A DNA stretch of 64,000 bases from Candidatus Thiodiazotropha endolucinida (GTDB lineage: Bacteria > Pseudomonadota > Gammaproteobacteria > Chromatiales > Chromatiaceae), in the NCBI RefSeq assembly GCF_001715975.1, contig NZ_MARB01000006.1:161790-225789 (forward strand), written 5' to 3'. This document shows, in pieces, positions 1 to 64,000 of this stretch. A program made the translations under genes and the position numbers. How positions within the stretch are numbered: the stretch's first letter is position 1; each line of letters opens with the position of its first letter. Under the pieces are notes generated by a model. That model was given only the letters and a program-made list of their open reading frames with translations, was not told the origin of the DNA and did no database searches.

Positions 1-225
1 CGAGTGCTCGTAATTACCCTGGGAAGCGGTTTGACCGGGGTATTGGTCGGGGAGATGGTGGGTATGCGTCACTTTGCCAGGGAGACCGCGAGAAAGACGC
101 AGTTCGTCAACGACAAATTTTCAAAATATGTTCAATTCGAATTTGATCAGGATGGCATGACATGGCCGGTTTTCAGTCTCTCGGCACTCGCGGAAGACCC
201 GGGCTTTCAGATTGCCGCGACCTGA
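1..225 (+). CDS. pilI: PilI, CheW-like adaptor (C-terminal part only)
   Basis: The reading frame is open from the first base, so this is the 3' end of a longer gene cut by the window edge. The visible 74 residues have the PilI-type C-terminus: a VGMRHFA segment, a DGMTWPVFSLSALAEDP stretch, and a short end. PilI is the CheW-like coupling protein that links the receptor PilJ to the kinase ChpA/PilL in the type IV pilus chemosensory pathway. pilJ follows 55 bases downstream on the same strand, which fits the usual pilG-pilH-pilI-pilJ-chpA order. The identification rests on context plus the C-terminal pattern; the N-terminal CheW fold is not visible. Confidence 0.8.
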   Translation, partial: RVLVITLGSGLTGVLVGEMVGMRHFARETARKTQFVNDKFSKYVQFEFDQDGMTWPVFSLSALAEDPGFQIAAT

Positions 226-280
226 TGCAATGGTGAACATCGGATGAGGACATGGGCTTTAGCTTTCGGGAGAATTCAGA

Positions 281-2320
281 ATGAAAGGTAGACGCGCGGG
301 TAGTACGTTGCCCTCCAACAAGGTCATCACCATATTAGCCATACTGGTACTGGTGAGTCTAATCCTTGCACTCGTAACCTTCTTGCACACGACCCAGCGT
401 GAATCCTACGACGAGCAGTACCTGATCCGTGCTGCCGAGCAGCAGGTGCTGGCTCAGCGAATCGCAAAATATGCTATATCCGCCGCTCGCGGTGAATTGC
501 AATCGTTTGCGCCGCTGAAGAAGAGTCGTGACCGCTTCGACAACATCATGTGGGAGCTGAAGAACGGTACAAAAAGCCAGGGGCTTCCGGCTTCGCCCAT
601 AGAGGTAATGCCTACGGTGCGGAATCTGGAGAACAAGTGGCTTGAATTGCAGGGAAATATCGATGAAATACTGAAAGCGCAAGAGAATATTCTTGCGATC
701 GATGAGTTCTCCGCCGTCGTTTCCGAGTTTGTCCCTCAGTTGCAGGAGTTGTCGGAAGAGTTGGCTGAGGTTCTGATCAACAGTAATGCTCCCAGACGAC
801 AGATCTATATCGCCACCGAGCAGGAGATGTTGATTCAGCGAATCAACTCAAACGTCAATCTGGTGCTTGAAGGTGGTCAGGAGACTGCAGCGGCGATCGA
901 CCAGTTCAGTCGCGATGCCGATTTCTTCGGCCGTATCCTGCAGGGATTGCTGAATGGCGACAAAGAGTTGGGTATCGCCAAGGTCGATGACAAGATCGCC
1001 AAGCAGAGATTGGCGGATGTTTCCACACTGTTCGCTACCATCAACGACAATACCACTGAGATCATCAGCAATATTCCTGATGTGTTGCCAGCCCTTGAAG
1101 CGGCTTCCGTGGTCAACAATTCATCCGACAATGTAAGTAATGCAGCAGAAGAACTGATCGCGGCCTTTGGTGAATCTCCGGGTCGTTTCTCTGTTCTCGG
1201 GATAAAGGCAGGGCCTGTAATGATCGCCGTGTTCGGTGCTGCAGCGGTGCTGTTTCTGGTCTTGTTGGGTGTGCAGTTGATTATGGATGCCCAGCGTCGG
1301 GAGCAGGCAAGTAAGCAACAGAATGAGGCAAATCAGAAAGCTATCCTCCAGCTGCTCGATGAAATGGGTGATCTGGCGGATGGCGACTTGACCGTAACAG
1401 CAAGCGTAACCGAAGACATTACCGGTGCGATTGCCGATTCTATCAACTATGCGATCGAGGCGTTGCGTGAACTGGTAACAACCATCAACAGCACCTCTGA
1501 GCAGGTCTCTGGTGCGACCCAGGAGAGTCGTGCCACGGCCATGCATCTCGCCGAGGCGAGTGAGCATCAGGCAGAGCAGATCACTCAGGCGAACGAGTCG
1601 ATCAAGACGATGACCCAGGCTATCGATCAGATGTCGCAGGATGCGACCGAGTCGGCGGAGGTCGCGAAACGTTCGGTGGAGATCGCGAGTACCGGCGCGG
1701 ACACCGTGCGCAATACCATCTCGGGCATGGACAATATTCGTGAGCAGATCCAGGAGACTTCGAAACGTATCAAGCGCTTGGGTGAGAGTTCGCAAGAGAT
1801 CGGTGATATCGTCGAACTGATCGACGATATCGCGGATCAGACCAATATCCTGGCATTGAATGCCGCCATGCAGGCGGCCATGGCCGGTGAAGCGGGTCGC
1901 GGCTTTGCGGTGGTTGCGGACGAGGTGCAGCGCCTTGCTGAACGTTCGATCAATGCTACCAAACAGATTGAAGCACTGGTTAAGACCATTCAGGCAGATA
2001 CCAACGAGGCAGTCACCTCAATGGAGGCGAGCACCTCAGGTGTGGTCAAGGGAGCGACTCTGGCCGAGGATGCCGGCGAGGCATTGAAAGAGATTGAAAG
2101 CGTATCCCAATACATCGCTGACCTTACGGGTAAGATCGCATCATCAGCACAGGATCAGTCAAGTCAGTCGGTGACTGTCAAGGATACGATGAGTGTTATT
2201 CAGGAGATCACCAATCAGACTTCCGAAGGCACCCATCAAACGGCTAACTCGATTGGCATGTTGGCGGATCTTTCGGATCAGCTGCAGAAATCCGTTGCTG
2301 GTTTCCGGTTACCTTCTTAG
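281..2320 (+). CDS. pilJ: PilJ, methyl-accepting chemotaxis receptor for twitching motility
   Basis: 679 residues, the usual PilJ length. A membrane segment near residues 16-38 is followed by a large periplasmic part with two related PilJ-N helical modules ([10 protein letters not shown] near 50 and [12 protein letters not shown] near 180), a second membrane segment near 306-330, a linker, and a long cytoplasmic signalling coiled coil. The hairpin tip reads [20 protein letters not shown], the PilJ variant of the MCP tip that binds the CheW-like PilI and the kinase ChpA. The receptor senses surface contact or pilus retraction and controls pilus extension and cAMP output in species where it has been studied. 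No pilK methyltransferase gene lies between pilJ and chpA. Confidence 0.95.
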
Positions 2321-2404
2321 TGGCCGAGATCATCGATTGATGCGAAAGCAGATGCGAGTTGCCATAGTCATCCCAACAACCATCCTGATTGGAGTGCGCC
2401 AAGT

Positions 2405-5400
2405 ATGAGTAATGCGCAAGAATTTTGTGCTCTGAATTGGGTAAAGGATGAGTTGGACATCTCCATTCGCCATGCCCGGCAGGCCCTTGAAGCCTATGTG
2501 GAGTCACCTGGAGACGGCAGTTCGCTCGCTGTATGTGGTGATCATCTGCATCAGATTGCCCGTGTCTTGCAGATGGTTCAGGTGTATGGCCCCAGTATGC
2601 TCACCGAGGAGATGGAACTGGTTGTCAGAGACATGGCAGAGGGTACGGTCAGACAAGAGGAGGATGCGGCCGAAGCCTTGATGCTGGCACTTATTCAACT
2701 GCCGGACTATCTGGAGAAGCTGCAGGGCGGTGATGCCGATATTCCGATGATTATTCTGCCATTGCTGAATGATCTGCGTGCGGTGCGGGATGCTCCACTG
2801 CTGTCGGAAGCGGCACTGTTCAAACCTGAAATCGACACGGCTCGGGCAACGGGTGAAGCGAATGCTGAGTTGCCGATGTACGCCCGGCAGATCAGGCAGA
2901 AATACCATTTAGGCCTGCTCAGCTGGTATCGCAAACGGGATACCATTCACGGCTGGCCGTTGTTGCGGGATGTTTTCACCACGCTTCATCAGCACGCGGG
3001 TACAGAGCCGGTACACCATCTGTTCTGGGTTGCCGAAGGTCTGATGCACGGTCTGATCGAGGGATCGATTGCCCCGGGAATTGCTGTCAAGCAGTTATTC
3101 AGCCGTCTCGATCGCAAAATGAAGACGATTATCGACATGGGTGAGCAGGCGCTGGTTGAGACTCCGCCGGAAGCTCTCTTGAAGAACCTGCTCTATTATA
3201 TTGCCCGGGCGGAATCCGACAATACCCTGATAAAAGAGATCAAGGATGCCTATAACCTCGATTCTGTCATGCCCAGTGAGGCTGAACTGACCGAGGGCAG
3301 GTTGGGCTTGACCGGCTCCAACGCCGAATTGGCTGAGTCGATCAAGGATGCGGTTGGCAGTGAGCTGACCCGCATCAAAGATATTCTCGATCTGTTCATG
3401 AGGGATGAAAAGCCTGACATGGAAATGCTGGGTCATCTAGAGGCCCCAATTCGGAAACTGGCGGATACACTCGGCATGATCGGCCAGGGTGCATTGCGAT
3501 CGAGACTCAATCGGCAAGCCGACAAAGTTAAGAATTTCGTTGAGCAGGAGGTACTGCCTGAAGAGTTCGAACTCATGGAGATGGCTGGAGACATTTTGTA
3601 TGTAGAGTCCTCGCTCAGTACCCTGCATACCTTTCAACCTGTAAAAGGGGATGGGTCGACTGATGATGGTCTGGTGCAGAGTCTACCGGAAGGTGAATAC
3701 CAGAATCTGATCAAACAGACGGTCAGAGAGGCGAAAGTAGAGATTGCCAAGTCTAAGGAGGCGATCATCAGCTTTACCGAGGCGACGGATAACAGCTCGG
3801 TTTTAGATAGCGTCTATGAGAGTTTCAAGCGGGTTCAGGGGGCGTTGAACATGCTCAACCTGGGTGATGCCGCTGAACTGATGTATCAAACGGGAGAGTT
3901 TGTACAATCCTACCTGATCGATGATGAACACATACCTGTCCGTCAACAACTCAACTCCCTTGCGGATGTGGTCAGCAGTATCGAGTATTATCTGGAGACA
4001 CTGGTGGATGGGGCCGGTGATCGCCAGGAGATACTGGCAATCGCCCAGTCAGCATTGAATGATCTGCAGAATCTGGGCGGTGTCGAGATCACGACCTATA
4101 CCGAACCGTCTGAAAACATCAATCTCGAAGAGTCGGCTGATCAGACAGAGGGCTATGAACTCGATGAGGAAGAGATCTCTGATCTGGAGCTGGGTGCCAG
4201 TAGCCTGCAGATAGAGCAGCCGCAGCCTGAGCTGGAAATCATCTCTGAAGAATCCATGGACACGGCATCTGCACAAGAGGCTGAAACTCAGGAACCAGAG
4301 CTTGAAATCGAGCAGGAACCCGAAATCGCATCTGTTGATAAGCCCGTGCTGGAGGACATCGATCCTGAGATCCTTGAAATCTTCACGGAAGAGGCGCGGG
4401 AAGAGCTGGAGACTATTCAGCAACATCTTCCGCGGTGGCAGCGAGATCATAATGACAGAGAGGCGCTGGCAACATTCCGACGCTCATTTCATACGTTGAA
4501 GGGAAGCGGACGCCTGGTTGGCGCGAAAGTGATCGGTGAGTTGGCCTGGGCGGTTGAAAACATGTTGAACCGCCTGATCGACGAGACCATCAAGGTCAAT
4601 CCTGACATGATGGATCTATTGAACCGAGTCACCGATTCACTACCGGAGTTGATCAGTTGCCAGGAAAAGGGTGTATATCCGGACCTGGATGTTGAACTTA
4701 TCCAACGCCAAGCCTATGCGTTGGCTGATGGCAAGCCCATGCCTGTCGCCAATCCGGAGCAAATGGAGAGCGTTGACGAACAGCCGGCAGAGGAAGAGGC
4801 ACTCGAAATAGATACCCAGCCATCTGAAGTGTCTGAGGATGTCTTGAGTGAAACTGCCACACCGGTGGTTGAGATTGAAGAAGAGATAGAAGAAGCGACA
4901 GATGCGGAAGAAACAGAATCAAAACAGGAATTCGATACCTTTCTCGACGACCTGTCGAGTCTGGAAATTGACACTGATCGATCTGAAATCTCCGACCAGG
5001 ACTATGAACCAAGCGCTGAAGCTGCAGTCTCCGGGACAGATACTGCAATAGATGCCGAAGAGATATTACCCGAACAGGCGGCCGAAGAGGGATTGCTTGA
5101 GGAATTCACCGATTCCGATTTAGAGATCGAGATAGATTCGGAGTTGCTTGATGTCTTCGGTGAAGAGTCCGAGGAACATATACTTGAGATCGAGCAGTTC
5201 ATCGAAGGGGCTAGAAAAGCGAAGACGGAGATACTGATACCGGAAGAGGTGGTGCGTGCTTGCCATACCCTGCATGGTAGTGCCCATATGGCGGGTATCT
5301 CACCAATCGCCATGCTCAGCGATGCGATGGAGGACTATGCCAGGGCATTGCATGAGCAGCAAATGGTTGTCGATGAGGAGATCCTTGAACTGTTCGGTGG

Positions 5401-8400
5401 CAGTGTCGGTTACATTCGGAAACTGCTCGAGTGGTTACCTGAAGAGAGTCTACCCGAACCTCATATAGACACCTACCTTAACGGTTTGCGCAGTGCACGT
5501 GCACAAATTGAGGGTGAGGAGCGGGTAATCGTCGAAACACAGCCTGAACAGGAAGAGGTCCATTCAATAACTGACGATCTGGAGTCAGTGTCTGAAGTTG
5601 ATCAGTCTGTTGAGGAAGCTGGGGAGACGGTTGTAGAGGAGCTGACGTCAGAATCGGAAATCGAGGAACCGGTTGAACCGATCACGGATGACGCCATCGT
5701 ACCATTCCCTGCGGATGAAGATTCGCAACCTGGCGAGGTGAAGATTGATCTACCCGAGACAGCCGATATTCCAGCTCAGGATGCGATTGAATCAAACCTA
5801 ATAGATCTGGCCAGTTACCAGCTCGATGAGGAACTGTTTGAGATTGAGGGAGATGATGAGCTGGTTGAGATTTTTGTCGAAGAGGGACGGGAGCTGTTGG
5901 ACAATCTCGAACAGCACTACAACGGATGGATTGAGTCTCCTCTGGACACCGCGGTCGTGGACGAGTTCAAACGCTCTCTGCATACCCTCAAAGGGAGTTC
6001 CAGGTTGGCAGGCATCAACCCAATAGGGGATCTGAGCCATGGTCTGGAAAACCTTTTCGAACGCATGTCCCGCGAAGAGATCGAACCGGATGCCACTCTG
6101 ACGAATATGGTTCGCCAGGCCCTGGATGTCCTGGCGACACAAATAGATGATGCCGAGTCGGGTGGAAACGTACGCTTCTCATCTCAACTGCTATCCAGCC
6201 TGGAGGCGCCTCTCTCAAGTGCCGGGTTGAATGAGATAGATCGGGTTGAAGTCGAGGATGAGACTATTGGCGGGGATCTGCAGCTGGCCGAGGTTGAGGA
6301 TGATGACCTTGAAGAGGAACTCCAGCTAATCGATGTCGAGGATGACGTCGTTGAGGAGGAACTGCCACTGCCCGAGGACAGCGTGCTTGGAGAGGGGGAG
6401 CTGGATCTAGCTGAAATCGATGATGCCGGCCTTGAGGAAGAGTTGCAAAAGGCAAAAGAGTCGGGTTTGGAATCTCCACAGATAGAAGCGGTAGATACCT
6501 CCTCATACTATGATGAGCCAATGAGCTTTCTGCATGATGGCGACCTGTTCGAGGTGAGCGAGGACCCGGAACTGGTTGAGATCTTCATTGAGGAATCACG
6601 GGAGTTGATGGAAGCCCTGGAGGCCAATTATAACCAGTGGTGTGAGAACCGGGCAGACCATACAGGCCTGGATGGAATGCAGCGGGCGTTGCATACCATC
6701 AAGGGAAGTTCGCGTCTTGCCGGTATCGAGCCTGTGGGTGATCTGAGTCATGCCATGGAGTCCTTGCTGAACGGAGTAGTCAGGGGGCAGGTGGACATAT
6801 CAGATAGAGTGTTTGCTGTTGTACGCCAGGCACTGGATTTGATTGCCACACAAACGGATGATGTCGCCAATACCGGCAAGGTCCATCAAGCTGATCCAAT
6901 GATCGAGCGGATCCAGGAAATCATTGATAATGCGTCACTGGAAGAGGATTCCATAGAAGAACTCATAGATCCAAATCTTGAGGAAGAGTTAGAAGAGTTG
7001 GAAGAGTCTGAGAGGGGTGCTGATGCAGTCGCTGAATCGGCTCCTGACGATGAAGATTTGGTGATACCTTTCGAGAGCTTCAATCTTGATGGTGTCAACG
7101 AGGAAGCAAGCAATCTGACAGATGAATCCTTCATGCTTGCGCATGATGAAGTACTGCTCGATGTCGGTGAAGATGATGAGTTGGTGCAGATCTTCATTGA
7201 AGAGGCGAAGGAATTCATTGAGCATATCGAAAGCAGTTATCAGCAGTGGTTTGAAAATGTTGACGACCATACAGCCATTGATGGTGTACAACGCAATCTG
7301 CACACATTGAAAGGCAGTGCACGGTTGGCTGGCACTATGCCGGTTGGCGATCTGAGTCATGCAATAGAATCGGTGATGACAGCCATTGTCGAAAAAGAGA
7401 TTGATCCGATCGAGACGGTCACTGATTCAATGAGACACGCAATCGATCACCTGGCCCAGCAAATCGAGACAATCGCGAAATCCGGTAAAGTACCTGCCTC
7501 TGATAACGAGGTTGATCAGCTGCAGAATCTGCTTGGCGGCGAACCCACGCCTTCACATGCGGATTTGGTGGAGCCGATTCAGGAAGTACAGGAGGATGAA
7601 AGCAGCGAAGAGTTGGAGTTGGTTGAAGAAGTCATTGAGTCGGCGACAGTGCTTCCGTTCAACGATGAGATTGCAAAGCTGCTTGAACCGGATAAGAAAG
7701 AGGATGAGGAAAGTTTTAAGCCCACCAAGGAACAGGTACGTGTCAATGCGGATCTCATGGATCGCCTGGTCAATCATGCGGGTGAGGTGAGTATCTACCG
7801 GGCACGACTCGAACAGCAGAATAGCGTGCTTGGGTTCAACCTGTCAGAGTTGGAGCAGACAGTTTCACGTCTGCATAATCAATTGAGAAATCTGGAAATC
7901 GAAACCGAGGCACAGATCATCTACCGTTGGGAACGGGAGCATGAGGATGACCGTGACAGGACCGAGTTCGATCCACTCGAACTAGACAGATTTTCTACCA
8001 TGCAACAGCTCTCCAGGGCCTTGATGGAGACGGTCAACGACCTGGGAAATACCAATGAGTCGCTGAGAGACCTGCAACGCGAAACAGATACATTACTGTT
8101 GCAACAGTCGCGTATCTCCACTGATCTGCAGGACGGTTTGCTGCGCACACGCATGGTGCCGTTCGCTCAACTTGTACCCAGAATGCAACGCCTGGTTCGT
8201 CAGACCGCCGGTCAATTGGGCAAGAAGGCCAATCTTGAGTGTTTTGGAGTTGAAGGGGAATTGGATCGCAGCATCCTCAACCGTATGGTGCCGGTACTGG
8301 AACATTTGCTGCGCAACTCGGTTTCCCATGGTATTGAGCTTCCCGAAGATCGTCAGAAGGCAAGTAAGCAGGAGCTGGGCAGAATTTCCCTCTATCTCGA

Positions 8401-9559
8401 TCGCGAGGCGACCGATGTGCTCATCACACTCTCTGATGATGGGAGAGGATTGGATATCGAGGCGATCCGCAAGCGCGCCCTGGAACAGGGTATGATCGAT
8501 GCCAATGCCGAGATCAGTGATGATGACTTGATTCAGTGTGTGTTGTTGCCAGGATTCAGTACTGCCAAAGAGGTTACTCAGATATCAGGACGAGGCGTCG
8601 GTCTCGACGTGGTAACCAGTGAAGTCAAGCAGCTGGGTGGGTCTTTGGAGATCGATTCACAACCCGGCCGCGGTACCAGTTTTATCATTAGACTGCCACT
8701 GACCCTTGCAATATCCGATGCCCTGTTGGTTCGCGCGGGAGAAGAGATCTATGCGATTCCCCATGGCAGCATATCAGGTGTCGTGAGGATTCGCCGTCAA
8801 GAGCTGATGGCCTGCTATGAGGGGGGGCGCGAAGGCTTTAGCTACGGTGGCAAGAACTACAAGGTCAGTTATCTCGGTCGTATGATGGGGGTCGGGCAGC
8901 ACGAGATACCGGAAGCGACGCGCTGGCTGCCCCTGTTGTTGTTGCAGACAGGTGAACATCAGGCTGCATTGCAGGTCGATGAACTGCTTGGCAGCAGGCA
9001 GGTTGTGGTGAAGTCACTTGGTAAGCAGGTCGGCAGTGTACGTTGGATCACCGGCGGTACTATTCTTGCCGATGGAAGGGTGGCATTGATACTCGATCTT
9101 GCTGCCCTTGTGCGTATGGATGCCACTCATGCCGCTTCCCCGCTCAGCATAGCCAAGGAGGCACCGAAAAAACGGGCAGAGGATCAGTTGCGGGTCATGG
9201 TGGTGGATGATTCCATTACCGTGCGCAAAGTTACCAGCCGCTTGCTGGAACGCCACGATATGGAAGTGGTCACGGCAAAAGACGGAGTCGAAGCAGTTGC
9301 ACTGTTGCAGGAACAGGTGCCAGATATCATGTTGCTGGATATCGAGATGCCGCGAATGGATGGATTCGAACTGGCACGGCATATCAATAACTCCGTCGAC
9401 TACTATGGCTTACCGATCATTATGATCTCATCCCGGGTGGGTGATAAGCATCGGCAACGCGCTATGGATTTGGGCGTAAAACGTTGCCTTGGTAAGCCAT
9501 ACCAGGAGAGTGAATTGCTGGATAATATCAACGAGGTCCTGGCGGAAAGCAGATTATGA
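2405..9559 (+). CDS. chpA: ChpA/PilL, giant hybrid chemotaxis-type histidine kinase
   Basis: 2384 residues. The N-terminal ~650 residues are helical and FimL-like, without a canonical phospho-histidine. Five histidine phosphotransfer domains follow, with acceptor His at residues 696, 954, 1193, 1430 and 1633, separated by very acidic linkers. After that come a dimerisation segment, a CheA ATPase domain (NSVSHGIELPEDR, DDGRGLD, GRGVGLDVV), a CheW-like regulatory domain, and a C-terminal receiver with phospho-acceptor Asp 2312 (LLDIEMPRMDG). The kinase phosphorylates the PilG/PilH response regulators that drive pilus extension and retraction. The second Hpt reads HTLHGS where the others read HT(L/I)KGS. 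The downstream chpC overlaps its stop by four bases, so the two are translationally coupled. Confidence 0.95.
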   Translation: MSNAQEFCALNWVKDELDISIRHARQALEAYVESPGDGSSLAVCGDHLHQIARVLQMVQVYGPSMLTEEMELVVRDMAEGTVRQEEDAAEALMLALIQLPDYLEKLQGGDADIPMIILPLLNDLRAVRDAPLLSEAALFKPEIDTARATGEANAELPMYARQIRQKYHLGLLSWYRKRDTIHGWPLLRDVFTTLHQHAGTEPVHHLFWVAEGLMHGLIEGSIAPGIAVKQLFSRLDRKMKTIIDMGEQALVETPPEALLKNLLYYIARAESDNTLIKEIKDAYNLDSVMPSEAELTEGRLGLTGSNAELAESIKDAVGSELTRIKDILDLFMRDEKPDMEMLGHLEAPIRKLADTLGMIGQGALRSRLNRQADKVKNFVEQEVLPEEFELMEMAGDILYVESSLSTLHTFQPVKGDGSTDDGLVQSLPEGEYQNLIKQTVREAKVEIAKSKEAIISFTEATDNSSVLDSVYESFKRVQGALNMLNLGDAAELMYQTGEFVQSYLIDDEHIPVRQQLNSLADVVSSIEYYLETLVDGAGDRQEILAIAQSALNDLQNLGGVEITTYTEPSENINLEESADQTEGYELDEEEISDLELGASSLQIEQPQPELEIISEESMDTASAQEAETQEPELEIEQEPEIASVDKPVLEDIDPEILEIFTEEAREELETIQQHLPRWQRDHNDREALATFRRSFHTLKGSGRLVGAKVIGELAWAVENMLNRLIDETIKVNPDMMDLLNRVTDSLPELISCQEKGVYPDLDVELIQRQAYALADGKPMPVANPEQMESVDEQPAEEEALEIDTQPSEVSEDVLSETATPVVEIEEEIEEATDAEETESKQEFDTFLDDLSSLEIDTDRSEISDQDYEPSAEAAVSGTDTAIDAEEILPEQAAEEGLLEEFTDSDLEIEIDSELLDVFGEESEEHILEIEQFIEGARKAKTEILIPEEVVRACHTLHGSAHMAGISPIAMLSDAMEDYARALHEQQMVVDEEILELFGGSVGYIRKLLEWLPEESLPEPHIDTYLNGLRSARAQIEGEERVIVETQPEQEEVHSITDDLESVSEVDQSVEEAGETVVEELTSESEIEEPVEPITDDAIVPFPADEDSQPGEVKIDLPETADIPAQDAIESNLIDLASYQLDEELFEIEGDDELVEIFVEEGRELLDNLEQHYNGWIESPLDTAVVDEFKRSLHTLKGSSRLAGINPIGDLSHGLENLFERMSREEIEPDATLTNMVRQALDVLATQIDDAESGGNVRFSSQLLSSLEAPLSSAGLNEIDRVEVEDETIGGDLQLAEVEDDDLEEELQLIDVEDDVVEEELPLPEDSVLGEGELDLAEIDDAGLEEELQKAKESGLESPQIEAVDTSSYYDEPMSFLHDGDLFEVSEDPELVEIFIEESRELMEALEANYNQWCENRADHTGLDGMQRALHTIKGSSRLAGIEPVGDLSHAMESLLNGVVRGQVDISDRVFAVVRQALDLIATQTDDVANTGKVHQADPMIERIQEIIDNASLEEDSIEELIDPNLEEELEELEESERGADAVAESAPDDEDLVIPFESFNLDGVNEEASNLTDESFMLAHDEVLLDVGEDDELVQIFIEEAKEFIEHIESSYQQWFENVDDHTAIDGVQRNLHTLKGSARLAGTMPVGDLSHAIESVMTAIVEKEIDPIETVTDSMRHAIDHLAQQIETIAKSGKVPASDNEVDQLQNLLGGEPTPSHADLVEPIQEVQEDESSEELELVEEVIESATVLPFNDEIAKLLEPDKKEDEESFKPTKEQVRVNADLMDRLVNHAGEVSIYRARLEQQNSVLGFNLSELEQTVSRLHNQLRNLEIETEAQIIYRWEREHEDDRDRTEFDPLELDRFSTMQQLSRALMETVNDLGNTNESLRDLQRETDTLLLQQSRISTDLQDGLLRTRMVPFAQLVPRMQRLVRQTAGQLGKKANLECFGVEGELDRSILNRMVPVLEHLLRNSVSHGIELPEDRQKASKQELGRISLYLDREATDVLITLSDDGRGLDIEAIRKRALEQGMIDANAEISDDDLIQCVLLPGFSTAKEVTQISGRGVGLDVVTSEVKQLGGSLEIDSQPGRGTSFIIRLPLTLAISDALLVRAGEEIYAIPHGSISGVVRIRRQELMACYEGGREGFSYGGKNYKVSYLGRMMGVGQHEIPEATRWLPLLLLQTGEHQAALQVDELLGSRQVVVKSLGKQVGSVRWITGGTILADGRVALILDLAALVRMDATHAASPLSIAKEAPKKRAEDQLRVMVVDDSITVRKVTSRLLERHDMEVVTAKDGVEAVALLQEQVPDIMLLDIEMPRMDGFELARHINNSVDYYGLPIIMISSRVGDKHRQRAMDLGVKRCLGKPYQESELLDNINEVLAESRL

Positions 9560-10023
9560 GCCGAATCGTTGTCAAAGAGGTCAGAAGTGTCCTAATTCCA
9601 CTCCATGAGCTTCAACTCCTGTTGCCAAATGCAGTCATTGCCGAAGTGATAGGTTATCAGGAACCCGAGTCTGTGGAACAGGGAAAGCCTGATTGGCTAG
9701 TGGGGAGCACTATCTGGCGCGGTGTGGTTATTCCCATTGTCTCATTCGAGGGTATGCTGGGTGCACGGGTCGTCATACCCGGACACCGTGGCAGAATCAT
9801 GGTCATGAATACTCTGAACCAGCAACAAAAGCTCACCCATATCGGTTTGGTTGTGCAAGCCATTCCGAGCCTTGTCAGAGTAAGTGCCGACAACGTCATT
9901 CCGCTAAATTCGGAAGATGAACTCGATCCACTGATTAAACAGCGGGTGGAGTTGGATATGAACCCGGCAATGATACCTGATCTGGATGAAATCGAACGAC
10001 AAGTTTTAGATGTCGTAAACTGA
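9556..10023 (+). CDS. chpC: ChpC-like CheW-domain adaptor
   Basis: 155 residues forming one CheW-like domain (VRSVLIPLHELQLLLPNAVIAEV, then a WRGVVIPIVSFEGM core). It starts inside the end of chpA with an ATGA overlap. ChpC is the second CheW-type adaptor of the Pil-Chp system and is thought to couple further receptors to ChpA. Its place directly after chpA, rather than before pilJ, distinguishes it from PilI. No chpB methylesterase gene is present between chpA and this gene. Assignment to ChpC is by position and fold; the CheW fold itself is clear. Confidence 0.85.
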   Translation: MSRIVVKEVRSVLIPLHELQLLLPNAVIAEVIGYQEPESVEQGKPDWLVGSTIWRGVVIPIVSFEGMLGARVVIPGHRGRIMVMNTLNQQQKLTHIGLVVQAIPSLVRVSADNVIPLNSEDELDPLIKQRVELDMNPAMIPDLDEIERQVLDVVN

Positions 10024-10045
10024 CACCCGCCCTCATCCTGCACCC

Positions 10046-11119
10046 TTGTCTCTACATCAGCGCTACATAGAAATACTGCAAAAAAACGGATTTGAGCCTG
10101 ATCCTCATCAGGAGATCGTAGTTGCTTCCTTTGAGCGCCTTGCCGGAGAGTTACGACGGAAAACAAGATCCAGTGGCTGGTCTTGGTTTAAGCGGAATGT
10201 ATCTGTCGAGGGCATCTACCTTTGGGGTGGGGTTGGCAGGGGTAAAACCTGGTTGATGGATCTTTTTTTTCAATACACCAGGGAAGCCGGTGTCGAACGC
10301 CATCACTTTCACAGTTTTATGCGTCAAACTCATCAGCGTTTGCAGCATCGCGAGGGTGAAAGTGCACCGATGGAATTGATTGCTGCCGAAATGGCACAAC
10401 GAATGCAGGTATTGTGTCTCGATGAATTCAATGTTATCGATATCGGTGATGCCATGCTGATGCGTGGCCTGCTGGAAGCATTGGAAAAATCTGGAATAAT
10501 TTTGGTGACAACCTCCAATCGACATCCTGATGAACTCTATCCGGGGGGCATACAACGGGACAGTTTTCTCCCTGCCATCGAAATCCTGAAAAGCAACAAT
10601 CATGTGATTGAGTTAATGGGGGATGATGATTACAGGTTACGGCTGTTTGAAGCGTCAACCGTTTATCATACGCCTTTGGGAGACAATGCAGCGAAACAGA
10701 TGAAACAGGAGTTTGATCGCCTGGTGTGTGGAGATGTGGAGAGCGGCGGGCGATTCTCAGTTCCGGGTAGGGCGATCCGATTTCTAAAGCGTGCAAATGG
10801 CGTGATCTGGTGCGACTTCAATGCCTTGTGTGGTCCACCCCGTTGGCAAAACGACTACCTTGAATTGGCGCGTTGCCACCATACGGTGTTTATCTCAGAT
10901 ATTCCCTATCTTGACGGCACTTGGGATGATCGCACACGTCGTTTTATCAACCTCGTTGATGTGTTTTATGACCGCAAGGTCAAGCTGGTTATCAGTGCTG
11001 AAGGACTGCCTGAACGACTCTATGCCGGTACGCGTTTGGCATTTGAATTCAATCGAACCGCAAGCCGCCTGAAAGAGATGCAGTCTGCCGCCTACCTTGA
11101 GACGCCGCATATCGGCTGA
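10046..11119 (+). CDS. zapE: ZapE/AFG1 family ATPase
   Basis: 357 residues of the AFG1-like ATPase family. Walker A is GGVGRGKTWLMD, Walker B is LCLDEFNVIDIGDAM, and the family sequences FHSFMR and TTSNRHPDELYPGGIQR are present. ZapE is a cytoplasmic P-loop ATPase that acts at the division ring and destabilises FtsZ polymers under stress in E. coli. A stop codon at 10016 limits the start to the region after it; no ATG or GTG is available there, so TTG at 10046 is the best start. The gene sits 22 bases after chpC and converges with rsmE, leaving only four bases between the stops. Confidence 0.93.
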   Translation: MSLHQRYIEILQKNGFEPDPHQEIVVASFERLAGELRRKTRSSGWSWFKRNVSVEGIYLWGGVGRGKTWLMDLFFQYTREAGVERHHFHSFMRQTHQRLQHREGESAPMELIAAEMAQRMQVLCLDEFNVIDIGDAMLMRGLLEALEKSGIILVTTSNRHPDELYPGGIQRDSFLPAIEILKSNNHVIELMGDDDYRLRLFEASTVYHTPLGDNAAKQMKQEFDRLVCGDVESGGRFSVPGRAIRFLKRANGVIWCDFNALCGPPRWQNDYLELARCHHTVFISDIPYLDGTWDDRTRRFINLVDVFYDRKVKLVISAEGLPERLYAGTRLAFEFNRTASRLKEMQSAAYLETPHIG

Positions 11120-11123
11120 GGAT

Positions 11124-11858
11124 TCAATCAGAGAAGTCACCCCAAAGCGTTTGTACCGCGGCAATGGTCGCCAGTGGTGCCGTTTCGGTACGCATAATCC
11201 GCGGACCCAGCCGAACACCGACAAAGCCCTTCTTGATGGCGAGTTGGCGTTCATTGCTTGTCAGTCCGCCTTCGGGCCCGATGAGGATTGAGAGGCTGCT
11301 TTGGGGAGCATCGATCTGATGCAGGGTAAACCGGCTGCGGTGATCCAGTAAAATCGTCGTGGCACCCTCTATACTACTCAATGCGCTTCCATACTCCACC
11401 GGTTTGTCGACAACCGGTATGCGGCATCGCCCCGACTGCTCACAGGCATTGATAACGATACGCCTCCAATGTGCCTGTCGGCGGGTACTCTTTGTTTCAT
11501 TCAGTTTGACGACACAGCGATCGGTCAAGACAGGTGTAATATGGTTGACACCGAGTTCGGTCGCCTTTTGTATTGCGAAGTCCATGCGTTCGCCTCGGGA
11601 GATGCCTAATATAAGGTGAATCGCCAAATTGCTTTTCGCTTCATGCTTGATTAGTTCGCCGATTGTGGCGGTTACCTTTTGTTTGCTGACCTGAGTGAGT
11701 GTTGCGCCATACTCCTCACCGTCGGTGTTAAACAGTGCGACATTGTCTCCGGCACGAAGTCTCAACACCTGGTTGATATGGTGTGACGGTTCTTCCTCGA
11801 GGGTAATCTGCAAACCATTCTGCAGGGGATGAGAAGTGAAGAATCGATGAATACGCAT
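11124..11858 (-). CDS. rsmE: RsmE, 16S rRNA m3U1498 methyltransferase
   Basis: 244 residues with the RsmE pattern: an N-terminal PUA-like part (MRIHRFFT, HHINQVLRLRAGD) and a C-terminal SPOUT knot with LIGPEGGLTSNE and RLGPRIMRTETAPLA, the SAM-binding trefoil. The enzyme methylates N3 of U1498 in 16S rRNA in the assembled 30S subunit. The ATG start at 11858 gives the standard length. It is convergent with zapE and is followed on the same strand by nothing; the rnf operon ends 175 bases upstream of its start, so it probably has its own promoter. Confidence 0.95.
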   Translation of the reverse strand: MRIHRFFTSHPLQNGLQITLEEEPSHHINQVLRLRAGDNVALFNTDGEEYGATLTQVSKQKVTATIGELIKHEAKSNLAIHLILGISRGERMDFAIQKATELGVNHITPVLTDRCVVKLNETKSTRRQAHWRRIVINACEQSGRCRIPVVDKPVEYGSALSSIEGATTILLDHRSRFTLHQIDAPQSSLSILIGPEGGLTSNERQLAIKKGFVGVRLGPRIMRTETAPLATIAAVQTLWGDFSD

Positions 11859-12033
11859 ATTGCGATTGACCTACTTCAAAACAGAGTATGGAAAATGACC
11901 GCTAATGAACGCACATCAGGGCACATTTAACACCAATGATATGACAGGTGTAGCCAACAATCAGATGTTACTTTCAAAATTATTGATTGCGAAGTTGTAT
12001 TAGTTACGATCATCGGGATTCACTTTGTTGTGG

Positions 12034-12726
12034 CTATCTTGCTATTTCCTCGCTGCCTTCGGGATACTCGGCTTTCTGGATTGCCCGGGCAGCGAGGCGT
12101 TGGTCGATAAGATTCTTAACCATAATCAAGAGTCCCAGTCCGATGAATGCGCCGGGTGGAAGGATTGCGATCAGCATACCGGGGAAATTATCGATCTTGA
12201 TGGTGAATCCCTGTGCGGCCTCGCCAAACATCAGATGCGCCTGATCGAACAGTGTGCCCTGCCCCACCAGTTCGCGCATACCGCCAAGTGTAACCAATAC
12301 TAAGGTGAATCCGATACCGATACTTATACCGTCCACCAGTGAATGAGAGAGATTGTTTTTTGAAGCAAAAGCCTCTGCGCGACCGATGATGATGCAGTTG
12401 GTTACGATCAACGGAATGAAGATGCCGAGTATCTTGTGCAGCTCATGGAAATAGGCATTCATACTCAGTTCAGTGGCGGTGACGAATGAGGCGATTACCA
12501 GGACAAATACAGGTAGGCGTACTTCAGGGCGTACAAAGTTGCGTATCAGAGAAACTGTTGTATTGGAAGCAACCAGGACAGCTGTCGTTGCAAGTCCCAG
12601 GCCAAGGCCATTGATGGCTGTATTACTCACCGCAAGCAGGGGGCACAGGCCAAGCAGGGCGACGAGTGCCTGGTTGTTGTGCCACAACCCGTCAACGATG
12701 AGATTACGGTATTTTTGTTCAGCCAT
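12034..12726 (-). CDS. rnfE: RnfE, electron transport complex subunit E
   Basis: 230 residues, six predicted membrane helices, with the family start [20 protein letters not shown] and the conserved GLGLGLATT and [18 protein letters not shown] segments that line the membrane iron-sulfur site shared by RnfA and RnfE. It is the last gene of the rnfABCDGE order on this strand and starts three bases after rnfG. The complex couples ferredoxin and NAD redox exchange to ion movement across the inner membrane and can feed low-potential electrons to reductive reactions. No nth gene follows, unlike the E. coli rsx operon. Confidence 0.97.
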
Positions 12727-12729
12727 AGC

Positions 12730-13368
12730 TTATCCCTTATGCTCTATTGTTGGGGATCGATCGTAAAGCGCATCCTTGTTATCCCTTACATAAAGCAGTG
12801 TCTTCTTCACGGCCTGGACAATGGCGCGTGGTGTTACGGTAGCACCGGTGAACTGATCGAATACACCACCATCCCGTTTGACGCCCCATTTCTTCAATGG
12901 CGGATTGTGTAACGATTTACCGTTGAAACTGTATATCCAGTCTGAGCGCGATTCCTCAAGCTTGTCGCCCAGGCCGGGGGTCTCTTTATGGCTGATCACT
13001 CTTACGCCACCCAGCGTACCGTCGTATCGGACCGCCACCAGCAGTTTGATCGGTCCACTGTACCCGTTGGGTACGACAGTGTTCAGTACAACGGCCACCG
13101 GTTGTTCCTGTTTGCGGCCGCGATAGACAGTTGTCTCATCCCAGCCGAGAGAATCTTTTGCGCTGACTGTGATGACATCGGAGATCATATCGTTGTCAAT
13201 GCTCTCAGACGGTACAAGTGCATGCAGCGAGCGTAGCAGGGCTTCGCGTTCGTTCAATTCGATGCGTTCTTTGGTAAATGCATGGGTCATGGTCACCAGC
13301 GAGGTGCCTAAAACCGCAAATGATGCAAGGATTGCGGCTGCAATCAGTATTGCATGTCGGTTATTCAC
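12730..13368 (-). CDS. rnfG: RnfG, FMN-binding subunit
   Basis: 212 residues. One N-terminal membrane helix (ILIAAAILASFAVLGTSLV) anchors a periplasmic FMN-binding domain. The covalent FMN motif is FTGATVTPRA, with the Thr in the S/TGAT-x-S/T pattern near residue 178. The conserved ETPGLGDK sequence is present. The start overlaps the end of rnfD by eight bases, which indicates translational coupling within the operon. RnfG passes electrons between RnfD and the membrane core of the complex. Confidence 0.97.
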   Translation of the reverse strand: MNNRHAILIAAAILASFAVLGTSLVTMTHAFTKERIELNEREALLRSLHALVPSESIDNDMISDVITVSAKDSLGWDETTVYRGRKQEQPVAVVLNTVVPNGYSGPIKLLVAVRYDGTLGGVRVISHKETPGLGDKLEESRSDWIYSFNGKSLHNPPLKKWGVKRDGGVFDQFTGATVTPRAIVQAVKKTLLYVRDNKDALYDRSPTIEHKG

Positions 13369-14404
13369 GCCTCACCTCACCATGTCCGTAGGTTCGCGGG
13401 CGGGTATAGTAATCGATGGTCGGTGCTGCCATATTCATCAGCAGAACAGCAAAGGCCACGGCATCCGGATAGCCTCCCCAGGTGCGGATGACATAGACCA
13501 GCACTCCGATTGATGCGCCATAGATCAACTGACCGGTTCGAGTGGTGCAAGCGGTGACAGGATCAGTTGCGATAAAGAAGGCACCGAGAATGGCTCCGCC
13601 GCTGAAGACATGAAATAGTGGAAAGGGGAAGCTCTCTGCATCGAACAACCAGAAGATGGCCGCCATGCCGACCAATCCGCTGAGAAATGCCAGAGGTATA
13701 TGCCAGGTGATTGTGCGCTTGTAGACCATCCAGATACCACCCATCAGGAACCAGTTGCCGATCCACTCCCAACCGAGACCGCCAAAATCACCCCACAAGG
13801 GATTCTGCCGGATCTCGCTGATCATGCGGTTGAGATCGAGATTGGTACGCATCTGGTCCAATGGAGTGGCCATGGTGATGGCATCCAGTGTTATCGTCTG
13901 AGGTAGTGCGCCGGTGAACTTGTATGCCAGGATTTGTGACAGATTGAGCTGCTGCTCCGCCAATATGAAAGGAGGCAGCCAGCTGGTCATCTCCACCGGA
14001 TAGGAGATCAGCAACAGGACGTAGGCCGCCATGGCGGGATTGAAAGGGTTATAGCCCAAGCCGCCATACATCTGTTTAACCATAATGATGGCGAAGGCCA
14101 TGCCAAGAATAACCAGCCACCAGGGCAGCAGCGGTGGGATGGCAACTGCAAAGAGCAGGGCGGTGACAACTGCGCTTAGATCCAACAGTACCGGTGTCAC
14201 AGGGCGCTTGCGCAGTTTGATCACCAGGGCCTCGAATGCGGTTGCGGCGATGACAGCCAGTATCAAATTGATCAGCACGCCCCAGCCGAAGTAGAAGATC
14301 AGGGCAATAATCCCGGGTAAGAGCGCCAATACCACCTGCAGCATCACCTTATCTACCCTGTTGATGCGTTTGGTGTGGGGAGAGCTTGTAGTATGAAATT
14401 CCAT
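13361..14404 (-). CDS. rnfD: RnfD, membrane FMN subunit
   Basis: 347 residues with about nine to ten membrane helices and the RnfD/NqrB sequences NPAMAAYVLLLISYP and FFIATDPVTACTTRTGQ; the latter carries the Thr expected to bind FMN covalently. The start ATG overlaps the rnfC stop by one base (TAATG). The protein forms the central membrane part of the Rnf complex together with RnfA and RnfE. Length and order are normal for the family. Confidence 0.97.
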   Translation of the reverse strand: MEFHTTSSPHTKRINRVDKVMLQVVLALLPGIIALIFYFGWGVLINLILAVIAATAFEALVIKLRKRPVTPVLLDLSAVVTALLFAVAIPPLLPWWLVILGMAFAIIMVKQMYGGLGYNPFNPAMAAYVLLLISYPVEMTSWLPPFILAEQQLNLSQILAYKFTGALPQTITLDAITMATPLDQMRTNLDLNRMISEIRQNPLWGDFGGLGWEWIGNWFLMGGIWMVYKRTITWHIPLAFLSGLVGMAAIFWLFDAESFPFPLFHVFSGGAILGAFFIATDPVTACTTRTGQLIYGASIGVLVYVIRTWGGYPDAVAFAVLLMNMAAPTIDYYTRPRTYGHGEVRRE

Positions 14405-16107
14405 TATTCGGAATGCTCCTTCTGTTGCTCCTTCTCCTCTCGGGCAACCAGGCGTCTCTTGTCCACAGCCTCGATCTGCGCCTGTTGGTCGGATGTCAGG
14501 TTATCGGTATTTTTGGGCCTGTGCTGTTGCCTGGCCTTTTTCTCGGCTGCGCGTTTCATGGCTGCTTCGATGGCAGCTTGTTTGGCATCCTTATCGCTGA
14601 TTTCCTGTTTGGACGCTTCCCTCTTCTTCGCCGGCGGTTTACTCTTCAGGTCCTGTTTCTTTTTACGCAGCCTTGCTTTACGTTCTGCTTCCAGTCGCTC
14701 CAGGCGTGAGACCCGGAAATCGTGCCGCTGTTTGGCGTGCTCGGATTCACGGCGTTCCTGCTCCTGTGCCCAGCTCTCCGCCTTGGCATAACGATAGTAC
14801 TGGACCAGCGGGATATGGGAAGGGCATACATGTGAGCAACAGCCGCATTCGATGCAGTCGAACAGGTTGTAATCCTGTGCCTGTTCCAGATCTTTGGCCC
14901 GGCTGTACCAATAGATCTGTTGCGGCAGCAGATTGGCTGGACAAACATCGGCACAGCGTCCGCAGCGGATGCATGCCCTGGCCGGTTGCGGTGGCGGACT
15001 CTCCTCTTCGCTTGGGCAAAGCAGACAGTTGGCGCCCTTGGTGATGGGGACCTGGTCAGTATTCAGATCAAACCCCATCATGGGGCCACCCAGAATCAAT
15101 TGCTGCGGCTGTTGTTCGATATAGCCGCCGGCCTGGGCGATAAGATCCCCGGCAAGCATACCCAACGGGACTTCAAAGTTACCCGGCTCACCAATCCCCT
15201 CGCCGGTGATCGTCACGATACGGGAAATCAGCGGCCGGCCATCGAGCACTGCGTCTGCGATAGCTGCGGTAGTGGCGACATTATGGCAGATTACACCCAC
15301 TTGGGCAGGAAGGCCGGAAGTGGGGACCTCGCGCCCGGTGAGGATTCGGATCAGCTGTTTCTCGCCGCCACTGGGATAGAGTGTGGGAATACGCACCACT
15401 TCGATATTCTCTTCATCCCGCAGCTCCTGAAACATCGCGAGAATCGCTTCGGGTTTGTTGTCTTCGATGGCGATCAGACACTCTTCGCTCTGCAGCATGT
15501 GCTGTAGAATACGTGTTCCCTCCATCACGCGACCTGCAAAGTCCCTCATCAGCCTGTCATCGCAGGTGATATAGGGTTCACACTCGGCGCCATTGATGAT
15601 CAGGGTCTTGATGGGCTTACCCGGATTGAGTTTTATCGCGGATGGAAAGGTGGCGCCACCCATGCCCACGATACCCGACTCACGGATGCGTTGGCGTAAC
15701 TCCCGAACATCCACAGATTTAAAATCGGTCATCGGTTCAGGTAGATCCACCCAGCTGTCATCGCCGTCGGGTTGGATGACGATACATTGACCGGTCAGCC
15801 CTGAAGGATGGGGGACAGCATGTTCGCCTATCGCAATGATCACACCTGAAGTGGGCGCATGCACCGGCGCGGAGACCGGGGCGTTAGAATTGGCAAGGAT
15901 CTGTCCTTTGAGTACCCTCTCTCCGACGGTGACCAGGGATTGCGCCTGGACACCGATATGTTGCTGTAAAGGCAGCACCAATCGGCTGGGCAGTGTGGCC
16001 TGCTGCAACGGCCTATCCAAAGAGATCTCTTTTTTCTCCGGCAGGTGCAGGCCGCCATGAAATTGCCACAGCTTCCGGGTCTTGCCTTTTTTCGACTCAA
16101 CATACAC
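14404..16107 (-). CDS. rnfC: RnfC, NADH/flavin and iron-sulfur subunit
   Basis: 567 residues from GTG at 16107. An N-terminal barrel-type domain (KLWQFHGGLHLPEKK) is followed by the NADH/FMN Rossmann part (GMGGATFPSAIKL, NGAECEPYITCDDRLM), an SLBB region, and two [4Fe-4S] motifs CIRCGRCADVC and CIECGCCSHVC. The C-terminus is a charged Ala/Lys/Arg-rich tail, typical of proteobacterial RnfC. The frame stays open to 16185, inside rnfB, but 16107 has an AGGAAGG ribosome site at the end of rnfB and gives the usual N-terminus, so I prefer it. RnfC takes electrons from NADH, or gives them to NAD. Confidence 0.95.
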   Translation of the reverse strand: MYVESKKGKTRKLWQFHGGLHLPEKKEISLDRPLQQATLPSRLVLPLQQHIGVQAQSLVTVGERVLKGQILANSNAPVSAPVHAPTSGVIIAIGEHAVPHPSGLTGQCIVIQPDGDDSWVDLPEPMTDFKSVDVRELRQRIRESGIVGMGGATFPSAIKLNPGKPIKTLIINGAECEPYITCDDRLMRDFAGRVMEGTRILQHMLQSEECLIAIEDNKPEAILAMFQELRDEENIEVVRIPTLYPSGGEKQLIRILTGREVPTSGLPAQVGVICHNVATTAAIADAVLDGRPLISRIVTITGEGIGEPGNFEVPLGMLAGDLIAQAGGYIEQQPQQLILGGPMMGFDLNTDQVPITKGANCLLCPSEEESPPPQPARACIRCGRCADVCPANLLPQQIYWYSRAKDLEQAQDYNLFDCIECGCCSHVCPSHIPLVQYYRYAKAESWAQEQERRESEHAKQRHDFRVSRLERLEAERKARLRKKKQDLKSKPPAKKREASKQEISDKDAKQAAIEAAMKRAAEKKARQQHRPKNTDNLTSDQQAQIEAVDKRRLVAREEKEQQKEHSE

Positions 16108-16112
16108 GGGAT

Positions 16113-16691
16113 TCAGCCTGCCTTCCTGAGTAGGTCGGGAGTGGCAATCTCCTCCAGGCCGCTTTGTGGGAAGGGCCAGCGCCAATTACTCGTATTCAAT
16201 GCGATCGGTTGCATCACGATGCAGTCGACAGGGCAGGGCGGCAGGCAGCGTTCGCAACCCGTGCACTCGTCAAAGATAACGACATGCATCTGTTTAGCGG
16301 CCCCGATAATTGCGTCTACCGGACAGGCCTGCAGGCAGAGGGTGCAACCGATGCACTCCTCCTCCTTGATCAGTGCGATGGATTTAGGTTTCTCCTGTGC
16401 AACAGTTTCATCCAGGGGCATGGGATCCCGCCCCAGGAGGTCGGCGAGTGCGACCATGGTGGTTTCTCCACCGGGGGGGCAAAGATTGATCTCCGCTTCG
16501 CCGCCGGCAATGGCCTCCGCATAGGGGCGGCATCCTGCAAAACCGCATTGACCGCATTGGGTCTGGGGTAACAGTTGTTCTATCTGATCGGTAATCGGAT
16601 CTCCTTCCACATGAAACCGAATACTGGCATAACCAAGCAGAAGGCCGAACAGGGCGGCAAGGGTGGAAACAGTTAAGATGGCAACTAACAT
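16113..16691 (-). CDS. rnfB: RnfB, ferredoxin-type subunit
   Basis: 192 residues. An N-terminal membrane helix (residues 2-22) is followed by a four-Cys cluster motif (CGQCGFAGC...C) and two [4Fe-4S] ferredoxin motifs, [12 protein letters not shown] and [12 protein letters not shown]. RnfB exchanges electrons with soluble ferredoxin on the cytoplasmic face. It starts 13 bases after rnfA and ends five bases before the preferred rnfC start. All twelve cluster cysteines are in place, so the protein looks functional. Confidence 0.97.
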
Positions 16692-16704
16692 TGATACGTG
16701 ATCC

Positions 16705-17286
16705 TTACGAGGCGACCAGTCCCGCGAAGCCCATAAAGGCCATCGACATCAAACCGGCGGTGATCAATGCGATCGCGTTTCCTTGCAGTGGTTCAGGGAC
16801 ATCCGCAACGGTAACCCGTTCACGAATACCGGCAAATAGTACCAGGACCAGTGAGAAGCCCACAGCGGCACCGAATCCGTAGAGTGCGGACTCAATAAAA
16901 CCATGTTGCTCCTGGGTATTGAGCAGGGCCACACCAAGCACGGCACAGTTTGTGGTAATCAGTGGCAGGAAGATACCCAGCACCTGGTACAGCATGGGAC
17001 TGGTTTTATGCATCACCATCTCGGTGAACTGGACCACAACCGCAATCACCAGGATAAAGGCGATGGTGCGGAGAAACTCCAAACCGAGGGGAATCAACAG
17101 ATACTCGTTGACCAGATAGGAGCAGATAGCGGAGAGGGTGAGTACGAAGGTCGTGGCCAGCCCCATGCCGGTTGCCGTTTCCAGCTTGCGGGAGACTCCC
17201 ATGAACGGACACAACCCCAGAAATTTCACCAGGACGAAGTTGTTCACCAGCACGGTGCTGATCAGGATAAGGGCGTACTCTTGCAT
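16705..17286 (-). CDS. rnfA: RnfA, electron transport complex subunit A
   Basis: 193 residues, six membrane helices, with the sequences [18 protein letters not shown] and [17 protein letters not shown], whose cysteines hold the membrane iron-sulfur centre between RnfA and RnfE. It is the first gene of the operon rnfA-B-C-D-G-E; the operon promoter should lie in 17287-17599. The minus-strand sequence 5' of the start contains a hairpin followed by a T-run (see the entry at 17430-17470). Confidence 0.97.
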
Positions 17287-17605
17287 AAAATAAACTGTCG
17301 ATACGTGTTGGCGTAAGGATAAGCGGCTGTTTAATTGGTTACAACTCGTGTCTAATGGGTAATTTCACGATACTATGCGTGTCCCGGCCATTTACCGCAT
17401 TGATATGCCGCAAATGGAGCGGTTTATGGCAAAAAAATAGTGTTTCAGGCCATATAGTCAGGCCTGAAACCCTCACGATAGGTGGGTATTTCAATATTTG
17501 AGATGTAGTCTTGGGTCAATATTACCTCGCCTGTCCGGAGTGACCAATAACAGGTGCCTGACAGAAAAACAGGCCATAACGAATAATTGAGGATGAGGAG
17601 TGAAT
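17287..17605. other. Divergent intergenic region between rnfA and metY
   Basis: 319 bases without a gene, holding the control regions of rnfA (minus) and metY (plus). It contains the perfect inverted repeat described separately and a purine-rich ribosome site for metY (GAGGATGAGGAG, 17589-17600). On the minus strand TTGTAA, 17 bases, TATCCT is a weak candidate rnf promoter. No known metabolite riboswitch pattern was recognised upstream of metY. Confidence 0.5.
17430..17470 (-). promoter_or_regulatory. Perfect inverted repeat plus T-run in the rnf leader
   Basis: GTTTCAGGCC (17442-17451) and GGCCTGAAAC (17461-17470) form a perfect ten-base-pair inverted repeat with a nine-base loop. Read on the minus strand, the hairpin is followed after ACTA by seven T residues, which resembles an intrinsic terminator. 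No minus-strand gene ends here, and rnfA starts 144 bases further on. It may be a leader attenuator or a regulator-binding site. Confidence 0.45.
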
Positions 17606-18883
17606 ATGAAATTAGAATCATTGGCGCTACATGCCGGTTATGAATCGGAACCCACTACCAAGGCAGCTGCGGTTCCCATCTATCAAACCACCTCTTATAC
17701 ATTTGACGACACCCAGCATGGTGCAGACTTGTTCGATCTTAAGGTGGTTGGCAACATCTACACGCGTATCATGAATCCCACTACGGCGGTGCTGGAGCAG
17801 CGTCTGACCGAGATGGAGGGTGGTATCGGCTCCTTGGCATTGGCGTCGGGAATGGCGGCCATTACCTATGCGATCCAATGTATCGCCAGCAGTGGTGATA
17901 ATATCGTCAGTACCAGTCAGTTGTACGGTGGTACCTACAATCTCTTCGCGCATACCTTCCCACGTCAGGGAATTGAAGTGCGCATGGCCTCATTCGACGA
18001 TTATGAGAAGCTCGAACAGCTGATTGACGACAAGACCCGGGCCCTGTTCTGCGAATCCATAGGCAATCCTGCGGGTAACGTGGTGGATCTGGACAGATTG
18101 GCCGAGATTGCCCATCGTCACGGCGTTCCTTTGATCGTGGATAACACGGTGGCCACCCCCTATCTCTGCCGTGCCTTCGATCACGGTGCCGATATCATCG
18201 TCCATTCGCTCACCAAATATATTGGCGGTCATGGCACCACGGTCGGCGGGGTGATCATCGATTCGGGTAAATTCGACTGGGTGGGAAACAAGGCACGTTT
18301 TCCTATGTTGAATGAGCCTGACCCCTCATACCACGGCGTCGTCTATACAGAGGCACTTGGCCCGGCTGCCTATATCGGTCGTTGCCGGGTGGTGCCGCTG
18401 CGCAATACCGGTGCCGCGCTCTCCCCGCACAGTGCGTTTCTGATCATGCAAGGCCTGGAAACCCTGGGATTGCGTATGGAACGGCACTGCGAAAACTCCC
18501 TCGCCGTGGCGGAATACCTGAAACAGCAGGCGCAGGTGAAGTGGGTCAACTATGCAGCCTTGCCGGAGAGTCCGCACTACGAACGCTGCCAAAAAGTCAC
18601 CAAGGGACAGGCATCCGGCATCCTCAGCTTCGGTATCGAGGGAGGCCGTGAGGCAGGCGCCCGTTTCATCGATGCATTGCAGATGATCCTGCGCCTGGTC
18701 AATATCGGTGATGCCAAGTCCCTGGCATGCCACCCCGCCACAACCACCCATCGCCAATTGAGCGAAGAGGAGTTGGCAACGGCGGGGGTAAGCGCGGACA
18801 TGGTACGCCTCTCCATCGGCATCGAACACGTGGACGACATCATCGCCGACATCAGTCAGGCATTGGAGGCGGCGAAGGGGTGA
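17606..18883 (+). CDS. metY: MetY, O-acetylhomoserine sulfhydrylase family
   Basis: 425 residues from ATG 17606, which has a strong GAGGATGAGGAG ribosome site; the GTG six bases earlier lies inside that site. This is a Cys/Met metabolism PLP enzyme, with the PLP lysine in VHSLTKYIGGHGTTVGG and the MetY-type start LESLALHAGYESEPTTKAAAVPIY. The family condenses O-acetylhomoserine with sulfide to give homocysteine, and here it would use sulfide directly. A methionine gamma-lyase or O-succinylhomoserine enzyme is less likely because of the N-terminal pattern and the long insert after DLFDLKVVGN. It is a single gene, divergent from rnf. Confidence 0.9.
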   Translation: MKLESLALHAGYESEPTTKAAAVPIYQTTSYTFDDTQHGADLFDLKVVGNIYTRIMNPTTAVLEQRLTEMEGGIGSLALASGMAAITYAIQCIASSGDNIVSTSQLYGGTYNLFAHTFPRQGIEVRMASFDDYEKLEQLIDDKTRALFCESIGNPAGNVVDLDRLAEIAHRHGVPLIVDNTVATPYLCRAFDHGADIIVHSLTKYIGGHGTTVGGVIIDSGKFDWVGNKARFPMLNEPDPSYHGVVYTEALGPAAYIGRCRVVPLRNTGAALSPHSAFLIMQGLETLGLRMERHCENSLAVAEYLKQQAQVKWVNYAALPESPHYERCQKVTKGQASGILSFGIEGGREAGARFIDALQMILRLVNIGDAKSLACHPATTTHRQLSEEELATAGVSADMVRLSIGIEHVDDIIADISQALEAAKG

Positions 18884-19140
18884 ACTGGGGTTAACAGATC
18901 TCACTAGACAATCTAGCTAACCTCACTCACAACCAACAACCAGCTACAGGATATTAGTTTCTGTGACGTGATCATGTTGCCGCTAGTGGCTGGCAGGGAA
19001 GCCGGCTCAGGTGCCACCGTTCCGAAAGGTCACTTTCATAGCTGCCGTCATTCACGCCTCTTAGGCTTCTACTGCAAACGTCGAGGTTCAAAGTCCATTC
19101 CATCTTTCGCATTACATAGAATTCATATGAAAAAACCTTC
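18884..19140. other. Intergenic stretch after metY
   Basis: I see no gene or strong hairpin here. Together with the degenerate fragment that follows, this makes 413 bases between metY and the end of the histidine kinase gene. Confidence 0.4.
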
Positions 19141-19290
19141 ATGTTGACCCTGTCACACCTGCTTTTTGCAGCATTAGGTTTTGCCATGGGTATCTACATG
19201 CTGCCAATCCTTACAGCACCTGAGGCACCCAGTGCCGAAGAGGTGGCGGCTGCACTATCGTGGCCATCATCAATCAGACGCTGTTCCTAA
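19141..19290 (+). pseudogene. Truncated N-terminus of a DM13-domain-like membrane protein
   Basis: A 49-codon frame begins with a hydrophobic segment (LSHLLFAALGFAMGIYMLP) followed by ILTAPEAPSAEEVAAAL, which matches from memory the N-terminus of DM13 electron-transfer-domain proteins of sulfur-oxidising gammaproteobacteria. It then stops with no DM13 domain. The match ends about 40 bases before the end of the convergent histidine kinase gene, so a rearrangement has probably removed the rest. There is no convincing ribosome site. It could also be a short real membrane peptide. Confidence 0.4.
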
Positions 19291-19296
19291 TCCTGT

Positions 19297-22200
19297 CTAG
19301 TCTGTCAGGCCGGCGACAAGCTCCAATACCTGTTCCGGGGTAAACGGCTTTTCCAGGCAGGGTCGGGCAGTCTCCTTGAGAAATGGCGATATGTTTGCCG
19401 AAAGCGTGTCGCCGGTAATGAAAGCAGTGTGCGCAGCGAGATCGGAATAATCTTGACGCAAGATACGCCAGAGTGCCGAGCCGTCCATGTCCGGCATACG
19501 GATATCGCATAGCAGGATATCGCACTGGTGATTTTCAAGCCAGTCCAATGCCTCGCGGCCACTGCTGACCCGGGTTGCCATGAGTCCTGCCGATTCCAGA
19601 ATCTCCTGTAAAAGCTCAGAAATTTCGCTTTCATCATCGACGATCAGGATGTGCTCCTGCAAGTTGCGGTGAGTTCCATCTGCACCAGGCCGCTCGATGA
19701 CAGGTTTGTCGGAGAGCTTCAGGTCCAGCCACAACACAAAGAGTGCACCCTGTTCATTCTCTTCCAGACAGAGTTCACCACCGTGATCGCGGGCAATGCC
19801 TTGGCTAACCGAGAGGCCGATTCCAGTACCTATATCAGCTTCCTTGGTCGTGAAAAAGGGGTCAAAGATGCGCGGTTTGATTTCTTCGGCGATACCCGGA
19901 CCATTGTCGCCGATTCGACAGAATAGGCGATCATCACGCTGTCCGGTTGTAATCCATATCCGACGTGGTGGTGAGCACTCTTCCAGTACGTGTTGTGCGT
20001 TTACGAGCAGGTTGATAATAATCTGTCCAATTTGATCGGCATCCATGAGTGATTCGGGCAGATCCTCATCCAGGTCCATCACCAGGGCGATGTCGGCGGT
20101 GCGTAACGCATAGGCCAGCAGATCAACTGCGCTGGTGACGATCTGGTTAAGGTTGGCATGGGTCATTTCCGGTGGTTTCTGCCGCGCCATGGAGAGGAAG
20201 GTACGTACGATGCGGCCGCAACGGTCCGCCGCCATGTTTATCTTCTGTACATCGGAACGGATTGCCTCGTCGCTGACCTTGGATTCGAGCAGTGCTGTCC
20301 GTCCCATCAGGATGGCCAGGGGATTGTTAAGTTCATGTGCCACGCTGGCGAGCAGCTCGCCCATTGCCGACAATTTTTCGCTCTGTCGCAACACTTCGCG
20401 TTGGCGTGCCAGTTCCTCGGCTATCCTTTTTTGCTCGGTGATGTCACGGGTTATCGACAAAAGGTGGGGTTGGCCGCGATAAGGTATTGGAATGCTGCGT
20501 GATTCCAGGTCGATCACCGTACCATCTTTGCGAATCGCGCGGATCTCCATACTAGACGCCTTATTGTCCAGCGCTTTAGTACGGTATCGGTTATAGGCAT
20601 CCATCGAATCAGAATGGATGATTTCATGGAACGGTTTAGAGAAAAACTCTTGTTTGCTATAACCGGCCATGTGCCAGGCTGCCGGGTTGGCGTCAACCAT
20701 TTGGCCAGTGCTGTCCCACAGGATTAACGCATCACTTGTGGCCTGGAATATGGAACGATATTGTTCTTCACTCGCCTGAAGCGCTGCCTCGGCTTCCTTA
20801 CGCGCGGTGATCTCGCGTGTGAAGGCGAGGATGCGATCCTGTCCGCCGATTGACGCACGGCGCAGGTATACTTCATCCCAATGCAGGCTGCCATCTCTGT
20901 TTTTGCGGTGCCATTCGAAATGCAATTTCTCGCCATCGATCGCGCGCTCGATCAGGCGGGCTGCATCTTTAAGCGTATAGGGAGGCACCCCTGAGCTTAA
21001 CTGGCCAACATCGATATTGCGCAGTTCCGCCTTACTATAACCATAGGTGCTGCAGGCGCGTTTATTGACGTCGAGGATGGCACCGGTTTCGATGTCGTGG
21101 ACAAAGATGCAGGCTTCGGATGTCTCGAATATTTCCCGGTAGCTGATTTCGGATTCGCGGAGCTCGTTGTCGGTACGCTCGCGCTCAAGCTCGCTGGCGG
21201 CACGGCCTGAAAAGATCTTCAGCAAGGATTCGGTCAATGCCTGATTGCGCAGCGGTCGGCTGTCGAGAATTGCGAGCAGACCAAGGACCCGATCGGCGGA
21301 ATCGAACAGAGGGATCGCGGCGTAACTATCGGCACCGATCTCGACCAGCAGCTCGTCTTCAGGAAACAGTTGCTGTATATCCCGGGAATAAAAACGGAAT
21401 TTCTGGCCTATGACATTGTTGCAGGGACTGCCCTGCAGCGGGTAGGTGATGTTGTCCTGTATTTTTCCCTTAGCGTATAACGCACGCGTGCGGATGTGAT
21501 CCTTGCCTTCCAGAACACCGATCAGGGCATAGTCGGTATTTGTTGCCTGTGACAGGTATGAGACCAGGGTATCGAACAAGTCTTTGCCATGCGCCTTGGA
21601 AATCCCAAGTGCGGACTGACGCAACGCTTCCTCAGCTCGCTTGCGCTCGGTGATATCAGTGGAAATACCGCAGACTGCATAAATATCGCCATTACTGTCA
21701 TACAACGGAAACTTGTTGGAGATATAGGTATGCAAGCCGTCATCGAAGGTAACGGTCTCTTCAAATTCGAGTACCGTGTTACGTTCGATGACCTGCAGGT
21801 CATTGGCTCGAAATTCATCAGCTGTCTTTTGTGGAAAAACTTCGTGTAGCTTTTTACCCAAGACCTCTTGGGAGGAGGTGTCCAGTAGTCGCTCGAAGGG
21901 CTGGTTGACAAGGATGAAACGGTCCTCGACATCACGCACATAAACGACTGCAGACGAGTTATTCAAAATTTGTTGCAGGCGTTCTTCGCTTTCCCTGACC
22001 ATCTGTAGTGCGCGATGATTTACCTTGAAAGTATTGGAAATGAGATCCGCCCATTTTTGCCACAGGCTGGGTAATGAAGGTTCTTGCGTTGTCGGGTTTG
22101 TCGAAGCGTCATGTATATATTCCACCAGGCTCAGCGCCGGTGCGATATAGTGCTTGCGTAAAATATTAATTGCAATAAACAGAGTTGCTATCAGGGTGGC

Positions 22201-23337
22201 GAGTATGACTGCATAGGGAAGTAAACGGGGAAACAACAGTGCCAACATTTCGTCATGACTGACCAGATAGATCAGAATCCATGGTGCATGACGGGTTTGC
22301 TGTATTACCAGAATATGGCCGTTAGTATCCCGATATTCTTGATCATCCTGTACATACTTCTGTTTCCATTGTTCGCCGAATACGTTGGGAAACAGCTCTG
22401 CTGCCGACATGATCGTATCGGGTGGTACACCGTTGGAATCCGCCAGTAACATCTGCTGTTTGTTTAATATCAACAAGCGACCAGCGGTGGGTTTCAAATT
22501 CTGCAGAAAACGTTCCAGGGTGATAAGTTTTACATCGGTGCCGACAATGCCGTGAAACTCATTATCAAGGTAGACAGGGGCACCCAGGGAGACCATTGCG
22601 CCCGTTCCGCCGGCATCGATATAGGGTGCGGTCCAGTAAGTTTTGCGCTCCGGGTTTTTTTGTGGTGTACCCGCCTGGTAGATTTCATATTCAAACCACT
22701 TGTCAATAGATTTCCGTAAAGAGGTTATGCCGCTGGCTGCGAGGATCTCTTCAGTACTGAACCAGGGATAAACTGCGACTGAATTCAATTGCGTGGAAAA
22801 GAAATAGGACCATTGAAAATAATCGGAGACATCATGTGTGAGCCTGGCCAGGGAGAAAAATTCCAATGCCTGGTCGATACTGACATCACCTATGCCTGTC
22901 TGACGAGGATCCTGGCCATTCCACACCAATTGACCGACAAATGCGCGCTTATCGTTTGGTACGCCATCCAAGGTGTAGGCGTCGAGTTGTCCGTTGAGCA
23001 ATTTGGGCTTGAAGTGATTACGCAGATCACTGGGATAACTTGGTGGACTGGTAAGATAGTTTTCCGACCAGGCCTTTAATTGCAGTACGTGATCATTGGC
23101 CTGCTTGGCGATACCATCAAGTGCAAAGGCATAACTCGATGTGGTTTGTCTGAGGTTGGCAACCACCTGTGCTTGCTGGTCATGGTACTGGTTTGCTGCG
23201 AGTACGGTGATAATGATGAACAGTGGCAGGACAACGATGAACAAAGTCCGACGATAGCGTCCATATAGGCGTTTCACTGGAGCCTTTTCGCTGGATAAAC
23301 TTGTCGTGTCCTGAATAGATTTATTTGGCGTATCCAT
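19297..23337 (-). CDS. Hybrid sensor histidine kinase with PAS, GAF and receiver domains
   Basis: 1346 residues. A membrane helix near 29-46, a periplasmic dCache-like sensor to about 370, and a second helix near 372-392 make a membrane receptor. In the cytoplasm follow a PAS domain (~450-570), a GAF domain (~590-730), two more PAS domains (~735-975), a HisKA domain with phospho-His 1001 (SVAHELNNPLA), a HATPase domain (NLLVNAQH, GDNGPGI, GTGIGLSVS) and a receiver with Asp 1278 (LLCDIRMPDMDG). The signal is unknown. The start overlaps the stop of the upstream response regulator by one base, so the two form a translationally coupled pair. The last receiver suggests a phosphorelay or an internal brake. 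Confidence 0.93.
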   Translation of the reverse strand: MDTPNKSIQDTTSLSSEKAPVKRLYGRYRRTLFIVVLPLFIIITVLAANQYHDQQAQVVANLRQTTSSYAFALDGIAKQANDHVLQLKAWSENYLTSPPSYPSDLRNHFKPKLLNGQLDAYTLDGVPNDKRAFVGQLVWNGQDPRQTGIGDVSIDQALEFFSLARLTHDVSDYFQWSYFFSTQLNSVAVYPWFSTEEILAASGITSLRKSIDKWFEYEIYQAGTPQKNPERKTYWTAPYIDAGGTGAMVSLGAPVYLDNEFHGIVGTDVKLITLERFLQNLKPTAGRLLILNKQQMLLADSNGVPPDTIMSAAELFPNVFGEQWKQKYVQDDQEYRDTNGHILVIQQTRHAPWILIYLVSHDEMLALLFPRLLPYAVILATLIATLFIAINILRKHYIAPALSLVEYIHDASTNPTTQEPSLPSLWQKWADLISNTFKVNHRALQMVRESEERLQQILNNSSAVVYVRDVEDRFILVNQPFERLLDTSSQEVLGKKLHEVFPQKTADEFRANDLQVIERNTVLEFEETVTFDDGLHTYISNKFPLYDSNGDIYAVCGISTDITERKRAEEALRQSALGISKAHGKDLFDTLVSYLSQATNTDYALIGVLEGKDHIRTRALYAKGKIQDNITYPLQGSPCNNVIGQKFRFYSRDIQQLFPEDELLVEIGADSYAAIPLFDSADRVLGLLAILDSRPLRNQALTESLLKIFSGRAASELERERTDNELRESEISYREIFETSEACIFVHDIETGAILDVNKRACSTYGYSKAELRNIDVGQLSSGVPPYTLKDAARLIERAIDGEKLHFEWHRKNRDGSLHWDEVYLRRASIGGQDRILAFTREITARKEAEAALQASEEQYRSIFQATSDALILWDSTGQMVDANPAAWHMAGYSKQEFFSKPFHEIIHSDSMDAYNRYRTKALDNKASSMEIRAIRKDGTVIDLESRSIPIPYRGQPHLLSITRDITEQKRIAEELARQREVLRQSEKLSAMGELLASVAHELNNPLAILMGRTALLESKVSDEAIRSDVQKINMAADRCGRIVRTFLSMARQKPPEMTHANLNQIVTSAVDLLAYALRTADIALVMDLDEDLPESLMDADQIGQIIINLLVNAQHVLEECSPPRRIWITTGQRDDRLFCRIGDNGPGIAEEIKPRIFDPFFTTKEADIGTGIGLSVSQGIARDHGGELCLEENEQGALFVLWLDLKLSDKPVIERPGADGTHRNLQEHILIVDDESEISELLQEILESAGLMATRVSSGREALDWLENHQCDILLCDIRMPDMDGSALWRILRQDYSDLAAHTAFITGDTLSANISPFLKETARPCLEKPFTPEQVLELVAGLTD

Positions 23338-24041
23338 TATTGAACGTACATGTAACCGACACCGCGAACGGTTTTGATCGTATCCGGTTTTTCCGGATTA
23401 CGTTCGATTTTACGTCGTAGGCGCATGATGTGCAGATCTATGGAACGATCATACACATCCCAGTCGCGATGATGTGCGAGTTCCATGATTTGATCCCGGT
23501 TCAGGGCACGATTGGGATGTTTTGTGAATACACGCAACAGATCGAATTCCATTGCCGTGATAGGTACTTCACGTCCGGAAGCGTCGAACAGTTTGTGCAT
23601 ATCAAGGTCGAGTTCGCATACTCCAATCCGTATTCTGCCTTCTGCAATCTCGGTTGGGTCTGCTTTATGCCGGCGGCGGATCACACTCTTGACCCGGGCC
23701 AGTAGCTCGCGTAAATCGAAGGGTTTGGCGACATAGTCATCGGCTCCGATTTCGAGGCCAACAACACGGTCAACAACATCGGCGGCGGTCGTCAGCATAA
23801 TGATGCCTACATTTGGGTGGGCGTCACGCAGCCAGCGTGCCAGTGATAACCCGTCCTCTCCAGGCATACGGATATCGAGAATGACAACAACTTCAGGGAC
23901 TTTTTTTTCGAATAGCGGACGGGCCTGTTCGGCGCTGCAGGCACTGACTACCTTAAAGCCCTGCTGTCCGAAATACTCAAGCAGAATTTCGCAAATTTCA
24001 GGCTCGTCATCCACGACGAGCAAGGAGGCGCCTTCAGTCAT
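23337..24041 (-). CDS. OmpR-family response regulator
   Basis: 234 residues: a receiver domain with acidic pocket DDE at 11-13 and phospho-acceptor Asp 56 (VVVILDIRMPGEDG), then a winged-helix DNA-binding domain (VFTKHPNRALNRDQIMELAHHRDWDVYDRSIDLHIMRLRRKIE, cited here only by its key parts FTKHPN, NRDQIM and RSIDLHIMRLRRK). It ends with the typical TVRGVGYMYV. It is encoded directly before the hybrid kinase with a TAATG junction and is most likely its output regulator. The targets are unknown; the divergent RND exporter gene is one candidate. Confidence 0.93.
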   Translation of the reverse strand: MTEGASLLVVDDEPEICEILLEYFGQQGFKVVSACSAEQARPLFEKKVPEVVVILDIRMPGEDGLSLARWLRDAHPNVGIIMLTTAADVVDRVVGLEIGADDYVAKPFDLRELLARVKSVIRRRHKADPTEIAEGRIRIGVCELDLDMHKLFDASGREVPITAMEFDLLRVFTKHPNRALNRDQIMELAHHRDWDVYDRSIDLHIMRLRRKIERNPEKPDTIKTVRGVGYMYVQ

Positions 24042-24484
24042 GATGAACCCTGGTCATTATCTATTCCCGATTATGCAGAATTCCAACTCGACGGGATACT
24101 TGTTTGAAACAATTAAAACAAAAATAGCAGAGCGTTGAAGATACTGACAAACTCCGGGCTTTCGTCACCCTGAATCGCCCATAGATTATTTCCTTATATA
24201 GGCTGGCTTCCGATGGGAATAATTAACAGTAAATTATTGAATGCAAGAGAAGTTTTTTAAACATCGGATCTGATGTTGATGAGGCTGTCCCGGGTTGGAC
24301 CGATCGATAATTTCATCATCATTTTTGTCAATCCTCTAACCATGGGGTGCTAGGTGTTTCATTTCTGTTTCTTTAACAGGAAACAATTTCTACAAATTGA
24401 TTCATACCAAGAAATTCTTTTGAAACCTGACCCCGTTATTTTTCTATTCAAGTCATTTATCACGCCATTACAGGGAAAGCTCAA
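24042..24484. other. Divergent intergenic region before the RND exporter
   Basis: 443 bases without a gene between the response regulator (minus) and the exporter (plus). It is AT-rich in parts and holds a near-perfect 18-base palindrome at 24260-24277 and a short GTTTC...GAAAC inverted repeat near 24367-24384. I see no clear sigma-70 promoter. Confidence 0.5.
24260..24277. promoter_or_regulatory. 18-base palindrome, candidate operator
   Basis: AACATCGGATCTGATGTT reads nearly identically on both strands (16 of 18 positions symmetric). Such sites bind dimeric regulators. It lies between the divergent response regulator and RND exporter genes and could control either. Confidence 0.4.
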
Positions 24485-26896
24485 ATGCATGGTGTCGGTC
24501 AACGTGCAGCCTTGCTGAATAAATTAAAATGGGTGTCACTGTCGCGCAAGGCGACCGTGCTGGCACTCCGGTATGCAGTATGGATCTTACTGCTATTCGG
24601 TGGGATAACCCTGTGGGCCGCAATGCAGTTGCCATCATTGCAGATTGATGTTTCACCGCGTTCACTGGCAACCGCCAATGACGACTCCATACTGTTATCT
24701 GATGAGTTTCAACAGGGCACCGAGAATATGGCTCTAGTTGCTATCGAGGATAGAGAGTTATTCACGGAAGAGAGCCTGTATACTGTCAACAGTATCATTC
24801 AAGAATTGCAAGGCCAACCGTTTGTAAAAAGGATAGAAAGTCTCTTCAATACACCTAATCCCCGGGTGGAAGGCGAAACAGTTCACACGGATCCATTCAT
24901 TCACCGCATTGACCCGACTCCCGCGGAGATCGATCGGATTATTGGTGATGCCCGTGCAAACGCATTGGTATATCGAAACCTGCTATCTGACAACGGTGAA
25001 ATGATGGTTCTCACTATTGAGTTGGATGCCGATGAGCTGAAACACGATTCTGCCCATCGGATTGCGACCGAGATCGAGAATCTCCTGGAACCTTATCAGG
25101 AAACCTTCGATAAGCTCTTTCAGCTTGGCATGCACTATATCGGGCAACAGGCGAGCAGGTCGATCCAGCAGGATTTCATATTGTTGATTCCACTTAGCCT
25201 GGTGCTGCTGTTTACGGTTCTGACGTTGATGTTTCGAAGTTCGATAATGGCATTACTGCCGATTTTAACTTCTATCATCAGCATCATCTGGTTCCTCGGT
25301 ACCATGGCATTCCTTGGCATCCCGCTTACCATCATGACCTCAATGGTGCCGGTGTTGATTGTAATAATCGGTTCAACTGAGGATATACATCTTATTTATG
25401 AGTACCTGAAGGGACACGGTTCAGGTATTGGCGCAGGTGCTGCGATCCGATACATGGTGCGACGTCTGCGCTTGGCAGTCATGTTGACCTTCATTACCAC
25501 CTATCTTGGTTTTGTGGCAATCGGTACGAGCCCCATTACCATGCTGCGTGAATTCGGCTGGTTGGCCTCAACAGGACTATTGGTCAATTTCCTTGTTACA
25601 GTCATCCTGCTTACCGTGATTTTAAAACTTTTTGGAGCCAGGATGACAAGAAACAAACAGGATCGGCACCCTGGGATGGCATTGTTTGAAAAGCTGAGTA
25701 ATGCCTTATCGAAGTTGATTCTGAAACACAAGAATAAGCTGTTCGCAATCACATGTGTGGTATTGGCGGTGTCACTTTCGAATGGTTTGAATCTGAATTT
25801 CAATCATAACCTTCTCGACTATTTTTCTGACGGTTCAGAAGTGAAACAACGTATTGAGTCGCTGGAAGGCCACATGAATGGAACAGAAAACTTTATTATT
25901 GTCCTGGATGGACGCAGCGAGGGTACATTCAGCCAGCGTCGATACCTGGATGAGATTAGTAAAATCCAAACCTACGTTGAAACATCTGCTTTTTTCCACA
26001 ACTCTGTGTCATTGGTCGATTATCTCGTGTTACTGAACCGTGTTATGAACGATGGGCATGGCAATGAACTGCCTCAGGACGATGATATAATCGAAGGCTT
26101 AACCAGCCTGGTCGATATGAAAGACATGCGCTCCGTGGTCGCGGAGGATTTCAGCCGCTCGGCGATTATCGTGCGCCACGGGATTGCGGCATCGGAGGAG
26201 GTGCACAGGGCGTTGGTGGAGCTGAAGACGTTTCTTGATGAACACATTGATCCAGTACTGGATGTATCCTTAGCTGGTTCAACGATCTCATCCTACGAAG
26301 CCCATCAAATTATGTCACAAAGTATGCTGATATCACTGGGGTTAATGTTGGTCGCCATTCTGGCAGTGGTGTCGCTGTTGTTTTCAAGCTATAAGATTGG
26401 GTTGGTCGCAACAGTCGCCAATGGATTTCCCATAGTTCTGCTATTTGGTGTGATGGGCTGCTGTGGTATAGAGATGGATGCTGCGACGTCGATGATCGCG
26501 GTTATTGCGCTCGGTATCTGTATCGATCACTCCATGCATTTCATGGTTTGTTATCGCTCTGCCTTGAGCGTGCAAAGAAACCCGGTATGGGCGGTGCGCT
26601 GTGCAATGAAACACAAAATCATCCCGATTACGACGGCCAGTCTGGCACTGTTTCTAGGACTGGGAGTGCTGGTTTTTTCCGGCTTTGAACCGATTGCCCG
26701 CTTTGGTATGTTGAGTGCGTTGGTAATCGTTGCAGCCTATTTTTCCAACCTGGTGATCATGCCTGCATTACTGCTCATGCGGACACCAGCTAAATATGCA
26801 GAGGCATGGTTGTACGCCATGGTCAGGCCGATCGGTGGATTGTTGTTGCTGCGAAGAATGGCTAAAAATCCACAGATCAATGCAAATGATTTTTGA
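24485..26896 (+). CDS. RND/MMPL family transporter
   Basis: 803 residues with the two-fold RND layout: a membrane helix near 30-48, an extracytoplasmic domain, five helices between about 225 and 400 (including the sterol-sensing-domain-like part IVIIGSTEDIHLIYEYL), a helix near 417, a second periplasmic domain, and five more helices to about 780 (AVIALGICIDHSMHFMV). Acidic residues sit in both the TED and ICIDH segments, as in proton-driven members. This is the single-chain MMPL/hopanoid-exporter type rather than the tripartite AcrB type, so lipids or fatty acid derivatives are likely substrates. No membrane-fusion or outer-membrane partner is adjacent. Confidence 0.85.
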   Translation: MHGVGQRAALLNKLKWVSLSRKATVLALRYAVWILLLFGGITLWAAMQLPSLQIDVSPRSLATANDDSILLSDEFQQGTENMALVAIEDRELFTEESLYTVNSIIQELQGQPFVKRIESLFNTPNPRVEGETVHTDPFIHRIDPTPAEIDRIIGDARANALVYRNLLSDNGEMMVLTIELDADELKHDSAHRIATEIENLLEPYQETFDKLFQLGMHYIGQQASRSIQQDFILLIPLSLVLLFTVLTLMFRSSIMALLPILTSIISIIWFLGTMAFLGIPLTIMTSMVPVLIVIIGSTEDIHLIYEYLKGHGSGIGAGAAIRYMVRRLRLAVMLTFITTYLGFVAIGTSPITMLREFGWLASTGLLVNFLVTVILLTVILKLFGARMTRNKQDRHPGMALFEKLSNALSKLILKHKNKLFAITCVVLAVSLSNGLNLNFNHNLLDYFSDGSEVKQRIESLEGHMNGTENFIIVLDGRSEGTFSQRRYLDEISKIQTYVETSAFFHNSVSLVDYLVLLNRVMNDGHGNELPQDDDIIEGLTSLVDMKDMRSVVAEDFSRSAIIVRHGIAASEEVHRALVELKTFLDEHIDPVLDVSLAGSTISSYEAHQIMSQSMLISLGLMLVAILAVVSLLFSSYKIGLVATVANGFPIVLLFGVMGCCGIEMDAATSMIAVIALGICIDHSMHFMVCYRSALSVQRNPVWAVRCAMKHKIIPITTASLALFLGLGVLVFSGFEPIARFGMLSALVIVAAYFSNLVIMPALLLMRTPAKYAEAWLYAMVRPIGGLLLLRRMAKNPQINANDF

Positions 26897-26954
26897 TTGA
26901 TGGGTTGGCAGTTAAGCGGCCTCTCGAGACTGTATTACATAACCCGGCTTACCT

Positions 26955-29009
26955 TTACTTCACCCGCATCCCCGGTTGCGCCCCCTCGTCGGGATTGAGG
27001 ATGTAGAGCTCCCTGCCGCCAGGTCCGGCCGCCAGCACCATGCCTTCGGAGACGCCGAAGCGCATCTTGCGAGGTGCCAGATTGGCCACCATCACGGTGA
27101 GCTTGCCTTCCAGATCCTTTGGAGCATAAGCCGACTTGATACCGGCGAAGACGTTGCGGGTTTCGCCGCCCAGGTCGAGGGTCAGCTGCAGCAGCTTGTC
27201 GGCCCCCTCAACGTGCTCTGCCTTGGCAATGCGCGCGATGCGCAGGTCGAGTTTGGCGAAGTCGTCGAACTGAATGGTATCGGCGATGGGGTCTGTGACC
27301 AGAGGAGAATCAGCTGCAGGTTTGGCCGTCTGGGCAGGTGCCTGTCCCGCCAGATCCTCTTTCGAGTGCTCCAGCATCGCTTCGATCTGCTTCGGATCGA
27401 CCCGGGTCATCAGCGGTTTGAATTTGCCGATCTGATGTCCAGTCAATGGTGTTCTCAGCTGTTCCCAGGTCAAGGGCCCGATCTGCAGGAAGGCCTCCGC
27501 CATCTCGGCGGTGCCGGGCAGGATCGGTCGCAGATAGCCGATCAGCAGGCGGAAGAGGTTGAGGCCGTCGCTGCAGATGGCCTGCAACACCGCTTCCTTC
27601 CCTTCTTCTTTTGCCACCACCCAGGGTTTCTGTTCATCGATATATTGGTTGGCCCGGTCGGCCAAGGCCATGATCTCGCGTACGGCGCGGCTGAACTCCC
27701 GCTTCTCGTAGTGTTCGGCAATGACCTCGCCGGCGTTGACGAAGTCGTTGAACAGGGTTTGCTCGGTCACCTGATCCGCCAACTTGCCGTCAAACCTTTT
27801 GGTGATGAAGCCGGCACAGCGGCTGGCGATATTGACCACCTTGCCCACCAGATCGCTGTTGACCCGCTGGGCAAAGTCCTCCAGGTTGAGGTCGATGTCG
27901 TCCACACCGGAACCCAGCTTGGCGGCGAAGTAGTAGCGCAGGTATTCCGGATTGAGATGATCCAGGTAGGTGCGGGCCTTGATGAAGGTGCCGCGGGACT
28001 TGGACATCTTGGCCCCATCCACGGTGAGGAATCCGTGGGCATAGACGGCACTGGGGGTGCGGAAGCCCGCGCCGTGCAGCATCGCCGGCCAGAACAGGGT
28101 GTGGAAATAGATGATGTCCTTGCCGATGAAATGGTAGAGCTCGGTCTCGCTACCTTCTGTCCAGTATTCGTCGAAGTCGAGGCCTTCGGTCTTGTCGCAG
28201 AGGTTACGGAAGCTGGCCATGTAGCCGATGGGTGCGTCGAGCCAGACATAGAAGTACTTGCCCGGATGGTCGGGGATCTCGAAACCGAAGTAGGGAGCGT
28301 CACGGGATATATCCCACTCCTGCAGCCCGGCCTCGAACCACTCGCCCAGCTTGTTGGAGACTTCGCTCTGGACATGCCCGCCACCGGTCCACTCTTTCAG
28401 CATGCTTTCGAAGTCGGCCAGTTTGAAAAAGTAGTGGTCCGATTCGCGCTGCTCCGGTACCGCGCCGGAGATGGCTGAGACCGGGTTCTTCAGCTCTGCC
28501 GGTGAGTAGCTGGAGCCGCAGACTTCGCAGTTATCGCCATACTGGTCGTCGGCACCGCACTTGGGATTGGGACAAGTACCCTTGATGAAGCGGTCGGGTA
28601 GAAATATCTTCTCCACCGGGTCGTAGGCCTGGGTGATGGTGCGTTTGACGATATGGCCGCCATCCCGGTTGCGCTCGTAGATGGTGTTGGCGCAGTCCTG
28701 GTTCTCCGGTGAGTGGGTGGAGTGGTAGTTGTCGAAATCGACACGGAAGTCGGCGAAGTCGGCCTGGTGCTCCTTGGCCACTCTCGCGATCAGGGCCTCC
28801 GGCTCGATCCCCTCCTGACGGGCGCGCAGCATGATCGGCGTGCCGTGGGCGTCGTCGGCGCAGACGTAGGTACACTGATGCCCGCGCATTTTCTGAAAGC
28901 GCGACCAGATGTCGGTCTGGATGTACTCCACCAGATGGCCGATATGGATCGGACCGTTGGCGTAGGGCAGGGCGCTGGTGATCAGGATCTTGCGGGCTGT
29001 CTGGTTCAT
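26955..29009 (-). CDS. metG: Methionyl-tRNA synthetase
   Basis: 684 residues, the class I MetG1 type. HIGH motif: [12 protein letters not shown] near residue 15. Zinc knuckle: [19 protein letters not shown] near 145-165. KMSKS motif: [11 protein letters not shown] near 330. An anticodon-binding helical domain follows, and the C-terminal ~110 residues form an EMAP/Trbp111-like tRNA-binding domain ([19 protein letters not shown]) that also dimerises the enzyme. It charges tRNA-Met and initiator tRNA in the cytoplasm. The gene is divergent from the acyltransferase gene at 29336. Confidence 0.98.
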
Positions 29010-29335
29010 CTGGTTTCCAACTCGTCAGCGGGTCAGTTGTAAAACGAACAATTATCGCACAACAACCGGTTAAATAAACGTGCCATTGGTGGAACAGAGT
29101 GTTAACAGGCCCTAGGTAGACAAACCATTTGCGTTTATTCGCGTTCATTTGCGGACTTAAAAACCGATCTGCAATTCGCTACTGGTTAATGCTTTGTCCC
29201 TGCTGTTCGATACCGCTGAATACGGCTGTCACTGATCTATCATTCGACTGCAGTCAACTTCTCATCTCGCTGCAAATTATTCGTCATGTCAGTTCGTTAT
29301 GCTTCCGGTATTTTTAACGTTTTGGAGGCATAGCA
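29010..29335. other. Divergent intergenic region metG/olsF-like gene
   Basis: 326 bases. It holds the start regions of both genes, one copy of a recurring intergenic motif (GTGTTAACAGGCCCTA, 29099-29114) and the ribosome site TTGGAGG at about 29322 for the gene on the plus strand. Nothing else was recognised. Confidence 0.5.
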
Positions 29336-31048
29336 GTGCTGAATGTCGAGCAGGTTCTGACCGAACGTTTTCCCGGTTTTTTCAACAATAAACCACAGTT
29401 GTTGACCAAGCCGATGTTGACCCTGCTCCGGATGCTCTTCCACGAGCGGGAGATCAACCGCTTTCTGGAAGATCACCAGGGTCTACGCGGTCTTGATTTT
29501 ATTGAAAAGGTACTGGAGTACTTCGACCTCGATTATCTGGTCTCAAACCGGGATCTGGAAAATATCCCACCTACCGGTCGTGTGGTGGTGGCGAATCATC
29601 CGTTAGGGGCGCTCGATGCCCTGAGTTTGATTTTGATGATCAGTCGGGTGCGTACCGATATTCGGGTAGTGGCCAACGATCTGCTCTCGGCCCTGGAACC
29701 GCTCGGTGATCTACTGCTTCCGGTGGACAATATGGGCGGCAGTTCCAGCCGCAAGGGTATCAAACAGGTCTATGAAGCCTTGGAGCGAGAGGAAATGGTC
29801 ATTGTATTTCCAGCCGGCGAAGTCTCCCGGCTGCGTCCCAACGGTGTGCGGGATGTGCGCTGGAAAAACGGATTTCTCCAGTTTATCCGCCGTACCGAAG
29901 CCCCCATGCTACCGATTTTCATCGATGCCAAGAACTCCCCCCTGTTCTATGCCGTCTCTCTACTCTATAAGCCCATCGCCGCCCTCTTGCTGGTCGGCGA
30001 GATGTTCCACCAGCGTTCCAACACTATCGGCTTTAGGATCGGTGGGTTGGTGCCTGCCGCCCATCTCAATGTGGATGGAATCAGACCTAAGGCGCGGGTG
30101 CGTATGGTACGTAAACACTTCTATCGGGTGGCGCAGCGCAAACCGGGTATCTTCACCACCGAGCGCAGCATTGCCCATCCTGAGTCGCGACAAGCGTTGA
30201 AAAAAGAGCTGTCCAAAGGGCGGCTGCTGGGTGAGACCCGGGATGGAAAACAGATCGTTCTCATGGATTGGGAAATCGGCTCGGCCTTGATGCGTGAAAT
30301 TGGCCGCTTAAGGGAACTGAGTTTTCGCAAGGTGGGCGAGGGTACGGGCAGGCGCCGGGATATCGACAAATATGATACCCACTATCGACACCTGGTACTT
30401 TGGGATGACAATGAACTGGAGGTTGTCGGATCGTACCGAATAGGCGAGGCTGGGCCGATCATCAACGATCGGGGAATGCAGGGGCTTTATACCACTTCGC
30501 TGTTTGATTTTGACGAGAGTTTCCAACCCTATGCGGAGCGGGCCATCGAACTGGGGCGCAGTTTTGTCCAGCCTCGTTATTGGGGTTCAAGGGCATTGGA
30601 TTATCTGTGGCAGGGCCTGGGCAGCTACCTGCGTCACCATCCTGAGGTTCGCCACATGTATGGCCCTGTCAGTATCAGTGACCGCTATCCGAAGGCCGCA
30701 CGAGACCTGATGGTGGTTTTCTACAAACACTACTTCGGATGTAAAAGTCGATTGGGCGAAGCAAAAATCCCCTATCAATTGGATAAGGCGTGTCAGGAGG
30801 AGTTCTCCCGGCACTTTTGCGGGGATGATTTGGAGAGGGATCTGCAGGAGCTTAAAAATCAGCTGGCGTTATACAACGTCACGATCCCAACCCTGTTCAA
30901 ACAGTACACTGATCTGTGTGAACCGGGTGGTGTCTGCTTTCTCGATTTCGGTAAGGATCCCGATTTCGCCGGCTGTACCGATGGCATGATCCTGGTTTCC
31001 GTGGATAAGGTAAAATCGGCCAAGCGTAAACGCTATATCGGCGATTGA
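29336..31048 (+). CDS. olsF: OlsF-like bifunctional acyltransferase (ornithine lipid synthesis)
   Basis: 570 residues from GTG 29336, with GGAGG eight bases upstream. The N-terminal half is a PlsC-type acyltransferase with the NHPLGALD box (NHx4D) near residue 86 and the VFPAGEVSRL block near 160. The C-terminal half (from ~330) is a GNAT-like hemolysin/OlsB-type N-acyltransferase (YRHLVLWDDNELEVVGSYRIG, YPKAARDLMVVFYKHYFG). This two-domain order matches OlsF, in which the C-terminal half N-acylates ornithine and the N-terminal half O-acylates the product to give phosphorus-free ornithine lipids. The function is inferred from domain order; related fusions may acylate other amino acids. Confidence 0.75.
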   Translation: MLNVEQVLTERFPGFFNNKPQLLTKPMLTLLRMLFHEREINRFLEDHQGLRGLDFIEKVLEYFDLDYLVSNRDLENIPPTGRVVVANHPLGALDALSLILMISRVRTDIRVVANDLLSALEPLGDLLLPVDNMGGSSSRKGIKQVYEALEREEMVIVFPAGEVSRLRPNGVRDVRWKNGFLQFIRRTEAPMLPIFIDAKNSPLFYAVSLLYKPIAALLLVGEMFHQRSNTIGFRIGGLVPAAHLNVDGIRPKARVRMVRKHFYRVAQRKPGIFTTERSIAHPESRQALKKELSKGRLLGETRDGKQIVLMDWEIGSALMREIGRLRELSFRKVGEGTGRRRDIDKYDTHYRHLVLWDDNELEVVGSYRIGEAGPIINDRGMQGLYTTSLFDFDESFQPYAERAIELGRSFVQPRYWGSRALDYLWQGLGSYLRHHPEVRHMYGPVSISDRYPKAARDLMVVFYKHYFGCKSRLGEAKIPYQLDKACQEEFSRHFCGDDLERDLQELKNQLALYNVTIPTLFKQYTDLCEPGGVCFLDFGKDPDFAGCTDGMILVSVDKVKSAKRKRYIGD

Positions 31049-31082
31049 TGTCAGTCTTGGTTGTCCGTCCCGTGTCAAGCAG

Positions 31083-31574
31083 CTATAGAAGCCGAACAGG
31101 ATGCGCCTCTGTATCGCAATCAAAGGTGGTACATGCTTCTATGATGATATAGGCATCCATGGGCAAGCTGTCGACGATCTCGTCAATATCGAACCTGGTG
31201 TCATCGTCCTCGTCACCGCAGTACATCACCAGGTCGTTGCTGAAAAAGCACTCCTCGTCATTTCGTGTATCGTGGTCGCAGGATCCGAAGGCATCACAAT
31301 TGGCGAACCCAAACTGAATGTCATTAGATTCGTCGAGATTACTGTTCACACTGAGAAAGAATCGGGCGGTATAGCCAAAGGCGCCGTTGTCGTCGACCTT
31401 CCAGATCAGATCGAACCTGCCGCCATTGATCGCCGGGTCGATGGATGCGCGGCCATCTTCCAGATCTTCGGTAGAGACGGAAACGTCAAACTCCTTAATA
31501 TCGACATCATTATCATTGCCGCAGCTTACGACGATCAGGCTGATCAATGAGGTGAATAGTAGATTTTTAATCAT
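31083..31574 (-). CDS. Small lipoprotein of unknown function
   Basis: 163 residues from ATG 31574, which has a GAAGAAGGG ribosome site; the frame is open 13 codons further upstream but that start lacks a signal sequence. Signal peptide MIKNLLFTSLISLIVVSC ends in a lipobox (VVSC), so the protein should be lipid-anchored. The mature part is acidic, with six more cysteines near the C-terminal half (CDAFGSC, CFF, MYC, CTTFDC), which suggests disulfides. The family is not recognised. It converges with the OlsF-like gene. Confidence 0.65.
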   Translation of the reverse strand: MIKNLLFTSLISLIVVSCGNDNDVDIKEFDVSVSTEDLEDGRASIDPAINGGRFDLIWKVDDNGAFGYTARFFLSVNSNLDESNDIQFGFANCDAFGSCDHDTRNDEECFFSNDLVMYCGDEDDDTRFDIDEIVDSLPMDAYIIIEACTTFDCDTEAHPVRLL

Positions 31575-31719
31575 AGTGAACCCTTCTTCCATGGACAGGC
31601 GGTAATGCCGCATAACTGTGAACTCGACCCCAGAAGCGGTTGATGCTTAGATGATATGACAATCGACGCATTAAGGGTACTCGATTATGGTGCACGGTTA
31701 ATAGGTACAAAGACGCAGA

Positions 31720-33273
31720 CTAATGATGCGCTGTTTTGCTGGATTCCTGTATCAATATATGCCATTTTGGACGTCTCCAGCTATGACGAAAAGTGGCCAG
31801 ATCAGACTCCAATGCAAACCCGGTCTTTTCCTGACCATCCAAGAACAGGACCAGATCAAGCTGTTGCTTGTGTGTGTCGTAGTTCTGGTCGAACTGCTTC
31901 ACGATCTCGTTGGCGGGTGTTGCAAGCCGTCCCAGGATCTCCACCACCGGCAGTGTCAGGCCGGCTTTTTCCCCATTGGCTTCATAGGCCTTATAGACCA
32001 GTTCAGTACAGACTAATTCCCTGTCGGTGATAAAATCAAAGTTGAAATCATAGGGTCTGCCGCTGTAGTGAAACGCCTGCAGGATCGCTTTCGCCTTGCC
32101 AAGTCTGCTGAGTCTCGGGCGTAGAACCGCCAGAGAGTCGGCGGCTGCGGAGTGTTCCAGCGAGGTGAAAACAACCCCTTCGCTGACGGCTTCGATTACC
32201 CGGACCAGAAAATTATTCTCCCGCATTCCGAGGCTCTCTGCGTAGGCCTCGGGATAGCGATGTTGGAGGAGTGCTTCGAACTCCCCACTGTCGACCCCTT
32301 GCTGGCGTACCCACGCCTTGATGTCGGCGGATTGAAAGTAGCGTTGACGTTGTTCAGGGGTGCCGATGAGGAGTGCGGCATGGGGCCAGAATCCTGGTAG
32401 TCCGATATTCGAGAGATACCATTCACGCCGTTCCAGTAAAATATCACCTGGTTCCAAACGGGATTGCAGGGATCTGACCTGTTCCAGTGTGATCAGTGAC
32501 TGATGGGGTCTGCGAACGCGTACATCACCCATCCATTGGGAGATCCCTTTCTGAATCGGAAAAAGGGCCTTGAAGCTACTGTCCTTGACGATCTGGACCC
32601 CATTCTTGATCGTCTGCTTGATTCCCTTCCCCCTGCCATAGTCCCAGATCTTGGCCTGATCCCGCCGGATTCCCGGGTTCAGCCGGAACCCAGGCTCTTC
32701 GCCATGCAGGCGATAGGCAAGGGCAAGTCGGGCGAACTCCGTCGCAATGGCAATATTCAGGTAGTGGTATTTCACCTCTGCATAGGTGTCATGTTTGAGT
32801 CCAAGCTCAGGGATGGGCTCATTCAGCAGGGTGTGAAACTGAGCATTGCGCTCGGTTATCTGCAGAAAATCGAGCACATATCGATAGCGGGCCAGAAAAG
32901 CGGCATAGGCAATACGAAATGCCATTTTACGAACCCGTTCATCATGATGCTGTTCGTAGCCCGCGTAGGATTGACTGATCGAGTCTAGGATAATCAGGCG
33001 ATCCAGAAAACTGATCCAGGTCGATAAGATCTTCTGCCGTTGCGCCCGATTGACGAGTCGATTGTCAGACGTCCTGGCAGGTGGGAATAGGTCACCGTTC
33101 AATCCCATGTAGCGGAGTGTGTCGGCCAGGCCGTTGCGTTGAATGAATACCACATCCCGGTCATTGATCAGTTGCTGTTGCAGGGATGTCTCAATGGAGG
33201 GTGAGGCCAAAGTCGCCTGGCCAACTGCGGATATGAGCAGTAAAAGGAGAATTGAACGATTCGGTTTTTTCAC
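31720..33273 (-). CDS. YiiX/YebB-like permuted NlpC/P60 cysteine hydrolase
   Basis: 517 residues. A signal peptide (residues 1-23, ending ATLAS) indicates export. The N-terminal ~270 residues are helical and unrecognised; the C-terminal part has the permuted papain fold of YiiX: GDILLER with a following His in FWPHAALLIG, and the nucleophile Cys in RELVCTELVYKAY. Family members cleave amide or ester bonds, possibly in peptidoglycan or lipoproteins; the substrate here is unknown. It is encoded next to uppP, a cell-envelope gene, 42 bases away on the same strand. Confidence 0.75.
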   Translation of the reverse strand: MKKPNRSILLLLLISAVGQATLASPSIETSLQQQLINDRDVVFIQRNGLADTLRYMGLNGDLFPPARTSDNRLVNRAQRQKILSTWISFLDRLIILDSISQSYAGYEQHHDERVRKMAFRIAYAAFLARYRYVLDFLQITERNAQFHTLLNEPIPELGLKHDTYAEVKYHYLNIAIATEFARLALAYRLHGEEPGFRLNPGIRRDQAKIWDYGRGKGIKQTIKNGVQIVKDSSFKALFPIQKGISQWMGDVRVRRPHQSLITLEQVRSLQSRLEPGDILLERREWYLSNIGLPGFWPHAALLIGTPEQRQRYFQSADIKAWVRQQGVDSGEFEALLQHRYPEAYAESLGMRENNFLVRVIEAVSEGVVFTSLEHSAAADSLAVLRPRLSRLGKAKAILQAFHYSGRPYDFNFDFITDRELVCTELVYKAYEANGEKAGLTLPVVEILGRLATPANEIVKQFDQNYDTHKQQLDLVLFLDGQEKTGFALESDLATFRHSWRRPKWHILIQESSKTAHH

Positions 33274-33315
33274 CCTTACACTCCTTGTGTTCGCATGCTG
33301 TGTGTCCTGCTCCGG

Positions 33316-34116
33316 TCAGACCAGAAACAGTAGTATCAGTCCACCTAAAATAAAGCGGTAAACGACAAAGGGCAACATACCGATTGTTTCGATAAAGCGC
33401 AGAAAGTAGTGGATGCAGAGATAGGCTGTGATAAAGGCAAGCCCGGCCCCCAGGCCCAGTGAGAGCCAATCGGCAGGTGTGTCACTGGACATCAGGTCCA
33501 GGGTCAGCAGTCCACCTGACAACAGGATGGTGGGAATCGAGATCAGGAATGAAAAGCGGGATGCGGCTCTGCGGCTCAGTCCGAGAAAAAGTCCGCCGGT
33601 AATGCTCGAACCGGAGCGGGAGGTACCGGGTATGATGGCCAGCGCCTGAAAGAGACCGATCACCAGTGCATCGAGCCAGCGGATATCATATTCATCCCGC
33701 TGACGCTTGCCGATGCGATCGGCAACCAGTAACAGGATGCCGAAAACAATGGTGGTAATGGCAATCACCAGGGGTGAGCGCAGATCGGTCTCCACCAGGG
33801 ATTTCATCAGCAGACCGAACACCCCGACAGGCAGGGTGGCAATGATGATCATCCAGCCCAGGCGGGACTCTCTGGAACGGGCCGCGGGACTAAGCAAGGC
33901 ACGGAAAAAGTCACTGCTTATGGAGACGACTTCGTGACGGAAATAGCCAACCACAGCGGCTAGAGTTCCAACGTGCACAGCCACATCGAAGGCAAGTCCC
34001 TGATCCGCATAATCGGTGACAACGGGTGCCAGGATCAGGTGAGCGGAGCTGGAAATCGGCAGAAATTCAGTCAATCCTTGCAATGCGGCAAGGGTGAATA
34101 TCTGTATCAGTTCCAT
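33316..34116 (-). CDS. uppP: Undecaprenyl-diphosphatase UppP/BacA
   Basis: 266 residues, integral membrane. It has both catalytic signatures: FLPISSSAHL near residue 18 (with the family Glu just before) and PGTSRSGSSITGGL near 165. The enzyme dephosphorylates undecaprenyl diphosphate to recycle the lipid carrier for peptidoglycan and other wall polymers, and gives bacitracin tolerance. Alanine replaces the glycine of the E. coli SSSGHL sequence, which is common. It lies in the same direction as galE, 17 bases downstream of the galE stop. Confidence 0.96.
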   Translation of the reverse strand: MELIQIFTLAALQGLTEFLPISSSAHLILAPVVTDYADQGLAFDVAVHVGTLAAVVGYFRHEVVSISSDFFRALLSPAARSRESRLGWMIIIATLPVGVFGLLMKSLVETDLRSPLVIAITTIVFGILLLVADRIGKRQRDEYDIRWLDALVIGLFQALAIIPGTSRSGSSITGGLFLGLSRRAASRFSFLISIPTILLSGGLLTLDLMSSDTPADWLSLGLGAGLAFITAYLCIHYFLRFIETIGMLPFVVYRFILGGLILLFLV

Positions 34117-34133
34117 AACAGGAACGGCACCTG

Positions 34134-35135
34134 TCAGTTATTGGACCAGGGGGCATCCAGCTGTTTCCTCTCCCATGCAAGAGATGAGCTGGCAATGGTC
34201 GCAAGGTCATCGTAGCGTGGTGTCCAGCCCAGTACCTCGCGCACCTTTTCGGCCCCTGCCACCAGTTCCGGCGGGTCGCCCGCACGTCTCGCCGCCTCGA
34301 TGATGTTAAGGGGTGATCCATTGGCGGTTTCCACTGATTTCAAAAGCTCACGCACAGAATAACCATGACCGTAACCGCAATTGAGGGTGGTCGATTCGCC
34401 GCCATTGCGCAGATATTGAAGGGCCTTGACGTGGGCATCCGCCAGATCTTCCACATGAATATAATCGCGTACCCCGGTGCCGTCCTTGGTGGGATAGTCC
34501 GTACCGAAGATGTAGACCGCCTCACGCTTGCCCACGGCGGCTTCACAGGCCACTTTGGTCAGCAGGGTCGCCTTCGGTGTCGACTGGCCGATCCGGCTCT
34601 CCAGGTCGCAGCCCGCCACGTTGAAATAACGTAGGGCGACATAACGCATATCGGAGGCGGCAGCAAGATCACGCAACATCATTTCGGACATCAGCTTCGA
34701 GGTGCCATAGGGATTGATCGGATTGGTGGGCGCCTCTTCGTAGGCGATACCCGATTCGGGTATGCCGTAAACCGCCGCCGTGGATGAAAAGACAAAATGC
34801 TTGACCCCGGCTTCGGCACAGCAGGCCAGCAGATTCCTGGTATTGCAGGTGTTGTTGGCGTAGTACTTGAGTGGATTTTCCACGGATTCGGGGACGATTG
34901 TGTGAGCGGCGAAATGCATGACCGTATCGATATCGTACTCATTGAGTATGTGATTCACCAGATCCGGGTCGCCTGTATTGCCGACGACCAGCTCGCCATG
35001 CAGAACGGCTTGGCGAAAGCCGGTGGAGAGATTGTCAAGGGTGACCAGCTTCTCACCGGCCTCACCCAGCTGACGGGCTGTGTGACTGCCGATATAACCC
35101 GCACCACCGGTAACGAGAATCCCTTTTTGTGACAT
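34134..35135 (-). CDS. galE: UDP-glucose 4-epimerase
   Basis: 333 residues of the extended SDR family. The NAD-binding motif is TGGAGYIGSH at residues 9-18; the catalytic Ser is in VFSSTAAVYG and the Tyr/Lys pair in NPYGTSKLMSE. It interconverts UDP-glucose and UDP-galactose for surface polysaccharides. The C-terminal VREVLGWTPRYDDL pattern is typical. A ribosome site AGGAGAG precedes the ATG. Confidence 0.96.
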   Translation of the reverse strand: MSQKGILVTGGAGYIGSHTARQLGEAGEKLVTLDNLSTGFRQAVLHGELVVGNTGDPDLVNHILNEYDIDTVMHFAAHTIVPESVENPLKYYANNTCNTRNLLACCAEAGVKHFVFSSTAAVYGIPESGIAYEEAPTNPINPYGTSKLMSEMMLRDLAAASDMRYVALRYFNVAGCDLESRIGQSTPKATLLTKVACEAAVGKREAVYIFGTDYPTKDGTGVRDYIHVEDLADAHVKALQYLRNGGESTTLNCGYGHGYSVRELLKSVETANGSPLNIIEAARRAGDPPELVAGAEKVREVLGWTPRYDDLATIASSSLAWERKQLDAPWSNN

Positions 35136-35231
35136 TTGACACTCTCCTTAACTTATATTGAATGGCCGTTGCTAAAAATGAGGCACATGATAGCGGGGCT
35201 TGGGGGCGGAGTCATGTTTTGGGTGGTTGTG

Positions 35232-35262
35232 GTTAGCAGCCAGCAGTCAGCAGTCAGGGGGC
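35232..35262. repeat. Short CAGCAGT direct repeats
   Basis: The sequence between galE and tatD contains the run GCAGCCAGCAGTCAGCAGTC followed by AGGGGGCAG: two CAGCAGT units preceded by a related CAGCCAG unit. It is a low-complexity patch with no coding role. Confidence 0.5.
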
Positions 35263-36044
35263 AGGGGTGATCGGATTTTGAATAGCTTTCTGGTGTTGGC
35301 CGCCGTCTGCTCTGCGATCAGTTGCGGCTGTTGATTACGCAGTCGGGCGACCGTCTGCAGGATCTCGGGTAGGAAGGCAGGCTCGTTGCGTTCTCCCCGA
35401 TGATGGCTGGCGGGCTGGTCGGGCGAGTCTGTTTCCAGCAGGATCGCATCCAGCGGCAGTGATTTGATCAGGCGGTGAAGCCGTTTGGCCCGTTCGTAGG
35501 TGATCGGTCCACCGAAGCTCAGATAGAACCCCATGTCGATCAGCCGGTGAGCCTGTTGTTCACTGCCGGAAAAGCTGTGCAGCATGCCTTGCAATCCTGC
35601 AAAGCGGCGCAGCGTGTTGATCACCTCTTCCACCGATCGCCGTGCATGGATGATTACCGGCAACCCCTGTTCCTCGGCGACCTGAAGCTGTTGTTCAAAA
35701 TAGTGTTGCTGCAGTGCCGGTTGGGGATCCTCGATAAAGAAATCGAGACCGCATTCGCCGATCGCTACGGGGTGCTCCTGTTTAATCCAGTTCAGTAACA
35801 AGGTCAGGTGTTCATCGCGATGGTCGGAGAGATACATCGGGTGAAGGCCGTAGCTTGGATAGAGCTCGCTGTTCTGCTTACACAGCTGTTTTATTCTTGG
35901 CCACCATGCTGCCTTGATGGCAGGAATGATCTGTTCCAGGACGCCTGCGTTATGGGCGCGTTGCAGGGCCTGTTCTCGGTCAGCATCGAAGCTGACATCG
36001 TCAAAGTGGCTATGGGCATCGATCAACCGCGGGTGAATACCCAT
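35247..36044 (-). CDS. tatD: TatD-family metal-dependent hydrolase
   Basis: 265 residues, a TIM-barrel amidohydrolase relative. Metal ligands: HSHFDD (His 11, His 13), the Glu of GECGLDFF, His of IHARRS, and the ETDSPDQP motif near 210. Family members are 3'-5' exonucleases or D-aminoacyl-tRNA-type hydrolases; YjjV is the closest subgroup by length. The start overlaps the yaaA end by 22 bases. The first bases of the 3' end run into the CAGCAGT repeat region. Confidence 0.85.
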   Translation of the reverse strand: MGIHPRLIDAHSHFDDVSFDADREQALQRAHNAGVLEQIIPAIKAAWWPRIKQLCKQNSELYPSYGLHPMYLSDHRDEHLTLLLNWIKQEHPVAIGECGLDFFIEDPQPALQQHYFEQQLQVAEEQGLPVIIHARRSVEEVINTLRRFAGLQGMLHSFSGSEQQAHRLIDMGFYLSFGGPITYERAKRLHRLIKSLPLDAILLETDSPDQPASHHRGERNEPAFLPEILQTVARLRNQQPQLIAEQTAANTRKLFKIRSPLPPDC

Positions 36045-36790
36045 TGGTCTTCCTTGGAGAGTCGTTTGTTAAAACGGTAACCGTCCCAGTCGAAGCCCTC
36101 GATCTCCTGGGGATCCTGCAAACGGTTGTCGATGATATAACGACTCATCAATCCGCGGGCGCGCTTGGCGAACACGCCTATCATGCGATAGGCGCCGCTC
36201 TTTTTTTCCTTGAATTGCGGGGTGATGATACGGCCCTGAATCAGCTTTGGTTTGATCGATTTGAAATACTCGTTGGAGGCCAGGTTGATCAGGATGTCGT
36301 CACCCTGGGCCTTGAGATCCTTGTTGATGGCCTGCGTGATCTGTTCACCCCAGAAGGCGTATAGGTCCTTGCCTCGCTCGTTGGGCAGCTTGGTTCCCAT
36401 TTCCAGGCGATAGGGTTGCATAAGATCGAGGGGGCGCAGCACGCCATACAATCCCGAGAGGATTCTCAGGTGACGTTGGGCGAATTTGAAGCCCTCTTTG
36501 TCTAATGTCTCGGCATCCAGTCCGCCGTAGACATCCCCCTTCATCGCCAGTGCCGCCTGTTTGGCATTTTTCAGGGTGAAGGGTGTCTTCCAGTCATGGT
36601 AACGATCGAAGTTGAGTTCCGATAACTTCATGCTGAGTTTCATCAATTCGGCCAGGTCCATGGCCGAGTAGTTTCGCAGGTTGTTGATCAAACTGCGCGA
36701 CTGTTTGAGAAACGCGGGTTTGGTATGGGTTGTGGTAACCGGCGGTGACTCGTAATCGAGGGTTTTTGCGGGGGAGATCGTAATCAACAT
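36023..36790 (-). CDS. yaaA: Peroxide stress protein YaaA (DUF328)
   Basis: 255 residues, full length for the family. Start MLITISPAKTLDYESPP; conserved later segments include AFWGEQITQAIN, LINLASNEYFKSI and IGVFAKRARGLMSRYII. In E. coli YaaA lowers free iron and protects DNA during peroxide stress, and has a DNA-binding helix-hairpin-helix. It overlaps tatD by 22 bases and forms an operon with it. Confidence 0.95.
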   Translation of the reverse strand: MLITISPAKTLDYESPPVTTTHTKPAFLKQSRSLINNLRNYSAMDLAELMKLSMKLSELNFDRYHDWKTPFTLKNAKQAALAMKGDVYGGLDAETLDKEGFKFAQRHLRILSGLYGVLRPLDLMQPYRLEMGTKLPNERGKDLYAFWGEQITQAINKDLKAQGDDILINLASNEYFKSIKPKLIQGRIITPQFKEKKSGAYRMIGVFAKRARGLMSRYIIDNRLQDPQEIEGFDWDGYRFNKRLSKEDQWVFTRG

Positions 36791-36865
36791 CTGACTCTAC
36801 TACCTGGATCATGTTAACCCTTCAATGATCGCCAGTGTCGGGATCAATTACAACCGTTGTATACT

Positions 36866-36943
36866 CAGGGAAAACCCCGAAAGATTCGGGGCTACTGACG
36901 CTGATCTCCAGGGATAGGCAGTATCCTTATTGTCCCTGTCAGT
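36866..36943 (+). ncRNA. Candidate structured leader RNA upstream of a small gene
   Basis: CCCCGAA (36875-36881) and TTCGGGG (36885-36891) form a seven-pair hairpin with an AGA loop. Next to it ACTGA (36894-36898) and CAGGGA (36909-36914) pair with the continuous arm TCCCTG-TCAGT (36933-36943), giving a bulged second stem. The compact two-stem form, 100 bases before the gene at 37045, suggests a cis-acting RNA. I compared it from memory with c-di-GMP, fluoride, glycine and SAM classes and found no match. On the minus strand the first hairpin is followed by TTTT and could be a weak terminator. Confidence 0.35.
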
Positions 36944-37044
36944 CAGATACGATACCCATCCCATGCTAGGCTTGTGCTTCTGTACCCGTCTGACTTGGTC
37001 TACCATGATAAAAGCACAGTATAGATGTAAGGCTATAAACCGTC

Positions 37045-37329
37045 ATGAGTGAGGAGATACTTCAGCGGCTATTGCAGGTGGTTCAGGAGCTGTATGCGGA
37101 AACCGCATCCTTGACGGAAAATGATAGTGAGCTGCAACTCTGGTACAACCGGGGTTATGCGGACGGCATGGTCGAGGCGATGCAAAAATTGGGTTACTCT
37201 GCTCCACTGGAGACCGCTGGTGTTGTCGTTGATAGGTCGTTGATTGCCGGCCACGAATTGCTGCCATGGGGAAAGGCCTACCGGCATGGGTTTGAAATGG
37301 GTGAAAAAGAGACTGGAGAGGTGCTGTAG
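37045..37329 (+). CDS. Small hypothetical protein
   Basis: 94 residues, predicted helical and soluble. It contains two similar segments, YNRGYADGMVEAM and YRHGFEMGEKE, of the form (G)Y/F-x-x-G-x-x-x-G/A. Start ATG 37045 follows a weak upstream region with no strong ribosome site. I do not recognise the family. A structured leader candidate lies just upstream; xthA follows 186 bases downstream. Confidence 0.6.
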   Translation: MSEEILQRLLQVVQELYAETASLTENDSELQLWYNRGYADGMVEAMQKLGYSAPLETAGVVVDRSLIAGHELLPWGKAYRHGFEMGEKETGEVL

Positions 37330-37515
37330 CCAGGCCCTGTTGCCCCTGGAAAAGCGCCAATCGAGGCGCACCCCAAGGGCACTTCCTTCGGGGCGCAAGG
37401 AGAGAAGTTTGCTGATTCCAAATGAACATAGAAAAATCACACATCGCTCATTTTGCCTTGCCGGACGAAAAACCAGTCCCGGCAGAGCCGGTCGGTTGAG
37501 TGTTAACTGGTCCTT

Positions 37516-38331
37516 ATGAAAGTCGTCTCATTCAATACCAACAGCATTCGTGTACGCGAGCATCAGTTGAGTCAGCTCAAGGCTGTCTATGATCCGGATA
37601 TCATCGGCATCCAGGAGACCAAGGTGCAGGATGCGGACTTTCCTGTTGCGATGATCGACGGGCTTGGCTACAAGGCTGGATACCATGGCCAAAAGACCCA
37701 CTATGGCGTGGCTTTGCTCTCCAAGGCAGACCCGATGCTCATTGCCAAGGGGTTTCCCGGGGATGATGAGGATGCCCAGCGCAGATTGATTGTCGGTCGC
37801 TACAATTCGCCCAAGGGTCGGCCCCTGACCGTGATCAACGGCTACTTTCCTCAGGGTGAGAATCGCTCTCACGAGGTCAAGTTTCCCGCCAAGCGTCGCT
37901 TCTATGCCGATCTTCTCGATTACCTGAAAAGCGAGCATGATCCCGACGAGGCGCTGTTGATTATCGGTGACATGAATGTGGCGCCGCTCGACAGCGACAT
38001 AGGTATTGGTGAGGATAATGCCAGACGATGGCTGAAGACGGGTAAGTGCAGTTTTCTGCCGGAGGAGCGTGATTGGCTCAAGGCGCTGCAATCCTGGGGA
38101 TTGCAGGATAGTTTTCGAACCCTCAAACCGGACGTGAGTGACCTTTTCAGCTGGTTCGATTATCGCAGCCGGGGATTTGAGCGTGAACCGAAAAGAGGGT
38201 TACGCATCGACCTGGTGTTGGCTACCTCCCCATTGATCGAGTGCTGTACCGATGTGGGTATCGCCTACGATGTCAGATCGATGGAGAAACCCTCAGATCA
38301 CTGCCCCGTCTGGGCCGATTTCGATTATTGA
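37516..38331 (+). CDS. xthA: Exodeoxyribonuclease III
   Basis: 271 residues of the EEP nuclease family. Metal and catalytic residues: Asn in [10 protein letters not shown], Glu in GIQETKVQD, Asp/Asn in IGDMNVAP, Asp in RIDLVLAT, and the final [10 protein letters not shown] His. The enzyme is the AP endonuclease and 3'-5' exonuclease of base excision repair. Length and motif order fit XthA rather than a toxin-like relative. The ATG follows a GGTCCTT segment without a strong ribosome site. Confidence 0.95.
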
Positions 38332-38392
38332 CACCTTAGGGCCAATTGGATTAGTGCAAACAGGCCCTAACCTTTGTATTCGGGTAAAGTCG

Positions 38393-39145
38393 ATGCCAGA
38401 GGCCAGTCTGCGGTTTTACGAAGAGCTCAACGATTTTCTGCCACAAGCCTTGCGCAAGCGCTGCTTCACATATAGTTTCGACCAGCTGTTGAGTATCAAG
38501 CATTTGATAGAGAATCTTGGTGTACCCCACACCGAAGTGGAGGTGATTCTGGTCAATGGGGAGTCAGTCGATTTTACTTATGTGGTGCAACCGGATGACT
38601 GCATCAGCATCTATCCTGTGTTTGAGTCCATGGATATCACTCCCTTGCTGCATCTTCGATCCCGGGCGTTGCGCTCGCTTCGGTTTGTTGCCGATGCGCA
38701 CTTGGGGAAGCTTGCACGATATCTGCGTCTACTCGGATTCGATTGCCTGTTTTTCAACGATGCCGGTGACAAGAACCTGGTCCGCATCTCGGTTGAACAG
38801 GGAAGGGTATTGTTGACCCGTGATCGGGATTTGCTGATGCATCGGCCCATTACCCATGGTTGTTTCATACATGCAACCGAACCGAAGCAGCAATTGGTGG
38901 AGCTAGTGCGGCGTTTGCAATTGGAAGGCATGTACAATCCTTTTACCCGCTGCATGGAGTGCAATGGTCAGATAGTGACAGCGGAAAAGTCGCGTATCGA
39001 GGATCAGCTGCCAGATCGCGTCCGTCGACACTATAATGATTTTTGGCGCTGTGATGAGTGTGGACGTATATATTGGAAAGGGAGTCACTACCGTGAAATG
39101 CAGGCATTCATCGGCTCCCTGGCCACTCCGCAAACGAAACAGTAG
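38393..39145 (+). CDS. Mut7-C RNase-domain protein with ubiquitin-like N-terminus
   Basis: 250 residues from ATG 38393; the frame is open back into xthA, but this start gives the normal N-terminus. Residues 1-85 match the Mut7-C ubiquitin-like domain (SLRFYEELNDFLP, LVNGESVDFTYVV). Residues ~95-245 are the Mut7-C RNase fold (FVADAHLGKLARYLRLLGFDC, GRVLLTRDRDLL) with a four-Cys zinc site CMECNG...CDECGRIYW. The domain is a PIN-like nuclease relative. The substrate in bacteria is not established. Spacing from xthA is 61 bases, with an inverted repeat TTAGGGCC/GGCCCTAA between. Confidence 0.85.
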   Translation: MPEASLRFYEELNDFLPQALRKRCFTYSFDQLLSIKHLIENLGVPHTEVEVILVNGESVDFTYVVQPDDCISIYPVFESMDITPLLHLRSRALRSLRFVADAHLGKLARYLRLLGFDCLFFNDAGDKNLVRISVEQGRVLLTRDRDLLMHRPITHGCFIHATEPKQQLVELVRRLQLEGMYNPFTRCMECNGQIVTAEKSRIEDQLPDRVRRHYNDFWRCDECGRIYWKGSHYREMQAFIGSLATPQTKQ

Positions 39146-39157
39146 GAAATGACTGTG

Positions 39158-39700
39158 ATGCCGCAATGGATAGTATTGATTCTACTCAGCCTCTCTTCTG
39201 CGCTACTTCCTGCCGAAGAGTTACACGACGGATGCCTGAAACGGGTCTTCATGCACTATTGCCTGGGGGAGAGTTTGGATCGGTTGTTGCAGCGGCGTCC
39301 GGTCGATATGGATCCCATCGTCAATGGCGACCGCGCCGGCATCATCTATACCAAGGGGCGTGAGCGGATCTATGTAATGGCCTTTCAAGGCCGTATCTAC
39401 AAGGTGCTGAAGACCTACGAGCCTTCGAACCAGGTAACCCTGCAAAGGCTTCAACGTACGCTGAGCGAGAAGTATGGCAAGCATCGGGATATTAGTCATC
39501 TACCCAAGTATGCACGAAACATGGCGGGAAAAATCGGTGCCGTGCGCAGAGGTGAGGGGGAGCTCAGGTATCGCTGGCAGCTCCCTGCTTCGCCCTGGCG
39601 CGTCGAATTGACCTGGACCCGCAAATTGGGAATCTCCCTTGCCTATCTGGTGAACACACTGGACAGGCAGCAGCGTGAGGCCGATGAGAGCAGTCTCTGA
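39158..39700 (+). CDS. Secreted hypothetical protein
   Basis: About 180 residues. Of two in-frame ATGs (39149 and 39158), the second is nine to ten bases from AGGA and is preferred. A signal peptide (PQWIVLILLSLSSALLPAEE) implies export. The mature part is basic, has a DGCLKRVFMHYCLGESLDRLL segment with two Cys, and a basic C-terminal half. No known domain. It begins just after the Mut7-C gene, so the two are probably co-transcribed. Confidence 0.6.
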   Translation: MPQWIVLILLSLSSALLPAEELHDGCLKRVFMHYCLGESLDRLLQRRPVDMDPIVNGDRAGIIYTKGRERIYVMAFQGRIYKVLKTYEPSNQVTLQRLQRTLSEKYGKHRDISHLPKYARNMAGKIGAVRRGEGELRYRWQLPASPWRVELTWTRKLGISLAYLVNTLDRQQREADESSL

Positions 39701-39822
39701 ATCCGATTCATTTGTGACACCGGCCAAAAAAACACATAGTCCTTACGCCGACACCGGGTACCGAGTGTTAAAACCATATATAATTTATGGACTTAAAAGG
39801 AAAGGATACAGGAATTAAAATC

Positions 39823-40728
39823 ATGAAGCACTTATCGGTTAGTTTACTCAGTCTACTCCTTTCACTACTGCTGTTGCAGGGATGTGGCGGTGGCGGCGGT
39901 GGCGATAGCGACGGCCCCAACTCGTCAGGCGGTACGACCTACACTGGCTCGACCGCGGAAGCCACCATCGATGCATCGAATGCCAAGGACCTCGCCACAG
40001 GAGCGGCTTCAGGCACACAACAAGCGGTCGTATCGGATGCCTTGTCGGAAGTTGCGATGCGCCCACAGGAGACTCCCACATCAAAGCTTATGGATGTGGC
40101 TCCCAGGATTGCCCAATGGATAGACCGGCTGAGAAGTCCCAATGCCGCCAAAACGACCGACTTGACGGCGGAGATCTGTGATGCGGGCGGTCGCGCTATT
40201 GCGGATACCAATGAGGCCGAGACCGAAGGCAGCATAACCTTCACCAATTGCGCCCTGAGTGATATGGAGGGCGGTACATTGGTGGCCAACGGCTCAGTCA
40301 CATTCAGCGCCAATACCGGTACCGACAGTTTGCGCATGGTTTTCAATGTCACTGTCACCTACATCGGTGATTCACAGGCAATCAACCTGACCCTTGCCTG
40401 CAGCAATATCTCCAGCGCCTCTGTGGCCTGCTCCATGACATCGGATTTCACCGGTATCGACGGCAGGGTCTATCGCGTGGAGGATCTATCGGTAAGCGGC
40501 AATGAGTTTTCCGGGTTCTATGTCAGTATGACCTTCTATGACCCGGATCACGGACGGGGCGATGTGACAACTTCCCAGCCACTCACCTACGATTGCGCGG
40601 AAGCCGTTCCCGGCAGTGGCATGCTTACCCTGAGTGGAGGCAGTGGCACCTTCGCAACGGCCAGTTTCGACAATTGCAGTGCATATACCGTTACCGTCGA
40701 CGGAGTGGGCATAACCTATAACTGGTGA
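39823..40728 (+). CDS. Lipoprotein of unknown function
   Basis: 301 residues from ATG 39823, with GGA nine bases upstream; the frame continues 12 codons further back without a signal. The signal peptide ends LLLLQGC, a good lipobox, then a GGGGGGDSDG spacer. The mature protein is rich in Thr, Ser and Ala with beta-strand character, and pairs of cysteines (CDAGG...CAL, CSN...CSM, CAE...CSAY) likely form disulfides. The family is not recognised; the layout suits an outer-membrane surface lipoprotein. Confidence 0.65.
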   Translation: MKHLSVSLLSLLLSLLLLQGCGGGGGGDSDGPNSSGGTTYTGSTAEATIDASNAKDLATGAASGTQQAVVSDALSEVAMRPQETPTSKLMDVAPRIAQWIDRLRSPNAAKTTDLTAEICDAGGRAIADTNEAETEGSITFTNCALSDMEGGTLVANGSVTFSANTGTDSLRMVFNVTVTYIGDSQAINLTLACSNISSASVACSMTSDFTGIDGRVYRVEDLSVSGNEFSGFYVSMTFYDPDHGRGDVTTSQPLTYDCAEAVPGSGMLTLSGGSGTFATASFDNCSAYTVTVDGVGITYNW

Positions 40729-40744
40729 GTCGACAGAGAGTCGT

Positions 40745-40780
40745 CTGAACGCATCTTCGGTTGCGTTCAGATTCTCTTTC
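40745..40780 (+). terminator. Intrinsic terminator between lipoprotein gene and mtaB
   Basis: CTGAACGCA and TGCGTTCAG form a perfect nine-pair stem with an eight-base loop containing TTCG, followed by ATTCTCTTTC on the plus strand. It lies between convergent genes and may stop transcription from both sides. Confidence 0.7.
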
Positions 40781-42092
40781 AGTTGATTTGACTCCACGGT
40801 TGGCAAGTGGCTTCCAAGCCTTGGGTAGTGCCTTGGAGCTGTAACAACTCCTCATCGATAGCGGTTATCAATACATCGACAATGCGGTTTTTCAAATCGA
40901 CCCCGGCGGGTCCCTCTGCCGTTACTCGCAGATAGTTTGGTGTATAGCCTCCCCAGCCGTTCTCATCACCGCCTTCAATTAAAATCGGTAGGGTGCGGCC
41001 GAGATGGCTGCTCAAACTCCTTCGTTTCAATCGCTCACTCAGTTGGTGCAGTGCTTGGCTGCGTTGCCGTTTTATTTCCCGAGTGAGCGCTCCCGGCATG
41101 CTGGCCGCTTTGGTGCCCTGACGGGGTGAATAGGCGAAGATATGCAGGTCGCCGAAACCGACCTCTTCGACAAATTCGAGGGTATCCTGCCACTCCGCTT
41201 CGCTCTCGCCGGGGAAGCCGACGATGATATCGGTGGTGATATTGATATCCGGAACCTGCTCTCTGGCCTGATCGACCAGTCGGCGATACTCATCCCTGCG
41301 GCAGCGCCTGGCCATACGTCTCAATACACTGTCCGATCCACTCTGCAGAGGCAGGTGCAGATGGGGCATGAAGCGGGGATTGTCGAACAGACGCCAGAAA
41401 TCTTCCGGGAGATCCCAGGGTTCGATGGAGCCGATACGCAGACGGGGGATATCCGTTTCCTGCAGAATCCGACGGATCAACTCGGGGATGGAGGCGTCGA
41501 TGTCGGCGCCATACCCCCCGATATGGACCCCGGTCAGTACCGCTTCCTGAATCCCCTGGCTTTGCAGATGCCTGATCTCCGAAATGATCTCTGCGGCCGG
41601 GCGACTGCGTTCTTCACCTCTGGCCAGGGTGACGATGCAGAAGCTGCAGCGATAGCGACAACCGTCCTGGATTTTGATGAAGGCGCGCTGGCGTCCTCGG
41701 GAGAGCAGGCCGGTAGCGTCTGGTTCGGTGGCGCTCTGGGGCATCACCCAGAGATCGAGTCTTTCGCTGACTATCTCCACCAGACGCCCCTTGTCCCGGT
41801 TATTTACCACCAGGTCAACACCCTCGATTCCCGCCGCGGCATCGGGATTCAATGAGGCGTAGCAACCGCTGACCACCAGCCGGGCATGAGGATTTTGCCG
41901 GCAGCTGCGGCTTAACAGCTTACGCGATTTGCGTACCGCCTCTTCGGTCACGGCGCAGGTGTTGACTACAAGCAGGTCAGCCTCTTCCACCTGTTTTGTC
42001 ATGGCATGGCCAAGGGCCTGAAAGTCGCGGCTCCAGGTCTCCATCTCCGCCTCGTTGAGACGGCAGCCCAATGTCATCAGGTGTATGCGCAT
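40779..42092 (-). CDS. mtaB: MtaB, tRNA t6A37 methylthiotransferase
   Basis: 437 residues from ATG 42092; the frame is open 89 codons upstream, but MRIHLMTLGCRLN is the normal family start. An N-terminal MTTase domain has three cluster Cys (LGCRLN, NTCAVTEEA, VSGCYAS), the radical SAM domain has RYRCSFCIV within DGC-x3-C-x2-C, and a C-terminal TRAM-like part follows (GYTPNYLRVTAEG). MtaB adds a methylthio group to t6A37 of ANN-decoding tRNAs. It differs from MiaB and RimO in start and length. It is divergent from rmuC. Confidence 0.9.
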   Translation of the reverse strand: MRIHLMTLGCRLNEAEMETWSRDFQALGHAMTKQVEEADLLVVNTCAVTEEAVRKSRKLLSRSCRQNPHARLVVSGCYASLNPDAAAGIEGVDLVVNNRDKGRLVEIVSERLDLWVMPQSATEPDATGLLSRGRQRAFIKIQDGCRYRCSFCIVTLARGEERSRPAAEIISEIRHLQSQGIQEAVLTGVHIGGYGADIDASIPELIRRILQETDIPRLRIGSIEPWDLPEDFWRLFDNPRFMPHLHLPLQSGSDSVLRRMARRCRRDEYRRLVDQAREQVPDINITTDIIVGFPGESEAEWQDTLEFVEEVGFGDLHIFAYSPRQGTKAASMPGALTREIKRQRSQALHQLSERLKRRSLSSHLGRTLPILIEGGDENGWGGYTPNYLRVTAEGPAGVDLKNRIVDVLITAIDEELLQLQGTTQGLEATCQPWSQIN

Positions 42093-42212
42093 GTGAGATC
42101 GGTCCAGAAGTCTATCTATGGGGTTTGACTGGTGGGCAAAGGTAATCTCTGCACTGCTCGGATGCAAGCACGGACTCAGGTTTTGAGTCACCGGATGGGG
42201 TATAGTTCTGTC

Positions 42213-43784
42213 ATGGAATGGTTTACCCAAGCTTCGACCCTGCTGCAGGTCTTGCTGATCCTCGGATTCGTCTGCCTCATACTGTTGGGCTGGGTGCTCT
42301 ATTGGCTGGCGCGGCTGCTCGATACCCAGCAGCGAGAACAGCGCGCCCGTATTCATCATCAGCAGTCGCTGCTGGAATCACTGCATGCGCAGGAGCGCCA
42401 CTACACCCGGGAGCAGAGTGAATTGCGCGATCTGATGACCGAGCGGATCGCCCGTGGTACCTTGGCCCAGCAGCGCCTGCTGCACGGTATGCAACAGGCC
42501 CTGATGGATCGTTCGGACAGGCTCTATCAGGGTATGGAAAGACGCTATGGCGAGATGCAACAGCACCTCCCCGATGGTACGGGACGTCTGCGAATTGAAC
42601 TGCTGGAACAGTTTGAAGGATTGAAAAAGGCGGTTACCGAGGGTCTCGGTGAGGGACGACTGCAGCAGCAGGAGAAGCTTGGCGAGCTGCGTGAATCCCT
42701 GGCGCAGTCTCTGGTGCGGCATCGCGAGGCCTTCGGCGAACGTCAGCTCGAAAGCATGCGACAGCAACATGAAACCCTGCAATCCGGGATGGGCGAGGTG
42801 CGTAAACAGGTGGCTGAGGCGTTGACCCAGCACGCTGATAATCTGGGAAAGAAGGTGCAGGGCTTGACAGAGTCAACTGACAATCGGCTCAAGGAGATAA
42901 GCGGCCAGGTGGAGAAACGCCTCAACGAAGGTTTTGAAAAGACCACGGAGACCTTCAATCAAGTACTCACACACCTGACCCGTATCGATGAGGCGCAGAA
43001 GAAAATCACAGAACTCTCCACCAATGTGGTCAGCCTGCAGGAAGTGCTTGCGGACAAACGTTCCCGTGGCGCCTTCGGTGAGGTGCAGCTGTCGGCGCTG
43101 GTACGCAATGTGATGCCGGAATCGGGTTTCGCCCTGCAACACACATTGAGCAATGGCCGGCGGGCGGACTGCGTGCTGTTTCTGCCCGATCCCACGGGCA
43201 ATGTAGTGATCGATGCCAAGTTTCCACTGGAATCCTATCAGCGTATGCTGGATGACCAGCTGGCGGAAACTGAGCGTGTTCAGGCGCAACGGCAGTTCCG
43301 CAACGATATCAAAAAACACATGGAGGATATTGCATCCCGCTACATCATCCCAGGAGAGACGTCAGATGGAGCAGTGATGTTTATCCCTGCGGAGGCGGTA
43401 TTCGCTGAGATCCATGCCCACTTCCCCGATCTGGTGGAGGAGGCGTTCCGCAAACGGGTCTGGCTGGTATCGCCGACCACCATGATGGCGATTCTCACCA
43501 CCGCCCGCGCTGTACTCAAGGATGCGGCCACCCGAGAGCAGGTACATATCATCCAGGAGCATCTGCGCGCCCTGTCGAAGGATTTCGGTCGTTTTCAAAA
43601 CCGTATGGATAACCTGGCGAGGCACATCGGCCAGGCCCACCAGGACGTCAGTGACGTCAATATCTCAGCACGCAAGATCACCAATCGCTTCGAGAAGATC
43701 GAGAAGGTCGAACTCGAGGAAGAGCAGAGCCCGGATCTGCCGGTGTTTCGCAAGGCTGCCCTATCCGACTCGGAGGATGACTAG
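42213..43784 (+). CDS. rmuC: RmuC-family DNA recombination protein
   Basis: 523 residues from ATG 42213. A membrane helix (~8-34) is followed by a long coiled coil (~50-270, Gln/Glu/Arg-rich) and a C-terminal RmuC nuclease-like domain of the restriction-enzyme fold (ADCVLFLPDPTGNVVIDAKFPLESY, GAVMFIPAEAVFAEIHAHFP). RmuC limits inversion at short repeats in E. coli; its biochemistry is unclear. The frame is open further upstream (42132), but the preferred start gives the membrane anchor at the N-terminus. Confidence 0.92.
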   Translation: MEWFTQASTLLQVLLILGFVCLILLGWVLYWLARLLDTQQREQRARIHHQQSLLESLHAQERHYTREQSELRDLMTERIARGTLAQQRLLHGMQQALMDRSDRLYQGMERRYGEMQQHLPDGTGRLRIELLEQFEGLKKAVTEGLGEGRLQQQEKLGELRESLAQSLVRHREAFGERQLESMRQQHETLQSGMGEVRKQVAEALTQHADNLGKKVQGLTESTDNRLKEISGQVEKRLNEGFEKTTETFNQVLTHLTRIDEAQKKITELSTNVVSLQEVLADKRSRGAFGEVQLSALVRNVMPESGFALQHTLSNGRRADCVLFLPDPTGNVVIDAKFPLESYQRMLDDQLAETERVQAQRQFRNDIKKHMEDIASRYIIPGETSDGAVMFIPAEAVFAEIHAHFPDLVEEAFRKRVWLVSPTTMMAILTTARAVLKDAATREQVHIIQEHLRALSKDFGRFQNRMDNLARHIGQAHQDVSDVNISARKITNRFEKIEKVELEEEQSPDLPVFRKAALSDSEDD

Positions 43785-43824
43785 TAATCCCTGGCCAAAA
43801 GAAAAGCTGCTGGAAAAGCTTTGA

Positions 43825-43872
43825 GTTTTTAGTGTTGAGTTTTGAGTTGCTTGGGCAACACTTACTAAAAAC
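43825..43872. terminator. Hairpin between convergent rmuC and thioesterase genes
   Basis: GTTTTTAGTGTTG (43825-43837) pairs with CAACACTTACTAAAAAC (43856-43872) apart from a four-base bulge. The T-rich and A-rich arms make it a plausible two-way terminator. The sequence around it also has GAGTTTTGAGTT-type repeats. Confidence 0.5.
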
Positions 43873-43938
43873 TAAATACGCCAGGAAGCCGCTGATGAAA
43901 TGGTTGAGTAAAACGCGCAGTCCGGTAAGTTATTATTT

Positions 43939-44289
43939 TCAAATAGGTTGTTTCTTCCCCTGATCATCCAGGCAGACATAGGTGATCGTGGTGGTGAAGA
44001 CACTCTCTTCCTTGCCGCTCTCCGGATCCTGGGCAAACACCTTGGCCAGGTATTGCACGGATGTCAGCCCTTTGTGGCTTTGTTGAATATCGAAGCGAAG
44101 AATGGTCCCTTTTCGCACACTGCGATGAAACTCCACGCGATCCATGCCGATGGTGACGAATCGTCGTCCGGGATAGTCATGAACCGCGGCTATCCAGGCG
44201 TATTCATCCACCCATTGCAGCAGATTACCGCCAAAGAGGTAGCCGTATTGGTTGAGATGTTGGGGTATGACCAGCTTATGGTTTTCCAT
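43939..44289 (-). CDS. Hot-dog fold acyl-CoA thioesterase
   Basis: 116 residues from ATG 44289; an open frame continues upstream inside the neighbouring gene, but the TGATG junction and the length favour this start. The core NQYGYLFGGNLLQWVDEYAW is the YciA/BFIT-type motif with the Asn and Asp of the active site. The enzyme hydrolyses acyl-CoA esters; the chain length cannot be read from the sequence. It is translationally coupled to the NTF2-like gene. Confidence 0.8.
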   Translation of the reverse strand: MENHKLVIPQHLNQYGYLFGGNLLQWVDEYAWIAAVHDYPGRRFVTIGMDRVEFHRSVRKGTILRFDIQQSHKGLTSVQYLAKVFAQDPESGKEESVFTTTITYVCLDDQGKKQPI

Positions 44290-44705
44290 CACATCTCCAT
44301 CCCCGGAACATGCAGGCCGGGTGGTGGAGGCGTGGGTGAGTTCTGATGCATCAGCAGTCGCCAACCCTCTCCGGTTTTGCGGAAGATGTTGGTGGCGTAG
44401 ACAGGTTGTGGCTCATCTTGCCCGGGGCTCTTCACCAGCTCCTCAATCAGGTGGATTGCAAGTTCGGGGGTTTCGATCCATGCCAGGTGTTTGGTCTGGA
44501 TGTCTAGGTCAACATCACTTTGCATCAGTGGTTCCCAAACCTTTCTGATCGCATCTTTACCTCTTTGCGCCGTCATCATCGGCAGTAGACAGAGCACCTC
44601 TTCACTCTCCTCCCAAACTTGCATGAATGCCTGCAGATCCTTCTCTTCTATAGCGTCGTAGTAGGCGTCTTCGGCATCTTGCGGTGTCGTATATGGGCTG
44701 CTCAT
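44289..44705 (-). CDS. SnoaL/NTF2-like protein (DUF4440-type)
   Basis: 138 residues from ATG 44705, which has AGGAA eight bases upstream; an open frame runs 35 codons further back without support. The pattern DAEDAYYDAIEEKDLQAFMQVW, then GKDAIRKVWEPLM and IFRKTGEGWRLLMHQNS, is that of the NTF2-like/SnoaL fold used in stress and ketosteroid-isomerase-like proteins. Function unknown. Its stop overlaps the thioesterase start by one base, so the two form a small operon. Confidence 0.75.
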   Translation of the reverse strand: MSSPYTTPQDAEDAYYDAIEEKDLQAFMQVWEESEEVLCLLPMMTAQRGKDAIRKVWEPLMQSDVDLDIQTKHLAWIETPELAIHLIEELVKSPGQDEPQPVYATNIFRKTGEGWRLLMHQNSPTPPPPGLHVPGMEM

Positions 44706-45088
44706 TGTTTTTCCTGTGTGGTGTCTGTCGCTCAGCACTTCAACCCCGGCTGAAAGCTGATCGGTCTGTAGATGCGGAATAGATGAATGATACTCATTGA
44801 TGGAAATCATGGCGAGGGGCGGATGACGATGGTCGGATGTCGCCTGAAATGTGCTTCATTATTCTGTTATCCACCAATTTCGAACCTAGCCGAAAGACAC
44901 CCCTCTGATATTGCCTGACGAAGTCTCCCCTCAGATTGATGTCGGCGGGAGGGGGTGTTTCTCTGATTCTGGGATTGTTGCACCGGCTATCCGACGCCCT
45001 CGTCGAAGCTATTCCCTAACTTCACAGCTTTCCGTATGATCTGGCCTCGCTTTCCAAGTCAGTGACCCGGAATCAGATAGGACAATAT
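44706..45088. other. Divergent intergenic region before parC
   Basis: 383 bases without a gene. It includes an imperfect long-loop inverted repeat (ACACCCC near 44899 against GGGGTGT near 44953) and the AGGACAATAT ribosome site of parC. No clear promoter was recognised. Confidence 0.4.
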
Positions 45089-47341
45089 ATGTCTGACACA
45101 ATCGACCAAAGCCTTGAGGGAATTGAACAGGTTCCACTGAGCCAGTTTACCGAGCAGGCCTATCTCAACTACTCCATGTATGTGATTCTCGATCGCGCCC
45201 TGCCCAACATCGGCGACGGCCTGAAGCCGGTCCAGCGGCGTATCGTTTACGCCATGTCGGAATTGGGGCTGAGTGCCACGGCAAAGTTCAAGAAATCGGC
45301 CCGTACCGTGGGTGACGTGCTGGGTAAATTCCATCCCCATGGCGACACTGCATGTTACGAAGCGATGGTGTTGATGGCACAGGGCTTCTCCTATCGATAC
45401 CCACTCGTCGACGGTCAGGGTAACTGGGGTTCAGCGGACGATCCCAAGTCGTTTGCGGCTATGCGTTACACCGAGTCGAGGCTGACCGCCTACGCCCAGC
45501 TGCTGCTTTCAGAACTTGGCCAAGGTACCGTGGAGTGGGTGCCGAATTTCGACGGCACCCTCAAAGAACCGTCGATCCTACCCGCCAGAGTACCTAACCT
45601 GCTGCTCAATGGCACATCCGGCATTGCAGTCGGTATGGCAACCGATATTCCACCCCACAATCTACGGGAGGTGGTAAGTGCCTGTATCCATCTGCTGGAG
45701 TCACCAAAGGCAAGTGTTGCTGAATTGATGATGCACATTCATGGGCCCGATTATCCCACTGAGGCCGAGATCATCACACCGGCGGATGAGCTGTTGAAGA
45801 TCTATGAAAACGGCAGTGGTTCGATACGTATGCGTGCCCGATATGAACGAGAGAACGGTGATATCCTCATCACAGCCTTGCCGCATCAGGTCTCCGGCGC
45901 CAAAGTGCTGGAGCAGATTGCTTCCCAGATGCAGGCGAAAAAACTGCCGATGGTCGACGATCTGCGAGATGAGTCGGATCATGAGAATCCGACCCGCCTG
46001 CTCATCGTGCCACGCTCCAACCGGGTCGATGTGGAACGGGTTATGTCGCACCTTTTCGCGACGACCGATCTGGAAAGGACCTATCGGGTGAATATGAACC
46101 TGATCGGTATCGACGGACGACCGGCGGTCAAGGATCTTCGCTCCCTGCTCAAGGAGTGGTTGCAGTTTCGCACCGAAACAGTGCGCAGGCGCTTGCAGTA
46201 TCGGTTGGACCAGGTGTTGGATCGTCTGCATATCCTAGAGGGCTTGATGATCGCTTACCTCAATATCGACGAGGTGATTGCCATTATCCGCCATGAAGAG
46301 AATCCCAAGGCCGAGTTGATAAGGAGATTTTCCCTCTCGGAGACTCAGGCAGAAGCGATTCTCAACCTGCGCCTGCGCCATCTGGCCAAGCTGGAAGAGA
46401 TGAAGATTCGCGGTGAACAGGAGGAGTTGGAGCAGGAACGAAAGTCTCTGGAATTGACTCTCGGTTCCAACCAACGGCTGCGTACCCTGATTCGCAAGGA
46501 ACTCAAGGCCGATGCTGAGCAATATGGGGATCAACGCCGCTCACCCATTGTTCAGCGTGAGTCGGCGGAGGCGCTGGCGGAGACTGATCTGACCCCGAGT
46601 GAGGCGGTTACCGTGGTGTTGTCCGAAAAGGGGTGGGCGCGTAGCGCCAAGGGCCATGAAATCGATCCGGCGACACTCAACTACCGGGCGGGTGACAACT
46701 TTTTGGCCGCTGCGCGTTTGCGCAGTAATCAACAGGCGGTATTTGTCGATTCCAACGGGCGTAGCTATTCACTGCTGGCCCATACCCTACCTTCCGCCCG
46801 CAGTCAGGGAGAACCCCTGACTGGCCGTCTCTCACCCGCTACCGGTGCGACTTTCATGGCCGTTGTCGGTGGCGATCCTGATGGGGAATATCTGCTCGCC
46901 TCCGATGCGGGGTATGGATTTCGGGTCAAATTATCCGATATGCTGGCCAAGAACAAATCCGGTAAGGCCCTGTTGTCGTTGCCGAAAGGGGCCCGGGTTC
47001 TGCAGCCTGGCGTCATATCGGACCATAGCCATGATAGAGTCGTGGCTATCTCCAATGAGGGCCGCATGCTGGTTTTCCCTCTCTCCGAACTGCCGCAACT
47101 CGCGCGTGGCAAGGGTAACAAGATTATCGGTATTCCCGCCAAGCGTGTGGCTTCGCGGGAGGAGTTCGTGGTCGCTCTGGCAGTGGTGCCCCAAGGTGCC
47201 AGCCTGACCGCCCATGCAGGCAAACGGTATATCGTACTCAAGCCGTCAGATCTGGATGGTTATCAAGGTGAGCGTGGGCGTCGGGGAGGTAAGCTTCCTC
47301 GTGGATTTCAACGTGTCGACAGGGTTGAGGTGAACAGCTAA
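45089..47341 (+). CDS. parC: DNA topoisomerase IV subunit A
   Basis: 750 residues from ATG 45089 (AGGA seven bases upstream), near the E. coli ParC length of 752. The breakage-reunion domain has the catalytic Tyr 127 in [10 protein letters not shown], and the quinolone-resistance region reads [13 protein letters not shown] with Asp at the usual position and no Ser/Thr before it, reading G-D-T-A. The C-terminal part is the shorter ParC-type beta-pinwheel ([13 protein letters not shown]) without a full GyrA box series. ParC with ParE unlinks daughter chromosomes. parE is not in this window. Confidence 0.96.
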
Positions 47342-47492
47342 GCGACACCCCCCCGCCGGTTTGGTGGAATCTGCCGCATAGGCTCAACGAGGCCGTCTGT
47401 TTGCATGATGGATAGATCGCACTAACGAAGTGGGACAGCATGATTTCAGGCCAGTGGTAATAGGCGGATAACGCTGTTTAGAAGCAATTGGC

Positions 47493-47522
47493 TTGGAGAC
47501 TTCCTCCGTTCATCGTTATAAT
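47493..47522 (+). promoter_or_regulatory. Sigma-70 promoter for tRNA-Leu
   Basis: TTGGAG (47493-47498), 18 bases, TATAAT (47517-47522). The perfect -10 box lies about 50 bases before the tRNA. Confidence 0.7.
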
Positions 47523-47572
47523 GGTCAGTTCACAGCAGGGCTATGGTGTTTTTTACCGCGTCCAAGCTGCAA

Positions 47573-47657
<85 letters not shown>

Positions 47658-47750
47658 GTTTTTTCCTCGTGATTGCCAATTGCAATTTCCAGGATATTTC
47701 CAGTTTTTACAAATATATAGTGACAGATCAAGGCTGTCAGGAGAAGAACC

Positions 47751-49037
47751 ATGCAAGTTTCGGTGGAATCGGGTGAAGGGCTAGAGCGACGCGTTACGGT
47801 CGAATTGCCGGCTGAGCAGATCGAGGTGGAGGTCACCAAGCGTCTGAAGCAGATTGGTCGAACCGCCAAACTGGATGGCTTCCGTCCGGGAAAAGTACCT
47901 ATGAATTTGTTACGCCGTAACTATGGTGGTCAGGTCCTGCAGGAGGTCTATGGTCAAATGATCGAGAGCAGCTACCAGGAGGCGATCCAGCAGGAGAAGC
48001 TGCAACCCGCGGGGATGCCGAAGATCGAGCCCAAAGAGAGCACCGAAGAGGGATTGTTCAGCTATGTGGCCACCCTGGAGGTCATGCCTGATATCAAATT
48101 GACCGAGCTCACGGGAGAGATCAAGCAGCCTGTTGCCGAGATCACCGCGCAGGATGTCGAGGATATGATCGAAAAACTGCGCAAACAGCGTGCTACCTGG
48201 AACAACGTAGACCGTGCCGCTGCTGAGGGTGATCAAGTGAAGATCAGCTTCAAGGGTTTGGTCGACGGGGAGGCGTTCGAGGGCGGCAGTGCCGAAAACG
48301 TGGATCTCGTGCTTGGTTCCAATCGGATGATCGAGGGCTTTGAGAGTGGTCTGGTGGGAATGGTCAAAGAGGAGAAACGCTCCATTGACCTGCAATTCCC
48401 CGAGGATTACCGGGTGGAAGAACTGGCGGGAAAACCGGTAACGTTCGAAGTCGAGGTGAATGAGGTTGCGGAAGAAGTGCTTCCCCAAGTCGATGATGAT
48501 TTCGCCAAAGACTTTGGTGCCGGTGAAGGTGTGGATAAGCTGAAGGAAGATATCCAGGAAAACATGCGGCGTGAACTTTCACAGCGTGTCAAGGCTCGGA
48601 TAAAGAGTCAGGCGATGGATCTTATTTTCGAGCAGAACAAGATCGACATTCCCAAGGCGCTGATCGAGGAGGAGATCGAGGCGCTGCGTAAACAGACTCG
48701 AGAGCAGATGGGACAGGGAGCCGGTAGTTTCGAATTGCCCCGTGAGATGTTTGAAGATCAGGCCAGGCGGCGTGTAACCCTGGGCCTGTTGATTGGTGAG
48801 ATCATTAAACAAAACGAGATTCAGGTCGATAACGATCGTGTACGCCAGACAATTGAAGAGTATGCGGCCAGCTACGAGCAGCCGGAAGAGGTTGTCAAGT
48901 TCTACTATGGCAATCAACAACAATTGGCTTCGGTACAGAACGTGGTTTTGGAAGACCAGGTAGTCGACTGGGTCATGGAACAGGTGGAAGTAGTGGATGA
49001 TGAGACCACATTCGCCGCGTTGACAGAGCAGGGTTGA
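47751..49037 (+). CDS. tig: Trigger factor
   Basis: 428 residues. Ribosome-binding N-terminal domain with the signature [17 protein letters not shown] (residues ~44-60), a PPIase FKBP-type domain near 160-245 ([20 protein letters not shown]), and the helical C-terminal chaperone arms. It binds nascent chains at the ribosome exit. It has a good ribosome site (CAGGAGAAG) and lies first in the tig-clpP-clpX-lon series. Confidence 0.97.
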
Positions 49038-49056
49038 CCCTGAGGAAAAAGCAGCT

Positions 49057-49695
49057 ATGAACGAACAGTTTTCATCAGGAATGCCGGATGCGCAAAACCT
49101 TGGTCTGGTACCGATTGTCATTGAGCAAACAGCCAGGGGCGAGCGCTCTTTCGATATCTACTCGAGGCTGCTCAAGGAGCGGGTTATCTTTCTGGTTGGG
49201 CCGGTCGAAGATCATATGGCCAATCTGGTTGTTGCCCAGCTACTGTTTCTAGAGTCGGAGAATCCTGACAAGGATATTCACCTCTATATCAATTCACCTG
49301 GAGGATCCGTCACTGCGGGCCTCTCTATCTACGATACCATGCAGTTTGTCCGTCCTGATGTCAGTACCATGTGTATCGGTCAGGCAGCCAGCATGGGGGC
49401 GTTGTTATTGGCGGGGGGCGCAAAGGGAAAGCGGTATTGCCTGCCAAATTCCCGTATGATGATCCACCAACCCCTGGGCGGTTTCCAGGGACAGGCGACA
49501 GATATAGAGATTCATGCGAAAGAGATTCTGTTGTTGCGGGAGCGTTTGAATTCTATCCTGGCCCATCATACCGGTCAGAGTCTGGAGAAGATCGGAGAGG
49601 ACACCGAACGCGATAATTTTATGGGGGGCGAGGAGTCTGTAGCCTACGGCCTGATTGATTCCGTACTGAGCAATCGCGAAGGGGCGGCAGACTGA
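49057..49695 (+). CDS. clpP: ATP-dependent Clp protease proteolytic subunit
   Basis: 212 residues. The catalytic Ser 112 lies in [11 protein letters not shown], the His in MMIHQPLGG near 137, and the Asp near 186 in [10 protein letters not shown]. It has a short N-terminal propeptide. ClpP forms two stacked heptamer rings and degrades unfolded proteins fed by ClpX or ClpA. It starts 20 bases after tig and precedes clpX. Confidence 0.98.
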
Positions 49696-49838
49696 ATAAC
49701 CTGTCTCTGAAGGCGGTTACCGACTGTAACGCAGGCCTGATACACAGATCAGAGTTTCGTGACTCTGACCTTGCCATCTATGCGCAGTTAGATATGATTG
49801 AGTTAAAAGCAGGTTGATTTCGGTTCGAGGAGTGAGAT

Positions 49839-51113
49839 ATGGGCAGTGACAAGAGCGGAAAAGGCGACGACGGCAAGCTGCTGTATTGCTCCTTTTGCGG
49901 CAAAAGCCAGCATGAGGTACGCAAACTGATCGCCGGTCCTTCCGTCTTCATCTGTGACGAATGTGTCGAACTCTGCAACGACATTATCCGCGAGGAGATG
50001 CAGGACCCCGGGGAAGAGAGTATCAACAAGCTTCCCAAGCCTCACGAGATCAAAAAGACCCTGGATCAATATGTCATCGGCCAGCATCGGGCGAAGAAGG
50101 TGCTGTCCGTCGCGGTTTACAACCACTACAAACGACTCGATACCATCGGTAAAGAGAGTGATGTGGAGCTGGCCAAATCCAATATCCTGCTGATTGGGCC
50201 CACCGGATCGGGCAAAACCCTCCTGGCTGAGACACTCGCCAGGCTCCTGAATGTACCGTTCACGATTGCCGATGCGACCACTCTCACCGAGGCGGGCTAT
50301 GTGGGCGAGGATGTGGAAAACATCATCCAAAAGCTGTTACAAAAGTGTGATTATGATGTGGAAAAGGCCCAAACAGGCATAGTCTACATTGATGAGATCG
50401 ACAAGATTTCCCGAAAATCAGACAACCCCTCAATTACCCGGGATGTATCGGGTGAGGGCGTACAGCAGGCCCTGTTGAAACTGATCGAAGGCACGGTGGC
50501 CTCCGTACCCCCCCAAGGTGGGCGCAAGCACCCCCAGCAGGAGTTCCTGCAGGTCAACACCTCGAATATCCTGTTTATTGTCGGTGGCGCCTTCGCCGGA
50601 TTGGAAAAGGTCATCAAAGATCGTTCCGAGAAAGGTGGTATCGGATTCTCCGCGGAAGTAAAGAGCAAGGACGACTCACGCTCCATCGGCGACATTATCG
50701 TCGATGTGGAACCCGAGGATCTGATCAAATATGGTCTGATTCCCGAATTCGTCGGTCGTCTGCCTGTTGTGGCCACGCTGCAGGAGCTTGATGAAGCCTC
50801 GTTGGTGAAGATCCTCACCGAACCGAAGAATGCCCTGACCAAGCAGTACAGCCGCCTGTTTGAGATGGAAGGCTGTGAGCTCGAGATCCGTGAAGACGCA
50901 CTGCGCGCCATTGCCCGCAAAGCCATGCTTCGCAAGACAGGCGCACGGGGATTGCGCACCATCTTAGAACAAGTGCTGCTTGACACCATGTACGATCTTC
51001 CCTCAATGGACGAGGTGACGAAGGTCGTGGTGGATGAGGCAGTGATCGCCGGCGAGTCTGAACCGCTGATGATTTATGAAAACAGCGACAAGCAGATCGC
51101 CGCATCCGATTAG
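49839..51113 (+). CDS. clpX: ATP-dependent Clp protease ATP-binding subunit ClpX
   Basis: 424 residues. N-terminal zinc-binding domain CSFCGKS...CDECVELC (residues ~14-43), Walker [13 protein letters not shown] near 121, Walker [10 protein letters not shown] near 182, pore loop (GYVGEDVE), sensor 2 and the IGF-type ClpP loop (IGFSAE) near 268. ClpX unfolds substrates and passes them to ClpP. Start ATG 49839 has GAGGAGTGA eight bases upstream. Confidence 0.98.
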
Positions 51114-51436
51114 CATAACATCACATAAATAGTGGTCTGTCCTAGATGCGAAAGCCTGACCGGCCGGATTGACTGATAGATGCTGGTATGTTCTTGAATT
51201 CATAACATATCCATTGGGTAAATTCGTCACCAGAGGGTATATATCTGCGCTATTCATTGCATTGCAGGCTTGAAACATCCAGATTCCACCCTTATATATG
51301 TCCTTTATAGTGTTGATCCGAATAAATGGATGCGGATTGAACATAGTTACCCGCCAGTATCAAATCCCTGTACTGACTGTCATACCTGAGGTTGAAGGTT
51401 TTTAGGCAGAGAGACTGCCGAAATGAGGATAATTTA
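51114..51436. other. Intergenic region clpX-lon
   Basis: 323 bases. It holds the heat-shock-type promoter candidate at 51269-51295 and the GAGGA ribosome site of lon at 51425. An open frame begins at 51392 in phase with lon but the ribosome site supports 51437. Confidence 0.6.
51269..51295 (+). promoter_or_regulatory. Sigma-32-like heat-shock promoter upstream of lon
   Basis: CTTGAAA (51269-51275), 13 bases, CCCTTAT (51289-51295) closely follows the sigma-32 pattern CTTGAAA-N11-16-CCCCAT. Transcription would start near 51303, leaving a leader of about 130 bases before lon, as expected for a heat-induced protease. Confidence 0.6.
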
Positions 51437-53887
51437 ATGGGCCACGAGTACACAGATTCCATGAAGACGATCAGCCAGAATAATCTCGTACCGGTTTTAC
51501 CGTTGCGCGATGTGGTCGTCTATCCCCATATGGTCATTCCTCTGTTTGTCGGCCGTGATAAGTCGATCCAGGCACTGGATTCGGCGATGCAGAGTAATAA
51601 GCAGATTCTGCTGGCAGCGCAAAAGAGCGCTGATGTGGATGATCCGGACGTAGTTGATATGTATGCAATCGGCACCCTGGCAAACATACTCCAACTACTT
51701 AAATTACCCGACGGTACTGTCAAGGTGCTCGTCGAAGGCGGAGAGAGAGCGCGTATCACCGAATTCGTAGATACGGATGAGTTCTTTACCGCCAGGCTTG
51801 AAACCCTGACTGACACGATCGATGTGGCGGGCCGTGAGAGCGAGGTATTGATGCGCTCGGCCACCAACCTGTTTGATCAGTATGTCAAGTTGAACAAAAA
51901 GGTGCCCCCGGAGGTGCTCACATCACTTTCGAGCATCGATGATCCCAGCCGTCTTGCAGATACTATCGCTGCGCATATGTCATTGAAGCTGGAAGAGAAA
52001 CAACATGTTCTTGAGATGCCCAACGTACGCGAGCGCCTGGAACATCTGATGGGATTAATGGAGGGTGAAAACGATATCCTGCAGATGGAGAAACGGATCC
52101 GTGGCCGCGTAAAACGCCAGATGGAGAAAAATCAGCGCGAGTACTATCTGAATGAACAGATGAAGGCGATTCAGAAGGAGCTCGGCGAGATGGAGGATGC
52201 GCCGAACGAGATTGAGGATCTCACCAAAAAGATAGAATCCGTCGGTATGACCAAGGAGGCCAAGGAAAAGGCTGCCAATGAGTTGAACAAACTCAAGCTG
52301 ATGTCCCCCATGTCTGCTGAAGCCACAGTGGTGCGTAACTATATCGATACTCTGGTCGGTCTGCCCTGGAAGAAACGGACCAAGATACGTAACGATATCG
52401 GTGCGGCCGATGCGGTGTTGAATGAGGACCACTACGGTCTGGAGAAGGTCAAGGAGCGTATCCTTGAGTATCTCGCGGTACAACAACGTGTACGAAAACT
52501 GAAAGGACCGATACTCTGTCTGGTGGGGCCTCCCGGTGTCGGTAAGACCTCCTTGGGTCAATCGATAGCTCGTGCCACCAATCGCAAATTCACCCGCATG
52601 GCCCTGGGCGGGGTAAGAGACGAGGCGGAAATTCGTGGACACAGGCGTACCTACATCGGCGCATTGCCCGGTAAAATCATCAACAATTTGAGTAAGGTCA
52701 AGACCCGTAATCCGCTGTTTCTCCTTGACGAGATAGACAAAATGGCGATGGATTTTAGGGGTGACCCGGCATCGGCCCTGCTGGAGGTGCTCGATCCGGA
52801 ACAGAACCACACATTCAATGACCACTATCTCGAAGTCGACTTCGATCTGTCCGAGGTAATGTTCGTTGCGACCGCGAATACCTTGAACATCCCTCCGGCG
52901 TTACTCGATCGCATGGAAGTGATCAGGCTCTCCGGTTATACCGAAGATGAAAAGGTCAGTATTGCCGAACGCTATCTGGTGCGTAAGCAGATGGAAAATA
53001 ACGGATTGAAGCCCGATGAACTCATCATCAGGGAGTCCGCGATACGCGATATCGTCCGTTACTACACACGTGAAGCGGGTGTGCGAAATCTGGAACGGGA
53101 GATTGCCAAGATATGCCGTAAAGTGGTGAAGGATATACTGCTGAAGAAACCAAAAGGCAAGATCACCGTTACCCCCAAGAAGCTTGAAGACTATTTGGGT
53201 GTTAAAAGATTCCGTTATGGCCGGGCGGACGAACACGATCAGGTCGGGCAGGTTACCGGACTGGCCTGGACCGAAGTGGGCGGTGAACTGCTGCGCATCG
53301 AGGCGGCATTGATGCCTGGTAAAGGCCGGCTCAGTCATACCGGTCAATTGGGTGAAATCATGCAGGAGTCCATTCAGGCAGCCATGACTGTTGTCAGGAG
53401 TCGTGCGGATTCTCTCGCATTAGAAGAGGATTTCCACCAAAAATGCGATGTTCATATCCACGTGCCCGAAGGTGCGACGCCGAAAGACGGCCCCAGCGCA
53501 GGTGTCGGTATGTGCACCAGTCTGGTATCCGCTTTGACAAAAATACCGGTTCGGGCGGATGTGGCAATGACGGGGGAAATCACCCTGAGAGGTGAGGTTT
53601 TACCGATCGGTGGACTCAAAGAGAAGCTGCTTGCCGCGCATCGCGGAGGTATCGCAACGGTTATCATTCCCGAAGAGAATGAACGAGATCTTGTTGATAT
53701 ACCGAAGAATATTAAACAAAATCTTGATATCAGGCCGGTTCGCTGGATCGATGAAGTGTTGCAGGTGGCACTCAAGGAGATGCCGCAACCGAAAGAGGGA
53801 AAGTCAGCGGATGCGACACCGACTAAGGGCGGACAACAGCAGGATGGCGACGAGGTCAAGAAACGGGGTGCGCCGACCAAGCACTAG
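51437..53887 (+). CDS. lon: ATP-dependent Lon protease
   Basis: 816 residues from ATG 51437. N-terminal substrate-binding domain ([15 protein letters not shown]), coiled middle part, AAA+ module with Walker [10 protein letters not shown] near 363 and Walker [11 protein letters not shown], and the serine-lysine protease domain with catalytic Ser 687 in DGPSAGVGM and Lys 730 in [10 protein letters not shown]. The C-terminal ~35 residues are a charged, Gln/Lys-rich tail longer than in E. coli (784 residues). It degrades misfolded and regulatory proteins. Confidence 0.98.
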
Positions 53888-53954
53888 TGTGATCCGAGAT
53901 GCTATATCTCTGTCACAACAGTAACAAATGTTAAGAATTGGTCTTCTGAGTTGC

Positions 53955-53983
53955 TTGACAGGGTATCTGGCAGCCGGTATAAA
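53955..53983 (+). promoter_or_regulatory. Sigma-70 promoter for hupB
   Basis: TTGACA (53955-53960), 17 bases, TATAAA (53978-53983): a near-consensus strong promoter about 90 bases upstream of hupB. Confidence 0.8.
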
Positions 53984-54071
53984 TTCTGGCGTTTCGGGCC
54001 CCAAGCGGGCCATTACATAACGCTTCTAAAGGCGGTAATTCCGCCAAGACCACCACAGGGGAAAATGATTA

Positions 54072-54344
54072 ATGAATAAGGCCGAACTAATTGAGGCAAT
54101 GGCGGAATCTGCGGACATTTCCAAAGCGGCTGCCGGGCGTGCGCTCGACGGTATGGTTGACGCAGTAACAAAAGCGATGAAAGAGGGTGATACGCTTTCG
54201 TTGGTAGGATTTGGCACCTTCTCAGTGAAGGAGCGGGCCGCTCGTGAAGGCCGCAATCCGCAAACTGGCGAGACGATTAAAATCAAGGCCTCAAGAATCC
54301 CGTCATTCAAGGCTGGTAAAGCATTGAAGGATGCAATAAACTAG
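54072..54344 (+). CDS. hupB: HU family DNA-binding protein
   Basis: 90 residues, the typical HU beta length. The signature [20 protein letters not shown] (residues ~47-66) contains the DNA-intercalating RNPQTG loop. HU bends and compacts DNA. The position after lon is conserved in gammaproteobacteria and supports HupB rather than IHF. Confidence 0.96.
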
Positions 54345-54396
54345 CGCGCCTTCAGGTGAGGTATCTCTAACCGGTTGACGATATACCCCACTAGCA

Positions 54397-54472
54397 GGGT
54401 GCTTAGCTCAGCTGGGAGAGCATCGCCCTTACAAGGCGAGGGTCGCAGGTTCGATCCCTGCAGCACCCACCA
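54397..54472 (+). tRNA. tRNA-Val (anticodon UAC)
   Basis: 76 bases with encoded CCA. Acceptor GGGTGCT/AGCACCC; anticodon stem CGCCC/GGGCG-like around loop TTACAA; T arm GCAGGTTCGATCCCTGC. It lies 52 bases after hupB. Confidence 0.97.
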
Positions 54473-54476
54473 ACTC

Positions 54477-54553
54477 GGAGCGGTAGTTCAGTTGGTTAGA
54501 ATACCGGCCTGTCACGCCGGGGGTCGCGGGTTCGAGTCCCGTCCGCTCCGCCA
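54477..54553 (+). tRNA. tRNA-Asp (anticodon GUC), probable attachment site
   Basis: 77 bases with encoded CCA. Acceptor GGAGCGG/CCGCTCC; anticodon loop CTGTCAC gives GUC; T arm GCGGGTTCGAGTCCCGT. It is four bases after tRNA-Val. In related genomes ppiD follows this tRNA; here phage/plasmid genes follow, so the 3' end of the tRNA is the likely left junction of an integrated element. Confidence 0.96.
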
Positions 54554-54563
54554 ACTTAAGATG

Positions 54564-54589
54564 ATAAACCATTGAAATATATGGTTTAT
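54564..54589 (+). promoter_or_regulatory. Inverted repeat upstream of rep, candidate Rep operator
   Basis: ATAAACCAT (54564-54572) and ATGGTTTAT (54581-54589) form a perfect nine-pair inverted repeat with an eight-base gap, 61 bases before the rep start. Rep_3 initiators commonly repress their own gene by binding such a site as dimers. The right arm resembles the ATGGATTT core of the downstream iteron. No T-run follows, so it is not a good terminator. Confidence 0.5.
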
Positions 54590-54649
54590 GGTAACGACCA
54601 CTGACGTTCTGCCCCTACTCTGTCACTAACTTAGCAGGGTTATGGGTGT

Positions 54650-55453
54650 ATGAAAAGGTTTGACGAATGCCTGGCCTTGCACCTTCAGCTGAACGCTGAG
54701 GGGCAGTGGGAGGTGGTGTACCGGGAGCCAGGAGAGCGAGGCCCACACAAGGTATGCAAGTCTAACATGTTGATTGAAGCGCACTACAAACTGACGTTTG
54801 TTGAATTACGGGTTGTGCTGTTGGGTGTTGCCCAGCTGAATCCGCGTGAGCCCGTGCCCGATGAGATTGAGATCACGGCGGAGGAATACGCTAACACCTA
54901 CCAGGTCACCGACGATAGAGCTTACCAATCGTTTACAGAGGCAGCTGGTCGGCTGCCTAAGCGCAAGCTAGAGGTGTTTGATAAAGCGGGTACGGGCAAG
55001 CGCATTTCTTGGCTTAAACCGAACACAACGGACGCTGAGCTTTACCCTAAAGGGAGCGGTGCCTTCAATTTATGTTTTTCTGACGAAGTGAAGGCCTATC
55101 TAGCGGGTCTAAGCCGCTGTTTTACGGTCTACGAGCTGGAAAAGATCGCGCCGCTAAACTCCTATTATTCCATGCGACTTTATGAGCAGCTCTGCCAGTG
55201 GCGCAGTACCGGCAAACTGGTAGTTACGCTGGAGGACTTCAGGGGCCGCCTGGGCCTTGAAGACAAATACTCGGAATTCTTCAATTTGAAGCAGCGTGCG
55301 ATCGATGTCGCAGTCAAAGAACTGTGCGAGAAATCAGGGTTGAGGATCTCCTGGGAGGTCAAGCGGCGGAACAATAAGGTTGTCGGCCTGACATTCAATT
55401 TTGAAGAAAAGAGCCTGAAGGGGTCCAAGCTGGCGCGTTTCCCGAATTCCTAA
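54650..55453 (+). CDS. rep: Rep_3-family (RepB) plasmid replication initiator
   Basis: 267 residues. The pattern of two winged-helix domains of Rep_3 initiators is visible: SNMLIEAHYKLTFVELRVVLL near 38-58, YELEKIAPLNSYYSMRLYEQL near 162-182, FRGRLGLEDKYSEFFNLKQR near 200-220 and a final EVKRRNNKVVGLTFNF strand. Such proteins bind iterons and open the origin of theta-replicating plasmids. It is the first gene after tRNA-Asp, and iteron-like repeats lie 520 bases downstream of its stop. Unusual in a chromosomal tRNA context unless the region is an integrated plasmid or phage-plasmid. Confidence 0.85.
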   Translation: MKRFDECLALHLQLNAEGQWEVVYREPGERGPHKVCKSNMLIEAHYKLTFVELRVVLLGVAQLNPREPVPDEIEITAEEYANTYQVTDDRAYQSFTEAAGRLPKRKLEVFDKAGTGKRISWLKPNTTDAELYPKGSGAFNLCFSDEVKAYLAGLSRCFTVYELEKIAPLNSYYSMRLYEQLCQWRSTGKLVVTLEDFRGRLGLEDKYSEFFNLKQRAIDVAVKELCEKSGLRISWEVKRRNNKVVGLTFNFEEKSLKGSKLARFPNS

Positions 55454-55478
55454 ATTCGCTTTAAAACGAGGTAACTTA

Positions 55479-55886
55479 ATGAGTAAAAAAATCCTCTTAG
55501 TGGTGTTGTTGTTTCCATCGATCCTATGTGCCGGGCTAGACGGAGGCGACTGCTATATCGTTGGCAACCAAAAAGGTTACAGCGCAAAGCACTACAAAAA
55601 TAACTATAAACCTTTTCCAGATGAAGTATCTGATGTTACTGTTAAGGTGAGAGTTGCTGGCGATAGTAGTGAAACTAGTAGCTCGCATCGTGATGCCTCT
55701 GCCTCACGTTGTTTTGAAATTGCTAGTAATACAATTTTCTGTGTAGCTGGGACCATGCGTGTTTCCGAAATCACGGCTGTATATCCCACGGAAGGTAAAG
55801 TCATCACGACTACCGTGTATCCTGAAGAACACCCTTTTGCTGGTGCGAGCTTGCTTGTCGGCGACATCTTAAGCCGTTGTAATTAG
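55479..55886 (+). CDS. Secreted hypothetical protein of the mobile element
   Basis: 135 residues; start ATG 55479 has GAGG ten bases upstream. A signal peptide (SKKILLVVLLFPSILCA) predicts export; the residue before Cys 17 is Leu, so it is not a good lipobox. The mature part has several Cys (GDCYIV, SRCFEI, TIFCVAG, SRCN), Ser/Thr-rich turns and beta character. No family recognised. It follows rep by 25 bases and may be co-transcribed. Confidence 0.6.
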   Translation: MSKKILLVVLLFPSILCAGLDGGDCYIVGNQKGYSAKHYKNNYKPFPDEVSDVTVKVRVAGDSSETSSSHRDASASRCFEIASNTIFCVAGTMRVSEITAVYPTEGKVITTTVYPEEHPFAGASLLVGDILSRCN

Positions 55887-55924
55887 CTCACCCATCCTGA
55901 AAACCCGATCAATCAACTGAAAAG

Positions 55925-56152
55925 CGAGCGACCGCTCGTTTTGTGGATGATTACGGGATAAGCTGCGAACTTAGCGAAGGATTTGTAAGGGTTAGCTATG
56001 GATTTGTAAGGAACCTCTCTAATAACCATCTGTATTTAATACCGAATCCCGCCCTTAAAAACAAGATTAAAAACAAGATAAAAAATTATTGGTGGTGAGC
56101 GCTGTACAAAAATTGGACAGTTCGGCGAGTTATTCACAATTTCTGTGGATAG
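55925..56152 (+). other. Candidate iteron-type replication origin
   Basis: In order: an inverted repeat CGAGCG-AC-CGCTCG (55925-55938); two 20-base direct repeats TTAGC(N3)GGATTTGTAAGG at 55972-55991 and 55993-56012, 17 of 20 positions identical and spaced 21 bases, two helical turns; an AT-rich tandem of TTAAAAACAAGA (56055-56066 and 56067-56078) followed by TAAAAAATTATT; and two opposed DnaA boxes, TTATTCACA (56130-56138) and the complement of CTATCCACA (56144-56152). With a Rep_3 gene just upstream, this is the expected layout of a theta origin. Only two clear iterons are seen, fewer than in most plasmids. Confidence 0.6.
55972..56012 (+). repeat. Iteron-like direct repeats
   Basis: Two copies of TTAGC(GAA/TAT)GGATTTGTAAGG with a one-base gap give an exact 21-base period. 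They share the GGATTT core with the rep operator candidate at 54564. Confidence 0.65.
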
Positions 56153-56225
56153 GGCTGTTGTTTTATTGGCGGGTTGAGGGGCAAAGGCTTGACCCTATTG
56201 ATTTTCTTTTAGATTGTACAATTTT

Positions 56226-56521
56226 TATACAAATGAGTGCCTTCGGCACAGCTCAAGCAGTTTGATCCCTACCCTCCGCCCCAGTCGCTCAGGCGACTGG
56301 CCTGGAGAAGGTGTCTACGCCTTCGGCTTCGACGTTTTTGTGTTGGCTTCACGGCTGTTCAGCCACCGTGCGGGTCGGCTTGGCAGGCGGCTTCGCCGCT
56401 CTCGTTCATGGATCACCCTGACCGACAAAAGGTCTACAGGCGCGTGTCCGGCTTGGGGGCTAGCATCACGTCAAAACGCCGCGCCAGAGCGCCTCAGTGG
56501 CCCCGAGTGCGGTTTTTTTGG
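56226..56521 (+). ncRNA. Hairpin-rich segment ending in an intrinsic terminator
   Basis: Several perfect hairpins follow each other: GTGCC-TTC-GGCAC near 56237, CCAGTCGC-TCAG-GCGACTGG near 56282, CAC-GGCTG-TT-CAGCC-ACC-GTG near 56351 and GCGGC-TTC-GCCGC near 56388. The segment ends with a CGCCTC/GAG(T)GCG stem and seven T residues at about 56515-56521. This could be a structured noncoding RNA of the element. No promoter is clear and no known family was recognised. Confidence 0.35.
56484..56521 (+). terminator. Intrinsic terminator
   Basis: CGCCTC and GAGTGCG pair with one bulged T around a nine-base loop, followed by G and seven T residues on the plus strand. Confidence 0.5.
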
Positions 56522-57334
56522 GTTTTGAATGGGGGGATATGTCCGGCGTATTTTGAACGCCTAGTTTGGACGTCCTTGTCCTGAGCGGGATCTGGCGTGT
56601 GGCTAATAGGCATCGCCATAGGCATAGCCATAGCCATAGCCATCGCCAAAGCCAAAGCCAAAGCCAAAGCCATCGCCAAAGGAATAGCCATAGCCATAGC
56701 CGTTACCATGGCCAAAGCCATCGCCAAAGCCATAGCCAAAGCCAGCGCCAGCGCCAGCGCCAGCGCCATAGCCATAGCCAGCGGGATCGGGTGTGTGGTT
56801 AATTGCCATAGCCAGCTCCATCGCCATCGCCATCGCCATAGGCATAGCCATCGCCATCGCCATCGCCATAGGCATAGCCATCGCCAAAGCCATCGCCATA
56901 GCCATTGCCATCGCCAAAGCCAAAGGAATAGCCAGAGCCATCGCCATAGCCATCGCCAAAGCCAAAGCCAGCGCCAGCGCCATAGCCAGAGCCATAGCCA
57001 TCGCCAGCGGGATCGGGTGTGTGGTTAATTGCCATAGGCATAGCCAAAGCCAAAGCCAAAGACAAAGCCAAAGCCAGCGCCAGCGCCATCGCCAAAGCCA
57101 AAGCCATCGCCATAGCCAAAGCCATCGCCATAGCCAAAGCCAGCGCCATTGCCATCGCCAAAGCCATCGCCAAAGCCATCGCCAAAGCCATCGCCAAAGC
57201 CATAGCCATCGCCAAAGACAAAGCCAGCGCCAGCGCCGTTACCATAGCCATAGCCCTCGCCAAAGCCATAGCCAAAGCCAGCGCCAGCGCCAGCGCCAGC
57301 GCCATAGCCAGAGCCAGCGGGATCGGGTGTGTGG
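56494..57334 (-). pseudogene. Frame-stepped Gly-X modules 2-4 and tail
   Basis: On the minus strand three more Gly-X modules follow the Gly-rich gene: 57339-57025, 57029-56799 and 56803-56603, then a tail 56607-56494. Each opens one base forward (+1) of the frame that has just stopped and begins with (I)(N/S)HTPDPA, encoded by a shared boundary of about 30 bases. The modules alternate Gly (GGC) with Tyr, Phe, Asp, Ala, Asn or Ser. They have no start codons or ribosome sites of their own in the Gly frame, so as written they are untranslated unless ribosomes shift or reinitiate. The tail has a non-repetitive C-terminus (QDKDVQTRRSKYAGH). Confidence 0.4.
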
Positions 57335-57500
57335 TTAATTGCCATAGCCAGCGCCATCGCCGTTACCATAGCCATCGCCTATGCCTGTGCCGTTGGGGAA
57401 GCTGTTGCCAGCGCCGTCGCCATTCCCAAAGAGCAGGCCAAAGCCATCGCCATAGCCGCTGCCGGCTTCGAGACCGAAACCGGCGCCATAGCCGTAGATG
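56597..57500. repeat. About 0.9 kb of GCCNNN hexanucleotide repeat
   Basis: The plus strand is an almost unbroken run of six-base units GCCATA, GCCATC, GCCAAA, GCCAGC, GCCATT and rarer variants. Three internal boundary copies of GCGGGATCGGGTGTGTGG (near 56779, 57007 and 57319) and one diverged copy near 56587 divide it. Because of its composition almost all six frames are open, so open frames alone are not evidence of coding. It has no direct-repeat/spacer pattern of a CRISPR array. Confidence 0.9.
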
Positions 57501-57544
57501 GGGCCGGTGACATAGGCACTGACGTAGCCCAGGGATTTAAACAT
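57335..57544 (-). CDS. Short Gly-rich repeat protein (module 1)
   Basis: 69 residues from ATG 57544, which overlaps the end of the upstream gene by eight bases. A unique start (MFKSLGYVSAYVTGPIYGYG) passes into alternating Gly-X dipeptides (GYGDGFG, GDGAGYGN) and a TAA stop. No signal peptide is present. The dipeptide style recalls Gly-rich C-terminal tails of phage proteins, and the Asp-Gly pairs could bind calcium; both are guesses. It is the only Gly-X module with a proper start and an upstream partner gene. Confidence 0.5.
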   Translation of the reverse strand: MFKSLGYVSAYVTGPIYGYGAGFGLEAGSGYGDGFGLLFGNGDGAGNSFPNGTGIGDGYGNGDGAGYGN

Positions 57545-57860
57545 GCTTTTTCCCATTAAATGGTTTAGAGGGATAGAGGCAAATAAACGACTCGAAGTGA
57601 ATCGCATCCGTTACCTCATCGATGACATTCGTCTTCTTATCCGTCTCATTCGGGGCTAGCATGAAGCCTTCGTTTGCGAGTTGCGGCAGGCCGCCCTCGC
57701 GTTGTCGCCAATAACGGATGTTTCTAGCGTCGTCCAAGCAAAACCGGTTGCCCAAGTCCACCAGTTTTCCATGGTGGACAAACCCAAAAGGGAGAATGGC
57801 GATGACGTAGCTGTTGTGCAGTGGATGTCGGTCGGTTGTTTGTGTTTTAGATTCGGACAT
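57537..57860 (-). CDS. DUF6948-like phage protein
   Basis: 107 residues from ATG 57860, preceded by GTGGAGACGACC; an ATG ten codons upstream lacks this. The sequence YVIAILPFGFVHHGKLVDLG, then LDDARNIRYWRQREGGLPQLANEG and IHFESFICLYP, resembles the small DUF6948-type domain found in phages (a strand-turn-strand start, a NAR-x-I-x-Y/W-W segment and a final IHFES/ILLTEAI-like strand). Function unknown. It is transcribed opposite to the other genes of the element, together with the Gly-rich gene. Confidence 0.55.
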   Translation of the reverse strand: MSESKTQTTDRHPLHNSYVIAILPFGFVHHGKLVDLGNRFCLDDARNIRYWRQREGGLPQLANEGFMLAPNETDKKTNVIDEVTDAIHFESFICLYPSKPFNGKKHV

Positions 57861-58007
57861 GGTCGTCTCCACGTTAGATGGTTGTGTCAATGATCGCTGA
57901 TTACCCCCATTAACCCGTTTCGAGCGACGGCATTAAGCTAAGGAAAAGTGGGTGAATTGTCCAGTTACAGGGTTTTTCCCTATTGTTGCTGGGATTTCTC
58001 CTAATTA

Positions 58008-58343
58008 ATGATATGGGTTATCATGATTGACGTGACTATATTCTTCTTACCTTGGGGACTGATAATCATGCTGGTCATCTTTGCCGGCGGGTTATTGTTA
58101 GTCTCGGCTGAGGACAGGGTAAGTCTGAAGCGTGCCCAGCGAGAGATTGCGCGTTTACAGTCTGAACTTTCTCGGATCAAGAGGGAATATAATTTAACGC
58201 TGTTGCGTATTAACGAGAAGAAACAGTCGGAAAAGGAGAAGCTGGCGGAGGTGGTGAGTCAAGTTTATGTCAACCAAACCGAATCGGGCGGCATAGGCGA
58301 TAGGGAGTTCTCCGATAACAAGGGGAATTATCCTGACCAATAA
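58008..58343 (+). CDS. Small membrane protein with coiled coil
   Basis: 111 residues: one strong hydrophobic segment (IFFLPWGLIIMLVIFAGGLLL, about residues 11-31), then a charged helix predicted to be a coiled coil (LKRAQREIARLQSELSRIK). A membrane anchor with a periplasmic coiled coil is also the plan of phage inner-membrane spanins, but no partner gene or lysis gene is adjacent, so this is only one option. The start may be ATG 58008 or 58023; neither has a strong ribosome site. Confidence 0.5.
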   Translation: MIWVIMIDVTIFFLPWGLIIMLVIFAGGLLLVSAEDRVSLKRAQREIARLQSELSRIKREYNLTLLRINEKKQSEKEKLAEVVSQVYVNQTESGGIGDREFSDNKGNYPDQ

Positions 58344-58371
58344 GCGGATCATTTTTGCAGCGATAGCGAAC

Positions 58372-58683
58372 ATGAAAAAGATCATTCAATTTTCTATCGC
58401 TGCGGCACTGATCGCAGCAACTGGATCTGCCACGGCATGGTGGAACGGGCCTGGCTGGGGAAGCGATCGCAACGTTTTTTGTGGCGATTACACCCTTGGC
58501 ATGAGCGGTAAGCGTGGGTGCGAATGCAGTCTACCGGTTCTTTCTTTACCAGGCCTCCAATATGATGGTTGCAATAGGCGCGGCTACTACGGCTACGGTC
58601 CCAACGGTCCCTACTACGGCTACAGTCCCAAAGGTCCCTTCCACGGCTACGCTCCCAACGATACTTATGATTACGACTATTAG
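58372..58683 (+). CDS. Sulfur globule protein-like exported protein
   Basis: 103 residues. A clear signal peptide (KKIIQFSIAAALIAATGSATA) is followed by WWNGPGWG, then GMSGKRG, and a C-terminal repeat of Gly-Tyr-Pro units: GYYGYGPNGPYYGYSPKGPF. This order of AWW-GPGW start, M-S-G-R/K-G middle and GYGP/YGYAP repeats matches the sulfur globule family proteins (Sgp) that coat periplasmic sulfur globules in purple and symbiotic sulfur bacteria. It differs by a Cys-containing middle part (FCGDY, CECSLP, DGC). It lies between phage-plasmid genes rather than with sox or dsr genes, so it may be cargo. Family assignment is from pattern memory. Confidence 0.6.
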   Translation: MKKIIQFSIAAALIAATGSATAWWNGPGWGSDRNVFCGDYTLGMSGKRGCECSLPVLSLPGLQYDGCNRRGYYGYGPNGPYYGYSPKGPFHGYAPNDTYDYDY

Positions 58684-58714
58684 TTTCTTTCTTGTTGATT
58701 TATTCAGGCTGGTT

Positions 58715-59056
58715 ATGTACCGCATGAATAATGAAGTACATATATTCGGTGTGGAAGCTACCGCTCGCCAACAACAGCGTGCATTACTGGACGGTAATGA
58801 GCATGTATTACCTGCACGTGAGAGATGTAGCATCATATTATTTATGCGCCAAAAGAAAGGCACGGATTCTGATTGGGACTTGGCCAAGAAAACGTTGAGT
58901 GAGGCAGGGTGGGGGAACATCGAAATTATTCAATCAGGCCGTACTACATTGGAAAAGCTGAATGAAGCTGAAGATGACCCGGTATCGACTTGTTGTTATA
59001 CCGAAGCCTTGACTGGAGGGAAGGCGTTTTTGGTCTATCAAGATATTGAAGATTGA
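58715..59056 (+). CDS. Hypothetical protein of the mobile element
   Basis: 113 residues from ATG 58715, or 110 from ATG 58724. The frame is open back through the sulfur-globule-like gene, but that part is a shadow of its repeats. Soluble, mixed alpha/beta; segments VHIFGVEATARQQQRALL, SIILFMRQKKGTDSDWDLAK and EDDPVSTCCYTEAL. I do not recognise the family. Confidence 0.5.
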   Translation: MYRMNNEVHIFGVEATARQQQRALLDGNEHVLPARERCSIILFMRQKKGTDSDWDLAKKTLSEAGWGNIEIIQSGRTTLEKLNEAEDDPVSTCCYTEALTGGKAFLVYQDIED

Positions 59057-59141
59057 TCGCCCATCGCCTCATCGACAAGCGTGACGATGCCAACCCACTG
59101 AAGTAGTGAGGGCTTGCGTTTCCCGTCAGAATACGCCAGAC

Positions 59142-59172
59142 TTATCCACAAAAAGCCCCGCCATTGCGGGGC
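59142..59172 (-). terminator. Minus-strand terminator-like hairpin beside a DnaA box
   Basis: GCCCCGC (59155-59161) and GCGGGGC (59166-59172) form a seven-pair stem with a four-base loop. On the minus strand it is followed by five T residues, as in an intrinsic terminator. The adjoining bases 59142-59150 are TTATCCACA, a perfect DnaA box. No minus-strand gene is seen to end here. Confidence 0.4.
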
Positions 59173-59206
59173 GGGCGCCTTTATAAAGGTTAATAAAAAC
59201 AAGAAG

Positions 59207-59575
59207 ATGCCAATGCCACATCCTTTTATCGACCAAAAAGTAATCATCTTGTCTAACGCGGCCGACACGGAGGCGAATTCTGTGATTGTGGGCCAGCTTA
59301 AAGCGTCTGGTTTGCGTGATGTTTACTACGTGACGGGGTGTTATGCCTTGGACAGTACGGCGTTGGCATCGAGCCGGTTGATGCCGGATAAGGTGATCGC
59401 GATGGGCGAGGTCTGTATAGAGCGGGGTTCGGTCGCCCTGATGTTGGCGGATTCGCGCGGCTTTCATGCCAAGCTTGCGGCGTTAGCGAGGGTTAAGGAT
59501 ACGGTGTCCGGGACGGTACCGCGTAGTCCTGCGGCGGTCCGTCGACTTAAGGAAGCGGTGGGTAAACAACCATAA
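59207..59575 (+). CDS. Hypothetical protein
   Basis: 122 residues from ATG 59207; the frame extends upstream only through a TTG without support. Soluble, Ala-rich, with strands and helices such as KVIILSNAADTEANSVIVGQL, DVYYVTGCYALDS and DKVIAMGEVC. Ends in a basic helix. No family recognised. First of three tightly spaced small genes upstream of the packaging module. Confidence 0.55.
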   Translation: MPMPHPFIDQKVIILSNAADTEANSVIVGQLKASGLRDVYYVTGCYALDSTALASSRLMPDKVIAMGEVCIERGSVALMLADSRGFHAKLAALARVKDTVSGTVPRSPAAVRRLKEAVGKQP

Positions 59576-59602
59576 CTAAAGCAATGCGAAGGAGCGTACG
59601 GC

Positions 59603-60037
59603 ATGAGTCTTGTGTCATTTGTGAAGAGGATTGATTTTGTGGAAGCGCAGCGTTTTGTCGGTTTGATCGATACGGGGCTGGACGTGCTTAAGTTTGCGGC
59701 GGAGAAGATGAAGGATGATGGCCGTATTTCGGGCCAAGAGGGTCTTGAGATACTGGACAAGGCGTTGGGCCATCATGGGATTTGTCTGGGGTGTGACGGG
59801 CATGGGATTCGAGAGGCGGTTGATGAGCCGGATGAGCCGGTTCGGGCGAAGCGGCCGCGTCGTCGCCGGGATGACCGGGGTTATGCGTTGCGTTTCAAGG
59901 CAAGTGACGAGACGCCCGAGGCGCTGGCGGAGAAGTTGGCGGGACTGGAGACCTTGGTGGATCGCGGGGTGTGTTTGGAATGTGATGGCGAGGCGTCCTA
60001 TCGAGTGAGTCAGCAGCCGAGCGAACGGCACAGTTAA
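59603..60037 (+). CDS. Small protein with paired CxxCDG motifs
   Basis: 144 residues; ATG 59603 has GGAG ten bases upstream. Two similar segments, GICLGCDGHGI near residue 60 and GVCLECDGEAS near 123, give a C-x2-C-D-G pair that could bind one zinc ion. A strongly basic linker (KRPRRRRDDRG) between them suggests nucleic acid contact. Function unknown; no established family recognised. Confidence 0.6.
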   Translation: MSLVSFVKRIDFVEAQRFVGLIDTGLDVLKFAAEKMKDDGRISGQEGLEILDKALGHHGICLGCDGHGIREAVDEPDEPVRAKRPRRRRDDRGYALRFKASDETPEALAEKLAGLETLVDRGVCLECDGEASYRVSQQPSERHS

Positions 60038-60050
60038 GTTTTCAGGCACA

Positions 60051-60125
60051 GCGCCCTGGTTGATGTCGAGTCTGCCACCCCCAACCACCCAGGCAGGTTT
60101 TACGGATGCCGGGGCGCTTTTTTTT
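60051..60125 (+). terminator. Branched intrinsic terminator upstream of the packaging genes
   Basis: GCGCCCTGG (60051-60059) pairs with CCGGGGCGC (60109-60117) with one mismatch, enclosing a second CTGCC/GGCAG stem, and is followed by eight T residues (60118-60125). It lies just before the ribosome site of the next gene, so the late genes need either read-through or their own promoter. Confidence 0.65.
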
Positions 60126-60141
60126 GGAGTTGAGGTGAAGC

Positions 60142-60621
60142 ATGGGTATTTTCACCGATGAGCGCCAGGCGAAGGCGGATCGCTACAATGCGGCGCGCCA
60201 GCGCACGGTTGAGCGGTTTTTGAATCGGACGTACTATGAGCGAAAAGCCGGGCAGGATCTGATTACGCGGATATCGACGGAGACGGCGGAAGAATACGTG
60301 CTGCGCCAAAAGGGTTATCGGGCGGTAATTGAGCGGTTGCTCGAGGAGACGGGGGCGTTTCGTGATAGCTATTATGGGCAGTACGAGGCTGAGCCTGCGC
60401 CGGTGTATTTAGTGACGGCGAAGTTGCTGGATCAAGAGTATGCGTATCTTGAGATCTGTTTGCGGATTGTGGAGGAGAACATGCTGCGGGCGGAGGATGC
60501 GTCGTTTTATGCGAACCGTTTGGCGTGGATCATGCGTAAGGTGAGAAAAGGCTGGTTGCAGGCGTTGGCGAAGCAGCATGACCTGCCGGATGAGGTAAAG
60601 CGTTTTATTGCGCGGGTGTAG
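60142..60621 (+). CDS. Hypothetical phage protein
   Basis: 159 residues, almost wholly helical, charged. Start ATG 60142 has GAGGTGAAG at good spacing and directly follows the terminator. Segments include RTYYERKAGQDLITRIS, LLDQEYAYLEICLRIVEEN and AWIMRKVRKGWLQAL. No family recognised. It lies before the terminase genes, where accessory packaging or regulatory proteins are often found. Confidence 0.6.
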   Translation: MGIFTDERQAKADRYNAARQRTVERFLNRTYYERKAGQDLITRISTETAEEYVLRQKGYRAVIERLLEETGAFRDSYYGQYEAEPAPVYLVTAKLLDQEYAYLEICLRIVEENMLRAEDASFYANRLAWIMRKVRKGWLQALAKQHDLPDEVKRFIARV

Positions 60622-60655
60622 CGCGCATCACAAAAACACAGCGGAGCAAGACACA

Positions 60656-60763
60656 ATGGACGTGTTGTTTTCGAAGCCGGTTGTTGGTCTGATGCTGATG
60701 GCGTTGGGTTGTTGGGCGTCGATTGCGCAGGAGGGGGCGGTTGAGCGCGTCCCGGCGCGGTAA
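60656..60763 (+). CDS. Possible 35-residue hydrophobic peptide
   Basis: ATG 60656 has GGAG ten bases upstream and encodes DVLFSKPVVGLMLMALGCWA followed by a short polar end. It resembles a membrane or leader peptide. Its end overlaps the TTG start of the small terminase gene, whose ribosome site lies inside it, so it may act by translational coupling. No homologue known. Confidence 0.35.
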   Translation: MDVLFSKPVVGLMLMALGCWASIAQEGAVERVPAR

Positions 60764-61109
60764 GGCCGAGGCATCTGCTGGGGGTAAGCGCCGCCCGGGT
60801 CGCCCGAAGGGTTCGAAGAACAAGTTTTCGGTGGCGGCGGCGCGCAAGGCGGCGGCGGACCAGGGTCAGTTGCCGCATGAGTATTTATTTTCGTTGGGGT
60901 TATCGGGCGATTTAAGTCCGGGCCAACGGATAGCGGCATTGAAGGCGGCGGCGCCGTATTATGCGCCGAAGCTTTCGTCGATTGAGGCGAAGTTGGAGCC
61001 GGTGCGGGTAGAGCTGACGGATAGTGAGCTGAGTGCCCGCATTGAGGCGTTGCAAAAGGCATTGCGAGGCGAAGCGGATGGACCCGGTATCGAGAGCGAG
61101 ACAGCTTGA
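60741..61109 (+). CDS. Terminase small-subunit-like protein
   Basis: 122 residues from TTG 60741, which has a strong AGGAGGG site; an earlier TTG (60723) lies before that site. A basic AT-hook-like start (KRRPGRPKGSKNK) is followed by helices with AAARKAAADQGQLPHEYLFS and RIAALKAAAPYYAPKLSSIEA. The GRPKGSxN start and the AAPYxxPKLSS ending are usual for small proteins encoded directly before phage large terminases, where they recognise DNA for packaging. It overlaps the large terminase gene by 32 bases. Confidence 0.65.
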   Translation: MSASRRGKAEASAGGKRRPGRPKGSKNKFSVAAARKAAADQGQLPHEYLFSLGLSGDLSPGQRIAALKAAAPYYAPKLSSIEAKLEPVRVELTDSELSARIEALQKALRGEADGPGIESETA

Positions 61110-62544
61110 GCTTGAAGGGCTGCTGCAAGAGCAGCTGAGACGCCGATCGCGGCGTAAGCTTGAAAGTTATTATCCTGAGACGGGCCCTTTGCGGCGCGCG
61201 TTATATCCCAAACATTTAGCGTTTTTTGAAGGTGGACGTCACTACCGGCAACGGTTGATGCTGGCGGCGAACCGTATTGGCAAGACGGAGGGGGTGGGCT
61301 TATACGAGTTGGTGTTGCATCTGACGGGGGCTTATCCGGCCTGGTGGCGGGGTCGGCGTTTTAGTCGGCCGATCCGTGCGTGGGCGGCGGCGGACACGAT
61401 CAAGAATGCGCGCGAGATTTTGCAGGCGAAGTTGCTGGGGGCGTCGGCGTCGGATTGGGGGACGGGTTTAATCCCGGGTGACAGTTTGCAGGGGGTGAGT
61501 AAGGGGGCGACGGGGACGGTGGACACGATTGAGGTGTCGTCGGTGTCCGGGGGGACGTCGGTGCTGCTGCTGAAGAGTTACGAGCAGGGTCGCAAGGCGT
61601 TTCAGGGGACGGAGCAGGATGTGATCTTGCTGGATGAGGAGCCGCCGTACGGGGTGTATACGGAGGCTTTGATGCGGACGATGACGACGGATGGTTTGTT
61701 GTTGTTGACGTTCACGCCGTTGCAAGGGGTATCGGAGGTGGTGCGGGCGTTTTTGGGGGATGACGTTTCGCCGGCGGCGGCGTTGTCGGGCGAGGGGCAT
61801 TCGACGTCGGGGCGTTGGGTGGTGCGGGCGAGTTGGGATGATGTGCCGCATCTTTCTGCGGAGGTGAAGGCGGAGTTGCTGCAGTCGATCCCGGCGTACC
61901 AGCGGGATGCGCGGAGCCGGGGCGTGCCGCAGTTGGGATCGGGGGCGATCTATCCGATTCCGGAAGCGGATTTTGTGGTGTCGGATTTTGAGATACCGGC
62001 GCATTGGCCGCGGGTGTATGGGCTGGATGTGGGTTGGCGCAAGACGGCGGCGTTGTGGTGCGCGCGCGATTTGGATGGGGGGGTGGATTATCTGGTGAGT
62101 GAGCACTACCGGGGAGAAGCAGAGCCGGTGGTGCATGCGGCGGCGATCAAGGCGCGGGGCGATTGGATTCCTGGCGTGATTGATCCGGCGGCGCGCCAGC
62201 GTAACCAGAAGGATGGTGAGCGTTTATTGGATGACTACAACCGGGAGGGGTTATGGCTGACGCCGGCGGTGAGTGCGGTGGAGTCTGGGATTTACCGGGT
62301 GTACCAGGCGTTGTCGACGGGGCGCTTGAAGGTGTTTGGGAGTTTGCGCAACTGGTTGGATGAGTACCGGTATTACCGGCGGGATGAGCAGGGTCGGATC
62401 GTGAAGGAGCGGGATCATCTGATGGATTGCACGCGGTATGTGTACAACAGTGGTTTGTCGTTAGCGGCGTTGTCGCCCGCGGTTGAGCGTTTGAAAGCGC
62501 GTGGCCGTGGGCGGCGGGTGTCGAGCGAGGGCTGGATGGGCTAG
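61078..62544 (+). CDS. Phage terminase large subunit
   Basis: 488 residues from ATG 61078, with GAGGCGAAG before it; the frame reaches back to 61033 without support. Walker A-like LMLAANRIGKTEG near residue 62, Walker B VILLDEEPP near 185, a coupling segment LLLTFTPLQG, and a C-terminal nuclease domain with YGLDVGWRKTAALW, GVIDPAARQRNQKDG and acidic residues near HLMDCTRYV. It is the ATP-driven motor and nuclease that packages phage DNA into heads. The Terminase_6/P22-like form fits the following portal. Confidence 0.92.
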   Translation: MDPVSRARQLELEGLLQEQLRRRSRRKLESYYPETGPLRRALYPKHLAFFEGGRHYRQRLMLAANRIGKTEGVGLYELVLHLTGAYPAWWRGRRFSRPIRAWAAADTIKNAREILQAKLLGASASDWGTGLIPGDSLQGVSKGATGTVDTIEVSSVSGGTSVLLLKSYEQGRKAFQGTEQDVILLDEEPPYGVYTEALMRTMTTDGLLLLTFTPLQGVSEVVRAFLGDDVSPAAALSGEGHSTSGRWVVRASWDDVPHLSAEVKAELLQSIPAYQRDARSRGVPQLGSGAIYPIPEADFVVSDFEIPAHWPRVYGLDVGWRKTAALWCARDLDGGVDYLVSEHYRGEAEPVVHAAAIKARGDWIPGVIDPAARQRNQKDGERLLDDYNREGLWLTPAVSAVESGIYRVYQALSTGRLKVFGSLRNWLDEYRYYRRDEQGRIVKERDHLMDCTRYVYNSGLSLAALSPAVERLKARGRGRRVSSEGWMG

Positions 62545-62558
62545 GCAGGCGTTGGGCG

Positions 62559-64000
62559 ATGGAAAGATTGGTCAAGGATGCGCAGGCGGTTTTTGAATTG
62601 GCGTCGGAGGTGGAGTCGGAGAACCGCGCGTCGGCGTTGTCGGATTTGCGGTTTGCGAAGTTAGGTGAGCAATGGCCGTCGGCGATGCGCAAGAAGCGGG
62701 AGGATGAGGGGCGGCCGTGTTTAACGATCAACCGGATGCCGGCGTTTATCCGTCAGGTGGTGAATGATGCGCGGCAGAACCGGCCGAGCATCCAGGTGCA
62801 TCCGGTGGATGATGGCGCGGATGTTGAGACGGCGGAGATTTACAGTGGATTGATCCGGAACATTGAGTACACGTCGGATGCGGAGGTGGCGTATGACACG
62901 GGGATTGAGCATGCGGTGACGTGTGGTTACGGGTACTGGCGGGTGGGGATTGATTATGCGTCGGACGATACGTTTGAGCTGGATTTGCGGATAGAGCGGA
63001 TCCCGAACATATTCAGTGTCTATGGCGATCCGTATTCGTTGCGTGCGGATTCGAGTGATTGGCAGGATGCGTTTGTGCTGGATTATGTGCCGAAGGCGGT
63101 GTTTAAGCGGCGTTATCCTGGTGCGAAGTTGTCGGATTGGCCGGTGACGCAGCAGCATCATCAGCGTGTGGACCGGGCGGGCGTGTGGTTATCGGAGTAT
63201 TGGCATCGTTCGGAACGTGATGAGGTGGTGTTGGGGTTATCGGACGGGACGGTGTTGGCTGAGGGGGATTACCGGCGGGCGGCGGATGTTTTGCAGGCGG
63301 AGGGGCTTGAGGTGGTGGATGAGCGCGAGGTGACGCGTTCGTCGGTGAAGCAGTATTTGCTTTCTGGGGTTGGGGTGTTGGAGGAGCGGGATTGGCCGGG
63401 GCGTTACATCCCGCTGATTCCGGTGTATGGGGATGAGACGGTGGTGGATGACCGGCGCTATTTTCGGAGTTTTATCCGGGATGCGAAGGATCCGCAGCGG
63501 ATGTACAACTACTGGCGAACGGCGTCGACGGAGTTGGTGGGTTTGGCGCCGAAGGCACCGTATATCGGGCCGCGGGGTGCGTTTCAGACGCAGCGGCACA
63601 AGTGGCGTAATGCGAACCGTGAGAGTTATGGTTTTTTGGAGTATGACGGGGCTGTTGCGCCGACGCGCCAACCGTTTTCGGGGCCGCCGATGGGGACGAT
63701 CCAGGAGGCGAAGAGCGCGGCGGATGACATGAAGGCGGTGACGGGGATTTATGATTCGAGTTTAGGGGCGCGCAGTAATGAGACGTCGGGTGTGGCGATC
63801 GCGATGCGTCAACGGGAAGGGGATGTGAGCACGTTTCATTTTATCGACAATTTGTCGCGTGCGATCCGGCACACGGGTCGGGTATTGATTGATTTGATTC
63901 CGAGGGTTTACACGGGTCCGCGGATGGTGCGTGTTTTGGGGCCGTCGGGGAATGATCCGCGGACGGTGCGTTTGGGGGGTGGTGGGGCTGAGGCTGAGGG
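62559..64000 (+). CDS. P22-like phage portal protein (3' end beyond window)
   Basis: The frame from ATG 62559 stays open to the end of the window, giving 480 residues; P22 gp1 has 725. Visible segments: a helical start (MERLVKDAQAVFELASEVES), RPCLTINRMPAFIRQVVNDA near 48-67, IEHAVTCGYGYWRVGIDY, PNIFSVYGDPYSLR, and SNETSGVAIAMRQREGD near 405. These match P22-type portals. The portal is the ring at the head vertex where the terminase docks, so this is the start of a head-assembly module of a podovirus-like phage. It begins 14 bases after the terminase stop. Confidence 0.88.
   Translation, partial: MERLVKDAQAVFELASEVESENRASALSDLRFAKLGEQWPSAMRKKREDEGRPCLTINRMPAFIRQVVNDARQNRPSIQVHPVDDGADVETAEIYSGLIRNIEYTSDAEVAYDTGIEHAVTCGYGYWRVGIDYASDDTFELDLRIERIPNIFSVYGDPYSLRADSSDWQDAFVLDYVPKAVFKRRYPGAKLSDWPVTQQHHQRVDRAGVWLSEYWHRSERDEVVLGLSDGTVLAEGDYRRAADVLQAEGLEVVDEREVTRSSVKQYLLSGVGVLEERDWPGRYIPLIPVYGDETVVDDRRYFRSFIRDAKDPQRMYNYWRTASTELVGLAPKAPYIGPRGAFQTQRHKWRNANRESYGFLEYDGAVAPTRQPFSGPPMGTIQEAKSAADDMKAVTGIYDSSLGARSNETSGVAIAMRQREGDVSTFHFIDNLSRAIRHTGRVLIDLIPRVYTGPRMVRVLGPSGNDPRTVRLGGGGAEAE

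Follow-up and report, generated by a model that had tools for sequence, protein, structure and literature searches.

Relatives of the replication initiator described here occur in 11 phage records, among them D6, a P1-type phage-plasmid, four short Acinetobacter records, one Clostridioides record, and the Burkholderia phages KS14 and FLC10, the latter placed in the same virus genus as KS14 on the basis of its name. Searching with this protein, as the initial annotation had advised, also returned relatives in at least 5000 plasmid records. KS14 is a prophage kept as a plasmid, and the part of its description used here reports a ParA and no tyrosine integrase (PMC3091744). We analyzed a 64,000-nucleotide stretch (the window) from Candidatus Thiodiazotropha endolucinida, a sulfur-oxidizing clam-symbiont bacterium. 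Its right-hand portion places a Rep_3 replicon beside phage packaging genes (Table 1). We consider it probable that this locus belongs to a tRNA-integrating P22-type podophage that, once excised, replicates its genome from a Rep_3/iteron replicon.

Table 1. Features of the window, with positions counted from its first nucleotide
Feature	Position	Strand	Evidence or remark
tRNA-Val	54397-54472
tRNA-Asp(GTC)	54477..54553	+	Integration target; gene remains intact
attL core, 18 bp	54540..54557	+	Identical copy is attR at C5:10412-10429
Inverted repeat upstream of rep	54564..54589	.	9-bp arms around TGAAATAT
Rep_3-family replication initiator, 267 aa	54650..55453	+	Rep3_N E 1.9e-29, Rep3_C E 4.5e-17
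ORF, 135 aa, no assigned function	55479..55886	+	phrog_2651 E 2e-6
Iteron origin	55920..56140	.	Iterons, AT-rich repeat, DnaA-box-like site
Four tandem overlapping Gly-rich (GxGx) frames	56603..57607	-	ATGGCAATTAA stop/start overlaps as joints
Six small ORFs (58008, 58372, 58724, 59207, 59603, 60142)	58008..60621	+	No confident family
Putative small terminase, 128 aa	60723..61109	+	Position before TerL; phrog_8771, phrog_15261
Large terminase, 488 aa	61078..62544	+	PF03237, PF17289 (Terminase_6N, 6C); phrog_2
P22-type portal, cut by contig end	62559..64000	+	P22_portal E 1.3e-161

The initial annotation reported a Rep_3 initiator directly after tRNA-Asp, at the position where ppiD was expected. 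Both observations held, with 96 bp separating the tRNA gene from rep and ppiD displaced to another contig of the genome (C5, at 10528). The right junction that it proposed to seek was found on the same contig, comprising a second copy of the tRNA-Asp 3' end within the 18-bp core, a tyrosine integrase, and ppiD, to which attR is adjacent. In 259 kb of the genome's own sequence, the core occurred once on C5 and once on C6, the contig containing the window. Of 22 genomes in the genus, 20 had tRNA-Asp and ppiD uninterrupted, at a distance of 75-105 bp from the tRNA to the ppiD start; the exceptions are a genome with a contig edge and the present one. An empty-site relative (G126, ppiD 98% identical) shares 414 of 418 positions with the left flank of the element and 198 of 200 with the right. 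A direct repeat derived from the tRNA 3' end, an intact tRNA gene, and empty sites in relatives together identify integration at tRNA-Asp, as far as sequence can tell. An Rfam scan returned nothing besides tRNAs.

The window ends with contig C6, inside the portal gene, and the element continues on further contigs of the same genome. Over 12,651 bp the window has an identical counterpart in IMG/VR record 2602042099_000002, which contains the full 636-aa portal and extends into contig C45, matching it at 99.7% with a 24-bp length difference. The contigs are inferred to follow the order C6, C45, a gap, and C5.

That no integrase had been seen in the first 9.4 kb is explained by its position on the other arm, where it adjoins attR and retains the Arm-DNA-bind_3, Phage_int_M, and Phage_integrase domains. 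The present copy is interrupted at residue 225 by an in-frame TAG, between the central and catalytic domains, and may therefore be defective, which suggests that this copy of the element may be unable to excise by itself. The integrase of a second species (G134) is intact at 410 aa and 52-59% identical to the present one. At both right ends, a palindrome (TTGGCGG-N9-CCGCCAA) overlaps the core.

Rep3_N and Rep3_C (WH1 and WH2 domains) both scored above Pfam cut-offs, identifying a Rep_3 initiator, and the Acinetobacter RepM model (NF038290) gave 154.2 bits against a curated cut-off of 250. The concern that Rep might belong to a common chromosomal family was not borne out, as 4 of the 22 genus genomes had a match. 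These four proteins formed one group (support 100/98) in a tree of the window's own Rep and 27 of the 29 loci L043-L071 (L069 and L071 omitted), and at three of the four loci rep lies approximately 100 bp after a tRNA gene.

The origin-like segment noted earlier behind rep was confirmed. Two exact 12-bp iterons, at 55979-55990 and 56000-56011, follow a 21-bp period; a direct repeat rich in AT spans 56050-56079, and the DnaA-box-like TTATTCACA occupies 56130-56138. By its sequence, this set of elements near rep fits a Rep_3 replicon. The layout is conserved in three relatives (G134, G138, and G139), and in 200 single-base shuffles of 55887-56214 no such iteron pair arose with a period of 19 to 24. 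At all four genus loci, rep is followed by an iteron pair with a 21-bp period, the iteron sequences differing; by eye, two clear iterons are present here versus three in the relatives. The G134 origin is inverted relative to rep. The inverted repeat upstream of rep is a possible Rep operator through which rep may be autoregulated. Its 102-nt fold had a z of -1.8, which is weak alone, with 11 of 200 shuffles folding equally well, and G138 keeps the middle of the repeat while its arms differ yet still pair. No sigma-70-like promoter was found in 54350-56300, versus a mean of 2.0 in shuffles.

In the proposed mechanism, a temperate P22-type podophage would have been integrated by its tyrosine recombinase into the tRNA-Asp 3' end, with the window representing the left arm. 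After excision, the circle would be replicated from its own theta-type replicon, where Rep would bind the iterons (55979-56011) and melt the AT-rich repeat beside the DnaA box. This replicon would replace initiator and helicase genes of the lambda/P22 type, and no such gene was recognized in the 29.6 kb read. A lambdoid early region (repressor, Cro, initiator, helicase) was likewise not recognized in the proteins scanned, nor was ParA/ParB or an addiction module. The stretch from the IMG/VR record end to C5:1 could contain a gene for a repressor, a helicase, or partition.

Pfam matches upheld the earlier assignment of the large terminase and portal, while the small terminase rests on its position, its sole matches being two PHROGs of no known function. 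The label "P22-like" applies to the portal and coat, which belong to the P22 families PF16510 and PF11651 in Pfam and together identify a P22-type podophage, and to the scaffold and ejection genes by PHROG; an early region of P22 type was not recognized in the proteins scanned. Further along the element, beyond the window, three diverged coat genes of the P22 type stand in tandem, whereas none of 88 other coat-bearing viral loci had a second coat copy. The three coats grouped together (98/97) in a tree for which the program warned of meeting long branches. Contig C5 also encodes ejection, holin-like (E 0.0014), and amidase genes. TerL would package DNA through the portal, the amidase and holin-like protein would lyse cells, and the element would presumably produce virions. 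Between the origin and the packaging genes, the ATGGCAATTAA junction motif of the Gly-rich frames occurs in 1 of 22 genus genomes, and ORF 59603 weakly matches the archaeal, segregation-linked SegC family (18.3 bits versus a cut-off of 200).

The same plan recurs in G134, where rep lies approximately 100 bp from a tRNA-Ser and is followed by structural genes, with terminase and portal not found in the G134 DNA examined. Its integrase is on another contig, beside a core matching at 17 of 18 positions. An exact pattern search for right cores in G134 and G138 returned left cores only, and the G134 right core, with its one mismatch, was located by BLAST. In a third species (G138), Rep_3 adjoins another tRNA-Ser and no phage gene was seen on the rep contig. 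A G138 contig (C193) is suggestive of a right end, carrying the core-like CTCCCTCTCCGCCA and the N-terminus of an integrase (49% identity across 63 aa); the palindrome pattern had no match there. Rep proteins of G134 and G138 are 47-48% identical to the present one and origins are conserved, so the tRNA-then-rep arrangement appears to have been kept over long divergence. Two other candidates were rejected. The chromosomal Rep_3 in G201 had no tRNA and no match to the present phage proteins in 37 kb. G142 has a related integrase (55-70% identical over pieces) within an island of genes that, from their translations, resemble restriction-modification genes, and this island had no Rep or phage match.

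Searches of viral contigs with Rep returned the element's own record only, and the same was true when the Rep model was run against 121 IMG/VR loci (L072-L112, L126-L205) for Rep_3 together with P22-type genes. A first scan of genome contigs with Rep found nothing, and a second, using a four-member Rep alignment, found 16 loci, three of them Thiodiazotropha.

Structural and packaging genes occur here together with a plasmid replication initiator, one of the traits by which a phage-plasmid is recognized. A true phage-plasmid, usually a free circle and integrated occasionally or by now permanently, would fit the Rep relatives in KS14, FLC10, D6, and the many plasmid records. We nevertheless consider it unlikely given the integrase and matching att sites here and in G134, the lack of recognized partition or addiction genes in the proteins scanned, and the absence of any megablast match between the left arm and 72,556 plasmid records. 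KS14, by contrast, has ParA and lacks a tyrosine integrase in the part of its description used (PMC3091744). Decay of the prophage to a remnant, with an inert Rep_3 gene left over from plasmid recombination, is also improbable. The integrase stop codon and the unusual accessory DNA that separates the origin from the packaging genes favor decay, but open frames persist for rep, terminase, portal, scaffold, three coats, adaptor, holin-like gene, and amidase, and the tRNA-then-rep arrangement is repeated in G134 and G138.

That an assembly error attached a contig from some unrelated plasmid or phage to tRNA-Asp is very unlikely. Although the contig stops within the element and contig C31 has a second tRNA-Asp, the 18-bp cores match and ppiD adjoins the other end. 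The C31 copy was rejected as the other attachment site, having ordinary chromosomal surroundings, different flanks, and none of the core's last four bases. The same junction also appears in the IMG/VR record, though perhaps from the same reads.

The att core, integrase, empty sites, and same plan in a second species therefore make an integrated phage with a plasmid-type replicon well supported. The initial annotation had offered a phage living as a plasmid or an integrated phage-plasmid; what stands is integration, by attL/attR, integrase, ppiD, and empty sites, and the union of phage genes with a plasmid-type replicon. More tentatively, and with considerable doubt, the element may belong to a tRNA-targeting podophage lineage of lucinid-clam symbionts in which a plasmid iteron replicon, fixed beside attL, is the only replication system, with the head of this one member built from three diverged P22-type coat paralogues. 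Its capsid may then be a mosaic of three parts, or the phage may alternate between coats, and the triple array makes it possible to ask whether specialized coat subunits are tolerated or needed by P22-type shells. An integrating podophage with a plasmid replicon, whose plan recurs at another tRNA gene in the same symbiont genus, would be a concrete case of replication module exchange between phages and plasmids.

The nearest portals, over the 480 aa in the window, are those of Chlorobiaceae phage CV-1-33 (51%), Vibrio phage VvAW1 (45%), and Xanthomonas phage PBR31 (43%). All three resemble the present element in having TerL, portal, scaffold, and coat in the same order, along with DNA ejection or internal proteins; VvAW1 and PBR31 also have annotated lysis genes, and PBR31 an integrase. 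They differ in having one coat gene each rather than three, and in replication, since VvAW1 and PBR31 are each annotated with a replication protein of their own and CV-1-33 with an ERF-type gene. None of the three was matched by the Rep_3 query. Three circles deposited as plasmids (NZ_CP061617, NZ_CP146567, and NZ_CP123553; three of 15 portal-bearing plasmid records, each compared in part) share the P22-type structural module, present there in extrachromosomal records, with portals 24-26% identical to the present one. In the annotation parts examined, two of the three list an integrase, and their early regions have Cro/CI-type or antirepressor genes with DnaB-type, ERF, or replication genes. 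Among the nearest plasmid Reps (38-41%) are those of the sulfur bacteria Thioflavicoccus mobilis (NC_019941) and Sedimenticola thiotaurini (NZ_CP011413), although these replicons are plasmids and the four Thiodiazotropha Reps form a separate group. The Rep_3 initiators of the P2-like KS14 and FLC10 are 33-34% identical to the present one; these phages have a P2-type virion where the present element is P22-type, but they likewise unite phage and plasmid replicon in one genome.

On sequence grounds, the element is integrated at the tRNA-Asp gene. The right junction, a second tRNA-Asp 3' end and ppiD, which the initial annotation proposed to seek by extending the contig, are all on C5, a further contig of this genome. 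The 18-bp core CGTCCGCTCCGCCAACTT, formed by the tRNA-Asp 3' end and four additional bases, occurs at window positions 54540-54557 and at C5:10412-10429; the 259 kb searched in this genome held no third copy. The start of ppiD lies 98 bp past the right core copy (C5:10528). While ppiD was present in all 22 genomes of the genus search, tRNA-Val, tRNA-Asp and ppiD were adjacent in 20 of them, with 75-105 bp from tRNA-Asp to the ppiD start. The exceptions were the element's own genome and G139, a genus genome in which ppiD is near a contig edge. Compared with the relative G126, which has an empty site, the element's flanks were identical at 414/418 positions on the left and 198/200 on the right. 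The two cores, the integrase beside the right core and the empty site in 20 of 22 genus genomes uphold the earlier alternative of an integrated element. The integrase frame is interrupted by a TAG at residue 225, which falls between its central and catalytic domains.

The tRNA-Asp, Rep_3 initiator, origin-like segment, terminases and portal described previously are all present, the small terminase being the weakest call. The window covers C6:161790-225789, and its base 64000 is the end of that contig, in a genome of 55 contigs and 4.49 Mb. The 22,385-bp IMG/VR record IMGVR_UViG_2602042099_000002 (L025) matches the window without a difference across 12,651 bp and extends 9.7 kb beyond its end. 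Most of this extension is spanned by contig C45 (8,180 bp) of the same genome, at 99.7% identity and with a 24-bp length difference. We infer the contig order C6-C45-gap-C5, of which 29.6 kb were readable, up to the end of L025 and again from C5:1. The ejection protein and the next ORF are neighbors in the same order in G134, a genus genome with a related Rep_3 gene. Among the ORFs scanned in the readable DNA, no repressor, helicase, partition protein or initiator besides Rep_3 was recognized; closest to a partition protein was the ORF at 59603, with a weak SegC match (18.3 bits versus a cut-off of 200). GC skew was very high (+0.26 to +0.34) in the structural genes (window 59200-64000, C45 and C5:1-4400), versus +0.07 for the host DNA in the window, and G+C was 0.59-0.60 versus 0.53.

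Features of the element beyond the packaging genes, in inferred order
Feature	Location	Strand	Order	Description
Portal	L025/C45		1st	636 aa
Scaffold	L025/C45		2nd, after portal	phrog_3927, E 7e-15
Coat 1	L025:4319-5578		3rd, after scaffold	open frame, 419 aa, purine-rich leader; PF11651, phrog_283
Coat 2	L025:5618-6838		3rd	open frame, 406 aa, purine-rich leader; PF11651, phrog_283
Coat 3	L025:6875-8128		3rd	open frame, 417 aa, purine-rich leader; PF11651, phrog_283
Adaptor protein	L025/C45		4th, after coats	PF24175, phrog_2941
1069-aa ORF	L025/C45		5th, after adaptor	internal DNA repeats; no confident family
DNA ejection protein (end only)	C5:1-10411		first beyond gap	phrog_4287
407-aa ORF	C5:1-10411		after ejection protein	weak tail-fibre match
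601-aa ORF	C5:1-10411		after 407-aa ORF	no match
Pentapeptide-repeat protein	C5:1-10411		after 601-aa ORF	
Holin-like gene	C5:1-10411		after pentapeptide-repeat protein	E 0.0014
Amidase	C5:1-10411		between holin-like gene and integrase	
Tyrosine integrase	C5:8938-10200	minus	adjoins right core	

The three tandem P22-type coat genes, found on C45 as well as L025, encode near full-length members of their Pfam family (E 7e-23 to 9e-28) with 34-38% pairwise identity. Of 121 IMG/VR loci searched with the coat model, 90 carried a coat. The element's own record accounts for two of these loci, with three coats, and each of the remaining 88 has a single one. The 88 include near-identical loci, 57 have at least 1.4 kb on both sides, and the coat-query loci were the best 80 of 123. 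Using tblastn, the third coat matched 48 of 50,697 phage records at 48 places, one annotated in two pieces. Coat matches occurred in 5 of 210 genomes of the order, with more than one copy only in the element's own genome and with fragments in G134 and G016, another genome of the order. In a tree of 95 rows the three coats cluster together (98/97), subject to a long-branch caveat, and this grouping favors duplication inside the element's own lineage. Judged by titles and abstract beginnings, the literature searched held no P22-type case in which capsid genes are multiple or duplicated. PMC10386132, whose passages matching the search terms do not mention a duplicated coat, describes podophages in which lineage fusion produced two paralogous genes for the tail tube; paralogy among podophage virion genes is therefore already known.

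The origin has a layout shared with relatives. In the element, G134 and two other genus genomes (G138 and G139), rep is followed on its 3' side by iterons of 21-bp period and an AT-rich block with CGCCCTTA; a DnaA-box-like site is also present in all except G139, by the pattern used. Scanning periods of 19-24 yielded 4, 30, 32 and 19 near-identical 12-mer pairs at the four loci, every pair at period 21, while shuffled controls averaged 0 to 0.015 such pairs, with no more than 2 in any of 200 shuffles. Counted by eye, there are two iteron copies in the element and three in each relative. Iteron sequences are unlike among the loci despite the constant layout, as would be expected if initiator and iterons evolve together. 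On the 5' side of rep, the arms of an inverted repeat differ between the element and G138 around a common middle, TGAAATAT; G134 has a similar palindrome, and none was seen in G139. A tree was built from 28 sequences of Rep, the element's own and those of 27 of 29 other Rep loci; in it the four genus members form one group (support 100/98).

Of the 210 genomes searched in the order, 36 had a Rep match, four of these within the genus. A tRNA gene was beside rep in 2 of 29 further loci (L043-L071, flanks up to 1.5 kb). About 100 bp 5' of rep lie tRNA-Ser(CGA) in G134 and tRNA-Ser(GGA) in G138. In G134, structural genes are located 3' of rep, and a related, intact integrase on its contig C45 adjoins a core that shares 17 of its 18 bases with the tRNA-Ser 3' end. 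A TTGGCGG-N9-CCGCCAA palindrome overlaps the core at both right ends. Thus, both ends of a tRNA, rep, integrase and core plan appear twice at the sequence level, in the element and G134, and G138 supplies a third left end. Neither a terminase nor a portal turned up in the G134 DNA examined, no phage gene was seen on the 6-kb G138 contig, and no tRNA was near Rep in the G139 DNA examined. The G134 element (L113/L114, on its contig C44) has a different order of structural genes and an origin inverted relative to rep; at the contig end, its coat fragment and the fibre-like ORFs are convergent. In G142, a relative of the integrase (L238/L239, contig C3) is inside an island with restriction-modification-like genes, about 18 kb from tRNA-Ser(TGA), and one integrase family may serve both phage and non-phage islands.

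Two other regions lie between origin and packaging genes. Window 56603-57607 (minus strand) holds a tandem of four Gly-rich GxGx frames joined by three ATGGCAATTAA stop/start overlaps, and the frames after the first begin MAINHTPDPAG. This junction motif occurred in 1 of 22 genus genomes, in three copies, all in this region. The ORF at 58372-58683 encodes 103 aa, with a signal-like N-terminus and, at the other end, a GYGPNGPYYGYSPKGP-type tail. Neither Pfam nor NCBIfam gave a family match, and the protein may resemble sulfur globule proteins.

Most likely, the element works as follows. The integrase would join attP to the tRNA-Asp gene, placing rep and the origin at the left end. In the excised circle, Rep would start theta replication from the iterons, the terminase would package the DNA, and the amidase and holin would lyse the cell. 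Searches of phage, plasmid and IMG/VR records and of the literature yielded no other P22-type podophage that combines a tRNA-directed integrase with an iteron replicon as its sole recognized replication module. For Candidatus Thiodiazotropha, a genus of lucinid-clam symbionts, PMC11171427 reports that another species has prophages that are partial and inactive. Temperate phages carrying a plasmid replicon are a known kind. According to the portion of PMC3091744 available, the prophage of the Rep_3 phage KS14 is inherited as a plasmid, but KS14 has ParA and lacks a tyrosine integrase. A review (PMC11652158) states that ParABS and integration modules coexist in some actinophages, and that phage-plasmids are able to integrate and to lose their plasmid genes. 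The general concept is therefore not new.
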